Positions 1-64,000 of a DNA stretch of 64,000 nucleotides are shown piece after piece (within the stretch, counting starts at the first letter, position 1; each line of letters opens with the position of its first letter). The notes beneath the pieces are model-generated. The model ran no database searches. It was given only the letters and a program-made list of their open reading frames with translations, and was not told where the DNA came from. A program made the translations under genes and the position numbers. The stretch comes from Loxodes magnus (Eukaryota > Ciliophora > Karyorelictea > Loxodida > Loxodidae), in contig CAMPDV010000224.1 in the NCBI GenBank assembly GCA_946699065.1, positions 248,001 to 312,000 on the forward strand, in the 5' to 3' direction.

Positions 1-2
1 TG

Positions 3-1500
3 TTTTTTTTTAATTTCTTTGTTTATACTTTAAGTTTAAACAATAACACTTTATACTTATACTCAAACTAAGGTATTTTTACTTAGTTTGCTTTAATGCT
101 CTTCTATTTACTAAACTAATCTACTTTGTATCTTAAACTAGTTTAGTAGTTTTATGGTTTATTACAAGTTGCTTACTTTACATAATTGGCTATTTAAACC
201 ACGTTGTTTAAAATCGTTATACAAATATGTACGAATAGTCTGAGTAGGATGTACTTGCAACTGAAAAACCTATCATGAATAAACAAAAAATCATCGATAG
301 AGATCCTCATTGGGGTGATGTCTTAATCTTTATGCCAGTCACCTTACTTGCTATCTTATAGGTTTGGCTGTTCTATTATCATAGAAACTTCTGGGTTATT
401 ATCTGGGTCGTTTATGCTCTTATTCCTTTCCTTGACTTCATATCTCCTCACGATAATGGTAACTTAAGTAATAGAGTAGAAAAGAAGTGGGAAAACGATA
501 AAAGGTTTCTTATTCCCTTGTATTCGTTTTGGATTATTGACGTACTAGTTTACTTTTGGTCGCTTTATGTAGTTTCTACTGGTTAAATTTACGGGTGGAA
601 AGAATGGATTCTGTTCACTATCGCTTTAGGAAACTTATGTGGAGGAAACACAGTCAATGGACATGAACTAGCTCATAGAAGAGAAGGCTTACATAAGATA
701 ATGGGAACAATCTGTTTCTGTAAGATGATTTACTCTCATTTTTATATTGAGCATTTATTTGGACACCATATGAATGTGGCAACTGAAAACGATCCTGCTA
801 CATCTAAGAAAAACGAAATTCTTTATCCTTATATCATAAAGAGTGTAGTAGGTGGCTTTAGAGATGCTTGGAAAATAGAAAACTCTTGGTTCCATAGAAG
901 AAAGAGAAGTGCCTTTCACTACAGTAATAGAATGATTTGGTTCACTCTATTTCACGTTTTCCAACTATCAGCTGTTTACTATTTCTTGGGAAAGTAAACT
1001 TTGTATTATCACTTTTGGTATTCAGCTTGTGGAACATATTTATTAGAAACCGTTAATTATATTCGTCATTACGGACTTTAAAGATTAAAAAGCTAAGATG
1101 GTACTTTCGAGAAAATCGGTTTCACTCATTCTTGGAATGCTCCCTAACGTTTTACAAACTATCTTCTTTTCAATCTATAGAGACATTCCGATCATCACTA
1201 CGATTCAAGTCGTCCTTACTAAGTACTGAGATCGTTGGAGTAGTCTCCGATAATGCCTCATGGGTATTCAGTTTGTATTTTATTAGCGATGGTACCTCCA
1301 GTATGGTTTGCAATAATGAATCCGTATGTAGATGCTTTACACAAGAGAGAGGAGTTGAAGCCTAAAGTGAAAAGAAGAGTTTGGTATTTGATAGTAGGAA
1401 CTTTAGTAGTTTTATCAGGAGGATTAACATTAGCAATGATATTTGTGTGAAGTAAAAAAAGGAAAATTTTATAATTTTGTTACTAATCTAATAATTAACT
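3..1500 (+). repeat. Left arm of 1.5-kb near-perfect inverted repeat
   Basis: Pairs with 5157-6654 in reverse complement with no gap: positions sum to 6657 along the whole arm. I found about five mismatches in 1,498 bases: one at position 11, two at one codon (Asn versus Glu), one silent, and one His versus Gln codon. The arm spans about 270 bp of 5' flank, the whole AlkB gene and 50 bp of 3' flank. Identity breaks sharply after position 1500 and at positions 1-2. Non-coding flanks are as conserved as the coding part, so recent duplication or gene conversion is more likely than selection on protein. An assembly artefact cannot be excluded. Confidence 0.95.
275..1450 (+). CDS. AlkB-type alkane/fatty-acid hydroxylase, copy A
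   Basis: Integral-membrane di-iron monooxygenase of the alkane 1-monooxygenase family, expected to hydroxylate the terminal carbon of alkanes or acyl chains in a membrane. The 391-residue reading (TAA/TAG as Gln, stop TGA) has all the histidine boxes: HELAH at 130-134, EHLFGHH at 159-165 followed by NVATENDPA, NYIRHYG from 261, and LQRHSDHH at 301-308, then a PHGY motif typical of AlkB. Hydrophobic segments lie at about 18-60, 85-120, 215-235, 330-350 and near the C-terminus. The start is the first ATG of the motif-bearing frame. All 16 Trp codons are TGG, unlike most genes here. The twin copy is 5207-6382. The substrate is unknown; a XylM-like or fatty-acid hydroxylase role is possible. Confidence 0.93.
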
Positions 1501-3211
1501 CTTTAAGGTTTTTTCATTAATGTTTTTAACTATTTTGAAAAATACACTATTTATTTCATTTTTGATAAAAAATCTTCTATATTATTTCTTCTATTCAGAT
1601 CAGGATTGCTTAATTTTATCTAACTAAAAAATTAAACTTTCTTTCAATAAATTACTTATTTAATATTCTTTTTTGATAATTTGTATCTCTAGTTTTTTGG
1701 AATAAATTGAATTTACTAATTTAATTACTTAGTTAATTTATACATAATTTTAATTAAAATCTTTGGAAAAAGTCACAGGTTATAGACTAAATATTTTAAT
1801 CTAAACTATAAAAAGATTTATTTTTAGATTTTTAAAGTTTTTTTTATTTTCTAAAGATTTAACGATATAGAGTAAAAGAAGTTTCGAATGTTATTAAATA
1901 TAGTACATTTTGTTAAGAAATTTCAATTGAAATTAGTTTTTTTTTATTTTTACTTTTTCTCACAGACTGAAATATCCTATTGACTCATAAATTAATTTTA
2001 GCCATAATGATGCAAAATTATTACACTTTACGTCTGTATTAGCCTAATGAATGAGATATATTAAATTGTTTTTCCTTTGAACCATTAATCATATATAAAT
2101 TTTACAATATAGAGGCTATTATATACTAGATAATATTCTAATGCTCTAGTCTAATATATACTGAAAATTTTAATAATAAGATGCATTTCCATTACAAACC
2201 TGTAAGTTCCAAAGCTTATTTGAACTAATATTTACAAATCTAAAATACACTTAAAAACGTCTAGCCAAGAGTATTCTCAGCTAGAATTTTAATAAATATA
2301 AAAGTCAAAGTGTTAAGAAGTTTGCTTAGTCTTGGCAACTGGTTAATAGAAAGAAATTTTAAAATAAAAAGCTTAAGAAAAATTTAACTTTCTGGATTTC
2401 TAAATGAGTTATTATTTGTCACTATTAAGATAATATTAAGAATAAATCCAACGAGCATTTTATGCTTATAAACTTAGCATAAACTTATAAAGCCTTTAGT
2501 TATTTTTTCTAACTTTAATATAAATCTTAGTATATCTGATACTAATATTTTCTATATCATTCCTTACTATTTTAAAAAATTAATTTTTCATAAAGAAATT
2601 ATTTTAGCAATGAAGTTAGCTAAAATTAACCAAGATTATTTATAAAAATATTTGATAGGTATAAAAGAACATTAAACAGATGTAAGTATAGCTAATTTAA
2701 AATAGTATGAATTAAATAAGATTATGCTATTATTCATTTTTATATATTTAAATTTAAGAAATTCTAACTAGAAGATGTTTGAGCAACTAATTTTTAGAGT
2801 TCAAATATTATAAAGTTAATTTATTAAAACCTAAAAATAAAAAAATCTTCTTAAAACTCAAAAGATACTGAAAAAATCTACTCTATCTTTATATCTTTAT
2901 ATTTTATACAAAATAGAGGAGAAATCCACCTCAATTATTGTAAAAATTTGTATTATAATCACAAGTTTAAAGCACTTTCATTATAAATTAATCAATGTAT
3001 TTTGTTTAAAAGCTAACCTTAAGTAAATAAACCTCTTTTATTATCTACTTATAAAGTAAAACTTTTAAAATATTGACAACTTTTATAACTTTCACCTTAA
3101 TAATCTTATAAGAGAGGAATGTTTATCTTAGACTAAAAGTAAAGATACTAGTTAATAATCTGAATATGATTATATGATTATTTATTAAATCTATTCTTTA
3201 TGTTTATCTTC
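1501..3211. other. AT-rich spacer, left part between the inverted arms
   Basis: About 1.7 kb of very AT-rich DNA between AlkB copy A and the p32 gene. No family motif or convincing coding run was seen on either strand. Confidence 0.5.
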
Positions 3212-3839
3212 TCACTTTGATACAAACTCTTCGACGTTCTTCAACCATTCCATATAAAGTCTTTGTTCTTTGTCTTAACTATAAGTTTCAAGGAACTAAA
3301 TCATGTTCTGAGTAAGTCCACATATTTATAAAAATTCTGCTATTGAATTTTGTAGATCTTAATCAAGGGTTTCAAATTCAGGTCCTTAGTAAAGCTTTTC
3401 ATCTAAAATTTCTTTTACTTCTGGAACGAACTAGACTTATTATATCTAAAGTTCACCATCAACAGCTGAAACAAAGAAAGCTAAAGCAGTGTTATTTTAT
3501 TTTTTTACTATATTAACTTAAAATAAACTAATATTTTTATTCTTCATCATTTTCTTCTAGAGCAGTAGAATTTGTTCTAATAAAGATTTCCATGTATTTA
3601 TTTGAGTAATTTTAGTTTTAACCTTTTCTTTTAGATTAGAATTTTCATTTTTAATGCATATAAATATCTTATTAAATCAAATTAGATTCTTTTTTTAATT
3701 TATCTAGCTTAATCAATTTATTTATTCCCTTTTTATTATAAAATATCTTTTTCATGTTTTGATGTAAAACTCCAGATTTTAATAATGTCTCTTTTAAAAG
3801 AATTCTAGTTTTTTGATTTGCTTTAACTAAAGATAGCAT
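3212..3839 (-). CDS. Mitochondrial p32/MAM33 family protein
   Basis: Acidic matrix protein family (mitochondrial glycoprotein, C1QBP/MAM33) that forms trimers and supports mitochondrial translation and homeostasis. Removing a 28-nt intron (3481-3508) gives 199 residues ending at TGA. The C-terminal signature is clear: GPEFETLDQDLQNSIAEFL, then an EQRLYMEWLKNVEEFV helix, the usual end of the family. The central RTNSTALEENDEEQKYQF stretch and VDGELQIQQVQF match the beta-sheet core. The N-terminus is basic and free of acidic residues for about 15 residues, as in a mitochondrial presequence. One in-frame TGA near residue 72 would be Trp. It is the only gene recognised inside the inverted repeat. 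Length fits the family (about 200-280 residues). Confidence 0.82.
3481..3508 (-). other. 28-nt GT..AG intron in the p32 gene
   Basis: On the minus strand the segment begins GTAAAA and ends TTTAG. Its length is 1 modulo 3, and removal joins the upstream frame (EEQKYQF) to the downstream frame (FFVSAVDGE). Without it the gene is frameshifted in the middle of a conserved domain. A single-base indel in a poly-A run is the alternative. Confidence 0.65.
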
Positions 3840-5156
3840 TAGTTTTATATCAATATTTAGATTATCTTTACTATTTAAATAATTAAAGGCTTTATTAGTT
3901 AACTAAAGATAGTAAAGCTAGCTTTTCCCACATTTATAAATAGTATTTAAGATAACCTGTATAAATAGCTAAATTTAAAAAACTAACTTAAACATTAAGT
4001 GTAGCAGAAGTATATCACTATAAAAGAGATTTAGCTGCTAGCTATTTCAGTCTAAGAAAGATAATAATTATTATAACTAAAGAGTTAAATAAATGAGTAG
4101 AGTAGTTTATTATTAACCCTTAATCAACAATAGCTAAATTTTGATTAAAGGATATTAGATTATAGCAATTAACTTTAATTAATAGAAATCTTTATTATAC
4201 TCTCAAAAATTAAATAAGCATACAATCTTAATCAAAAAATAGTAGGAAAATATCCATATTTCTAGTAAAGTATTTAATAAACATTGGATGAAGATTAACT
4301 TAGCTTTTCATAATAATTGCTTAGTATAAATAAGCAGTTTAAAGGAGAGACTATAAGCACTATTAATGACTATTTACTAATTTTAACATCTATAACTACT
4401 TAAATCTCTATTAATTAATTATCACAACTAGTTTGAAAGATGGTTTCTCTCAAAACTTATTAATTGCAAATGTATCAATATTTGATAGATAGATTATACT
4501 TCATAATTCTACAGTCTTTCCTTATTTTATGTTATACTATAAATTTAACTTATGATCTATATAGACTGTATACTAAGGATAAGTTTACTAAAATAAATTT
4601 ATAAGGGATAATCCTTCTTAGTGCAAATTATGATAAATAGCTATTTAATATCAGATATTTATAATCATTTACAATCAAAATTCGCTTAAATAGTTTTGTA
4701 ATGAATTTCTGAAGAATCTTAGCTTCTAAAGAAATTATATAATGTATCTATATTTTTTGAAGAATAAAACTTAAATTTACATTATATAAAGTAAAATAAA
4801 CTATCTTAGAAGGCTAAAGTTTATTTACCTCTTTCTATAAAATTTAATTATTCAATTAATATATATTAGAATCTAAATAACCTTAAATAAGCAAAAAAAT
4901 ATATAAAAGGTTTAATATGTTTATAAACAATAAATTATATTAAAAGATTTAGCATTTAAATTAACTAATACAATATTTTTGAAAGATACAAAGAAAAACA
5001 AAAATTGATTAATAAATTTTTTTGATAAATGAGTAACTAAAAATATAAGAAATAACCTACTCGTTATTAAGCCAAGAAGTATTACTCACCTATAATAATA
5101 TTTCTATATTATAGAAAATATATAAAAATGGTATTTTCTGACTTAATACTCTTATA
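3840..5156. other. AT-rich spacer, right part between the inverted arms
   Basis: About 1.3 kb upstream of the p32 gene up to the right repeat arm. I see no gene; it presumably holds the p32 promoter and the 3' flank of AlkB copy B. Confidence 0.5.
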
Positions 5157-6654
5157 AGTTAATTATTAGATTAGTAACAAAATTATAAAATTTTCCTTTT
5201 TTTACTTCACACAAATATCATTGCTAATGTTAATCCTCCTGATAAAACTACTAAAGTTCCTACTATCAAATACCAAACTCTTCTTTTCACTTTAGGCTTC
5301 AACTCCTCTCTCTTTTGTAAAGCATCTACATATGGATTCATTATTGCAAACCATACTGGAGGTACCATCGCTAATAAAATACAAACTGAATACCCATGAG
5401 GCATTATCGGAGACTACTCCAACGATCTCAGTACTTAGTAAGGACGACTTGAATCGTAGTGATGATCGGAATGTCTCTATAGATTGAAAAGAAGATAGTT
5501 TGTAAAACGTTAGGGAGCATTCCAAGAATGAGTGAAACCGATTTTCTCGAAAGTACCATCTTAGCTTTTTAATCTTTAAAGTCCGTAATGACGAATATAA
5601 TTAACGGTTTCTAATAAATATGTTCCACAAGCTGAATACCAAAAGTGATAATACAAAGTTTACTTTCCCAAGAAATAGTAAACAGCTGATAGTTGGAAAA
5701 CGTGAAATAGAGTGAACCAAATCATTCTATTACTGTAGTGAAAGGCACTTCTCTTTCTTCTATGGAACCAAGAGTTTTCTATTTTCCAAGCATCTCTAAA
5801 GCCACCTACTACACTCTTTATGATATAAGGATAAAGAATTTCGTTTTTCTTAGATGTAGCAGGATCGTTTTCAGTTGCCACATTCATATGGTGTCCAAAT
5901 AAATGCTCAATATAAAAATGAGAGTAAATCATCTTACAGAAACAGATTGTTCCCATTATCTTATGTAAGCCTTCTCTTCTATGAGCTAGTTCATGTCCAT
6001 TGACTGTGTTTCCTCCACATAAGTTTCCTAAAGCGATAGTGAACAGAATCCATTCTTTCCACCCGTAAATTTAACCAGTAGAAACTACATAAAGCGACCA
6101 AAAGTAAACTAGTACGTCAATAATCCAAAACGAATACAAGGGAATAAGAAACCTTTTATCGTTTTCCCACTTCTTTTCTACTCTTTCACTTAAGTTACCA
6201 TTATCGTGAGGAGATATGAAGTCAAGGAAAGGAATAAGAGCATAAACGACCCAGATAATAACCCAGAAGTTTCTATGATAATAGAACAGCCAAACCTATA
6301 AGATAGCAAGTAAGGTGACTGGCATAAAGATTAAGACATCACCCCAATGAGGATCTCTATCGATGATTTTTTGTTTATTCATGATAGGTTTTTCAGTTGC
6401 AAGTACATCCTACTCAGACTATTCGTACATATTTGTATAACGATTTTAAACAACGTGGTTTAAATAGCCAATTATGTAAAGTAAGCAACTTGTAATAAAC
6501 CATAAAACTACTAAACTAGTTTAAGATACAAAGTAGATTAGTTTAGTAAATAGAAGAGCATTAAAGCAAACTAAGTAAAAATACCTTAGTTTGAGTATAA
6601 GTATAAAGTGTTATTGTTTAAACTTAAAGTATAAACAAAGAAATTTAAAAAAAA
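5157..6654 (-). repeat. Right arm of 1.5-kb near-perfect inverted repeat
   Basis: Reverse complement of 3-1500 without indels and with about five substitutions. The gene in this arm points toward the gene in the left arm, tail to tail across a 3,656-bp spacer. Confidence 0.95.
5207..6382 (-). CDS. AlkB-type alkane/fatty-acid hydroxylase, copy B
   Basis: Same length (391 residues) and same four histidine motifs as copy A. Two residue differences were found: Glu instead of Asn in the segment after SPHDNGNLS, and Gln instead of His in DALQKREEL near the C-terminus. One further change is silent. It ends at TGA, and every Trp is TGG. The upstream 270 bp are also identical to copy A, so both copies should share promoter elements and expression. 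Nothing suggests that either copy is inactive. Confidence 0.93.
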
Positions 6655-8494
6655 TTATAATGATTTATTATATAAATTAATATAAAATATATAAAACGAA
6701 ACATTTAGTAATAAAGAAAGCTATAGTTCATTATGTATCTAATTTAAAAATTAAAGATTTTATAATATAATAAAAGACATATTCAATATAATATTAAATA
6801 TAAAATATTTAAGCAATTATAAATAATTAGAAAGTATTTTTAAAGTTTGAAATTTTGATAATTTAACAAAGTTAATTTTTTAGTTTATTTGCATAACTCA
6901 TATAAAATAAATTATATTAAATATGTTTAAAGTATATAGCAGCTTTGATTTTGCAAGAAAGTGAGTATTTAATAGATTTTATTTTCAATTTCTATTATTT
7001 ACAATTAATCTAGTAGACCATAAATTTAATCTATTTATGAGATTTTTATATTAAGCAACTGTTTAAGTTATTTTAGCTTATTTAAGATTACATCTTTATA
7101 TTAGTACCAGTTATCAATTTAGCAATTATGTAGCAAAAAGCCTATTTTTAAAGTTTATTTAAAAAATTCGTAAAAAAATGATGCTAAAATTTATAAATTA
7201 CCTACTAAACTTTGTTTTATTTTTACTTTATCAAAATTTATTTCTTTGAAGATAAAACTTAATCTGATGCATATTAATAGAAACATAGTTATTTATAATA
7301 TTTATATATTTGCTTTATCAGCTATTTATCTTCCCTCTTTTTAGCCTTTTTTCTATTTTATAAAACTCTTATTCCTTTTTGAATTTTAGATGAATTATAT
7401 TGAAGAATCTTTAAAAGAAAAGAAAAATATTGAGTTGCGAGAATGTTCTGATAGATATACTCGAGTTAAATCAAATTTACTTATATTTTTCTATATTTCT
7501 TTAGATAAAGATTGTAAGTCAGCATCCCATCCTTTTAAAGCATAGTTATTTTATACTAAGTAGCTTATCATTTTTATAGATATGAATTTAGGAACTTTAT
7601 ATTATTATCCAAAAGTTTCACATAATTTTAACTTTTTTCCTTCTTTATTTGCGTCGATGCTTTAAAAAACAATTATAATTGATAAATTATTTACTCCAAA
7701 CTGAAGATTCTATTGCTTAGGCTTTAAATTTAACTCTATAGTAACACTTTTCTATACCTCTTCAATTTTATATATTTTAAGACTAGAAATGACATTTATT
7801 CGTAAAAGTCCTTAGAAGCAATAATCCAGTTGGGTATTTATTAATAATATTATTGATAATCAAAAGATTTAGCATGATCTATATTATGTAGCTAGCAATT
7901 TAAAACTCTTGAAAATATCAAAAGTATTCTTTAAATTTATTTTCATACAAGCACTCAGAAATAAATGTTCTAAATGATTAATAGGATTATTCACTTTTAA
8001 GGTTATTTATAAATCATAAGATGAATCTATGATTCCATTACTCAGATAATTTTAATATGCATCTAAACTAACGATGATAAGAAAAAAGGGGTTATTTTTT
8101 AAGAAATATTAACTTTCCATTGCTTTTTGTTCAAAGTTATATTAAAAATACATCTTAGATTCAATATACTGACTTAGATAAATAATTACATCCACAAGCA
8201 TAGTTCTACTTTTACTTATCTATTGCTAGTTTTTTTATTTTGCAAAACTATTTAAAAGTTCTTAATAAAATGCTAGATTAGTAAGTTCAATACTGCCTGC
8301 GTTAGCAAATCTTAATATTATACAGATAATATTTATTAGTTAAAGGCTATAATGAAGCCTGTTTTTATAATGAAATAGATGCTTCATTATGAAGCCAATA
8401 TAAATAATAGATACTAGTTAATTAGGATTTAATAGATATAAATATGAAGTATTCCGTAGAGTAAACCATTTAGATATAAATGTTACATTTTAAC
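6655..8494. other. AT-rich gap; weak ORF only
   Basis: About 1.8 kb between the inverted repeat and the TUL1-like gene. A plus-strand frame from the ATG at 7390 runs about 100 codons to a TGA and has some Glu/Lys-rich coding-like character, but matches nothing I recognise. It is within chance expectation because only TGA can close a frame here. Confidence 0.4.
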
Positions 8495-10281
8495 TCAATT
8501 AAATACAATCTCTTCTTCATCTTCTTCATCTTCTTCATCTACTAATAAAGGTAACTACCTTCTACAAACTGGACACTCCATTTTTATTACCATCCATTTC
8601 TTCAGACAAAATTAATGAAACATATGATTACAAGGTGTATGCATAGTAGGACCTTTGCTTCTTATCTAAGTATTTTGCTAGTTTAAATCTTAAGATTCTA
8701 AGTCTATTTAATCGGCTAAATTTAAAGGAGTCATGCAGATAGTACACTCATGATCTGTGCTTTCATTTAAGATTTAAATTTCTTCCTCTTTAGTTCTTAA
8801 ATAGTTGTATACCTAAGGGCGAAAAATTGAAGGAATTAAAAAGCGAGATGATCGATATTACTGTAAGTAGAGTAAAGCAGTTTCAATTAAAAGCTTGATA
8901 ATGATAGCTCAGCAAAGTATCTTTTTAGGTTTGTAAACTAAGAAATTTCCTTGATAGCCTAAATAGTAATAGACATAGCAAATTCTGGAAATTGTTATTG
9001 TAATTATGTATTTAGAAGAAACTGAATGCTTTATACCTTAAATTGTATTTTTTATTATTTAAGGAAGCCAAAAGCTGTAGAGTATAATTATGAATAAATC
9101 ATGGAGCTAAAAGGTCACAAGTACTAGAACTGATGTTAAGGAAGCATAAAAATCTGAATAAGGTCTTACATAATCTTGATCTAAATCGCCTCATTACCTC
9201 TTATTAAAAGGCATAATCTAAGCTTTATATTTACCTATTTTGAGAGATGTAAGCATTATTAATTAATTTATTAGTCTGGAATGAAACTATTATGACGTTC
9301 ATTAGGAAAGCAAAAATCATATAATCTGCATTTAACTTTTTAAGAGAGTTTATTAAATAAACTTACAGATTATAAGAAACCTATTTCTATATGTCAGATA
9401 AGGAGAATAAAATCTATTATAAAATTCATGTACAATGTAAGTAAAGAAACCTTATTTGAATTTCCGTCATCACTCATAAAGTTTCCTTGACTGTATAATC
9501 CATATAACATAAGTGCTGATATGAATGTTACTATGAAGGAGTAACCAATTAACTCTTATTTTATCTCAAAGAGAGTTCATGTTTCCAGTTAAGCGGCTAA
9601 ATCTATATGGCACTTATAAGATTTTATTTGCACATTTAATTTGATAGTTTGATTATCCTCCATAAAATCAATTTCAGTTTAGAAATCGCAGTAACCTTGC
9701 TTTCCATTCTAATTATAAATAAGTTGTGTCTAATTGAAAAATATCAGTTATTTCTATGACAAGTAATATTTCCCTGGTTTTAGAAAAAATTTCACACTGT
9801 TGTCAGAATGCCATCACCCATCAAAAATCTTACAGGCTATGGATATAACTTGTTTTTTGTCTTGCTCTTACTATAGTTTGAAGAACTAAATTTATGCAAG
9901 GCCTTTTTGCTATTTGAACTATTTGAACGTTTTCTACTCAGTTTTCAAGTTAGACTATCACTATCCTTTATACAACTTAAAATCGATATACTTTTTATAA
10001 TCTATATCATATTCCTCCTTATATTGCTCTAATGATTTCTTTGAGGCTCATTCGTTTTCTTATTTATCTTTTTTCTATTCAATTGAATTTTCATTTTAGC
10101 TTTTTTATTTTCCTGATAAATTTAGCTTCTTTGTACCACTTTTGCTAGTTTAATTCTGCGAAGAAAAGTTAAGAAATGCTTGCAATTCTTCGATAATAGG
10201 TAGATCTAGTTAAGACTCAATCTCTATTTCTGACTAATTTTATTTGCGTGCTAAGTTAGAAGATCGTATAATAGAAGACAT
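8495..10281 (-). CDS. TUL1/FLY-type transmembrane RING E3 ubiquitin ligase
   Basis: Predicted Golgi/endosome membrane ubiquitin ligase of the yeast Tul1 / plant FLY1-FLY2 family. 589 residues after removal of a 17-nt intron (9218-9234). The N-terminal 160 residues are Gln/Lys-rich. A soluble domain follows, then hydrophobic segments from about residue 290 (GYSFIVTFISALMLYGLY) onward, several transmembrane helices with family-like YSFWLPQIIKN and SSRFLIPSIFRP, and a C-terminal RING at 507-567: CTIC ... CNHMFHQFC ... CPVC, inside TPCNHMFH and KMECPVCRR, the family signature. The tail is acidic (EED repeats). Seven TGA codons read as Trp; the stop is TGA. An alternative in-frame ATG lies 15 bases upstream. 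The SDE2 gene lies about 300 bp upstream on the same strand. Confidence 0.85.
9218..9234 (-). other. 17-nt intron in the TUL1-like gene
   Basis: On the minus strand GTAAATATAAAGCTTAG. It is 2 modulo 3 in length; excision joins the first transmembrane part to the YSFWLPQ-RING part in one frame and makes the total length an exact multiple of three. Confidence 0.8.
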
Positions 10282-10579
10282 TGTATTAAAAAGCATCAGA
10301 GTGAAGCAAATATACAATATCACTTTACACCGTTATGGATCCATTTCTAGCAGATTTTTTTAGTTGGAATTGATATATAAAGACTTAATTTTGATTTAAG
10401 ATATATAACTAAAAGTTATGCTAATATAAATTTAATAAAGTACTATATAGATTAATTTATCTCTGTATCTCTTTAATACTTCTAGCAGAAGATTAGAGAA
10501 GAAATACTTTACTCTTTTTATGGAGATATAAGCTTTAAAACATACGTAATAGACGGTTCTATGAAATACTTTATTAGAT

Positions 10580-11101
10580 TCAAAGTTTGAGTTTTTTGAC
10601 TCCGAGAGATCCTTTGAAGGCTTTTTTAATACTTTCTTCTTGCTTGTCTAAATTAATATTTTATGCAATCTCATCTCTGTTTCTTTTCGTTTTGATTTTT
10701 TAAGGCTCCATAAACTACTTTACAACTTGGTCTTCTTTTGCTTTCTTTTCATTCCATTACTTCATACGAATTTAATTATTGATGTGTCTTATTTTCTTGC
10801 CAGATAAATCTCTGCAAGAGTCAAAATTCTCCACCTTTTTAGAAGCTACTTATGATTTAAGCATTGCTCCAAAACCTCCCTTACCACCTGGTAGACGCAA
10901 GCAAATCCACATAGAAATAAAACTTTGTTCTCTCTAAAGTTCAAGGTAGTTCAATTCACTGACTAAATGGCTTCCAGTCTTCAAATAGAAAGATTACACT
11001 CCTATAGTTTCTTCAATTTTCTGAACTAGAGAAGTGTAGCACTCAGGTGCCTGAATGCAAAGTGGTTTTTACTAAAATCCATGTAAGAATATCTATTTCA
11101 T
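10580..11101 (-). CDS. SDE2-like protein with cleavable ubiquitin-fold N-terminus
   Basis: SDE2 family: a ubiquitin-like precursor cut after Gly-Gly to release a splicing / genome-stability factor. The 173-residue protein starts MKQIFLHGF, a plausible first beta-strand of the ubiquitin fold, and reaches PGG at 71-73 followed by KGGFGAML, the exact processing junction of the family. The conserved FDSCRDLSGKKIRHINN helix follows near 92-109, then QWNEKK. The rest is Lys/Gln-rich and ends KKLKL at TGA. It is shorter than animal or yeast SDE2, so a C-terminal domain may be absent or in an unseen exon. Both visible Trp codons are TGG. The neighbouring ubiquitin ligase gene is on the same strand. 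Confidence 0.88.
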
Positions 11102-14100
11102 TTATATTTATAAAGTAAGTATCATTTTAATAGTCACTAAGTACTTCTTAGAAACATCTAATTACAAAAGAAAAATCACATAAATAGCTCAAAACTTATT
11201 GATCTATCTATCTTGAAATCAACTTTCTGAATTATGACAAAAACTTATAGTAGTTGTTGAAATACTCAAAGCCTTCTTTGCTAATCACTAAGTATTAAGT
11301 AAAGAGTATTTAGCATAGAATGCATAAAAAGTTATAATTAAACTTAGAGATAACAGCAAATTATTATTAAATTACAGTCAACTTCATTAGATACTCTTAA
11401 GTTTATATATCTAAAGGCTATTTAACTGCTAAATCTTTAGTTATTTTAACTTTAATAGGAATTTTAACGACATTAATAGAGAGCGAAAAGTAATTTTAGC
11501 TAAAATAACATTTTTTACTACTATAGTAAAACTCAAAAAAGAGCTTCATAGCTTAATTACTTCTTATATCGCTTTCTATTCTAAAATGATATATAGATAA
11601 AATAAATGGATCCTTATTACATTTTCAAATCATTTATCTATGCCTATCCTTTAATAAAAAAGCTTATAAGAATTAAAAAAGTCCATATTAATATTTATCC
11701 CTCTTAGTGTCATCAATATTTCAGTCCTAAATTCTATTAAAACTGGACTCATCTTTATTTATTCTTCAAACTTAGAGCAAAAATAAGGTTGAAGCTTTCT
11801 ATATTAAATATATCAATAAAAAGCTAATAGTACTCATAAAGCTTATATAGATTTAGCTTTTTACTTATAGAAAGCATTTACACATGATTGCTTTATAAAT
11901 ATAAATGTTTTAATTAACTTTAACCTAAAGATATTTTAGATACTTACGGTCCAATATTTTTAAAACGATTATTTATCTACTTATATTATATAATTATAAA
12001 GGCACTAATTGAGAAGAACTTAGTGATTAACTAAAAGAACTATTGTTTAAATTAATTTTAATTATAAGTAAAATATGCAATTTATTCTTATTTTTATAAG
12101 TTCAAATAAATAGCGGGAGCAATATTATGGATTGTACTCATTATCTCGAAAACTAAGAAAGACTTTTAATTGAAGCCAAGATCTTGAAGTAAACATATCT
12201 GAAAGAGTAATCAGTTTTGGTAATGGCTTAAAGTCTACAACTCTGGAGTATTAATTCATTATTCATGATAATCTCTGTCTATAGAAGTATTTAAAATTAA
12301 TATCCCTTTCTAATGTCCGTTAAAAAGCTGTTGAGAGTAAGCAGCGCAGAGATATCTAATATGATGCTAATTTTTTAATTTGTTTAAAGTTGTAAATAAG
12401 AGAATTTATATAGTATACAGCTTTAAAGTATTTTTTAAATGAATTATAAGCTTTCATACATTAACAAGTTTACCTCTTATGTAAACAGTTCATTTTAGTA
12501 ATATAGCTCTACTTTTCTATTAATTTATAAATTTTTAAAGCTTCTGAAGCAAAAATTTTTGGTTTCCTCAACGTATAAAATGTTAAACTGGCAATTTAGT
12601 AAATTAACTGAAAAGTTTAAAAGCTCAGAGAGGAAATATAAAAGTCACCAAAGTATGTAACCCTGCTTCATCAAACTGAGATTTTAATATCTTAGCTTTT
12701 ATCTTATAGAGTTTTATGAATTTCATGGGAAGCAAATTGATAATGATTACTTAGTTAAGGAAAAAAAATCCTTCCTAATGCTATAATACTTTCAATATTA
12801 TAGCAAATCCTTATAAAAATTCGAAAATTAACTTCCAAAGACTTTAAGACTATCCTAATTTCATTTCTATTTAATTAGAAATCTTAGAAGAATCTAATAA
12901 TAAGAGTAAGCAATAATAACAAAACTTCTTTGGAGAGCTAATAAAATTATAGTACATCAAGTGCGTTTTTTAAAATGCTCAACTTAGAAAAAATTGGATT
13001 AATCATTTTACTTTCTAACACTCTTTTTTGTTGACCAAAAAGTAAAATTTTACGTTATTCAGAAAATTAATCTTTTTCTAAAGCTTCATTGTTTTAATTT
13101 ATTGCTAACTTCCATCATCAAATATTTGTATAGATTATAAGTAATTATAATCAAGATTCAAATATCCTTTGGAAATATAAAATTTTCAACTTATATGCTT
13201 TAATCATATCTTTCTTAAAAGTTCTCTCAAATAGCAGAAGTTATTTTTATTTCTTTAAAGCAATCATCACTTCCCTTTTTTTAATTACATTTTCTAGTTT
13301 ATTGATAGATAATTTTAATATTTCTTGTCGTTTTCCACAATTTCTAACCCAAATATTTCATTAAAGTTTCCTAATTTTAAAGAGTAAAAATTTTGAATTG
13401 ACAGTCTCTTCCCATATCTTATAATTACAATATCACTTAAAATTATTTTCTTTAGTAAAGAAAATTAAAAATTAATTAGATCTTCCAAGATTCTTTAAAT
13501 CCTATTTAGTCTTTAAAATAAAAGTTTCAATAGGACTATTTCACACTTAATTTGGTAGTTAAAGATTGTAAGTTATAAAAAGTATAGCCTTTTAAGATAT
13601 TTATGTCTATAGCTTTAACTTTATTATCTACTTTGATTTTGTTGTTATAATGTATAATTTCTTTAAATAAGGTTATTCATAACTTTTGCTATATCATTAA
13701 TATTTTTAGCTCTAAGCTAAATATAAGCAGTCTTCATAGTTCTTACTTTAAAGATTTAATATCTAGCTATAAATATTAAAGCTTTATTTAGATATAGTAA
13801 ACTTATAATGTTGAATGAAATAGAATAGACTAAGTTCATATATTTAAAGTTTTAAACCTTAAGCTATTAAACAGTCGTAATAACTACATGTTATACACTT
13901 TGAATTTAGAGAATTAACTCAATCTATTCTAGGATAATGAATCTTCTCCTTCAGGTAGCTAATTATCTCAAAGAAACATCAGTTATTTAATAACATGAAA
14001 TTTCATTTTAAACTAATATTAGATTAGTAGCACAATCACTAACTGACTAAGATACCCATGGAAAGCTTCTATCCCTTTTATGCTTTATTAAAGTTAAAAA

Positions 14101-14794
14101 AACAAAAATAGAAACTAATAAAGAAATGAATTAAATAGGAATGCTTAAATATTACTTATAACTATTAGTTTAAACTTTACTAGTTATTTCTCTAGAAATT
14201 ATAAGGTAGAAGCATTACCTTCATTTTAATAGAAATTATAGTGCTTATGTTTCTTTAATATAGCCTGTTATTTATATGAATCTATTCTATTTCTAATTCC
14301 GTTATTCTTATTTTATCAACTAAAAAGTTAAATATTTATAGAGAATAAAGAAGTTTAATATACCTCTGAATCTCATAACTAGAATAAAATTTTAATTTAT
14401 AAAGCTAAAGTTAAATAATGGGATAAAATCTTAAATGATAAGGTAATATTAAATAAGGCTCCTAAATATTATTTTCACTTCTAGTCAAACTTTACAGAAC
14501 CAAGAATTGTAATATAATTAATAAAACTTTAAAGCATAAAATTATATTATAATTTATGATTATAGTCTATATACAGTCTAGTCAAATAAGATGAAATCGA
14601 TTTTTTATATTAACTTTAAAATCCCAAGGATTTTATACATGTAGATATATTAATAGTTTTATTAAACTGAAGAAGATTAAATATGTAATTTAATATCTAG
14701 TAAAAAGTAGCTTCCTTGCTTATTATCTATCTGATAAAGTACTAATTAGAATATTATATTATAACTTTTTAAATCTCTATTGTTATAAATAAAA
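11102..14794. other. 3.7-kb gap with one long TGA-free frame
   Basis: No recognised gene. The plus-strand frame from the ATG at 12127 runs 392 codons to TGA at 13303. It begins with a coding-like MDCTHYLENQERLLIEAK stretch but becomes Leu/Ser/Lys-rich and unrecognisable. In DNA of this composition several such runs are expected by chance per window, so it is not called as a gene. The remainder looks like ordinary AT-rich spacer. Confidence 0.4.
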
Positions 14795-17354
14795 ATGGGA
14801 AATTGCTTTCGAAAAATGAAACAATGTGACCAATGTACAGAACTTAAAGACGAATAATAATTATTTAAACTCGATTGCACCCATTATTTATGCACATAAT
14901 GTTCCGAAAACAAAGAAAAAATATTTGAAGTTATAAATGAAGAAAACATTTCATTGTTAGAAAAAATTGAAAATAAGGACGAATCCAGTTATAAAGATGA
15001 AAAAAGCATAGTCAATGTCACTTGTAATAGAAATTATTTAAATATCCAATGCTCCAAATGTTAAAAAAAAGCATTAGTAACTAACAAAGTATGACTTTTA
15101 GCTAATAAATAAAAAGAAGTAAGTTATTTTTTATTAATTTATAAAGGCTACAGACTAAAAGTAAGATACTGAGAAGTTAAAAAATCAAAAAAAGGCAGAT
15201 CTAAGTTAGTCTTAAGTACCAGGTTAAATTTAAATAAATCAAGATCAATTAAATTCCTTAAAATAGTAAATTTAATAACTAGAAAGTGAAATGAAAGCTA
15301 AAGAAAAGCAAATTAAAGATTTTGAATAATAAAGCTTAAAGTTGAAATAAGAAAAGGATTAATTACTATAAAATTAAAATAAAAATCTTTAAAGTTAATA
15401 AAATATCAACTAGCAAAAACCTTTAGAAGATAAATAATAAGAGGTTTAAACACTCAAAAGTTAACTCGAAGCCCTTAAGTAGGAACTTGAATTCAAGTAA
15501 AAAAAACGTGATGATTACGAAAATAAAATAAGAAAGCTTTAAATGGATTAACTCGAAAAACAAAAAAAGTCCTAAGAATAAGAAAAGTAATCTAACTCAA
15601 ATAGACCTTCTGTTTCTAGATAATAAGTTTAAAATGCTTAAGTTTTATAGAGTAATGTGCAGGATTAAAGTCAAATTTAACTAAAGTAAGTATATGGTCG
15701 TAAATCCCTTAATAGTTTATCAAATGAGTATAAGCATAATGCTAATATTTAGAAAATAATTAAAGATCTTCAATAAAAATACAATTCCTGTAGAGGTGTA
15801 AGAGGAGATGGAAATTGCTATTTCCGAGCTGTTGGATTTTCTTATTTAGAACATTTGACAAGATACACCACTCCTGTCTAGCACTTAGAGGATTTCATTA
15901 ATAAACTCAACAGTAATATCGGTTACTACCAAATCAGAGCTAATACCTAAAATTTTAGATAGATTTTTCTCTCTTTTTTGGAAAAATTGAAAGAAAAGAA
16001 AGAGTAGAATGATAATACTATTCAATAGTATTTAATTGAAGAACTTTAAGATAATAGAAATAACTAAGATGAAGCACTTGTTTGGCAGATGAGATGTCTT
16101 TCTGCTAATTACTTAGAATCGCACTAAGAATATTTTGAAGGCTTTTGCTAAATTCCTTATAAAGAACTTATCAAAAATGTACTAACAATGGGAAAAGAGG
16201 CAGATGGATTAGGAATAGGACCACTTTAAGTAGTGTTGAAAGTAAAAATAGAAATAATAACAATTGATAGAAACTATTAAGAGGCGCTGTCATTTGATTA
16301 GATGAAAATAGCAGGTAAATGTCCCCTTATATTTATTTTGTATAAGCCTGGACATTATGATATTATTTATTCCAATGAATAATCTGATGTCGATACTTTC
16401 GATGAAGTAAATGAATAATATACTAGATAAATCAAAATTCCTTAAAATTATGATATATATAATCCAGGAGCTCCATTTTTTGTAGAAATACCTCAAAATG
16501 GTTAAGAATGTCCTATGTAAGAATTTGAACAGTTTTAGATAAAATTTGATTTCCCTTATATAAGTACTTAGGAAAGTAAAAGCTTGCTGTAAAATCCTTA
16601 GCTTTAAAAGTGTAGCCTATGCTAATAAGAAATAAAAAAAAAAAAGTTTGTAGGTCTCAAGTGTCACCATTAAATATGTAATTTTTGCTTTTAACATTAA
16701 ATTACATAAAAAACTGGAGGAAAGATAATCTTAAACAGTAATGAAAGTGGATAAAGACCAACTTGTTCAACTTGTAATAGAATATTATCTGAATAAGAGT
16801 TAGAAGGAATAGTAGGAAAGGAGAAATTTGATAAAGCTAAGCAGTAGGCAGCTCAAAGGCTTTAGTAGTAAATTTAATAACTTAAAATTAAATGGATTAC
16901 ACTCTAAAATTTTAAATTTTATAAAATGAAGCCAAATTTATATATTATTACATATAAAATTAATATAATAAAGGATATTAAAGATATTTATATAGAAAGC
17001 TTGTTTTATAATGAGGCTTTTGCAAAGATGATAAATTTTCTCTAAATACTGAAGAAATATTTTAATCTTATTTTAATTTTTAGATTTTGCAAAAATAATA
17101 AGCAAGCTACACATAAATTTACCTCAATTAATTAAGACCCTAAAAGTAATAGTAATATTTTTCCAATAAATTAATTTCCAAAAATTATCAAAAACTTAGT
17201 ATCATAAAGAAAGTAACCTTCAATCTTTTTAATTTTATCATGGTTAGTCTAAGTTTTAAAAATTGATCTTTTAGAATATTATTTTATATAAGGAGGATTT
17301 TAATATCATTTTAGAAGCATAATTCAAATGTTTCATCAGATAAGATTTTAGTGA
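14795..17354 (+). CDS. RING / coiled-coil / otubain-like (C65) / RING multidomain protein
   Basis: Predicted deubiquitinase fused to zinc fingers. Exon 1 (108 codons) begins MGNCF, a possible myristoylation site, with a RING-like finger CDQC...CTHYLCTQC...CSKC. After a 28-nt intron a long Gln/Lys coiled coil precedes a peptidase C65 domain: RGVRGDGNCYFRAVGF with catalytic Cys332, EALVWQMRCLSANYL, KEADGLGIGPLQ, and PGHYDIIY with catalytic His511, all as in otubains. A second RING-like finger follows at about 597-650 (CSLC...CHHQICNFC...CSTC). The first in-frame TGA is at 17352; the last ~180 codons have no recognisable domain and the real end may be earlier. The stop lies inside DNA that block B lacks. 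A damaged copy sits at 23908. Confidence 0.82.
15119..15146 (+). other. 28-nt intron in the RING-otubain gene
   Basis: Starts GTAAGTTATT and ends TTATAAAG. Exon 1 is exactly 108 codons, and the downstream frame starting GCTACAGAC runs unbroken through the coiled coil into the otubain domain. The length of 28 is not a multiple of three, so both frames connect only if it is removed. Confidence 0.7.
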
Positions 17355-17419
17355 GAAGAGGAAAATATGAATTAGCAAGATTAAAGTTTGTTATTGATTG
17401 AATTTTATTATTATTATAA

Positions 17420-18315
17420 GCCTTTAAGTTTAAAAGTTTAGAAGAGAGTAAAGGTAATTAGGTAAATATAGAAGTATTCAAAAAGGAGTAACTGGAGTTC
17501 TGAACAGAATAGAATCAAACATGAGATTAATTTCAAGAAAAGCTTTTTAAGTAGCAACTTCAACATTTAATGAATCATGCTATATAGACCTGAATTGATT
17601 ACCCTTTAAGCACATTATGGCTATAAAATTCTTCAGATTCTACCATAAAATTAAATAAGAAAGTATTGATTTTCCAAGATCAGCAATAGGTTCTCTTTTC
17701 ATTAATATATGGAAAAAAGGACTTCAATACTACGATTAAGTGTAGTAATTATCAGACCTTTATAATATCGATCTGCAGAATTAATAGAATAATACCAATC
17801 TTAAAACTTTTACTAAACATGTAAGAGAAAAAATACAACAATATTTCTACAAAGTAGCTACTGAATAATTTGGTAATCTTTAACAATTTCCACAAATTAC
17901 TTGTACTAAATTAAACAAATAGTATAGACGAGAAATTATCAGTATATATAAAATTAGAACCTAAACTTATAATTTCCGTAAGGATCTTTAAGATCGTCAT
18001 TACCCCATTGATAATCCCTATTGTATGTGTGGAGAGTATGAAACTTTCGAGCATTTCTTTAAATGTGTGTACTATTCTAATATAATGAATTGATTATCGG
18101 AAAAGATCGGAAATTATGACTTAAGGCGCCTTATACTATACGATCAAGAATATCTAAACTCATTTTCAAGGTCTAAATTAGAGTATTTAGAGTTATAGAG
18201 CAAAATATTTCACAAGAAGCTAATGACAAGGAGACTTGAGATTCTAGAAATGGAGAAAACAAAAAAGGAAGAAGCTAAAGATGAATAGAAGGAAGAAATA
18301 ATTAAAGAAAAATGA
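17420..18315 (+). mobile_element. LINE-like reverse-transcriptase C-terminal fragment
   Basis: The reading shows a run typical of the end of non-LTR retrotransposon polyproteins: YLG-like LGKYRSIQKG, a helical region with FNESCYIDLNWLPFKHIM, and a terminal zinc motif CMCGEYETFEHFFKC (C-x2-C-x7-H-x4-C), then a Lys/Glu-rich tail ending in tandem TGA TGA at 18313. TGA reads as Trp in DLNWLP and NIMNWLS. The catalytic palm (YxDD) is missing, so the element is 5'-truncated, as is common for LINE insertions. It lies in an interval absent from the paralogous block B, which supports insertion after the duplication. The upstream limit is approximate. Confidence 0.65.
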
Positions 18316-21300
18316 TGAAATGTAAACAAGATTAAAAAACTCTTTTAGTTTAAATTAAATTTAATTAGGTAAATATAAGTTTAGTTATTGATTATTGAAA
18401 AAATAGATTGCGGTATTTTAAAATAGTATGAAATAGATATCTATTTATTGTACTTTATGGAGTGATATTTATAATAACTTAATTTCTTAGCATATTTAAA
18501 TATAAGTAATTGATTAAGATTTCTATGATTGCATAAGAAATTGATGGACTAATGAGAAACTATAGCCAATATATATTTAAAATGAAGATTTTATGAGATT
18601 TGCCAACTATTCAATTTAACAATTCTATTCAAAGCACGAAAAATATTATCTTTAAAGTAAGGGAAAATAAAGGAAGCAAGATTTGTTGAAGTTGTATATT
18701 TAGATAAATTAAAAATTTTAATGAAATTTAAATATCCAAAGTATTTACTCATTAAGATATTAGTTAAAACTATTTTAATTTAAACTACTAAAGGATATTA
18801 CTCTAAGACTCTTAAAATAAACATAAAATACTATTGCTTTAAGATTCAAACTAAAGAAAATAATTAAGAATTTATTAAAGATATAGTTATTAAAATAAAA
18901 GTCACAATTAAAATAATTATAGCATTTTATTCAGTGTTTGCTTATTTTTAATTTCTTTTATCTCATTCTCACTTTTTGATTCATAAAATAAGATCATGAT
19001 TAAACAGGTCTATCATGTTTAAAATCCTTATTCTATTATTTTCACAAAGCTATGCTTTTTTGAACTATTTTATCAACTTATAAAAGGAAATTTAATATAA
19101 TTCCTAAATTTAAACTATTTTTCTTATTTTTACAAATCTAGATTTATTCTGAATCTTGTAGTGATAGATAAATATCTTTAAAGACTTTAATCAAGCATAG
19201 TTTATTATATTTGTTGATATTGCTGAGATTTATATTTTAATATGATGAAAATTTAGTGTTTGTCTAGTTTACCTAATGAATCTTATCTTATATAAATTAT
19301 ACTCCCAACTTGGTTTTTATCTATTTCTTTTTAGTTCTTTTATATAGATTTAACTCATTTTGTTGTTAATCTATACAAAAAGTCTCAGTAATTAATTCTG
19401 AAGATAAGATCTTTATTAAGACATGATTGGAGTGTAAGAATTTTTATGTCTTAGTATTTCTAAAACTTATAAATAACTAAAAGTATTATGATTGATACAA
19501 TCTACTTCATAACTATCTTTTGAAGGATTTACTTTATTATCTTTTTATAAAAAGATACAATCTGCGTAGCTCACTAATTTATTATCTATCCAATATAATA
19601 AAAGAGAATAGCTAGATTATTTTTAAGGATCTTAACTGAAAATTAAAAAAATTCCTCATCACGAAGTTCATTTTATACGGATTAAAATCATAAGCTTAGT
19701 AATTTAATCAGTATGATCAAAATTTATACTAATTTAAACAAAAAATTGATACTTGGTTGATATGAAGGAGAGATGGGCTACAAAATTTTAATGTATCAAA
19801 TTAGAAAGACTTCGTTTAAACTTAGTTAAGCATTTTCCTCTTTTATATGCAATATCATGAATTATACAGTTGATGGGTAAAAAAATAAGGCTATCATTAT
19901 TGTTCGATTTTTTAGAATGATAGATTTTATAGTTTAAGATTTAATTAAATGCGCTAAATTTTGGTTATTTTAGCTCAGAAATAAATTCCCTTAAAAATAT
20001 ATTAATATGGTGCAACATCTCATTACACTAAACTTAATTAAGAAAATAAAGGGTATAAGAAGCATAAAGGAACTAATATATATCTAACTAATTTGCTAGA
20101 TACTGAATAGTAATTTTACTGTAAGCGTAAATTATGTCGTTAAATTCAAAATAATATGCTTTTAAACAAACTCTAAAAGAGCAGGATAAAACATTATAAG
20201 CTTTAATCTTAGTTTTATGTATAAGATTCTTTATTAGTTTATAAGCCTTGATTCTATCTGGCTTTATTGGATATTACATCTATATACTTTACTTATTAAA
20301 CCTCTTACATTATCTAATAAAAATAAGCCTACTTAAAAACTAGGAAGATACTAATCTTATAAAAGGCTACAAATATATGAATAGACTTAAATCTTTATAA
20401 TTATTTTATATAAAGTAAAGTAGATTAATTATAATTATAATTATTGGAATGCATTAAAGAGTTACAGCAAAAGTAAATAAAGGACAAATAAAAAACTCCT
20501 AATAATGCGTTTTTCGAAATGAACTTAAAAAAGAATAGCTATAAATGCAAGTAAATTATGAAGTAAAGAATAAGAGGAGTTAATTTACTAAATTCTTAAA
20601 TAATTATAAAATTTTATTAAATAAGAAATATTCAGAAAATGTGATTTATGAATAATCTTAGCAAGATAAAGATACCAATTGAGAATAACACAAAAAAATG
20701 TAATAAGTCATATGCTTAACTTTTTACAGAAATTTAGCAAATGCTATCAGTCTTGCTATCTCTATATTTAAAGAAAATTGATAAACTAAATATCAACTAG
20801 CATATCATTTTGAAATTCTTATTTCATAATATACCAGTTCATTACGACAATGTTTTCTTTAATATTAATGCAATCAAAATCTAAAAATTAAGATAAAGAA
20901 ATGCATATTAATAAACTTAATTCTAAGAATCTAATAAAATGTTTAAACTTCAAATATTTACTTGCACTTTCCTATAAAAATATTACTCTGTTTATAATGT
21001 ATTAAATCTTTTAATCTATAAGAAAGAATAAAAACTAATTTTATAAGCTTCTTAATAACTCTCCTTAAGGATTTATTTTCACTAACTTTCCTAAATCAAA
21101 ATTTTTATTTATAAACTAGTGGCAAAACGAGAATAAGTTTTATAATAGACATTTATTTGTATTCGATGCATATAAATATATAAGGGAAGTAATTATAAAA
21201 GCCATCTTTTTATATTATCACTGTATTTTTCAATTTTTTAAAAGGATCAATTTAGAAATTTTCTTTAGAAGATGAAACTAAAAATCATCAAATAAGATAA

Positions 21301-21393
21301 TCTGAAAAATAGAAATATTTTGAAAGTACAAAATTAGGTTTTTAGTGTAATTAGCAGTGAAATATTATATATTTATGCACTATGTCTATTATT
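18316..21393. other. 3.1-kb gap; duplicated pieces plus unmatched DNA
   Basis: 18725-19045 and 21170-21393 match the corresponding positions upstream of the second FkbM gene. The 19.1-20.9 kb interior has no counterpart there and no motif I recognise; it may be another old insertion. Confidence 0.45.
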
Positions 21394-22569
21394 TCAAAGA
21401 TAGAAACTCTTATAATTTTATTTAGTTATAAAAATTCTTATAATCGTTTTGATTTAAAGCTTATTTGTTTATATTTACTTCAAGCTGTGTAATTCAAAAG
21501 CTTTATCACTTGCTAGAATATAGTTTCCTCTATCATTTAGATATTGACTCATATTATTAAATTTGTGTAACTTGAACAATAATTAATTTCCTGTTTATCA
21601 CTAAGAAATATATTTCCTATGGGCCTTTTTGCTTAAAGGATTTATCTTATATAAATTTAAGTTTAGACTTTCTACTGTTTTATTTAAAATTTATGCGCAT
21701 TCTTATAATTACTATTGTGTCGCTCATTTTTTACCCCAAAATTCAAACAAAACTATTATTGTATCTCTATTTTACTTTAAAATTTCCTGACTTCCTTATA
21801 TAGCTAGACAATCTAAACCTTCTATATCTATTTTTATAAAGTCAATTGGACTTAAAGCTTATTAGTGCAGGAAATCTAGACTTTAGGTAGTTATTTATTT
21901 GGTATTTTCAATTTTTATTCATTTTTTTTAATTTCTTAGACTATTATTATAGTAGATTACAAAGGAGGTTCCTGTTCTAGAAGTCTTAGCAAATTTTTTT
22001 TCAGTTTTATTGTTTGAAATTGCTTGTTGTATTAATCTGATTTTTTCATTTAAGAAAGGAAACTTCTTAGCATTGAGTCAGATATTATACTCAGATATAG
22101 CGATCTATAAATCTCCGATCTCATAAGCCGTTATAGATCAGGATTTTTAGTATTTTTCCAGAAAAAGAGCCATAACAATTGTATGAACACCTATATTGTT
22201 TCCACACTCAATTACCACTTTTGCTTTTTTCATAATTCGAGAGTATAAACTAAATATAGCAGAATGATCCTCAAACCTGTTTCAAATTTAGTCCTCCCTT
22301 CAAATTGCTTTTACGTCTTAACTTAAGCTTGTAAGATTAAGTGAATTATCTAAAACATTAAAATTGAAATATTCTATAGGTTCTTTGGTTTATGCCTTTA
22401 TTTTGCTTAAGTACTATTCATCTGATCTTTATATTATCATAATTTTTTCATTTTTTATGCTTTTTTTCTCCAACAAGTCTAATTTATTTCTCCCTTGGAT
22501 TACTAAAAGATACCAAAATGTTATTAGCAAGATAAAAAGTAGCAAGCTATGATATATTGTTATTTTCAT
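21394..22569 (-). CDS. Membrane-anchored FkbM-type methyltransferase, copy 1
   Basis: SAM-dependent methyltransferase of the FkbM family, 391 residues, stop TGA. A hydrophobic N-terminal anchor (SLLLFILLITFWYLLV, from about residue 6) suggests a type II membrane protein of the secretory pathway. The SAM motif is VIECGNNIGVHT, followed by SITAYEIGD; IDFIKIDIEG is the family acidic motif; then FEFWGKKWATQ. At least six Trp residues are TGA (for example KSWSIT, KKWATQ, QWQTG), matching W in copies 2 and 3. An unbroken frame and conserved residues suggest it is functional. A 197-bp stretch (21668-21864) is identical to copy 2 although flanking coding sequence has diverged. The acceptor is unknown; family members usually O-methylate sugars or small molecules. 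Confidence 0.85.
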
Positions 22570-23907
22570 TTTTAATTGAAAGAATAATTTAATTTATAGC
22601 TAAGATTTTAAGCCTCCTAAATTATCTACGATCTATTCCTTAGAACAATTCAACTGTACAAATTAATTTAATTATTTTGATCTTAGATAAATTCTTTCCT
22701 TCTTTGTGCGATATTTTGTTAGAATATTTAAAAAATAGATACAGGTTTGAAGACGAAAATGACTCTAGATAAATAAATAATTATAAAATAAATAGAATTT
22801 ATTAGTTAGAAATAAGCTAAAAATACTCCTATTTAGGATAGCCTAATTTTATCTGAACTTGATAATAATAATCAATTGGTTTTTTCCTTTTAAAAAATTA
22901 AGCTATGTAAGTCTTATTGGATAAATAATATAGGGTGTAAATATGTTTTATGAAAAGCATAAAAAGCAAAAAGATATTTGCAGATTTATATTTAAGATCT
23001 TCATCTCGATGAATTAATAATAAAATATGATATGCAATAGATATCAAGGTATAATGGATTGACTTTATAAAAAATAATATAAATTAGTAAGCATCAGGAT
23101 TTCTTATAACGCATTCGACAGATAAAAAGAAATAATGGATAGATAATTTAAGCTATTTATAACATTATATGTAAATACTCCCTTTTAGTCCTCATGTCCA
23201 TTCTAGTTACCTAGTTTTTTAAGCTACTTTTTATCTTCAAATTATAAGTATAAAAAATTAATAGATCTTAATAAAAAGCTGCCTATTTTGAAATAGATTA
23301 AGGATAAGAAAAGATGAAAAGTTTAATTAAACTATATTAATAAATTTATAATGCAACTGCTTAAAATGAAAATATAGTATTAAATGGTTTTAAACTTAAT
23401 GATAATTAAGTGATAGAACTATCTAAATATTATAAATAAAATATTCCAGTATCAATATAAATTATTTCACTAGCCCGCCAAAAGTAGATAGTATATGAAA
23501 ATTTAGATTTAATTAAAAGAATCATAGAAGGTAATTTATCCTTATTATTGATAAAAATCACTTCGCTTTTGACTATTTATAAAAGTTATAGGTTACATTA
23601 TAGAAAAATTAAAATAAATATAGTAAAAAAAATGGCAGGAAAAAGATTTTAATTGTTTGACTATATTTCTCATCTTTAGGAAGGTTACTGGTTTTATTAA
23701 AACAATGAAGGAAATGTATCTGATAATTATCTGTCTTTGATAGAGATTTAAGGCCTATGGTTAAGCATTAATTACTCATAAAAATTAACGTTTACAATAC
23801 TTGATCACCAGAATATTTCTGTTATATCAATTTATTCGTTCAGAGCTTACAGTACAGCAAGAGTTTAGCTGTCCTCAAATTCTCAAAGATAATAAAAAAT
23901 ATGCTAT
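22570..23907. other. Gap between block A and block B
   Basis: The part next to the FkbM gene resembles the sequence upstream of copy 2 at 26950-27500. A plus-strand ORF from ATG 23632 (MAGKRFQLFDYISHLQEGYW...) looks coding-like for about 85 codons and then runs into the otubain pseudogene; it matches no family I know. Confidence 0.4.
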
Positions 23908-24565
23908 AAATGGGAAAAGAAGCAGATGGTTTAGGAATAGGACCTCTTTAAGTAGTATTGAAAGTAAAAATAGAAATAGTAATAATTGAAAGAAACTATT
24001 AAGAGGCGAAGTCATTTGATTAGATGAAAATAGCTGGTAAATGTCCACTTATCTTTATTCTATATTAACCTGGAAATTATGATATTATTTATTCTAAGGA
24101 ATAATCTGATTGTCGTTACTTTCGATGAAGTAAATGAATAATATACTAGATAAATCAAAATTCCTAAAGATTATGATATTCATAGCCCAGGCGCTCCATT
24201 TTTTGTAGAAATACCTCAAAATGGTTAAGAATGTCCTATGTAAGAATTTGAACAGTTTTAGATAAAATTTGATTTCCCTTATATAAGTACTTAGAAAAAT
24301 AAAGCATTGCTACAAAATTCATAATTTTAAAATGTAGTGTATGCTAATAATATATAAACTAAACTCGGTTTGTAGATCTCTAATGCAATCATAAATTTTG
24401 TATTTTTTGCTTGCAAGAGTAAGTAGCACAAAAAACTGGAGGAAAGATAATCTTAAACAGTAATGAAAGTGGATAAAGACCAACTTGTTTAACTTGTAAT
24501 AGAATATTATCTGAATAAGAGTTAGAAGGAATAGTAGGAAAAGAGAAATTTGATAAAACCAAGAA
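23908..24565 (+). pseudogene. Decayed copy of the otubain / second RING region
   Basis: About 85-90% identical to 16187-16830. It starts abruptly at the codons for MGKEADGLGIGPLQ, lacking the catalytic Cys half. The active-site His of PGHYD is replaced by Asn (PGNYD, near 24075). A one-base insertion near 24110 shifts the frame in the region homologous to SDVDTFDE. The zinc-finger part is partly lost: the first Cys pair is not conserved. This is clearly a dead, 5'-truncated duplicate. The segment ends near where the block A copy begins extra C-terminal sequence. Confidence 0.85.
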
Positions 24566-25815
24566 ATTATAAATAAATATTTAGACCCTAAAAGCAATAG
24601 TAAAACTTTATTCCATCATTTAATTTCCAAAATCTTCAAAAAATTATCAAAAGCTTAATATTATAAAAAAAGCAACACTCATTAATATTTAGCTCTTATT
24701 ATAGTTATTTTAAATTTTAAAGCTTATCTTTTAGAGTCTTATATTTAACTAAGGAATACTTTAATATTATTTAAATATTCAATATATTTAGAAAAATTAA
24801 AAATTTAAACTAAGTTTGAATATCAAAAGTATTTACTCATTAAGGCTACTAATTGAAAAATATTTTAATTTATTTAGTACTTTTTGCTCTAAGAAACTTA
24901 AAATAAACATAAAATGCTATTATTTTAAGCTTTAAAATAAAAAAAGAGTGAAGAATTTCTTAAAGATATAATTATTAAAATAATTAAAGGGTTTTATTCA
25001 ATTTTTGTTATTTTCAATTTCTTTTATCTCATTCTCTTTCTTTATTTCATTAAGTAAATTATTGGTGAAATAGCACTATCTTGTTTAAAAATCCTTATTC
25101 TATTATTTTTACAAAGCTATTCTAGAATACTAGTAGCTTTCTTAATATCTTTTCTTTATGCCTAAATTATTACTAGTATTTGCTCCAGTGCAATTTATTG
25201 GCAAGATATTTTATATCCATATATTCTATAAAATTACCTTAATCACTATTAAAGAGATTAAGATAAAAAAAGGCTAATAGTAACAAACTTAATTCTATGA
25301 TTTTAATTGATGTGTTGAACTTCATAATAGTTGATTGTATTTTTATTTCTTTGCTATACAAAATATATCGTTTATCTAAATAGTTTAGTTCCATATATCT
25401 AAGAAAAAGACACAAAGCTTGCTTACATAATTTTAGCAATATATTAAAGATTTATTTAAACTAGCCTTATTCATAAAAGCTTTTACTTAAAGCTACATTA
25501 ATGAGATGAGGATAAATTAGAAGATATGCATTGCTTTTAGTATTACCTATATAAATACGCAAGGATTAATTATAAAAGTGATTTTATTATATCAGTACTT
25601 ATAATTTCAATCTTTGAAATAAAGAAGTAAACAGATAGATTTAGGGAGCTAAAAATAAATAAATAATTGCATGAAATTCATTAGATTAATAATAATAAGG
25701 AAGGAGAATTTAGTGTAATTAGAGCAGTGTAATACGATCATATTTATACATTATGCCCATTAACTCAAATATTATTTAATCTAAAAGACACGTTTATTGA
25801 TATGAAACCTTTTAC
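24566..25815. other. AT-rich intergenic part of block B
   Basis: No gene recognised. It carries the stretches shared with 18725-19045 and 21170-21390 of block A. Short minus-strand ORFs here are typical of AT-rich spacer. Confidence 0.45.
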
Positions 25816-26943
25816 TCATATTTACTTAAAATGCTTATTTGTAAGTACGTATTTCAAATTGTGTAATTCAAGAGCTTTATCGCTTGCCATCACATAGTTT
25901 CCTGTATCTGTTAAGCTTTAATTTACAGATTTAAATTTAAACAAGTTGAACAACAAATGCTTTCCTGTTTATCACAAAGAAATATACTTTCTAAAGGATT
26001 TTTTTGTTATAGGAGTTATTTTATATAAGCTTAAGTTTAGGCTTTCTACTGTTTTATTTAAAATTTATGCGCATTCTTATAATTACTATTGTGTCGCTCA
26101 TTTTTTACCCCAAAATTCAAACAAAACTATTATTGTATCTCTATTTTACTTTAAAATTTCCTGACTTCCTTATATAGCTAGACAATCTAAACCTTCTATA
26201 TCTATTTTTATAAAGTCAATTGGACTTAAAGCTTATTAATGAAGATAGTCTAGACTTTAAGTAGTTATTTGCTTGGTATTTTCAATTTTCATTCATTTTT
26301 TCTTATCTCTATAACTATTACTATATTATATTATGTAGGAAGTGCCAGTCCTAGCAGTCTTAGCATATGTTTTTTCAGTTTTATTGTTTGAAATTGCTTG
26401 TTGTATTAATCTGATTTTTTCATTTAAGAAAGGAAACTTCTTAGCATTGAGTCAGATATTATATTCGAAAATAGCAACCTATAAATCTCCGATCTCATAA
26501 GCCGTTATAGATCAGGATTTTTAGTATTTTTCAAGAAAAAGAGCCATAACAATTGTATGAACACCTATATTACTTCCACACTCAATTACCACTTTTGCTT
26601 TTTTCATAATTCGAGAGTATAAACTAAACATAGCTGAATTATCCTCATACCTATTTCAAATTTAATCATCTCTTCAAGTTGATTTTACTTCAGATTACAA
26701 ACTAGTAAGATTGAGTGATTTATCTACGGCTGTCAAACTGAAATATTCAATAGGTTCTTTTGCTTTTTCATATATTTTCTATAATTATTAGTAATGCTAT
26801 GTTTCTTGCTTCTTAATGCTTACATTTTAGATACTATTAAGCTTTATCAATTCTAATTTCTTAGTTTATTAGGCTATTAAAAGATATCAAATTGTTATAA
26901 GTAAGGGAATAAAGACCAAACCATAGTATAACGATATTTTCAT
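25816..26943 (-). CDS. Membrane-anchored FkbM-type methyltransferase, copy 2
   Basis: 375 residues, intact, stop TGA. It has the same architecture as copy 1: an N-terminal hydrophobic anchor (LVFIPLLITIWYLLIA), SAM motif VIECGSNIGVHT, IDFIKIDIEG and FEFWGKKWATQ. TGA is Trp at the same places (TIWYLL, KSWSIT, KKWATQ, LWQTGK). The N-terminal third differs clearly from copy 1, while 197 bp over the IDIEG-to-KWATQ part (26042-26238) are identical. The third family member is at 44817-45974 on the other strand. Confidence 0.85.
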
Positions 26944-28783
26944 TTTTTATTTAATAGGCAAATTTATGCTTTTTAAGCTTCTCCAGCCACCCAAATTAAT
27001 CCTTGATTTCCAAACTTTAATTATACAAGTTAACTTAACTTAGTATCTTTAATAAACTCTTTTCCTTTTAGCGCTTTCCTGTTCCATTACTTGCATATAA
27101 ATTAAGCAGAATTGAAGAGATATTGGATAAAATTAGTCAATAATTGAAAGCTGTCTATATGAAACTACTCTCATTTTATCGAATATTTAAGGAAATCGTA
27201 ACTAGTTTATACATCTTTGAGAAAGGTTGAACTGGATTAAAGTTAATCATACTTATTGGAGATGTTATATTACCTATATAACTCATATGCTTTAGTATTA
27301 GATCTAAGGTAAAAAATAATGATATAGAATAGCAAGGGGAAATATTGTAATTTAAGTGAAAGCTATTCATTAGAAATCAGCTAAAAATGCACATATTATG
27401 CTTAATCTAAGTTTGATCAATAATAATAAACTTATTTTATCTATAAAAGAGTCAAGTCTATTAAATCTTTCAGATAGGTGGATGAAGATGTAAACTTAGT
27501 TTATAAAAAGCATATAAATCAAAACTTAAGCAGGTTGATATTATAGAGTCATATCTAGGCATATTAATAATGAACTATAGAACTTGATATCTAGTAGTAT
27601 TGAGGGATTATCTTAGATAGAAATAGTTAAAGCTAGAAAATAGCTTCTTTCTTATAATGAAAACGACAAGAAAAAAGAAGTTCATAGAGTACCAACTTTA
27701 TTTTTATAGCCTTATGAATTATATCATTCTTCTATTCACCATATCCTTTTTATAAGTCTAGTTTTTAAGTTGCAGTATATCTTAAAATTTATAAGCATAA
27801 ATAAAAGATCTTTATATAAAAAGCTGGTAGTAACTGAAAATAGTTCAGCGTTAAGTTAATAGATAAATGATGAGCAAATAATCAAACTTTATATAATCAA
27901 CTTATAATACAGCTGCTTTACAAATGTATGAAATCATGTATTAAATGTCCCTTAAATTGCCTTTTATTAAATAATCAAAGCATCGACTAAACTTCAACAA
28001 ATAAAGAGAAAGTCCAACAATATGAATGAGCGTTTATACAGACTAAAATTAATAATATCTGAAATCTATAATCCTAATTAAATAATCAAAAGTAGATTAG
28101 TTTCCTTATTATTGATAAACTGTATTAATTTTTTAATTTATGCCTATTATCAAATTTACAATTTTCATTCATTCGTAAATTATAATAATCATTAAAGCAT
28201 AATAATCAACTCTATAGATTTAAATAAATCTGTCTTTGCAAACCTAAAAGTTTAGCATTCGTATCTATCTATTTTATATAATTACCTTGTATTCCAGCTG
28301 GTCTATATTGATTGCCGTTGAGAAAAAGATGATTAAGTATTTAATTCCTTTTAAAGTACAACCTGTTCTGAAGTAGAATCTGTATAGGAGTATTTAAAGC
28401 TGCATTGTCCAATAACCTATTGATGTAGAATTTGTTATTTGTATAATAATTAAATAACAGTATATTCTATTTACTATAATAATCTAAAGCATGTAAAATA
28501 AAAGTATTCAGTGTTAGCATTAGAATGATGTAAATTAGTAGCAACTAGCACTCTAAATATTTGAAAGTAAATTTAACAATTAAAGACATAAATATTTACC
28601 ATAGTATCTAGAATAGTGAGATATTAAAAGGGCATAGTAATAATATATTGAAGGATTTAGCTGATAAAGTTAATTAAATGCTAGTAATAAATAGTCTTTG
28701 GTATTAAATAATTAGATATTATGTATTCCTCTTAATTTATTTAGAGAGTCTTAATTAAGTAACTGGGAATTTAATCTTACTAT
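26944..28783. other. AT-rich gap upstream of FkbM copy 2 and the kinase
   Basis: About 1.8 kb containing the presumed promoters of two divergent genes. Weak similarity to 22620-23500 shows that the duplication extends past the FkbM gene. No gene recognised; an open plus-strand frame near 28270-28620 is not distinctive. Confidence 0.4.
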
Positions 28784-30610
28784 ATGCTTCTTGGAGGAGG
28801 ATGCTGTCCTAATAAATAGAATTAGACTGCTGAGAAGTTACAAGGAAAGTAGGATAATAAGGAAAAAAAGGGGGATGAAAAATCGAGGGATATGATTTCT
28901 AATCAAGAGACTGATGTTGAATCACCAATCGCACAGAATCCTGTGAAAGAAAATAAAGCTACTTTAGAAAATGCGAACAAGAGTGAAGAGAATGAATAAG
29001 CTTTTGGAGCTGAATAATCTAACTAGTTAGTAAAGCCTGAAGAAGTAAAAATTAATAAAAGTGAAGAGATAAACTACATACCTTTGGAATTTTAAATAAA
29101 GGATGAGTCGAAATTGGAAAAGCTTAAAAGATAAATAAAAGAGCAAAATAATAAAGATATAATAAAGTAAGTAGGCAAATATGCTTTAAGATAGAAACTA
29201 GGAGTAGGTGCATTTGGAAAAGTTTATTTGGCTACTTTAAAGGATTTAGAAGAATAAATAACATTTTACGCTATAAAGGAAATGCCTTTACGTTCAGGAC
29301 CAACTTCCAAAATAGTTAGATGTCTTCTAACAAAGCGTGAAATTAATAACATGATAAGAGTTCAGCACACTAACATAGTACAGTTAATTGACGTCGTATT
29401 TACTAGTAACAACTGCTATCTTGTGATGGAATATTGTGAAGGGGGAAATTTGAAAGAATTTTTTAAGGCTAATAACTAGACAATGTCAGAAAATAATGCT
29501 CTTTATTTTGCTAAGCAAATGGTCGAAGGTCTTTAGGCTCTTTGTAACAACTATATAATACATAGAGATATAAAGCCTGAAAACATACTTCTTTCCTAGC
29601 CAGGACCTACCCCAATTTTCAAAATATGTGATTTGGGTTTCTCTAAAAATGTGAAAGATGAATCTGAAGGTAAAACTAAATGCGGCACTCAGTAATTTAT
29701 GGCTCATGAGATTTTAAAGGGAAAGACAAAATATAATTATAAAGTTGATCTTTGAAGTCTTGGAGTTATCTTGTACGAACTTATCTCAGGTGGCATCAAT
29801 CCATTCCCTGGTATATCTGATTACTAAATAATTAGCAACTAACTGATTGGACCAAATATGGATAAATTAAACTGTTCATAGTCATGCAAAGACTTTATTT
29901 AAAATCTCCTCTAATGCTAAGATTTCAAAAGAATGTCCTTCCAAGAATTTTATAATCATCCTTGGTTAAAATCATCTAAAGTTGAGTAACTAGAATTTAG
30001 CGTAAATTAGTTTACTGCTAAGCTATAAAATAAATAGCTGGAAGAGAATTTATAAGAAGTGGTTAATAAATTAAACGGAAGTCTAGGAACTGCTTAGTAA
30101 TTAATGGAAGAAGCTGATGAAATATAAGAGGAAAAGGAAATTAGTTTAAAGACATGCATATTATTGCTTGCTTGCTCTATACTAAAACATTAAAAAGACG
30201 AGCATGAGGCTTTTAGAAAGCAAGATCAATAAATTTAGAAGTGTCTAAAAAATATAGATAGCCTTTAGGACAAAATTGGATAGTAAATATACTTTTGCCG
30301 CGAGTAATAACTTACTCAAAAAAATCCTTTTATCCCTAACACATAAGAGATAATTAACACAATTCAAAAAAGATACGAGAACATTATTCAGCATTTAAAC
30401 GACACCAAATTAAAATACATTGTAGAGTCAGCTTTATCATATATCGGAGTTTTAGCCTCTGTACCATCTTCTGAATATTGGCAAGAATAAGACTATTGGT
30501 TGGAATAGCCAGAAGTGGAAAATACTCAGCTTGAACCAACAAAAAGCGTAATGAAGGAGGAAAAAAATGGAGAAGAAGAATGGGAGTAACTTAATTTAAA
30601 AACTATTTGA
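28784..30610 (+). CDS. Serine/threonine protein kinase, ULK/Atg1-like candidate
   Basis: 608 residues. The N-terminal 130 residues are charged and low-complexity after MLLGGGCC. The kinase domain covers about 132-390: glycine loop LGVGAFGKVYLA from 139, Lys165 in YAIKEM, HRDIKPEN from 260, and metal-binding DLG (not DFG) at 283, then GTQQFMAHE where most kinases have APE. The DLWSLGVILYEL helix contains a TGA at 29753-29755 that must be Trp324, while three other Trp codons are TGG. A roughly 210-residue tail may hold a small helical domain. Hinge and insert features recall ULK/Atg1-type kinases common in ciliates, but the subfamily is inference. The stop is TGA at 30608. Confidence 0.9.
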
Positions 30611-31482
30611 ATAATCTCTTCAACTAAATCAACTATCTAATTAATCTTACATTTATACACTCTTTAAACTAAGTTTATATTCTAAAAGAATAGCAATCTC
30701 TAGATTTTTAATCAATGGTTATGACACCGAGTTAGTAGTTTAGCAAATACGAAAAATTAAGTTTATGCTACGAAGTTTATAGAGTTACTTCTAATCCTGC
30801 CACTTAATTATCACTCAATAAATTATCTTATTAGAATTACATAAAAGGCTCTATTAATTAAATTTAGTTTAAATAAGTTAATAAATGATAGCAAATTATA
30901 AAAATAGTGAGGCATAAAATTCTTAACTACTTTCAAATCCTATTTAGATTCCTCTAAAATCCCTTAGAATATTAATCTTCAGTTTATAATAATTTCCCTA
31001 TAAAATCATATCAATTTCCATAATTTCCTCTATGCTTTTAAATAGCATTAGTTCAAATTATATTGATTATATGATATAAAAACATATTTGCAAATTAAAT
31101 TAAGCTAATTTGATCTTAGTCCCTTATATTTAATTTCTCATAATTAACCTTAAAAAATAGTTAATGGATAACCAAGAAATACTTGAGTTAAGTTAATAAC
31201 TTCCAATAAAGATCCAAACCACTATTACTGCTTCGATCTATTTTTATTATATTTCATTTTGTCTCCAAATTTCAATTTTACTCTATTACATCTTATAAAA
31301 AACAAAGTGTAGAACTCACTCATTATTAGAATTAATGATGCAAACTGACAGAAATAAAAGAAAGGAAAGAAGATTATGAGCTAAGAATATTTAGTAGAAG
31401 CATTAATATAAGTTCGGTAGTTAAAAATTATATTAGTGAATTGAATAAATTTTATATAATGAGTTAATAATGTTTGCTATTC
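30611..31482. other. AT-rich gap between convergent genes
   Basis: Separates the kinase and TMEM151-like 3' ends. No gene or clear signal seen. Confidence 0.5.
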
Positions 31483-32460
31483 TCAAGCTTTATTCTCGAA
31501 GTTAATATCATCGTTTTGCTACTATTTAAATTCTTCAATTTCATATAGGATGAAGTATTTCACCTTGCAAGTAAATGCAGAGATCAAAAATTCATAAATA
31601 CTTTCAAGTAGGAAAATTGTTGCAATCCAATAAGTTACTTCGTTAATAATTCACGAAGAGCCATCTTCCTTATAAGTTATTATTTTTTCTTCTAATCCAT
31701 TTACCTTTGTAATTTCTCTAAACTTATCCTCATTCATATTATCTACGTTCACTTAAAAATATTTATTCTTCATGTCATCATATTAATTCTAAACTTAAGC
31801 GTCCTTAAAGCAAATATAGGGTTAGATTTAGAAATCAATTAGCTTCTTATAAGTTATTTTTTAGAAAGAAGGAATAAGCTAAGTTCTATTTTTCCATAAA
31901 GTGATATCAATTACTTTTTTCTTGGGTTTTATCTATTGCTTGGTATCTTAGCTATAAATGTTCCATTCAATATAAGGGTCATTCTATTAGGAGCTCTATA
32001 TTAAGTTTAAAAACTCTTATCTTTATTTTATTTTTCGTATGATTTTGTGAAATCCATTTTTAAAGGCCAAAAAGATATAGACTGCATAAAGTAGAATCAG
32101 TATTATTAAAGGTAGTAGATTGAAATTTTCGCAATATCCAATGCAAGATAATAAAATAATCAAAACCAACATAAAGTTCACTAAGACTAGAAACTCCGAC
32201 CTTTCATTAGTATCTAGCTTATCATCCCTTTATTTAACTTTGAATTATTTCAGCATCTTTTAATCAAAAATTGGAGAGGCAGGCTATCTAAACTGCTTAT
32301 TAGACTGATTTTCTTAAGAATTTAGATTTTTCATCGAAAATTATCCTTCTTCTTTCAATTGCTAATAAGGAGAATTTTAAGACAATTAATAGACCTACAT
32401 ACTTTAACCATAACTCATTTTAAGCTAAGCCTTATCCTCAAATAAGATATAATTTGTCAT
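31483..32460 (-). CDS. TMEM151-like multipass membrane protein
   Basis: 325 residues, stop TGA. Gln/Ser-rich N-terminus (1-90), two adjacent transmembrane segments (about 90-115, FLVLVNFMLVLIILLSC, and 117-138, LLPLIILILLYAVYIFLAF), then a soluble part starting DPYIEWNIYSQD and KKVIDITLW, and a final hydrophobic pair around TYWIATIFLLESIYEFLISAF. The spacing, the P-x-x-x-W-x-I-x-x-Y-like motif and the following V-I-D/T strand resemble the TMEM151 family, which is expanded in ciliates; function unknown. TGA is read as Trp in GSSWIINE. The family assignment is moderate; membrane topology is clearer than identity. Confidence 0.68.
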
Positions 32461-34431
32461 TGTTGAAAATTCTTTATTACTGTTTTATTGCATTTTATAT
32501 TTTATAGCATTGTAAGTAAAATTTAAAAGAACTAAAAATTATAAAATAAATCTGGAAAAAATATTCTAATTCGCTAATGTACATCAAAGGTATTACTGAA
32601 CGTCGTCTTTTCTAACATATTTCATATTTATAATTTTATTTCTTTAAAAATTACCTGCTTTGTTAATTTAAAGATTAAGTAAAGAGCTGCTCTATATTGT
32701 GCAGGATGATTTGTTTACTTGTGGATACTTTTTTTCAACTGACTTTGATAATTTTTCCCTCTTAACTATTTAGAATAATAGCGTATTTCACTTAAGTGAA
32801 ATCCAAAAAATTGGAAAAATTTTAACTAATCTAATATTTATCTTCCTTACTCTAGTCTCTGTAAACTAACAATACTTCATATTTAAGACTCAGATCTACA
32901 TGACTTAAAACATTTAATTGGATTTAAATTAAGCATTTAACATTCTGAGATGTTCATACATAATTATAGTATTTACTGTGATTATGTTATAAAATGTCTA
33001 TGCTACTAATTATGAAATTATGTTGATATTATTACAACAATCTCAGAATTAAATGGTATAAATCTTTATACTTCATTTACATTTTCTTTATCACTATTTA
33101 AAGATAAATCTCTTACTTTCTATTTAGAATACCGTTTTTATATACTTATACTGATTTTTGGTAAATTTATTATTAATCTTTGAAAGAGAAGGAACAGAGG
33201 GGTATCAGTAGAAGAATGTTATTTCTGTATCATTTAAGAAATTAAATTATCTCTTCTTGCTTTATTGGACTGAAAATTGTAGTTTAGTGCTATAAATGTA
33301 CTAAATAGACTTTATTTCTAGATAAGAAAGTTATTTAAATACTCTTAATTAATATAAATCTTTAATTTCTAGCTTAAGATATATGATAGTGCGAGTGAGG
33401 GAAAATTTTATTTTTATATTTCCTTAGATTGAATAAGTTAAGTAAGGCTTCTATTAACGTTTGAAGGACATTTCAGTGTCTATTTATTTATTCCATAAGT
33501 AAGATGCTTAGACTAGAAGATATAAGAAGGGTATTTTCTTCTTTCTTACTCTCAAACACCTTTAACTTAATATGCTTAAATGAATAGTACTGAGTATCTA
33601 GTCATAATTCAAAATAATTTCCTAATTTTAGTTTCAAGAGTAATTTCTTTCTTTAATGCGCCTATCAAATAACTTATAGAAGGCTACAATTTATAAAGAA
33701 ACCTGTCATAAGCTCTGGATAAATAGAGATTCATTAAGATAGTAAATATGAATAGATGAAAATTAATAATCTAATTCTTATTTATTGATTTAGCAATTAC
33801 TAATGCAAAGAAAGGCAGGATGAAGGTTACTAGCGAAGATATTTAAAATATATAAGCTAAACGTAAAATATATAGAGCTAACTTCAAAGTTATAGCTTCA
33901 TTGTAATATATAACAAGTTAACATACTAATTTATAGGAAGGAATAAGGAAGTGCTTTTATAGCTAAGCTAATCTACATACAATACTATAATAATTAGTAC
34001 TTTCATTCATTTAGATTTGCTATTATAATTAAATTAGCAAAGCAAAGATAAATAATAACTATTTAGCATTTAGTTAGAGATAATTTGATGAAAGGTAGCT
34101 TAAAGGAAATAGCAGAAAGTAATTTTAAATAAATAAAAAACTACTATATTGGTCATTTTAATAGCAAAGGAAGGTAATCATATTATAAAAGGATTAAAAA
34201 GTTATAAGTATTAACTTGAAAAGTGTATAATTGCATGGGTGTTAATAACTATTATATATTAATTGTACATGAATAATAAGAGTAACAAAGTAGGTTGAAA
34301 ATACAATATTAACTAAAATGATATAAGATGGATGTATGAAGGAGGCAGATATTTTAAATTAAATAAATAGCCTTGATTAAAATAAAAAGGCTAAAGAATG
34401 GAAATTCTAATTTAACAACGTAAATATAAAA
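32461..34431. other. 2-kb AT-rich gap
   Basis: Between divergently oriented genes. I found no motif or convincing coding run. Confidence 0.45.
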
Positions 34432-35847
34432 ATGAGATCTTCTACACAGGGAACAACTAGATATTTTGTTCCTACACAATCCAGCTTAAATAAATCAAGA
34501 GGATTGCCCTTAATAAAATAACAGATTTATTCACTTAAGTTAGAACTCAGTTAGATTAATAATAAGATATAAAATGATCAAGTAAAGACTGAGGAAATAG
34601 AAAAAAAATAATTAAAATAGAACGAAAAACTCTAAAAGCAAGTAATTGCTTTAAGATCAGCTTTTGATTAGCTAGCTGATTCTGTAATGGAAGAAACTGA
34701 GTAAATTAGAAAAAGTATTGGGAATGAAATTATAGAATCCCAAAAATCATCTATTTAGGCTATGGAAAAAATTTAAAGTTAGTGTCATAAATCTGAAGGG
34801 GATAGAATTGGTTTCCTAACAAAAGCGTAAAATGAACTATAATAGTTCAACTAACAAATCTAAGAATTGGTATAAAAATAAAGTTAACAAGAGCATGAAT
34901 ATTAGCAAACTAAATAAGAAATATATACTTTTAAAGACTAACGTTAAAAATCAATCGAAGAAGTAAATTCAAAATAAGAGAAATAAAGCTAAAATATAAA
35001 AGAGCAGCTGAGATTATAAGACTAGATTATAAGCAACTTAAACTTGTTGGAAAAAAAGATAATACTGAACTAATAGTAAGTAGAAGATTCTTAATCGAGA
35101 ATTACAAATATAGGAGATAATCAAAAACTATTAAACTCTGATTTATAGTGTAGAGTAATAAATTTAGAATAGTTTAAGGAAAGTATGAACAAACATCACG
35201 AAATCTTCTATGAAAATGCTAATCTTGTTAAAGAATAGGTTTAAGCTCATATGGATAATGTAAAAAACGAGTTTAGTAAAAAGATTAAACAGATAGAAAG
35301 CTAATCTTAGGATATTCAGGAAGAAATGACTAAGCAAAGTATCTAGAAAGTTAGTAAAACTTAAGATATAGTTAAGGAAAATTTAAGACAGATATCAGAA
35401 AAGTTGACATCCTTAGAAATAAATCAGGAGACAGTTAGAGAGTAAATTAAATAATATTTAACAGAGTTCGAATAAAATTGTATGAGCAGAATAGAATTCC
35501 TGAGCAAGCAGTATTATTTAATCACCAAAGGAAGTTTAAAATACAGTAGGTTTGTAAGTTAAACTAGATTTGATAATAATTAAATTTGCATTCTTTTTTG
35601 TACAATAATAAAGCAAGAAAAAGAAAGATATTTATATGATTTAGTAGCTATTAAAAATAAGTGGTATCATAAAAAAGTATAATATTAGTATAGAGAGCTT
35701 GTTGGCATATTTTAAGATTAAAGAACTAAAGTTTATTTTTAAACTCAGTTTTAGAAACTAAGGTTAAACATATTAAATGTAGTTCTATTAGCTTTAGCAA
35801 TAATTTAAAAAGATATATAAGAGCTAATTTATTACAGTAGTAAATGA
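34432..35847 (+). CDS. Long coiled-coil protein
   Basis: A TGA-free frame of 471 codons from ATG at 34432. Residues 35 to about 345 are almost purely heptad-like Gln/Glu/Lys/Ile/Leu sequence, for example QLKQNEKLQKQVIALRSAF and VKNEFSKKIKQIESQSQDIQ, consistent with a structural rod protein such as a basal-body or cortex component. A short Ser/Thr-rich head (MRSSTQGTTRYFVPTQSS) precedes it, as in striated-fibre assemblin-type proteins, but the similarity is too general to name it. The last ~100 codons (after EFLSKQ) lose coiled-coil character, so the real end may be earlier or the last part may contain an unseen intron. Stop TGA at 35845. Confidence 0.65.
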
Positions 35848-36461
35848 GAACTTATATCTATCTATGTGGGTTAAATCTTACAATTTAAGTTCATCTTATT
35901 ATGAATATAAATGCTAAGAATCTAAAAGGACATATTTATTCGATCTTTTAAGTTAGTAATAAAGAGAGAAGGGTAAATGATTCAAAAACAAGGAAAATAA
36001 TTTAATCAAAGTAATAAATAAATATCATCAGAATTTTAATGCTTTTTTCATAAAATTTTATCTTAATAAACTAGTTAGAAATAATAGTTCGAATAAAAAG
36101 AAAGTAGAGTAATAAAAGTAAATTTTAAACTTAAAGTAGTTTTAATATTATAACCATTAATTGATAGATATAATATAATATATTTCTATGCTTATATGGT
36201 ATCAAGCTATTAAAATGAGATTGAGCGAAGTTGATTGAGTGTGATTAATGAAAATAGTAATCTAAGAAGCTTGAGCATTCTACATAATTTTTTTTTGAAT
36301 ATATAAAAGTTTGGAATGCTTAAGTTAGTTAAAATTTCAAGATTTTCTATAAACATAAGTGTTGGAAAGGGAAAAGAGTTATATAATAAAATTATTTAAA
36401 GAATCGAACCTTTCAACTATAAGTGTTGAAAATGATCAAAATAAGTAAAATTTTTTCATTT
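35848..36461. other. AT-rich gap, 3' sides of two convergent genes
   Basis: No gene. A 7-bp hairpin lies about 30-55 bases beyond the Rab stop, near 36407-36430; its meaning is unclear. Confidence 0.45.
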
Positions 36462-37118
36462 TCATAAACATTTGCATGAGGTATATCTTTTTCTTGAGCA
36501 GCATAGTTAACTATTACTAATTCCATTTATAAAAGTATTCTATACACTTGATAAGAGAAATGAACTATTGTCGGATCTGTTTGAACTATAAGTTAAAGTT
36601 TCTGATTTCGAAATCAAGTTGGTTAAATGTGTTTATGCAAGTCATGTAAATATTTCTTGAACATTTAGACCTTAAACAGCAGAACTCTCATAAAAGGCAT
36701 TAATATTCAAATCATTTGCAAGATTTTATCCGTCTTCTGTTGAAACTTCTCCTTCCTAAATATCGATTTTGTTTCCTACTAATACAACGGGAATCTTTTC
36801 CACATCAGCTTACTTCGCAAACTCATCATATCAAATGCTTACATTTTAAAAACTTTATCGATTAGACACATCGTATACAATTATGCAACCATCTGCGTTT
36901 CTATAAAAGCCTCTAATTGCAGCTCGAAATCTTTCTTAACCCGCAGTGTCTCAGATATTTATTTTCATCTTAAAATCATTTATCTAAATTTCTTTCACTT
37001 CCACATTAGAAACCACAGTCTATGTAGTTTCTAAGAAAATTTCTCTTTCAGGGTAAATAAACTTAAAAAGCAACGAGGACTTTCCTACTCCAGAATCTCC
37101 AATAAGAATAAATTTCAT
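36462..37118 (-). CDS. Rab-family small GTPase
   Basis: 218 residues; a membrane-traffic switch. All G motifs are present: GDSGVGKSS at 7-15, switch II WDTAGQERF, NKID and ESSA. Three Trp residues are TGA: 36951-36953 in WDTAGQE, 36831-36833 in SIWYDEF and 36642-36644 in FTWLAQ. Gln in AGQE is TAA. The effector region (ETTQTVVSNVEVKEI) is unusual, as most Rabs have a TIGVDF-type motif, so this is a divergent, possibly ciliate-specific Rab. The C-terminus CKCL is a CaaX box expected to be geranylgeranylated, directly followed by TGA at 36462; this fixes TGA as stop in the same gene where it is also Trp. Confidence 0.92.
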
Positions 37119-40100
37119 TATTATTTCATGTTTACTCGTATTTTAGAACATTTTATCAAACTTATTTATAGACTGATTTTAATAAAAGCCTTAAGCATAT
37201 AAAATAATACAATTTTAGACTTATATTAAATCTTTTGCACTATATATTTCTTTTATTTATATTTCCATATTTCTGCTATACTGTTAGATTATATAAACTC
37301 ACATATTATTAGACTTTCTTAGTTTATATCTAATTAATTGATTTAAGATGCTGATTTTTATTCTTATATTGCTATATTCATAAAATTCTAGTAAAGCTTC
37401 GTCAAAACTCAACTAAAAGGCTATAATACTATATGTTATTAATTCTAGTACGAATTTCGTAAGAATATAGAGTAGTGCTTCAAACTAAAATTTGCAAATA
37501 AGGGATTGATAAATTTAGATGCTTAATATACGAAAGTATGGTACTTAAGCTTATATAATGCATTCTAACTATCTTATTATATGCTTACACGAAAAATTAT
37601 ATGATAGTTCTAGTAACTTTTTTTTAATATTCGCCAGATTTTTTTAATTTATCTAAGAAATTTTTTAATTTTTCGCTTAAATATAGGTATGTAAAAAGCT
37701 AAATAGCATTATTAAAGCAATAATTAAATTTGTAAGCAATTAAGATTTCCTTATACTTTTGGAATACCACTTAAAAAGGGCTTTTAAATTGCTATTTAGT
37801 TGTATAAAATATTACTTAATTAAATGAATATACTTAAAATGGCATAAATCGTTAAAATCTATCTTCATTATTTATTTAAAAAATCAACTTTATAGAGCTT
37901 CTTATATTATAACTAATATTAATGGGTAATTCTTTTATTTAATAGCTAAGTGCTTTATTTTATCTGGTATTTAAGCATATTAATAGTTTGAATCAGTTGA
38001 TCTATTCTAATTTATAAGGATCTAATTATTATTATATATTCATGATTTAGCTATCTTATTATAACTCTATATAGCTATAAGAGTTTAAGCTATTAATAAG
38101 TTTTTAACTATTTTCTGTGAATACTAAAAAGCATAGCCCTTTTCTGATATTTTATTAAGTGTTATTAAAACTAGTTATTTTAGTTACCTGGAGGTAATAA
38201 AATAAAATTTATACTGGAATAAGTAAATTGGCGTCTAGATAGATTCCACTAGCTTTCTAGAATATTTAGAGCGATAATATATCTTTTAAAGCTTAAAGAA
38301 TTAGCTGATTTGAAATACTCTATTATAACAATTCTATAGCAGGTTTATCCTTATCTAATTTGATAATTACATTTACTTACAATTAAAAATTATGCTTATT
38401 TTATGCTTTTTTCAGTTTATGACTCTATCATATTTTAATTATTATATCAAAATCAAGATCTGAATAGCATACTTTTTAGATATCATTTCTTTTTGTTAAT
38501 TTCCAAAAAACGAAAAGATAATTATGATTGCTTTTAGTTTTAAATATTATACTATTCAAACTTCACTCAAATAATACGTCATTTTGACATAATATTAAGA
38601 TAGATAAAAGTGAATTTTAATCTTCTTGAGTTAAAGTCTCATAGTAAAAAGCAGTTTAAAACTCTTTGAAGTATATTAATCTAAATAAATTATTTAATGT
38701 ATAATATCAAATAAGAATCGAAAGCTGAAATTACATTTATATTTCTTTAAATATCAAAAAAGATTAAAATTAGCATAATTTAATAGAAATTTTATATCCT
38801 TCATAGCAGATAGAAAATTAGATTGGGATATTGTATCTCAAATATTAAGATGCATAGTTAATATCTCTAGTTATATTCTTTTGCTATTACATTCTAAAAA
38901 TTTCACATTAGGATGAATGAGTTTTAAGATAACTCAAACTTTTATTTCTTATCATTATAGCAAAATTTTAGTTGCTATAACCGCTTTTTCCGTTTTGCTT
39001 TTATAATTTTCACAAAAATTGAATAAAAAAGGCATTATTGAACTTTGCACAACTTTTTACATTTGATTCAGATTTGAGGTTTCATATTCTTAGCAGCCAA
39101 AACTAAGAACGCGACCAAATCACTCAAAAATGATAATGTTTTCAAACACAAAGAAGATATTAATTAAAAAAGGTAGCTAATAGCTACTATATCAAAAATC
39201 TACTTTGTAATAAGACTAATTCATAAACTTATATAATAACAGTCTTTAAAATCCTTTCAGCTTCATTTCCTAAGTAAAATAAATTTGTTCGTATAAAAGA
39301 TAAAACTTGGAAATAAAAATGCATTTGAAAGCGCTTGTGTGTGAATAAATATTTCAATAGCTTCAATTTTGCTTTTTGCAAAACTAATAAAATTAATTTA
39401 TCTAGCAATAAATAATTAGATTGGTATACATAAGATATACTTGCTATTCTAAAATTAAAATGCTGATTCAAAAAAATATAATTTCGAATGATACTTAAAA
39501 GGACTTAAAGCATAGTAAAATAAGCTTAATTTCCTATCTAATTGGCAAGATAGAAATTAATTAGATGAAATAGAAAGTAAATATAATAGACTAAAGGATT
39601 AGATTTAATTATGTAAAAATAAAGATAAATGCTATAATGGTATCATATCTAAAATTGATTTGCTAGGGTAAAGGAATCAATATTTCTTATTAATTAACTT
39701 ATAAAATATATTCAATAAATAGAATAAAATTACAACTTCCTCAAAGCTAGACAACTAAAAATTAAATTTATCTCAATGTCAATTGAAACTTGATTCTTAA
39801 GACCCTTATAAATATAATTAATTAAAAGGTTAAAAAATTTATTTATTCTTAGCTTTAGATAATTATAAATAGAATTATAAGATTGAAATATAAAATCCAT
39901 ATGTAGTCATTAGTTTTAAATCTCTTTTCATCTAATATAAATTATAAAGTAAATAAGATTAGGCTATTCAATTATTTTTCCTGCATCTATCCTATTTCAG
40001 CATTTTAAAGTTAATTCTTTCTTTTATTTATAGATAGCTTTATTTTTATTATAGCTAATTTTACATTCTACTATAATAATCTAAGATTGTACTAATATAC

Positions 40101-40457
40101 TTAAATAATAATTCTAACTTTGTAGCATTAAATTTATACAGATAAAAAATAATAAAGCTATTAATTAAGGCTCTTTAGAATGAATATAAAAATAGAAAGC
40201 ATTTTATATATTCTATTTAATTTAGATGTAAAAAATCATATCTGTTTGTTATAGCTACTATTATATATTCTATTGCTATTAAGAATATATATCCATTTGA
40301 TGGCTAAGAATGTATTTATTAAATGGAATAAAATTTAATAAGGGAAAGAATGAAAATTGATTTTGGTAATTTTTCTGTTTTAACTAAGAATAAATTTAGA
40401 AATTTGAAGCACTTGGCTTTACATTTCTGGAGACCTTTAATTATTCAACTTTCTTTT
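37119..40457. other. 3.3-kb gap; possible upstream exons in the last part
   Basis: 37.1-39.4 kb shows nothing recognisable. From about 39440 a plus-strand frame runs roughly 330 codons with a single TGA (in FEWYLKG), Glu/Lys/Asn-rich at first (NQLDEIESKYNRLKDQ), and reaches the XK-related gene in another frame. It could be its 5' exons or a separate gene, but I cannot prove coding. Confidence 0.35.
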
Positions 40458-41263
40458 TAGGGGTATAATTTACTATCAACCAAATTTTAATATTAAGCTT
40501 TAACTAAGAAATAGTTTATAACTGGATATAATAGAAAAATAAATTAATAACTAGCTTGCCAAGTATTATGTAAATAGTTATTTCTCTCTATTGGACTTTC
40601 ATAAGACATCTGACTTCATAACAGATATTGCCTATCTCTTGATTGACTATTTTTTAAGCATTTTATTGTGGAAAATCTAACTATTTGTTTTCCCTTTTTT
40701 CATAGTTTTAGTGATATGTAATAAGTATAGGCTTAAATCAAGTAATTAAAACAAGAAAAAACAAGTTTATCTATATTGCTTTAATTTTGATTCATTTAAT
40801 TCCTTTTTTGAGCTATAATGTTTAGCATAGGACTGTCTATACTTATTTTTTCATAATGATTTAGCATAAAAAAGTAGCTAGTGAAGAAAATTAAGAAAGC
40901 TTGCTAAGTGAAAAAGAAATCTGTTTTAACCAAATCGATTTCTCCAACGAAAAGATGAAATGAGCAAATCAATTTAATACTAAAAAGTAGAAAATTTGGT
41001 TAAAATACTATAAGGTAATTGAATAAATTGAAGTTAAAAGAACTATTTTTGATATCTTTTTTGAGTCAATTCCACAAATTGCTATTCAAGTAATCAACAA
41101 CTTTTTAATATCTAAATTATTAACATTTAGGTTTGGTAACATGGTGTTGAGTAGTTTTTCTGTATTAAGAAATATTCTTAGATACATAAAGTTAGAAATA
41201 GGAAAGAAAATAAAAATAGATAAAAGATATTATTCAAATGTATAAAGACTTAATAGACTATGA
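40458..41263 (+). CDS. XK-related (XKR) multipass membrane protein, 5' end unresolved
   Basis: Looks like the XK/Xkr family (phospholipid scramblase relatives). The conserved start of the core is visible as DFITDIAYLLIDYFL, followed by a second helix (LFVFPFFIVLVI), helices around FIYIALILIHLIPFLSYN, and the family landmark FDIFFESIPQIAIQVIN followed by NMVLSSFSVLRNILRYI, where animal XKRs have the ESAPQLxLQ motif. A small intron (40718-40742) is needed to connect the second and third helices. TGA is Trp in KMKWANQ. The first stop after the core is TGA at 41261. I found no convincing start ATG in frame, so the given start is only the limit of readable coding sequence; more exons may lie upstream. 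Confidence 0.62.
40718..40742 (+). other. Probable 25-nt intron in the XKR-like gene
   Basis: GTAATAAG...AATCAAG. Removal joins FFIVLVI to KTRKNKFIYIALI in one frame. A shorter choice (13 nt, ending TATAG) also restores the frame, but 25 nt fits the 17-28 nt sizes elsewhere in the window. Confidence 0.45.
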
Positions 41264-42589
41264 AGAAAAAATGAATAATTTAGAGAAAATGTGCATACAA
41301 TTAGTGTAGCAATGCTATGATGGTACTGAAAAAATATCATATAAAAATTCGAAAAGTTTGCATGATCTGAAAAATAAAATAATTGAGATATAAAATGAAA
41401 AAAGGATTCTAATAATTTTGCTAGGAATTTCTATAAATCTAGAGTTGAAGCTATTTATTAATAAATAAAAAGAAAAGTAAATAAATATCGGACTAGTAAA
41501 TGATATGTAAAGATTTAAGTAAATATAAGATGATATAAACTTTAAGAAATTAACTTGATTAAGAAGCGGGAAATGATATCAATGTAGTTTCAGCTTAAGA
41601 AGGAGATAATTACTTTATTATTCTAAAATAGTCAAAGAAGTTCAAATCAATAATATTGACATTAAAATTAAAACTGCTCAAATCTAAATTACTATGCTGA
41701 AAGTGATTTATATAGCCTTTTAAATGTATTCAATGTGAAGAAGAAAATCAACTTAAAATATTTAACATGGATACAGACAACTTTAAAATTGAGATTAGAT
41801 TCCAAAAATATTCTGATAGAGCTAACAATAAAGCATATAATGGATGATATTTAAAATAAAAGAATTGACCTTAACTTAAATTTATATATTAAGCTAAGAA
41901 AAAAACACTCAAAGCATTATTTTTCAACTCTTAATTAAAAAAATCGAAAAAAAATTTAATTTGCTATTATCATAAAAAGAAAGACTATAATTCGAAAATG
42001 AAAGAGTAATTTATTAATTAGAAAGCAAACTTTCAATTATTTAGAATCTTGGAATACCTGTGGTTGGAGAGTATAATAGGTGAACTTTTACTTAAATTAA
42101 ATCTGGAAATATAAAATTATAACTATTATAAAAATAAAAGAACTAAGCATAAAATATTCACTAGCTACTTTTTTATCTACCTTTAAAAATTTGTCTTCTA
42201 AATTGAATTGGGACTAAAATTTTGTCTAAGGTTCTTTAAAAAAAGATAAATTTCCAGAAAAAAAAGTTTTATATATCAATTAAATAAATCTAGCTCATAT
42301 ATTAATTAAAGTAATAAAACAGATACCTAAAGCAAGTTAAATTTATCCAATATAGATAAGTTACTCAAGTTTAATAAAATATCTTAATTATAAATTAAAA
42401 ATTAGCTTTTCTTAAAATTTCAAAGTATACAATTAAACGAAATTTATGATTATTACTAAAAATCAAATTAAGAGATTAAGTAATAATGATTGATAGAATA
42501 AATATGATCTTCAATATTTGCTAGCTAGTTTAAGTTACATTTAATAATAATTTTAGTAGAATATATTATAAATAAAAGATAATGAAGAT
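41264..42589. other. Gap with a weak open frame
   Basis: From about 41780 the same plus-strand frame as the 42590 ORF stays open with only two TGA codons, but the translation is a low-complexity Lys/Ile/Leu mix that I cannot assign. It might be the upstream part of that ORF. Confidence 0.35.
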
Positions 42590-42829
42590 ATGTATCTAAA
42601 TTTCTATTTCTAAAAATATTTTTATGATTGTTATTATTTTCTTGATATATAAAATCAATTAAACTTGCCTAAAGGATTTAATGCTTTAATTAGTATGATA
42701 TTTTTAGTGCTTGCTTGTTTATCTTTTAGTTTTCTTTATTATACGAATAGTAGATATGACTTAAATAATTTTATCCTAGATAGTTATATTGATAAAGAAA
42801 CAAGCTAAAATCTAATAGATTTAGAATGA
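42590..42829 (+). CDS. Short hydrophobic ORF ending 15 bp from the actin stop
   Basis: 79 codons to TGA at 42827. A single strong hydrophobic segment (FNALISMIFLVLACLSFSFLY) lies between polar flanks, as in a single-pass membrane protein or the last helix of a larger protein. The frame continues open upstream, so this may be only a C-terminal part. Its stop is 15 bases from the stop of the convergent actin gene, an arrangement that fits two real gene ends. No family recognised. Confidence 0.35.
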
Positions 42830-42844
42830 AATAATTACAATCCA

Positions 42845-43975
42845 TCAAATGCATTTTTTGTGTATGATTGACCCCTGGTGTTCGTCGTATTCTTGCTTTG
42901 TAATCCACATATGTGAAAATTCATTAATCGCAGTTAAAATACTTCCTCCTAACCAAGCACTGTATTTTCTTTCTGGAGGGCAATCTACGTTTATAGGCAT
43001 GGTACTTGGAGCAAGAGCTTAAATTTCTTTATCGACTCGTTGCTTCATCCACTTAAACATTGTGCTGCCACCTGCTAATACAATGTTATAGTATAAATCT
43101 TTTCTTATATCAGCATCACATTTCATTATTGCATGGAAGCAAGTATCGTGAATGCCCATAGATTCTAATTTCAGAATACTAGGCTAAAATAAAGCTTCTG
43201 GACATTTAAATCTTTCGGTTGATAGAGTTATTTTATTACTATCAGGAAGCGTATACACAGTTTCAATTGAGGCAGTTCCTTCACTTGCTGATTTTATATC
43301 AGTATCAAAATCCTGAGCAACATAGCAAACTTTTTCCTTCATAGCATTAATGTATTCTTTATCTTCTAGTGTATGAAATAACTAATTTTCTTTCTTTTCA
43401 AGCAAACATTTTTGTAAGTAGTCAGTTAATTCTTTTCCTGCCACATCCATTCTTATTATTCCATGAGGAAGGGCATATCCCTCGTATATTGGTACTGCAT
43501 GAGTGACTTCATGTCCACAGTCTACTACAATTCCTGTAGTTCTTCCTGATGCAAATAGTGATAGTACTGCTTATGTAGTCATATAAAATTAAGGTACTTA
43601 AAATTTCTCAAACATTCTCTATAAAATCTCTTCTTTATCCTGTCTTGGAGTTTAAGGTGTTTCAGTTAATAGTATAGGATGCTCCTCTGCGCTTTGCTTT
43701 AATTCAGATCTGAAAGTAAAATGAAAAATATTTTCCAAATCATCCCAATTAACAATAAGTCCTTTTTGTATAGGATGTGTTATGTTAAGTTTATCTTTCT
43801 CTGACATAGCTTCATGCCCTACATATTCTTCCTTCTAATCCATACCAACCATAATACCAGGATGTTTAGGTCTTCCTACGATTGTTGGAAAAGTGACTTT
43901 CGGAGAATGATCTCCTGCGAATCCTGCTTTAGTAATGCCAGAACCAAAATCTAACACTATAGCGACTTATTCCAT
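42845..43975 (-). CDS. Divergent actin
   Basis: 376 residues, the normal actin length. It has [15 protein letters not shown] (phosphate loop 1), [73 protein letters not shown] and [10 protein letters not shown], and it ends SIIHKKCI where classical actins end IVHRKCF, immediately followed by TGA. The second phosphate loop reads DCGHEVTH instead of DSGDGVTH: a residue involved in Mg-ATP handling is replaced, so ATPase or polymerisation properties may differ. W86 is Phe. All four Trp codons are TGG. Only one full actin is present; a degraded C-terminal copy is at 61780-62017. Confidence 0.95.
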
Positions 43976-44816
43976 ATTTTTCAAACAAGTTAAAAAGAAA
44001 AGAATAAATATAACCGAATATTTACCTCATCACTTTAAGTATACATTAATATCACTCTTTCTTAAAGCTTAAGTAACTATCAACTTACCTTTCTATATGC
44101 TTTTCTTATAATCTGTAGCTTTATATTCTATCAGCTTATTTACTAGCTATCTCTATATAACTATATAGCATCATATGCTTAGTTTAAAAACTATTGAATT
44201 ATATTATATTAGGTATTACATGCTTGATAAATCATAATAATATAAGTCTAAGCAAAAATAATTTGGATTTATAAAAGTAGAATTTAAAAGTGAAGCCTTA
44301 ATTGATTTTAAAAAATTAGGTTAGGCAATGCTAAGAAAGTAAGATCTTCTGTAGATAGACAAATCTGAATTAAAGCCCTTTCTTATTCTAGGTCTAAATT
44401 AAAAAGCTTAAGAGAGTAGAGTAATATAAGCAATCAACTAAATTTAATTATCAAAAAGCAACTTCAAAAAGGAATAGTACAAAAATAGATTCTTTTTAGC
44501 TAATTTAGTTATAATCATTTAAAATCCATAATCACTTGGGTAAGTTAAAGCAATCAGTGCTAGATATCTTAAGCTAAATAAAAAAGCAATATTTAAAAAA
44601 GATTTTTTAGTATTTTATGTAAAATTAGAAAGAAACGCCTTTATTTAAAGCATCCAGATTTAAATAGAATTAAAGCTAATATTTACAAGTTATAGATGTT
44701 TTTTTAATTGTAAAGAAAAGGTTAAAAGAGAGGTATAATAAATAAAGCAAGGGTAATAATAATTTTCATTTTATTAGATTGATTCGAGGAAATAGGATTT
44801 TATTATTCTAATTTAA
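43976..44816. other. AT-rich gap between divergent genes
   Basis: Upstream regions of actin and FkbM copy 3, so promoters of both are expected. No recognisable element. Confidence 0.45.
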
Positions 44817-45974
44817 ATGGATAAATCACTATATTTATGCTTAGGTTCATTCTTTATTATATTAATGCTTGGGGGATACTCAGCTTGATTAAAAGGGCTG
44901 CTGAATAAGAATTTTACTCCAGTTTCGATTGATTTATTTCCGAATTACACTGATTAAAATGAAGAGCTAAAAAATTAAGAAATTTATTTTAATGAAAGAG
45001 AAATAAAATTGAATCAAAGTGAAGTAGACTGAAAGACTAAACTAGCAAATGAGTCACTCAACTACTTTCAGCTTAAAATATTTAACAAAACTCTCAATTT
45101 TTCTTGTCAAACCTTTGAATGTGATAATACATGAAGAAAAGAATATCTATTTAGGAGAACTTCTGATAATTTGTTTTTATTTAGTTTATACTCTAGAATA
45201 ATGAAAAAGGTAGAAAATGTAATTGAATGTGGTAGCAATATAGGAGTGCATACAGCTATAATAGCTAACTTTTTAGATTTTTATTAAACTAACTGATCCA
45301 TTACTGCTTATGAAGTTGGAGATCTTTAGATTTCATATTTTATGTACAACTTATAGCTCAACATTTAGAACTCTCCCTTTTTAGCTACTAACATTAAATT
45401 AGTTTAATAAGCAATTTCTAATGAAGTGGTTAATAAAACATATGCTTAAACATTTTTAACAGGAACTTCTTTTATCATTGAGTATAATAGTTCATTCAGA
45501 GATAGATAGTTTTGAACAAAAGTATTAGAAACAAAAGAAATTACTACAGCAAGTTTAGACGTTTTACATGAAAGATCATAAAAGAAAATAGATTTTATAA
45601 AGATAGATATAGAAGGTTAAGATTGTTTGGCTATTTAGGGAAGTTAAAATCTGATATCTCTAAATAGAGATAGAATAATAATAGTATTCGAGTTTTGAGG
45701 AATTAAGTGAGCTACTTAATAACTAGTAATCGATTGTGACTTAATTATTTAGCATGTACTAAGCAAGATAAATCTTAACTTATATTTGTTTCAGCCAACT
45801 AAAAGGAAATAACATCATAAGATATTAAATTACTGATAGACAGGAGTAGATATGCTATTTTAACTTGAGAGGATTTATAATTTTAGTAATGTTCAACGCA
45901 TTAATGGAAACTTTATGCTAGCGAGCGAAAAGGCAATTAAACTACATAACTTGGAAGGATTTATAATATCCTGA
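44817..45974 (+). CDS. Membrane-anchored FkbM-type methyltransferase, copy 3
   Basis: 385 residues, about 40-45% similar by eye to copies 1 and 2. N-terminal anchor LCLGSFFIILMLGGYSAWL (8-26). A luminal-type stem with NKT and NFS N-glycosylation sites follows. The methyltransferase core has VIECGSNIGVHTAI from 135, SITAYEVGD, IDFIKIDIEG at 258-267 and FEFWGIKWATQ. TGA codes Trp at least eight times, including positions also Trp in the other copies; the final TGA at 45972 ends the gene, 46 codons after the last Trp-TGA (NYWQTG). It is on the opposite strand to copies 1 and 2 and outside the duplicated blocks, so it is an older paralogue. Confidence 0.85.
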
Positions 45975-46414
45975 AAATATCAATTAAAATATGTTTATAA
46001 TCAATAACTAATTAAAATAATCTACATCATATTATTGAATATTATCTTTTTATATTCTTTAAGATAAGCTTCAGATAAATATTTAATAACTATAAACTTA
46101 CATAATCTCTATTTATTAGTTCTATATCAATTTCTCAAATAATAATTAATAAATCTTATTTATAATTAATTTGCTTTAGCGTTTCTTAGTTTTTTACTTC
46201 GAAATTAAATAATTTAAACACATATTTAATGTAGTTTACTAAACTAGACATTCATATTATTTCAATGATTCTTCTATATGTTTGGTCTATCCTATTTTTA
46301 ATTTATTTATATAAATCATCATATAAAGTTTCATTTTATTGTAATAAAGTTATGATAAAGCTTAAATAAATAAAATAATAGACTGCATATATTTTAATAG
46401 CTGAACTAGAAACT
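45975..46414. other. Short gap between convergent genes
   Basis: 440 bp, AT-rich; no gene seen. Confidence 0.5.
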
Positions 46415-47430
46415 TCATTACTTTTTCTCCGCTAATTATTTCTTTTAATTTATTGCTTTATTTTCTTATTTCTAGTTGCTTGCTATGTTAGGAACATTTT
46501 CTTACTTTTATCTAAGATTAAAAATTACCTTTCTAGGAAATTAGAAATGAAATCTATTCTCGCTTTCAGTCATTGCTAAAACTCTTCACTAAAAGGACCT
46601 AAACTACTCACTGCTGCTAGAAGAGCTTGATATCTTTCCAGCGGATTGAATTTTAACGCAAATCACATCTTTCTTAGACATATCGGACATAAATCAACAG
46701 GTCTTGATCTCGCTTCTTCGTGAGTCATAGATCCATTCATCGCACATTTATAAAAAACGCAATGAGACATTCCAAATAAATGTCCAGTTTCATGAGTTAT
46801 CACTTTAACACAACTCATAAGAAGTCTTGATCTATATAAATCAGGAGCAGGTTTTGGCTCTCCATAAAATGAAGGATCATATCTCGCAAAGCTAAAAACA
46901 CCTGCTCTAATAGATTTATCAGCTAAACCGAAAACAAAATTTCAACTTTCTCGAGGATATAGATCAAACATCGTAGCTCCTAAAATGCAATAAGCGTTTT
47001 AAGGACGACTAGAAGAAAGCTTTTATAGTATTTAGTAAGCATAATATTAAACTTGTCCATCAACTCCTGTTCTACTTTTAATTCCTTTCAAATTAGAAGT
47101 TTATAAAACTTTTACTTTCATTCCTAAATAAAAAGCTGACACAGTATTCAAAAGAGCTTCTTAAATTTCTGTTGATACGTTTGCATCTAAGGGCTAAATA
47201 TATATAGTATCAAGCTATTTGCCAGTCTAATTTTTATGATTTGCTTTTCATATATCGAATGTTTAAGGTGATTGATTTTAAGTATATAACCAGTCATTAG
47301 GCTAAGGTTTTCCTAAAGGCTTTCAAAACGTATTTATTTCTTATAACGCAGGTTAAATTTCTGGTTCAATATTAGCACCAAGAGCTTACCTTCTTTTTTC
47401 AGCAGGTATATAATCAGAACTTTCAACCAT
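46415..47430 (-). CDS. Archaemetzincin-like zinc metallopeptidase
   Basis: Family M54 (archaemetzincin/AMZ) peptidase, 332 residues after removal of a 17-nt intron (46512-46528). The complete signature is present: HETGHLFGMSHC at 213-224, then a Cys five residues on, a Met (CAM), and CPIC after 17 residues, that is HExxHxxGxxHC-x4-CxM-x17-CxxC. The catalytic Glu and three zinc-binding His residues are intact. The N-terminal 100 residues with QPLDAN and AFYLGMKVKVL match the family beta-sheet core. Five Trp are TGA and one TGG. The C-terminal tail is Lys/Gln/Glu-rich. The substrate is unknown, as for most members. Confidence 0.93.
46512..46528 (-). other. 17-nt intron in the archaemetzincin gene
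   Basis: Minus strand GTAATTTTTAATCTTAG. Removal extends the frame into a charged tail that soon reaches TGA at 46417 and makes the CDS length divisible by three. The same length and end bases as the intron in the TUL1-like gene support it. Confidence 0.65.
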
Positions 47431-47694
47431 TAATCTTTATTTTAAACAGTTAGAATCCCATATACTAACTAAGCTTTATCTTAGTTATAGAATTTTTTTA
47501 GATATGTAAGATATTTATACTTGGATAATTTTTCTATTTATATATATAAAAAGATAAACAAGGGATTACTATAAATAAATATAATGTAAACTTGTGCTTC
47601 TTGCTAAATACGCTGTGTTTTCTATATATTATATTAGAATTTTCTTTTTATCTTTTAAAGCACAAGATTGCAAACTATTTTTTTATCAATAAAT

Positions 47695-48123
47695 ATGAAT
47701 GAATAAGTTCACTTATATAAATGTAAATGAAAACCATAAATTGGTAGTTATATTTATAAGATGCCAGTTAATGATAAAAATGCTAAGTTAATTGGTTAAC
47801 TGCTACTAAAAGAAGCACTTACAAATTTCCTTTAACTAACAAATTAGAAATAGAATCTTATTTTAAAGCAAGAAAAAATTCTAAATAATAGATAGATAGC
47901 TTAATACATTTGAACTCAGTAAAAAGAATTAATTTTTTCTAAAAGCAAGCTATTTTAAAATGATTATCTCAAATAAGAGCTTTTAAATCTTTTAGTAGAC
48001 ATGAAAACTCTTAACTCCTTCTTTTTAGCAATTTATTCTTCTTTTGTTGGAGATAGTTTTAGAATCCTATAAAACCTTATTGTATATAAAATGAATAGTG
48101 ATTGGAAATGCTTAAATAAATGA
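47695..48123 (+). CDS. Small hypothetical protein, weak candidate
   Basis: 142 codons from ATG 47695 to TGA, with two inner TGA codons. The middle (AKLIGQLLLKEALTNFLQLTNQ through NDYLKQELLNLLVDMK) looks helical and better composed than the surroundings. I do not recognise it. It could be chance, since any TGA-poor frame is open here. Confidence 0.3.
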
Positions 48124-50346
48124 ACTTAAAATAGTTGCAAATGGTTTATTTAACTAGCTATAAATTAAAAATTTTAAGCTTTAAAACAAATTAAAGGATT
48201 ATAATTAATTGACTCTTTTAACTTTTATAAGTCTAAATAATAATTATAACCTTATTGTTCTTTAACGTTAATTTCAATTATTAACTTCATTTAAAATAGT
48301 TCAAAAAGAATGCTAGAGATATAAGTCCTTATTAACAAAAAGTAACATAATTGCTTGCTAAATATTATTTATCAAATTGAAATTAACTCTTCAATACTTG
48401 CTTTTGATTTCAAATAACTAATTAAATAACTTTTGGTAATTATATCAAGATTTTAGATTGTAAAATGCTTTATGTTTTTCTCAGGTGACTGGATGACTTA
48501 TATTTGAGTAAGAATTTAAATTTTTATTGTTTTTTCTTTGCTTTTATTTATTATTCAGATGATTAAAGAAATATTTAAAATATCTATCTTTCAAATACAC
48601 AATATTTAAAGATAACCATAGTAGTAATTTTTGTTATTATAGAGATTATATATCTATGTCTTATGACAATGAATTTGAAACTTTTTTATGGTCTTATAGC
48701 TTTCAAACCTTAAATTGTTTTTTCCCATTAATTTAATTTAGTTTGAGGTAAACTTGTCAATGCTAGGTAGTTTTATTGATTAGAAAATTTTATTTCTAAA
48801 GTAAATAATCTATTCTTTTATTCAATTTGGTTCTTAAATTTTCCTTGATATTTTATTAATTAGCAGTTTTGTACAATCCTTTTTTTAATAATAATAATAT
48901 CTCTATATATTATATATTCTCTCTGTTTAACAAAAGGAGACTAAAATAAAGTAAATTCCTTGCTTTAATATAGTTCTGTTTAACTTTTCATAAGATTTTT
49001 ATCTATTTTCCCAGTATTTTTATTAAGTTTATAATGATGAAATATGAACTTGTTTTACATATAGCATCAATCTTTATTTAATAGACTGATTCCCTGTTTG
49101 CAAATTAGTATTATTATATCAAACTAATTTCTTACAATTAGATAATGCAATGGAGCGAAAACATCATACCATTCTAATAATTTTTAAAGATGTGTCTTAC
49201 TTTCGTTTATTTCTCAATTTTCAATTACTCTTAATATAACTTAAGCAGAAGTTCCATTTTAAGAATGATTGAATTCCTAAATCTCTAACTAAAAAACTAA
49301 TTCTATTGAATCAAATTTTGATCTGAATCTAATCTATAAGATTTGTAGCAAAACAAAAGTATCTTCTTTTTTCTAAGACTCTTGTGACTTGTGACTATTT
49401 AATTTTAGTTAGAGGATTCAAATAATTTTATATAGTAAAGAGGCTTTTAAAACTAAAAAGCTACAAAAGCTAATTTCTTTTCCTTGTGATTTATTTGCTT
49501 AAACTAAGACTAAAAAGGAAAAAAACCTTCTTCTCAAATATCTATATCAGCTAAAATTTAGCTTATATTAAAAAAAACCTTAATATAAATCCTATTTCTG
49601 CTCTATCATATAAGCAAAAAAGTTTAGATGAATCTAGCTAATAACCATATTATAGTGCTATTTACATCAAGTATTAAAATTAAAATTTCTAGATTCTAAG
49701 CATCATATACACAAAACTTTTGGTGTAATGGATCTACTCTGAGTATAAATAGGAGTCTAATCTAAAAGTTATATTAATTGTATAGCTTTATTATTAAAAG
49801 AAACTAAATTGTCACAAGTTTAAACTACTTTTATTAACTTTTTGATGAAGGAATACAAGTTAAAAATTTTTTAGTTTGCTTAGAATTAAAATCCTCATAT
49901 AAGTAGTATGAATAAAGCTTTTTATAAATAATACTTAAGTTCTGCGATTTTTTATAAAATTAGGTCTAAAGTAAAATAGCTTGACTTAGTGGATGGAGTT
50001 GAAAGGTTTTAGAATAAGAAGAATTGAATAAATGGTTTTATTGAGAAAATCATAGAATATTACTAAAGTCTTAGTTTATCCATATAATTTAGAATTAGTT
50101 TAATTATAAAGAGACATAGCAGTTGACTTAGTAGTATCTTATAAATTAAGTTATTTAAGATAATAAAATTTGTAATGAAGAGGATTCAAATTTATTTAAG
50201 ATCCTAAGATTTTAAATCTAATTAGATGTAATTTGCAAGAAAGAGATTAATGTAATGGTCCAAATAAAAAGCATAAGGAAAATTAATATTTGGACTCAAG
50301 ATATTTTTATACTATCAATAAAAAAAGAGTTTAAGATGCCTTCTGC
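48124..50346. other. 2.2-kb AT-rich gap
   Basis: No gene, repeat or motif that I can support. Confidence 0.45.
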
Positions 50347-51299
50347 TCATTCAGCTTCGTTTTGCATTTGAATAACTAAATCTTGGCTAAGATCTGCTTC
50401 ATCTTCCTTATTTTAGGTTTTAGTCCTTTTAATATTCTAAATAAGTACTTAAAACATACCTGTAAAATCTACTCTGGAAGTGAACTATAATTTTAAGAAA
50501 CTTCAGCTCATGTATTTTGAAAAAAAGCATCAATAACTTCAATAAAGCTCTCAACTCCCTAGTTTTAGAAACTATCTTCAAGCTAAATTTTCCTAAGATT
50601 CATTTCTCTTTTGATATTAACTTAGAAATTTCCATTCTCAAAGCAGAAAACGTTAATCTAGACATCTCCTTAGATTTCACTACTTTTTAGATTTAAGACA
50701 AATTAACCTATTCATTAATAGTTTCACTACTCCTATATATTTAAGGAGTTGTCAGTCTAGATATTTCTTTAAAAAGAGGAGACTATGATATGATAAGTCG
50801 ATTCGTTCTTGTCATCATAGAACACTTTTCCAACTTTTATCTAACTCCTAAAAGCCTCTTATACATAATTACTAATAACCCTCTAAAGCCTTTACTATTA
50901 CCTATCTAAGTTATATTAATCCTGCGTAACCTAGTTAGCTTCGAAATTTATAGGATCAAACTAGAAATAAATTCCGCTTTCTGGATCAACAAAAACGAAC
51001 TTTTATATGTTTTCAATATTATATTTGGATAAAATGCTATACTGCTTCTTTAAGCTTTAAATCTCATAATCATGTCCTTCTTGACTCTTAATTTCTATAA
51101 TAGTATTACATGTTATCAAGTTATCTACTATCTACTTGCAGGTTTCTTCTGTATATATTTAATTATCTCTAATCAGGATTTTTAGGCTTCGTAATATTTC
51201 CTCCATTTCATAAGGTGGAGAATTAGCTATAAAATAAGAAATCTACTCTTAGTAAGGATGCACTTTTCTGTTTTCCTAGCTTGTTCTTTCTTCCTCCAT
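50347..51299 (-). CDS. F-actin capping protein alpha subunit
   Basis: Alpha subunit of CapZ, the heterodimer that caps the fast-growing end of actin filaments. 309 residues after removing a 23-nt intron. Near the N-terminus is FIANSPPYEMEEILRSLKN, the family SPPGE-like start; the mid part FVFVDPESGIYFQFDPINF and the EQWNYQWIGQF motif match the conserved NFWNGRWRS region, with two of its Trp as TGA; a VQINVFCFENGNFQ strand and a C-terminal helix ending QNEAE follow. Another Trp-TGA (NTWAEV) lies 46 codons before the TGA stop. Typical alpha subunits are about 270-290 residues, so the C-terminal tail is slightly extended. No beta subunit gene is seen here. Confidence 0.88.
50437..50459 (-). other. 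23-nt intron in the capping-protein gene
   Basis: Minus strand GTATGTTT...TATTTAG. Length is 2 modulo 3; splicing joins SLPEQILQ to NIKRTKTQNKEDE in frame and yields a complete codon count. Confidence 0.75.
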
Positions 51300-51929
51300 T
51301 TGATTATAAAAATAAGATACCAAAGCTTTTAAGCCTAAAATTTATTTAAATCTATTTAAATCTAAGCTTTGATATTGAAGATTGAGGCCATAAAAACGAA
51401 GTAGCTTCTATTCAAAATAAAGTAAGAGTAGTAATACTTAAATTCTTAGTTCAAGTTCCATAAATAACTACTGATACATGCACGAAATATAACTACTTTA
51501 GAATGCTCGTTCAACTAAAGTAAGAAAAATACATCAAGGTATCTATAAAATAAGCCATGCATTTCAAATTAAAGTCATTTTTCCACATTACAAATAAATA
51601 ACTATAGTGTCAAGTAAGCAGATACAGGTTTGCCGAGTTAAAAGAGCTTAAATAAGAATTAAAAATTAGAAAAAACTAATAAAATGAAAATTCAAACTAT
51701 TAATCCTTGGTCCTAGCAGTAAATTCCATTAATTTTTAACAATTTACTACACTCTGTTAAAGATAAATAGTTTAGAGAACTTATTTTAAAGATGCTTATT
51801 TCATAAATAAGTGAAATTTTTTAATCAAAAGTAACTTTTTACTGCTTTTTGTGAGAATTTTATATAAGAGCAGGTTAAAATTCCATGAAGCTTATATAAT
51901 AAAATTTTTTATATGGTTCGTCCTATACA
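51300..51929. other. AT-rich gap
   Basis: 630 bp between the capping-protein start and the histidine-kinase end; nothing recognisable. Confidence 0.5.
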
Positions 51930-54107
51930 TCACTCAAAGTTAGAAGGCCTTCTGATGATTTGCTTATTTATCAACTGCTTTACAAAAGATTGAATTTTTT
52001 CTGTTTCTGTTGGCTTTTGTAAAACATAATCCATGCCAAAACTATAGCATCTTTTGATATCGCTTGCACAATTATATGCGGTATAGCCTACAATATATCC
52101 TTTGTATCCTAGTTTTCTTATTTGTAAAGTGGCTTCTCATCCATCCAAAATTGGCATTTAGCAGTCCATAATGATTAGACTAAACTCTTTGCAGCATTTA
52201 CTTTATTACCTTTATTTAACAATATCAATAGCCTCAGCACCATTATATGCTTCCTAAATCTTATATTTCTATAATACTTCTTTAAGTATCTGCAATATCA
52301 TTCAAGTATCATCAACTATCAATATTTATTTGCATGAGCATTTTAAAAAAATGCTTGACATTGTTTAAAACTGAAAAATAGGAACTTTCATCTCTTAGTC
52401 ATTGCGGTTTTCATTTTAATTATTTAGGAGCTTAATGTTCATTATAGACTAATGCTAAACTTAGTTTTTAATGTAAAATACAAATTTAGATCCTTTATTT
52501 AGCTCTGAATAAACTTCCAATGTTTTATTACTTATTTTCTTAACATAAAAAGAACTCAAATAAAGCGGTAAGCCTAGTCCTTATGGTTTGTTAAGGTTAA
52601 ACTTCTTGTCGTTTATAAAAGACAAAATTTTGAACAGCTAATTCTGCTTCTACTTATCCATTCCTATTCCTGAATCTTTTACAGTGAATTTAATAAAATC
52701 CTAATGAGGCTTCACGCTTAGTTTAATAAATCCTTGCATAGTATATTTCGTTGCGTTTATAAGCAAAGTAGTTAGAATCTAGCGAAGTCTTTATTTATCA
52801 GTTTAGATCTGACCGTTAGTTTTAGGATCAATTTTAGTAATTAGCTAGATTTTCTTCTACTCACACTAGTTTCTTATATACTTAAGCACATCATTTATTA
52901 CTTCATACAGTTCAAATACTTCTATTTTTAGTTCAAAAGTATTAGATTCTATTGAACTTAAATCCTGCATTTGGTTAGAAAGATTGAGCAAGTATCTGGT
53001 GTCACTCTCAATTTACTTAATTGACTTTTGAATTTCTTACTAGCTTCTTTATGATTTTTCAAGATTAAGCCAACTAATAGTGCTTAGTATATTAGTGCAG
53101 GGATGTAAGACTTCATGGGAGAACTATCTTATAAATATCGTTTTGTATACGTTCTTTTGGATTTCGCGCTCTAATTTAGCTAGTTTGGTAAAGTCTATAA
53201 AATTTAGTATAGTGCATTTATCATCTCCTAGTATTGTATTAAAACCTTGAATCTAGAAAATTAAATTCTGATCGTTTATTGTAAGTTAAATCAAGCCAAA
53301 ATCCTTCTAGTTCTAAGGCTGGATATAGTCATAGTAGGCATTTTATTCTACATAGGCCAGAAGATCATCAGGAAAAGTATTTTAAGACTATTCATTTTGA
53401 CAGGCATCTTCCTAATAATACTTAGCCTAGTTCAGAACTTTGAAGATATCACAGCTTTAAAACTTCTCCTTTATTATGTTATTCTGAAGTAAGATTTTAT
53501 TGGAGGAAAAGATGAGTATTCCACATTAGCTACTGTTAGCTATGAACTCTCACTAGATCTTTTATAGTTTGTTTTTGACATTTCTTTTATAGCTCATCTA
53601 GTTTTCTTTGTCATTCCAGTAGAATAAAAGACAGATAAATAGAAATATAGTTATGCTGTTGTACAATAGAGATCCCATTTCTCCTGTTTACTTCTATTTG
53701 GAGAATAGGAATAAGAACATTAATCCAAAACATGCTAGAAAAGGAGGAAATTAGACTTTAAAACTTCGAAATGCGTTATTTCCCCAGAGTGTGTTTATAA
53801 TAGTAAACCACAACATACCTGTAGTAGGACATTTTGGATTTTCGATTAAAGTGAAATAACCACTAGAATAAATAGCGATCAACCCTAGTACACCAAGGTA
53901 TTTAGTTTTCGAAGGTTTCTTTAAGATTATCAATAAGCTAATGAAAGAAAACAGAAGAGTAATTAGCGTTGAATAATACACCACAAACGGTCATAATAGA
54001 AACTCAACAGCAAATTTAGCTAAACTGATAATCCAGACATAAGGAATAATCATTTTCAAAAATTGTATATTCGCTTTTTCAATAAACTGACACTAAGTCT
54101 TGAACAT
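51930..54107 (-). CDS. Hybrid sensor histidine kinase with receiver domain
   Basis: 725 residues, single exon, stop TGA. N-terminal membrane part with about five hydrophobic segments (first near 18-35 with IIPYVWIISLAKFAVEF). A central sensor-like segment (about 190-320) includes NFIDFTKLAKLEREI. Then the HisKA box FSHEVLHP with phospho-acceptor His331, the N-box INATKYT, G1 DSGIGM (from 478), G2 GLGLPL, and a C-terminal receiver with VDD, acceptor Asp648 in IMDCQMPILDG, and Lys in VLQKP. Phosphotransfer from His to the internal Asp is expected, a two-component relay as known in ciliates. Four Trp-TGA codons (for example LLWPF, DTWMIL, DGWEAT). The signal sensed is unknown. The promoter side faces the 54.1-55.4 kb gap. 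Confidence 0.93.
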
Positions 54108-55453
54108 TTTTTACGTTCCGAACTAAATGAAAATATATATATAGTAAAACAAGTTCAAAATTAGTTTAATTTAAACGCTAGAAATAAAATATAGCCTTAT
54201 AATTTTATTATCGTGTTAATCCTTACTAATCTGACTAAAGCAAAGCTAGAAACATTATCCCTTAAATTTCTTACATTATGATATTATAACTACGAAATGT
54301 AGAATCTCCTTCTTTAACAGTAAAATAAGTAAGATATAACTATAAAGCGTAGAGTTAGACAGAAACAATTATAGTAGCTTTTAATAAAGTCCCTCAAGTT
54401 TTAAGTTTATCCTTTAGTAAGTTTAATGAAATATTTTACTTCGGTATATATATCTCTTTTTACCACCGACGTTGTATTTTCCAATGGCTCTTTTGCAATT
54501 AAACAGATTTCTTTTGTTTAAATTGAGATTAAAAGTATTTTTATTGCTGATAAGCTTGAGTATTAAGTTTATCAATTGTAATTCTAAAGCGTATAAAACA
54601 AGTTAAGCTAAGTAACTTTAATTATAGTCTTGCTATTTAAGCTATTTAAACTAAATGAAAAGTCTCTATTGAAGTAAAAAATCAAAGGATTTCACATAAA
54701 AGTACTCATTTATAATAAACTAAATTTGAGTATTCTTAAAAAATGAATTGTCAAGGGTACAATGAGCCTTTTAATAAAAGGCATACGGCAAATAATAATA
54801 ATTAGCTTTAAATTTAGGAGGTAAAAAGAGAGAAAATGATAAGTAATAGGATTTCTAACTTCTATAGCGAAATATCCTAATTAAATGGTCTTTCATTTAA
54901 TCTCCTTCATTACATATAGTTTCAGCTAATATAAGATTATTATAGTTATCAGTTTTGACCTAGAGAGATAAAATTCGCAGTTTAACGAGATAGACTTACA
55001 TAAGTAGAAATATTAACTTCAGTCTATTTAGTCATTCAATATAACTTAATATAATAAAGCTATTGAAATGTTACTTTCCAGCAAATAGTTAGTCATATCT
55101 TAGATATAACTATTAGAAAGCTATAAGAAGACTATAATTAAATTAAAATTCTATTCACTTTTACAAAATAAAGTAAGAAGGTTAATAGATTGATACATGA
55201 AGTAGTTGAAAGCTTTTAACTTAAATATTAGCTTAGAAAGCTGATTTCACTATAAAGCTATAAAAATATATCTTTAAAGGATTATGAATTTACAAGATAC
55301 TTTAGAGATTAGATTAGTTCTTTTCTTATTACCTTGAAAAAATATCTGCTAGATTATAAATAAAGACAGTTCTTTATAAAACCATAACTCTTAAAATAAC
55401 TTCATCTTATTCAATTTCAACTCTTAATTAAATAAAGCAAATCAAGGGAATTA
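54108..55453. other. AT-rich gap between divergent genes
   Basis: 1.35 kb; no gene recognised. It should contain promoters for the histidine kinase and the unidentified plus-strand gene. Confidence 0.4.
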
Positions 55454-56254
55454 ATGTCTGCTTACTTAAAAAATATTTACTAACTATATTGAGCTTGAAA
55501 ACTCCTTTTAAATGGTGTAAACAGGTATATTAAAGTAGCAGTAAGGAAAGAAGAAAGTTAAATTACTGTAAATAGGATAGGACGTGAGAGGTTCATCAGC
55601 CGCATTAAGCAATTATATTGAATTAATAGTATATTTATTAGATGTCTATTCTCTTTCCTGTTTAACTTATTATTCGAACTTTTAAGTTTTAACTATGTCA
55701 AAATATAGATTCTAATCTATTATTCAATTACACATTTTGACAAGGATGATACTTTTGTCGCAGATGCTTTATTTTTAGTTGCTTATTAGATTATTTTTGA
55801 CTAAATATCTTTGCTGTAGTTAGATTGGGGAAGGTCTGGCTATTTAAAAATTTAGCAGAGTTGAAGGGAAATTTTTTGTGGTTACCTCTTAGAACTTTTT
55901 CAAGGGTATGAGTCTGTCTTTTTCTCTAATAGACTTAACGATTTGATTCCTTAAATTTAACGGGAAATTTAATATAGCAACTGTTTAAAATAATAATAGA
56001 AGGAGCTATTTAAATAATGAATTTCAATAATAAAAAATTATTTAATTTATACTGTACCAATTAAAGAAAAAATTGAGTAAGGAAAAATAAAATTAAGGCT
56101 ACAAAAGCTACTAGTAACACTGCAAGAAGGCGTGATTAATATCCTCAAACAAATCAAAGCTAAGATAACGAAAGTATTTATTTAACTTAATAAATGTCTT
56201 TATTTTTATAAAATGAACTTATAAATTTAAATATGTCAGAAAGAAATAAAGTGA
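55454..56254 (+). CDS. Unidentified protein
   Basis: 266-codon frame from ATG 55454 to TGA 56252. It is not recognised, but unlike the spacer it has mixed, protein-like composition with charged stretches (KVAVRKEESQITVNRIGRERF; THFDKDDTFVADALFLVAYQ; QLDWGRSGYLKIQQSWREIF). TGA-coded Trp occur in plausible places (LYWAWK, SWREIF, KQWISI), and none lies in the last 60 codons. A hydrophobic stretch SIFIRCLFSFLFNLLFELL (about 55-73) may be a membrane or buried helix; the last third is helical and Lys/Gln-rich. No domain can be named. Confidence 0.45.
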
Positions 56255-56444
56255 GTGATTAAGATTAGTAATTTTAATTTAAAATTACCAGTTCATTCAT
56301 GTTGAAAACTCTTAAGTTAGATATTAAACTTCCTTAGCAAATGAAAATCTTTACTAAATTAACGATCCTTCTAGCGATTTCATGAGAGATGCGAGTGAAA
56401 AATATATTATAAAGAAACTTAAAATATATAAAATGTACAGTGGT

Positions 56445-56891
56445 TCATATAACTTTATTATCTGTTTTCTTCTTTGACATTCTATAAACACTCATATAGC
56501 ACTAAAGACACATGTTTCTCGCAAAAACTGGTTTTTCTGGGTGTCCACAAGCTGCAACTTTGTTCTGCTTTACTTTTTTAGAATAGCAGGTAGAGCACAT
56601 ATTCTTAGCGTAGTGCTTTTTGTTTTCATGAGGACAACCTGTAATCCTCATTACTTTCCTTAGCTGGAAAGAATTACTTTTCTCAGCTTTATGTGACCTC
56701 TTTGAGTTAGGATTTCCTGCTTCTTTAATTATTCCAATCAAATTGAACTATTCACAGGGGAGAGGATTAAGAAGGGATTTGTTTTCAAGTGGAGGAAGGT
56801 CTCTACAAACAGGCCAGTTTTAATCGAAGTTTCTTTAAGGTAGGCTTGTAAGATATGAAGGCATGCCGTCAAAAATAATCATTTTCACCAT
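56445..56891 (-). CDS. Small Cys/His-repeat protein (HYAKxMC-xxCY type)
   Basis: 148 residues, stop TGA. The C-terminal half has two repeats of a zinc-binding-like unit: CPHENKKHYAKNMCSTCY and CGHPEKPVFARNMCLQCY, each C-x-H...(H/F)-A-(K/R)-N-M-C-x2-C-Y. Repeats of this C-x-H / MC-x2-CY kind are common in short proteins of ciliates and other protists and look like a compact zinc knuckle; function unknown, nucleic-acid binding is only a guess. The N-terminal half is Pro/Asn-rich without a domain. Basic residues around the repeats fit nucleic-acid or nuclear roles. Start chosen as the first ATG in frame (MVKMIIFDG). Confidence 0.78.
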
Positions 56892-59615
56892 TGTTACGTG
56901 AATTTATAAAAAGATGCTAAAAATCTGGTTAAATAGTTTAAATTAAATCATTTTTAGACCTAGAAAGTCTAGAAAAATTAAGTAAACTGATAATTTGAAA
57001 TAATAAGAAATGTAATAGCCAAAATCTAAAATATCCTTTTCCTTTATAATCTTCGTAACCTACAATTTAATAACCAACAAAATTTGCTTAAACTCTGGTA
57101 ATTGAATAATTAATATCTTTATAGACCAAAAGATACCCCAGCCAGCTGAGGTAAAGTATAATTTATAAATAAGGGAAATATAACACGAAGTATTTAAATA
57201 AATAATGAATGTAATTACAAAGTTATTTTTGCTTTGTTTGCAAAATGTGATATTTTCAAGTATTAAAATAAAAAATTTATTCTCTACTTTTAACATAAAA
57301 CTCTTGATCTTTTTATTTTACAGAACGTACTTCTGAGATAATATAGCTAATAATTTATCTTAGACCTATTTAAAGAAAATGAATTTTAATAGAGTATAAA
57401 GATTATGTCAGCAATAATAAATTACCTGCTGAACTCTGCATCTTTAATTTAATCAAGCATACACTCTATTCGTTTAACGATATAAAATTAAACAAAAGTT
57501 AGAGTTTTTTTTACTTTACGTCATAAGCATATTTAATAGTAGAAGCTCTTATGGGTTTTTTTATTTTGTAAGTAATATGATTAAAAAGCATTTTTTGAAA
57601 ATGAAGGGTCTAGTTATAATCCTTGTAATTGTTCCTTTGATGGAAAATTTAACTATATATAAGTATCAAAGTATTTAAGGCTTCAATCTAGAACTTAAAG
57701 AGTAAATCAATTACTAAATTTTCTGTAGACTAGTACTCAAAGATTAAGAAGTTAATATAGACATATCCTTGTAAAAGATCGAAATTACACATTTACATAA
57801 AAACTTAAGTTGAGCTAATGAAAAATCTATAAGGAGAAAACTTTTAATTAAGTGCTAAAAATTGGTGTTAAAAACGAAAATTCCTACTTCCATTAAGGAA
57901 GACAAAGCGATAAAAAAATAAAATTCCTAATTTCATGATTTTTAATTGAAACGTTAAAGCTAAATTAAGCAACCCTGCTATTTTCTTTAAAAATATTAAA
58001 ATATCGCTCTTTAACGTCACATCTTTTAAACACATTAAGATAAAAAAGTTAAATTCTCGTTGAAAATTAAAAGTAAAAAGCCTTTAAGATCATAAATATT
58101 AAGCTCTTTTCTAACTTCCTTTTTAATAAAAAAAATATCAAGTCTGCTTTTTGCTTTTATTGGATTCAATTACAAAACTTTCATTGAATTTCCATAAAGT
58201 TAATTATAGGCTCTTGAGTTTAAGAAATATATGTCTTGACATGCCTTTCAAAATATAAATTTTCTTTTCTTGATCTAGTTTCTCTTACTATAATTATAAA
58301 TTAATGGTCTAGATATTATATATAAGTTCTATTAAAAAGACTGTACTATCATTGCACGCTAAAATTTATAATTTTAATATCTAAAACATTTCAAAACTAG
58401 ATTTATATAAAAACTCTTTCATTCCCAGTTTAATTACTTATCAATGACTCTATAAAATTACTGAAGCTACTTCCTAATCTTGTTTACTTTAATTTGATTA
58501 CTTTAACTAATGACTTTATATAAATAATCACTATTTGCTTCAAGTTAACAATATTTTAGCTTATTACAAAACATATTTTTAGAACTAAACATTTAAGTAG
58601 CAATTATCTCTCAGTTAATTTAACTCTTTCAGTCTGATTTTTAGCAGATTATTTAACTTAAATTAAGCTATTTATTGCATAAGCCTTCAAAAATAAAATA
58701 TTAGTTCTCTACTATCTTAGTTTAGTTTTAAGGTTACTACAATATCTAGGTTTCTAATATTATAGCTGTGTATATAGAAATTCTACTTATAGGAACTTAT
58801 TTTAACTGTAGCTTTTAGTTAGTAAATCAGATTAAGATAAAATAGAGGAAAAGACCAGACTTTGATTATCTTAAAGGAATAGATAAATTTTATGAATTTT
58901 TAAGATAAAAGGGCAAACAAATTTTAGTTAGGAATAGACTAGAAATCTCTTTGATTGCTTGAATTTTAAATTTGCTAAAGTTTATTTCGATATTTAGAAG
59001 CTTAGCTTTATATATAGGCATGCAAGATTATTTATCCAGTTGAAGTAAAGAATTGTGAATTGAATACTATGCAAATAGAGGAAAATCAATAGATTATTAG
59101 GAGTATTAAGCTTTATCAAATGCTAAAATCCTAAAAAACAAAAGTATCGAAACTGATTATCAAGTGGATTTCTAAAACTCTTATTATACTTGCAAAATTT
59201 TTGGTCACTTTGAAAGGAACTTCAGTGTCTATCAATATATCCATTAGATTAAATTTTTAGACTGTGAACTAAAGTCATCTAAAAATCAGAATACTCCTCT
59301 AGTTTTCTATTAAATCTAAACCAAATTAGCCATTAAAATACATGGTCTAAATATAATAGACTACATTAAATTTAAGTTTAATTTACCTAGATTACACTTA
59401 AATGAATTATAAAACTTGCTAGCTTTAAATTAATAGCAACTATCAAAAAGCTATTATTTAAAGCTTAAGTTCTCTTTCAAATTACACTAATTAAATTATT
59501 ATTAAAGCAATGCTTTTTTATTTTATAAATGAATTCTATGAATTAACTGACTAAGCAACATTATTTAGTGAGACTTCTATGATTAAGGAAATTAGGAAAG
59601 AAAAATAAAACTAAC
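56892..59615. other. 2.7-kb gap with an equivocal open frame
   Basis: A plus-strand frame from ATG 57602 (MKGLVIILVIVPLMENL, signal-peptide-like) remains readable to about 59530 with some seven TGA codons, near the number expected by chance. The last third (ETDYQVDFQNSYYTCKIFGHFERN) looks more protein-like and could be an upstream exon of the SPRY gene. Not called. Confidence 0.35.
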
Positions 59616-60197
59616 ATGATTGGGAAGTTATTTAGTATAATGGGATTGTATATGACTAAGCTAGAGATATTTTTGAATTTATGGTATAGTATCTTAAAGT
59701 TCAATCCTGAAAAAATTCATACCAGTCTTGAGATAATTTAGGAGAATCATTTGAAGCTTAAATAAGGTAATGGATCTCATGCTCTTGTTGATTTTACTAT
59801 TAAACATGGGTATAATGTTGAATTTAGCTTTCAATTGATTTGATAGAGTTCTCATATAATGCGTATAGGAATTGCTGAAGATAAATTAAACTGAAAAAAT
59901 GATAGAGGGACATATTATGATTAAACTGGATTCGCTTTGTTTGTGGATAATGGATATATTGCTCAAGATCGTTCTAATATTAAGTATACTAACAATGTAG
60001 TTAATAATGGTAGTTTTGTTAAAATGAAAATAGACACAGTAAAAGGAGAAATTTCTTATTCATATGATGATGTAGACTAAGGAGTTGCTTTCAAAAATAT
60101 AGATTTTAAAAAAGTTTAGTACTATCCTGTAGTATACCTTCATGAAGCTGGAGAGGAAATAAAGCTAGTCAGTATTAAGCAGCTCAAAATATTATGA
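59616..60197 (+). CDS. SPRY-like domain protein, probably N-terminally incomplete
   Basis: 193 codons to TGA at 60195. After a helical lead (LEIFLNLWYSILKFNPEKIH) the sequence forms a beta-rich domain: NGSHALVDFTIKHGYNVEFSFQL, IMRIGIAEDKLNWKNDRGTYYDQTGFALFVDNGYI, VKMKIDTVKGEISYSYDD, FKNIDFKKVQYYPVVYLHEAGEEIKLV. The order (G-I/V-G...W...G, then a VKMKID strand, a G-I-S/F strand, and Y-P-V/A-V) is the SPRY fold plan used for protein-protein interaction. Two Trp are TGA. Ciliate SPRY proteins often have long N-terminal parts, so exons may be missing; a second in-frame ATG is at 59640. Confidence 0.68.
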
Positions 60198-61779
60198 ACT
60201 TAACTATTTTATTAATACATAGAAATACTAAAATAAAGTCAAGCAAGGGAAGATAAATGTTCAGCTATATTTTCTTAAGTCGATACCCTAAACTATAATC
60301 AATTATTTTTAAAGGCAAAACTTTTAAATCTAAATATGAATATAAGAAAGTAAACAAAGATTTCTCAGAAATATAAGAAACTAATTGATAAAAAGATGAT
60401 AATTTGTTTTCTATATTATTAACATAACTTGCTATATAATTTGAAATAACTTATAGCATAATATATCTATAAGAAAAGTTGCGAACAAATTTAAATAAAT
60501 TATAAGCTATTATATCTGTAAATATCCTTCCTACTTATTATTTTATTATAAGGTATAAATATTACTTTAAGCTACAAGTAATTTATTATATTTATTCAAT
60601 TAATAATAATTATAATATCTCTCTTGCTTTATTATGTTTATATCATTGATGAAGTTAGAATTTTAGTTATTCCACAACTAAGTTTAAAAAGATATTTATA
60701 TCTTAGAAGTTGATTATAAATATGAAAATGAATTAAACTTAAAGAAATACTAATCCTTATTTAGAATTTTTACTAAATAAATGTAATACAAGCATACTTA
60801 GTTATTTAAACAGTGATACAGTTTATTTTAAGATACTAAAGATATCTTAAACAGATAAATCTAATTAATTAGCTTATTTATTAACTAGCCAAATCTATAA
60901 ACTTCATTAGTACAAGTACAGTTCTCATTTCATTTATCATCTTTAATATTTTACTAATAATAAGCTAAAATATCTTACCTTTGAAAGGAATATCTTTTAT
61001 ATCTATACTTTAGATTATCTTTATTAAGAATCAAAGCTTCTTTAGTAGGTTTAGGTTAAATTATTATAAAGTAGTCTATTTTCAAAAGACTGAAAGATAT
61101 TATAATAATTAATAATAAAAAGCTTAAGAAACGTATTTCCTAAGAAAACTAGGTTAGTCTATCTATCATAAATTAAAGAAGCTGGATAAATTAAATTAAC
61201 TAGTTACTCTTAAAATTAACTAAGCTTTTACTTTTCTTAGAATACATTTAATCTAATTAAAATTAATAATAATAAAATATGATTTGAAGCATCAATATTA
61301 AAGCTTAGATAATCCAGATACTTTAATTATAATAAAGTTATTTTAAAAGTTAAATTAATGGTTTGCTAGAGAACTCAGCTAGCTTTAATAATCCTAAATA
61401 GTAAATTTATAATTAATAATTATAGAATAACTCTAGAGCTTTAATTTACTTTTTTTCTTTCAATTATGCTTTATTCATTTTAATGGTATATCTTTAAATT
61501 AACCTTCCTCTTATCTGCATTAGGTTGTAGTTTTAAAGCCATTGACTAATAATGTGTTCATTATAGTTTGCAAGAAAGGGTAAAAAACTGAAAGATAAAA
61601 CTTAAAGAAAAAGAAAACTAAACTGAGTAGATTAGATGCTAGAGTTGTTTGATTGATCTGAATTAAACAAGAACATGATTACCAATAGCAAATCAGTGCT
61701 TTTGAAAAAGATAAAAACAAAGTATTAAGTGAAAAAGATATAGAATAAATACAATAAGATATTTGCTTAGTTAGACTTG
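60198..61779. other. AT-rich gap
   Basis: 1.6 kb without a recognisable gene. Confidence 0.45.
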
Positions 61780-62017
61780 ATTTCAGGATTTGGCAATAAT
61801 AAAAATTCAATTAGTTAAAGCAAAGAGTTTATAAAGAAATTTTAGCTCTTGTTTTAATTGCAATGCCTATAAACGTAGATATCCTTAATAAGAAAAGCAT
61901 TTCTTGATTCGAAGAAAATATTTAATTGCATTTAATGATTTTCATAAATGTGGATTACAAAGCAAGAATATTACGAAAGCTAGGAATCAATTATAATTAA
62001 GAATGCATCTAATTTAT
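61780..62017 (+). pseudogene. Actin pseudogene fragment (C-terminal fifth)
   Basis: Reads like the end of the 42845-43975 actin gene: KQRVYKEILALVLIAMPINVD matches [21 protein letters not shown]; a degenerate SISWFEEN stretch sits where SAWLGGS should be; and, after a frame change, [16 protein letters not shown] matches [16 protein letters not shown]. Base-level identity is high in the segment TGTGGATTACAAAGCAAGAA (shared exactly). The frame break, loss of the GGS loop and absence of upstream actin sequence make it non-functional. It is on the opposite strand, about 18 kb from the source gene. No poly-A tract was noted, so retro-copying is not shown. Confidence 0.8.
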
Positions 62018-63051
62018 CGTAATTATTTCATCCTTGACCTTTTAAATTTTATATTTGTCTCTTAGGATTTTAATTTCGAAATAGAGTAAAGTAAAATAAT
62101 TCGTAAACTAAAAATGAGCTGTCATAATATTTAGGAAAACTAAAATAAAGTTATAAAGCATACAAATGCTAACACTAATTTATATAACATCTAAAACATT
62201 AAAGCTTTAATATAAACTAATTTAAATAAGAATAATGCTCACATATTTGAGCTTTTAATAAAAGAATTAATATACTTTTGTATAATCTAAATATTAACTA
62301 GCAACGATATGAACCTTATCATAAGCAGAAATCATGATATATATCTGCATTATCTTTTATTTCTAGTATACTATTCAGTAAAATTTAATAAATTTAACTT
62401 AATTTATCTTGCAACTATTATAAATTACCCTAAGATAACTAAATCTTATTTCATAATTTCTTAATTTGATAAATGTATATCAATTATAAATTTAATTGGC
62501 CTAAATGTTTAGAAAATAAGAGAACTATTTTTCAAATTAATAATTTAAGAAATTTTTTAGTTTCCTAATTTACTAAAAATTGGAAAATGCAACTTTACTT
62601 TATATATCTTTTGATGTTTTAAATTTATAAATTACTTTTAACTGAACCAGTTGGTATATATTTTTTATTTGATTTGTTAATTCTAAATTATCAAACCTTA
62701 AATAACTTTTAGACTTTAATCCGCTTTAGAATGTACAGTTTTTAATTGAATTGATTCTTGTTTAGCTCTTTATATTTCATGATATATATTATTTTATAAT
62801 TGCATATCTATTTTAATGCAAAGTTAAATTATTAAAATTCTCCAACCACAGGTATTTATGGATTAGAAATACTTGAATCTTTGTTTTCTAAATAGTGAAC
62901 TACTTTAATGTTTTTAAAAGTATAATCTTCGTTCTAATATTTATGATAGTTAAAAAATTACTTTTACAATAAAATGAAAATAATGCTTAAGTAATTTATA
63001 TATAACTAAATATTTAATTTTTAAATAAGTTAATTTCTTTTAGTCTTAAAC
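62018..63051. other. AT-rich gap
   Basis: 1 kb between the pseudogene and the coiled-coil gene; nothing seen. Confidence 0.45.
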
Positions 63052-63825
63052 TCATTCAAAATCCAGTTTTCTAGTCGATGTTCTTCCAGTATTTATTAGC
63101 AAGTCAGTCTCAGTTTAAAAGATGCCTGATCTCTTAAAAAAAATATCATTATCTTTTTCCTTGTTCTGGATAATAACTTGCAACGAAGATATATTACTTT
63201 TTTCACTTTTACATTCATTTAAGTGCTTTTTAACTTGATATCTTTATTCTTAAATTTCACTATTTTGAATATTAAACTTTTTTTATTCTTCATAATTCTC
63301 AACTTAAATAGAAACTTGCTCCATATCATTTTCCACTTACTTATTAGAGTCTAAATATTTTAAGTCGTTTTGCTAGCTTAAATCGTTTAAATTAATTTCC
63401 TTTAATATTTTTACATCCAAAAGTTAACTTACTTTGTTGTCAATTGCAATTATTTCATTCTTTCCTTTTTTCTTACAATATATTTTAGCAAATTATTATG
63501 ATTTAGTTTATCATTCTTAAATTAAATTTTTTTTTTAGTTTTATAGCTGATACAGTTATTTTTTTTAATCTTTAAGCTATTAATATACTGAGGAATTTTC
63601 ACTATCTTATTCATGAAGATTCTTTAATTATATTAAAGAATTAATTAACTAATTGATTTTATCTTTTTCATATCCATCTTAATTTTCAAAAAGTTCATTA
63701 ATTTATTCCAACTCTTTATCCCTTTTAGTTTTTTTTTGAAATCGATAGGTTTTATAAATGACTCTTAAAATTGAAAGAGTACTTAAAAGCATAGAGCATA
63801 ACCTAAATAATGTTCATTTAGACAT
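63052..63825 (-). CDS. Coiled-coil protein with hydrophobic N-terminus
   Basis: 257 residues, stop TGA at 63054-63052. The start MSKWTLFRLCSMLLSTLSILRVIY (first Trp is TGA) could be a signal or anchor. The rest is almost all heptad-type Glu/Gln/Lys/Asn/Leu sequence (VYQQLKDQKKQLYQLQNQ; KVSQLLDVKILKEINLNDL; ENYEEQKKFNIQNSEIQEQR), ending with a basic RTSTRKLDFE tail. Composition and lack of inner TGA after residue ~110 support coding, but no family can be named. The true start could lie upstream, as the frame stays open toward the window end. Confidence 0.6.
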
Positions 63826-64000
63826 TAAAAAATTGTTTGTAATTTGAATAATAAGTTGAGGTAACGATTCAAGAAGAATTTCTAGAATATTTAATGGAAT
63901 TTGATTTTTCTCGTATTATTTATAAAATTAGAATAAAAAGTTTTTATCTTTTTTCGTCTATTTATAAAATTAGTATCATTAATATTCCTGAGAAAAGCCT

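What the first reader, a model, noticed from the sequence alone, without database searches (positions are those of the whole stretch)
36462..37118. TGA is both Trp and stop within single genes; TAA/TAG are Gln
The Rab gene uses TGA for the invariant Trp of WDTAGQE and again as the stop right after its CKCL prenylation box. The kinase (29753), capping protein, histidine kinase and FkbM genes show the same. Gln in AGQE and LQRHSDHH is TAA or TAG. This is a context-dependent code, known from karyorelict ciliates; the window gives a compact demonstration across many conserved motifs.
Basis: partly seen in the sequence, partly recalled or inferred. Interest (0 to 1): 0.75.

Follow-up and report, generated by a model that had tools for sequence, protein, structure and literature searches.

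The report
Ciliate stop codons with two meanings
In this ciliate genome the codon TGA means both 'tryptophan' and 'stop', as already published for this kind of organism, but some genes also seem to end at TAA, a codon thought to mean only glutamine here.

Summary
The Rab gene (36462-37118, minus) reads TGA at the invariant Trp of WDTAGQE, and TGA ends it after CKCL; TAA encodes the Gln of AGQE. The genome behind the window has 705.7 Mb, matching the published Loxodes magnus macronuclear assembly (706 Mbp), whose code (UAR=Gln, UGA=Trp or stop) is in print. The finding as given is known. In Ras-family loci of the same genome the codon before D[TI]AGxE is TGA in 45 of 83 cases and TGG in 33. New here: of 48 genes with a dicysteine prenylation tail, 39 have TGA within four codons; the other nine have no TGA within ten, and all nine have TAA at or just after the motif. 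G+C falls to UTR level after those TAAs, six of the nine genes were tested and show purifying selection, and TAA but not TAG is depleted before TGA stops. UAA is probably a second, minor, context-dependent stop, against the published 'UGA only'. Against this: Arf, Ran and nearly all histone-family ends use TGA, and Loxodes eRF1 is reported UGA-only. tRNAs and eRF1 could not be searched.

The parts
36462..37118 (-). Rab-type GTPase gene: 218 codons and stop, three internal TGA, no TGG, 8 TAA, 4 TAG
36951..36953 (-). TGA read as Trp of WDTAGQE
   Evidence: aligned to Sec4 Trp; in-genome Ras loci TGA 45 of 83, TGG 33 of 83
36831..36833 (-). TGA read as Trp (SIWYDEF), Trp in Sec4
36642..36644 (-). 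TGA read as Trp (EIFTWLAQ); paralogue L102 has TGG here, L101 TGA; not Trp in Sec4
36462..36464 (-). TGA as stop after CKCL
29753..29755 (+). TGA read as Trp of kinase DLWSLG
28784..30610 (+). Protein kinase gene, TGA stop at 30608-30610
50724..50726 (-). TGA in CapZ alpha gene aligned with a CapZ Trp
50712..50714 (-). TGA in CapZ alpha gene aligned with a second CapZ Trp
46570..47430 (-). Archaemetzincin (M54) gene, four internal TGA; codon 163 (46942-46944) lies in a Trp column
51930..53600 (-). Histidine kinase with receiver domain, in-frame TGAs 53550, 52302, 52137, TGA stop 51930-51932; 5' limit not fixed
21480..22233 (-). FkbM methyltransferase-like gene, copy 1, five in-frame TGA; 3' limit not fixed
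25860..26607 (-). FkbM methyltransferase-like gene, copy 2, five in-frame TGA; 3' limit not fixed
227..1450 (+). AlkB-like (FA_desaturase) gene, 16 TGG and no internal TGA, Q of LQRHSDHH is TAG, TGA stop

Best explanation
The window is macronuclear DNA of a karyorelict ciliate, almost certainly Loxodes magnus. UAA and UAG are read as Gln and UGA as Trp inside coding regions. Near the 3' end of the mRNA, UGA is instead read as stop, probably because eRF1 is helped there by the nearby poly(A) tail and its binding proteins (the mechanism proposed by Swart et al. 2016). Shown here from sequence: TGA at conserved Trp sites, TAA/TAG at conserved Gln sites, and TGA as stop in the same genes. Inferred: the poly(A) mechanism and the tRNAs. 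My addition, also inferred from sequence: UAA works the same way as a minor second stop (judged apart in the section on the most novel reading).
For: Genome of 705,730,643 bases in 7,843 contigs against 706 Mbp published for the L. magnus macronucleus. Codon before D[TI]AGxE in 108 fetched loci and the window gene: TGA 45, TGG 33, other 5 of 83; Gln site TAA 49, TAG 15, CAA 7, CAG 5, other 2 of 78. TGA follows a dicysteine tail within four codons in 39 of 48 genes, directly in 35. Stops are TGA in 5 of 5 Ran genes, in 24 of 30 histone-family loci and in 18 of 20 Arf ends. G+C falls from 0.317 to 0.192 after TGA stops.
Against: No transcript, protein or ribosome data. tRNAs and eRF1 were not examined. 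Three of four TGAs in the archaemetzincin gene, one in CapZ and one in Rab lie in places that are not Trp in the homologues compared. The absence of TGA from the last 40 codons of 44 Ras-family genes does not count for the model, because TGG occurs there only once.
Confidence: 0.94

Rival explanations
1. UAA is only Gln (code 27 as published). The nine TAA-tailed Rab genes really continue past the cysteine motif to a TGA 16-128 codons downstream, or are degraded copies.
For: Publications name UGA as the stop of Loxodes and UAR as Gln. A review passage says altered Loxodes eRF1 motifs together give UGA-only specificity. Arf (18 of 20 ends), Ran (5 of 5) and 24 of 30 histone-family loci end at TGA. 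A codon-model scan of 359 kb gave TAA no more gain than control codons.
Against: All nine dicysteine genes without a nearby TGA have TAA at the motif; an estimate from the tails of TGA-ended genes gives about 2e-8, rough because some are paralogues. G+C falls to UTR level after these TAAs (0.209 against 0.322 after internal TAAs; combined rank p 3e-7, single p 0.003 to 0.08). L105 and L107 are 142/191 identical up to CCKN|TAA and unlike afterwards. Replacement changes are far rarer than silent ones in the six pairs tested. The scan did not separate even TGA from AAA (2889.9 against 2852.6), so it has no power. A Rab whose cysteines are not terminal would not be expected to be prenylated (general knowledge).
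Confidence: 0.25
2. The in-frame TGAs mark pseudogenes of a plain ciliate code (UGA = stop only).
For: The window holds duplicated genes, such as two FkbM and two AlkB-like copies.
Against: TGA sits at the Trp of WDTAGQE in 45 of 83 cases, and only 5 of 83 hold neither TGA nor TGG. The paralogue pairs compared are under purifying selection.
Confidence: 0.02
3. A different ambiguous code, as in Condylostoma (code 28, all three stop codons dual) or the dinoflagellate Amoebophrya.
For: UAA also appears as a stop.
Against: TAG was never the only terminator in 48 dicysteine genes; TAG is not depleted before stops (30 TAG to 34 CAR near, 56 to 109 far, p 0.09); the assembly size matches L. magnus. 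Intron lengths say little: in a permissive search none of 27 first-listed introns was 15 nt, the heterotrich length, and 8 were 16-17 nt.
Confidence: 0.04

Closest known systems
Karyorelict nuclear code, NCBI table 27 (Loxodes magnus, Parduczia)
   Same: TAA/TAG = Gln, TGA = Trp inside genes and stop at their end; TAA scarcer before the stop and TAG not, as reported for L. magnus (PMC11441545: abstract, section 9 and passages seen)
   Different: The papers name UGA as the only stop; here nine dicysteine Rab-type genes, plus L086 and L117, appear to stop at TAA
Condylostoma magnum code, NCBI table 28 (PMC4967479: sections 9 and 11 and passages seen)
   Same: UAA can be Gln or stop, UGA Trp or stop, with position deciding
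   Different: In Condylostoma UAG is also a stop; here no gene was found that ends at TAG alone. UGA is the main stop here and UAA a minor one
Blastocrithidia code (start of the abstract of PMC12153298 in a search listing only)
   Same: All three stop codons have a sense meaning and UAA is dual
   Different: There UAR = Glu and UAA is the stop; here UAR = Gln and UGA is the main stop
Amoebophrya sp. ex Karlodinium veneficum (PMC12005148, passages seen)
   Same: UAR = Gln and UGA = Trp judged likely, with contextual termination
   Different: A dinoflagellate; its terminating codons are not resolved in that paper

Membership tests
NCBI code 27 (karyorelict) | TGA encodes Trp inside genes | tested here: met
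   TGA 45 and TGG 33 of 83 at the Trp site of D[TI]AGxE; kinase, CapZ and M54 alignments, with some TGAs outside Trp columns
NCBI code 27 (karyorelict) | TAA and TAG encode Gln | tested here: met
   TAA 49 and TAG 15 of 78 at the AGQE Gln; M54 Gln columns
NCBI code 27 (karyorelict) | TGA also ends genes | tested here: met
   39 of 48 dicysteine genes; Ran 5 of 5; Arf 18 of 20; 24 of 30 histone-family loci
NCBI code 27 (karyorelict) | TGA is the only stop | tested here: not met
   Nine of 48 dicysteine genes have TAA at the motif and no TGA within 10 codons, plus L086 and L117; sequence evidence only
NCBI code 27 (karyorelict) | Depletion of in-frame TGA before the stop | tested here: inconclusive
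   0 TGA in the last 40 codons of 44 genes, but TGG only once there too
NCBI code 28 (Condylostoma) | TAG also ends genes | tested here: not met
   TAG never the only terminator in 48 dicysteine genes; TAG not depleted
Loxodes magnus macronuclear genome | Assembly size 706 Mbp | tested here: met
   705,730,643 bases
Loxodes magnus macronuclear genome | Introns mostly 16-25 nt, mode 17 | tested here: inconclusive
   Of 27 Rab tails resolved by one putative intron the first-listed one is 16-17 nt in 8, 20-29 nt in 19, 15 nt in none; permissive search, no RNA data
Loxodes magnus macronuclear genome | 18S rRNA identity | not tested
   No named eukaryote collection to compare with; not attempted
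UGA decoding by tRNA-Trp | tRNA-Trp(CCA) with 4-bp anticodon stem, or tRNA-Trp(UCA) | not tested
   Genome searches unanswered. No tRNA in the window by ARAGORN with the bacterial setting. The 4-bp stem is reported for Loxodes in passages seen
UGA-restricted release factor | eRF1 with altered NIKS/YCF motifs | not tested
   PF03463 searches unanswered (first, last); L. striatus motifs are listed in a review passage

The most novel reading that the evidence does not exclude
In Loxodes magnus UAA is, like UGA, both sense (Gln) and stop, with position near the mRNA end deciding; UAG alone is purely sense. Single genes then use UGA for Trp, UAA for Gln and UAA for stop (L072, L105 and L107: TGA at the WDTAGQ Trp, TAA at its Gln, TAA at the end). 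The karyorelict code would be an intermediate between codes 27 and 28, and the published UAA depletion before stops would be explained.
Probability: 0.7. Interest if true: 0.7.

Novelty: new variant of a known kind. Interest (0 to 1): 0.52.

Why it matters
The UGA part confirms a published code in a large gene family of what is very probably the same genome; that part is already known. If UAA is a second context-dependent stop, gene models made with UGA as the only stop are wrong for perhaps one dicysteine Rab-type gene in eight (10 of about 75 resolved). The code would also be caught in an intermediate state: UAG fully reassigned, UAA mostly reassigned but still terminating, UGA mostly terminating. 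That would make models of how stop codons are captured, and what eRF1 must still recognise, directly testable in one cell, with paralogues ending at TGA and TAA as natural controls.

Tried and rejected
Model-based scan: a codon/Markov gene model on 359 kb (139 sequences) asked whether allowing TAA as stop fits better than control codons. TAA gained 257.5, AAA 268.8, CAA 253.9, AAG 301.5. Starting from a nonsense stop, TGA gained 2889.9 and AAA 2852.6, so the scan has no power and counts neither way.

First gene finder: it allowed only TGA stops and cut the Rab gene at its third TGA; used only to list genes.

The first enrichment count did not show TAA above other codons after a cysteine motif (TAA 9 of 451, AAA 17 of 649, TGA 32 of 132), because it counted positions inside CCK-type motifs. 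The gene-by-gene count replaced it; one search confirmed that no gene fell between its classes. Dropped before that count: L042, L046, L049, L063, L103 (no NKxD-anchored gene found) and three spurious second anchors (L019, L089, L096). 57 of 105 genes had no motif in frame, five of them Ran. One search took the other 52 with one 15-30 nt intron allowed: 22 gave TGA, 4 TAA then TGA within two codons, 1 TAA alone (L086), 25 nothing. That search tries many splice choices without a control, so it is supportive only.

Putative TAG stops: L001 and L002 end CCK-TAG-TGA and L023 ends CC-TAG-x-x-TGA; paralogue L032 has TGG at that place in L023, so TAG is taken as sense there.

Not obtained: eRF1 and tRNA searches, further families with conserved ends, and 40 of the 150 scored Ras hits (721 candidates in all). 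Seah et al. 2022 (Peer Community Journal) and its preprint are not held, so I could not check whether UAA ends were discussed there.

Full report
Observation. The Rab gene reads as described. On the minus strand 37118-36462 it has 218 codons with TGA at codons 56, 96 and 159 and a terminal TGA after CKCL. Pfam Ras matches at 3.4e-48. Sec4 has Trp at the first two sites, not at the third; there paralogue L102 has TGG and L101 has TGA. The kinase TGA at 29753 is a Trp in ULK3 too. Two of three CapZ TGAs align with Trp. Archaemetzincin codon 163 lies in a column with Trp in 111 of 119 letters, while its other three TGAs lie in F, F/Y (Trp in 5 of 111) and Q/H columns. Three of its 16 TAA/TAG positions lie in clear Gln columns (112 of 112; 102 of 111; 76 Gln), the rest in variable ones (120 listed homologues).

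Where it is from. The window is part of a 705,730,643-base assembly in 7,843 contigs. Published L. magnus assemblies are 848 Mbp (germline) and 706 Mbp (somatic). The paper states that UGA is the only stop and also Trp, that introns have mode 17 nt, and that UGA and UAA but not UAG are depleted before stops. The finding as given is therefore known, in what is very probably the same genome.

Genome-scale test. 108 loci were fetched for Ras hits of the 150 scored (721 candidates); with the window gene, 104 of 109 gave 105 anchored genes. Scanning all 109: before D[TI]AGxE TGA 45, TGG 33, others 5 of 83; at the Gln TAA 49, TAG 15, CAA 7, CAG 5, others 2 of 78. Many are paralogues and some near-copies, so they are not independent. 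In 44 TGA-ended genes no TGA occurs in the last 40 codons, but TGG occurs there only once, so this family cannot show TGA depletion.

The new point. 48 of 105 genes carry an in-frame dicysteine motif 60-118 codons after NKxD. In 39 a TGA follows within four codons (directly in 35). In the other nine no TGA follows within ten; no gene lies between the classes. In eight of these TAA comes directly after the motif (L028 SCNC, L041 CCN, L069 CSC, L072 CCY, L077 CCF, L079 second gene CCKL, L105 and L107 CCKN); in L108 it follows CCFKC. A four-codon window in the tails of TGA-ended genes holds a TAA with frequency 0.14, giving about 2e-8 for nine of nine; paralogues make this a rough figure. G+C of the next 60 nt is 0.209, near that after TGA stops (0.192) and unlike that after 295 internal TAAs (0.322) (combined rank p 3e-7, single values 0.003 to 0.08). 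L105 and L107 are 142/191 identical up to TAA and show no similarity of note after it. In six pairs that include six of the nine genes, silent divergence is saturated or nearly so while 0.16-0.32 of replacement sites differ, so these are working genes. L105/L107 and L072/L077 keep TAA at the end while 8 of their 14 shared Gln positions use different Gln codons (few positions). L028 (TAA) has a TGA-ended paralogue, L014. Each of the nine has internal TAA and TGA between the first GTPase motif region and just past NKxD, and L072, L105 and L107 have TGA at the WDTAGQ Trp and TAA at its Gln; they lie on large contigs, so contamination is unlikely. TAA is scarcer near TGA stops (23 TAA to 64 other Gln codons within 20 codons, 168 to 165 at 31-140 codons, p 5.9e-5); TAG is not. 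Swart et al. take such a drop as a sign that a codon terminates near the mRNA end, and report it for UGA alone in Parduczia. The base after terminal TAA is T or C in 8 of 9 and in 127 of 537 internal ones; T-rich UTRs could explain that.

Other families. Histone-family loci (30): TGA at the end in 24; L117 reads LTDM-TAA-TAA-TAA where paralogue L115 has LTDV-TGA; L114 has LTDM-TAA with TGA five codons later; four showed no clear end (read by eye). Ran: TGA in 5 of 5. Arf: TGA in 18 of 20 ends taken from the 150 scored hits, none TAA, two broken frames; many are tandem copies. So TAA ends are concentrated in Rab-type paralogues and may be rare in strongly expressed genes (the expression part is a guess).

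Against. Two papers name UGA as the stop with UAR as Gln. A review passage reports that Loxodes eRF1 motifs give UGA-only specificity. The model-based scan showed nothing but had no power. No RNA or protein data were available. I searched the literature library for Loxodes with UAA and stop codon (5 papers), with tRNA and UGA, with eRF1 and for karyorelict with UAA and related terms (20 of 110 listed), and saw no report of UAA stops in Loxodes in the listings and passages seen; the key 2022 paper is not held.

Mechanism. Shown: the codon statistics. Inferred: UAA and UGA far from the poly(A) tail are won by tRNA, near it by eRF1; UAG is read by tRNA throughout. A 4-bp-stem tRNA-Trp(CCA) is reported for Loxodes by others (passages) and was not checked here.

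Noticed in passing
window 227-1450 (+) and 5207-6430 (-): Two nearly identical AlkB-like (FA_desaturase, LQRHSDHH) genes in inverted orientation; each has 16 TGG and no internal TGA but uses TAA/TAG for Gln. Trp-rich genes may avoid TGA. The AlkB label is from memory; NCBIfam gave no family.
   Followed up: partly
G000 contigs C921, C976, C212, C644, C1167, C140, C454, C313: Arf GTPase genes form long tandem arrays of nearly identical copies about 0.8-0.9 kb apart.
   Followed up: no
window 21480-22233 (-) and 25860-26607 (-): Two near-copies of an FkbM methyltransferase-like gene with five in-frame TGAs at the same places, as if a longer segment was duplicated; a stretch like part of the Otubain-like gene recurs at 23910.
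   Followed up: no
window 17617-18315 (+): Open frame with a Cys/His cluster that recalls the C-terminal zinc motif of retroelement reverse transcriptases (from memory; no Pfam hit; no NCBIfam hit).
   Followed up: no
L031, L052, L053, L060: Rab paralogues whose spliced tails read CC-TAA followed by TGA within two codons; tandem stops or a CCQx tail.
   Followed up: partly
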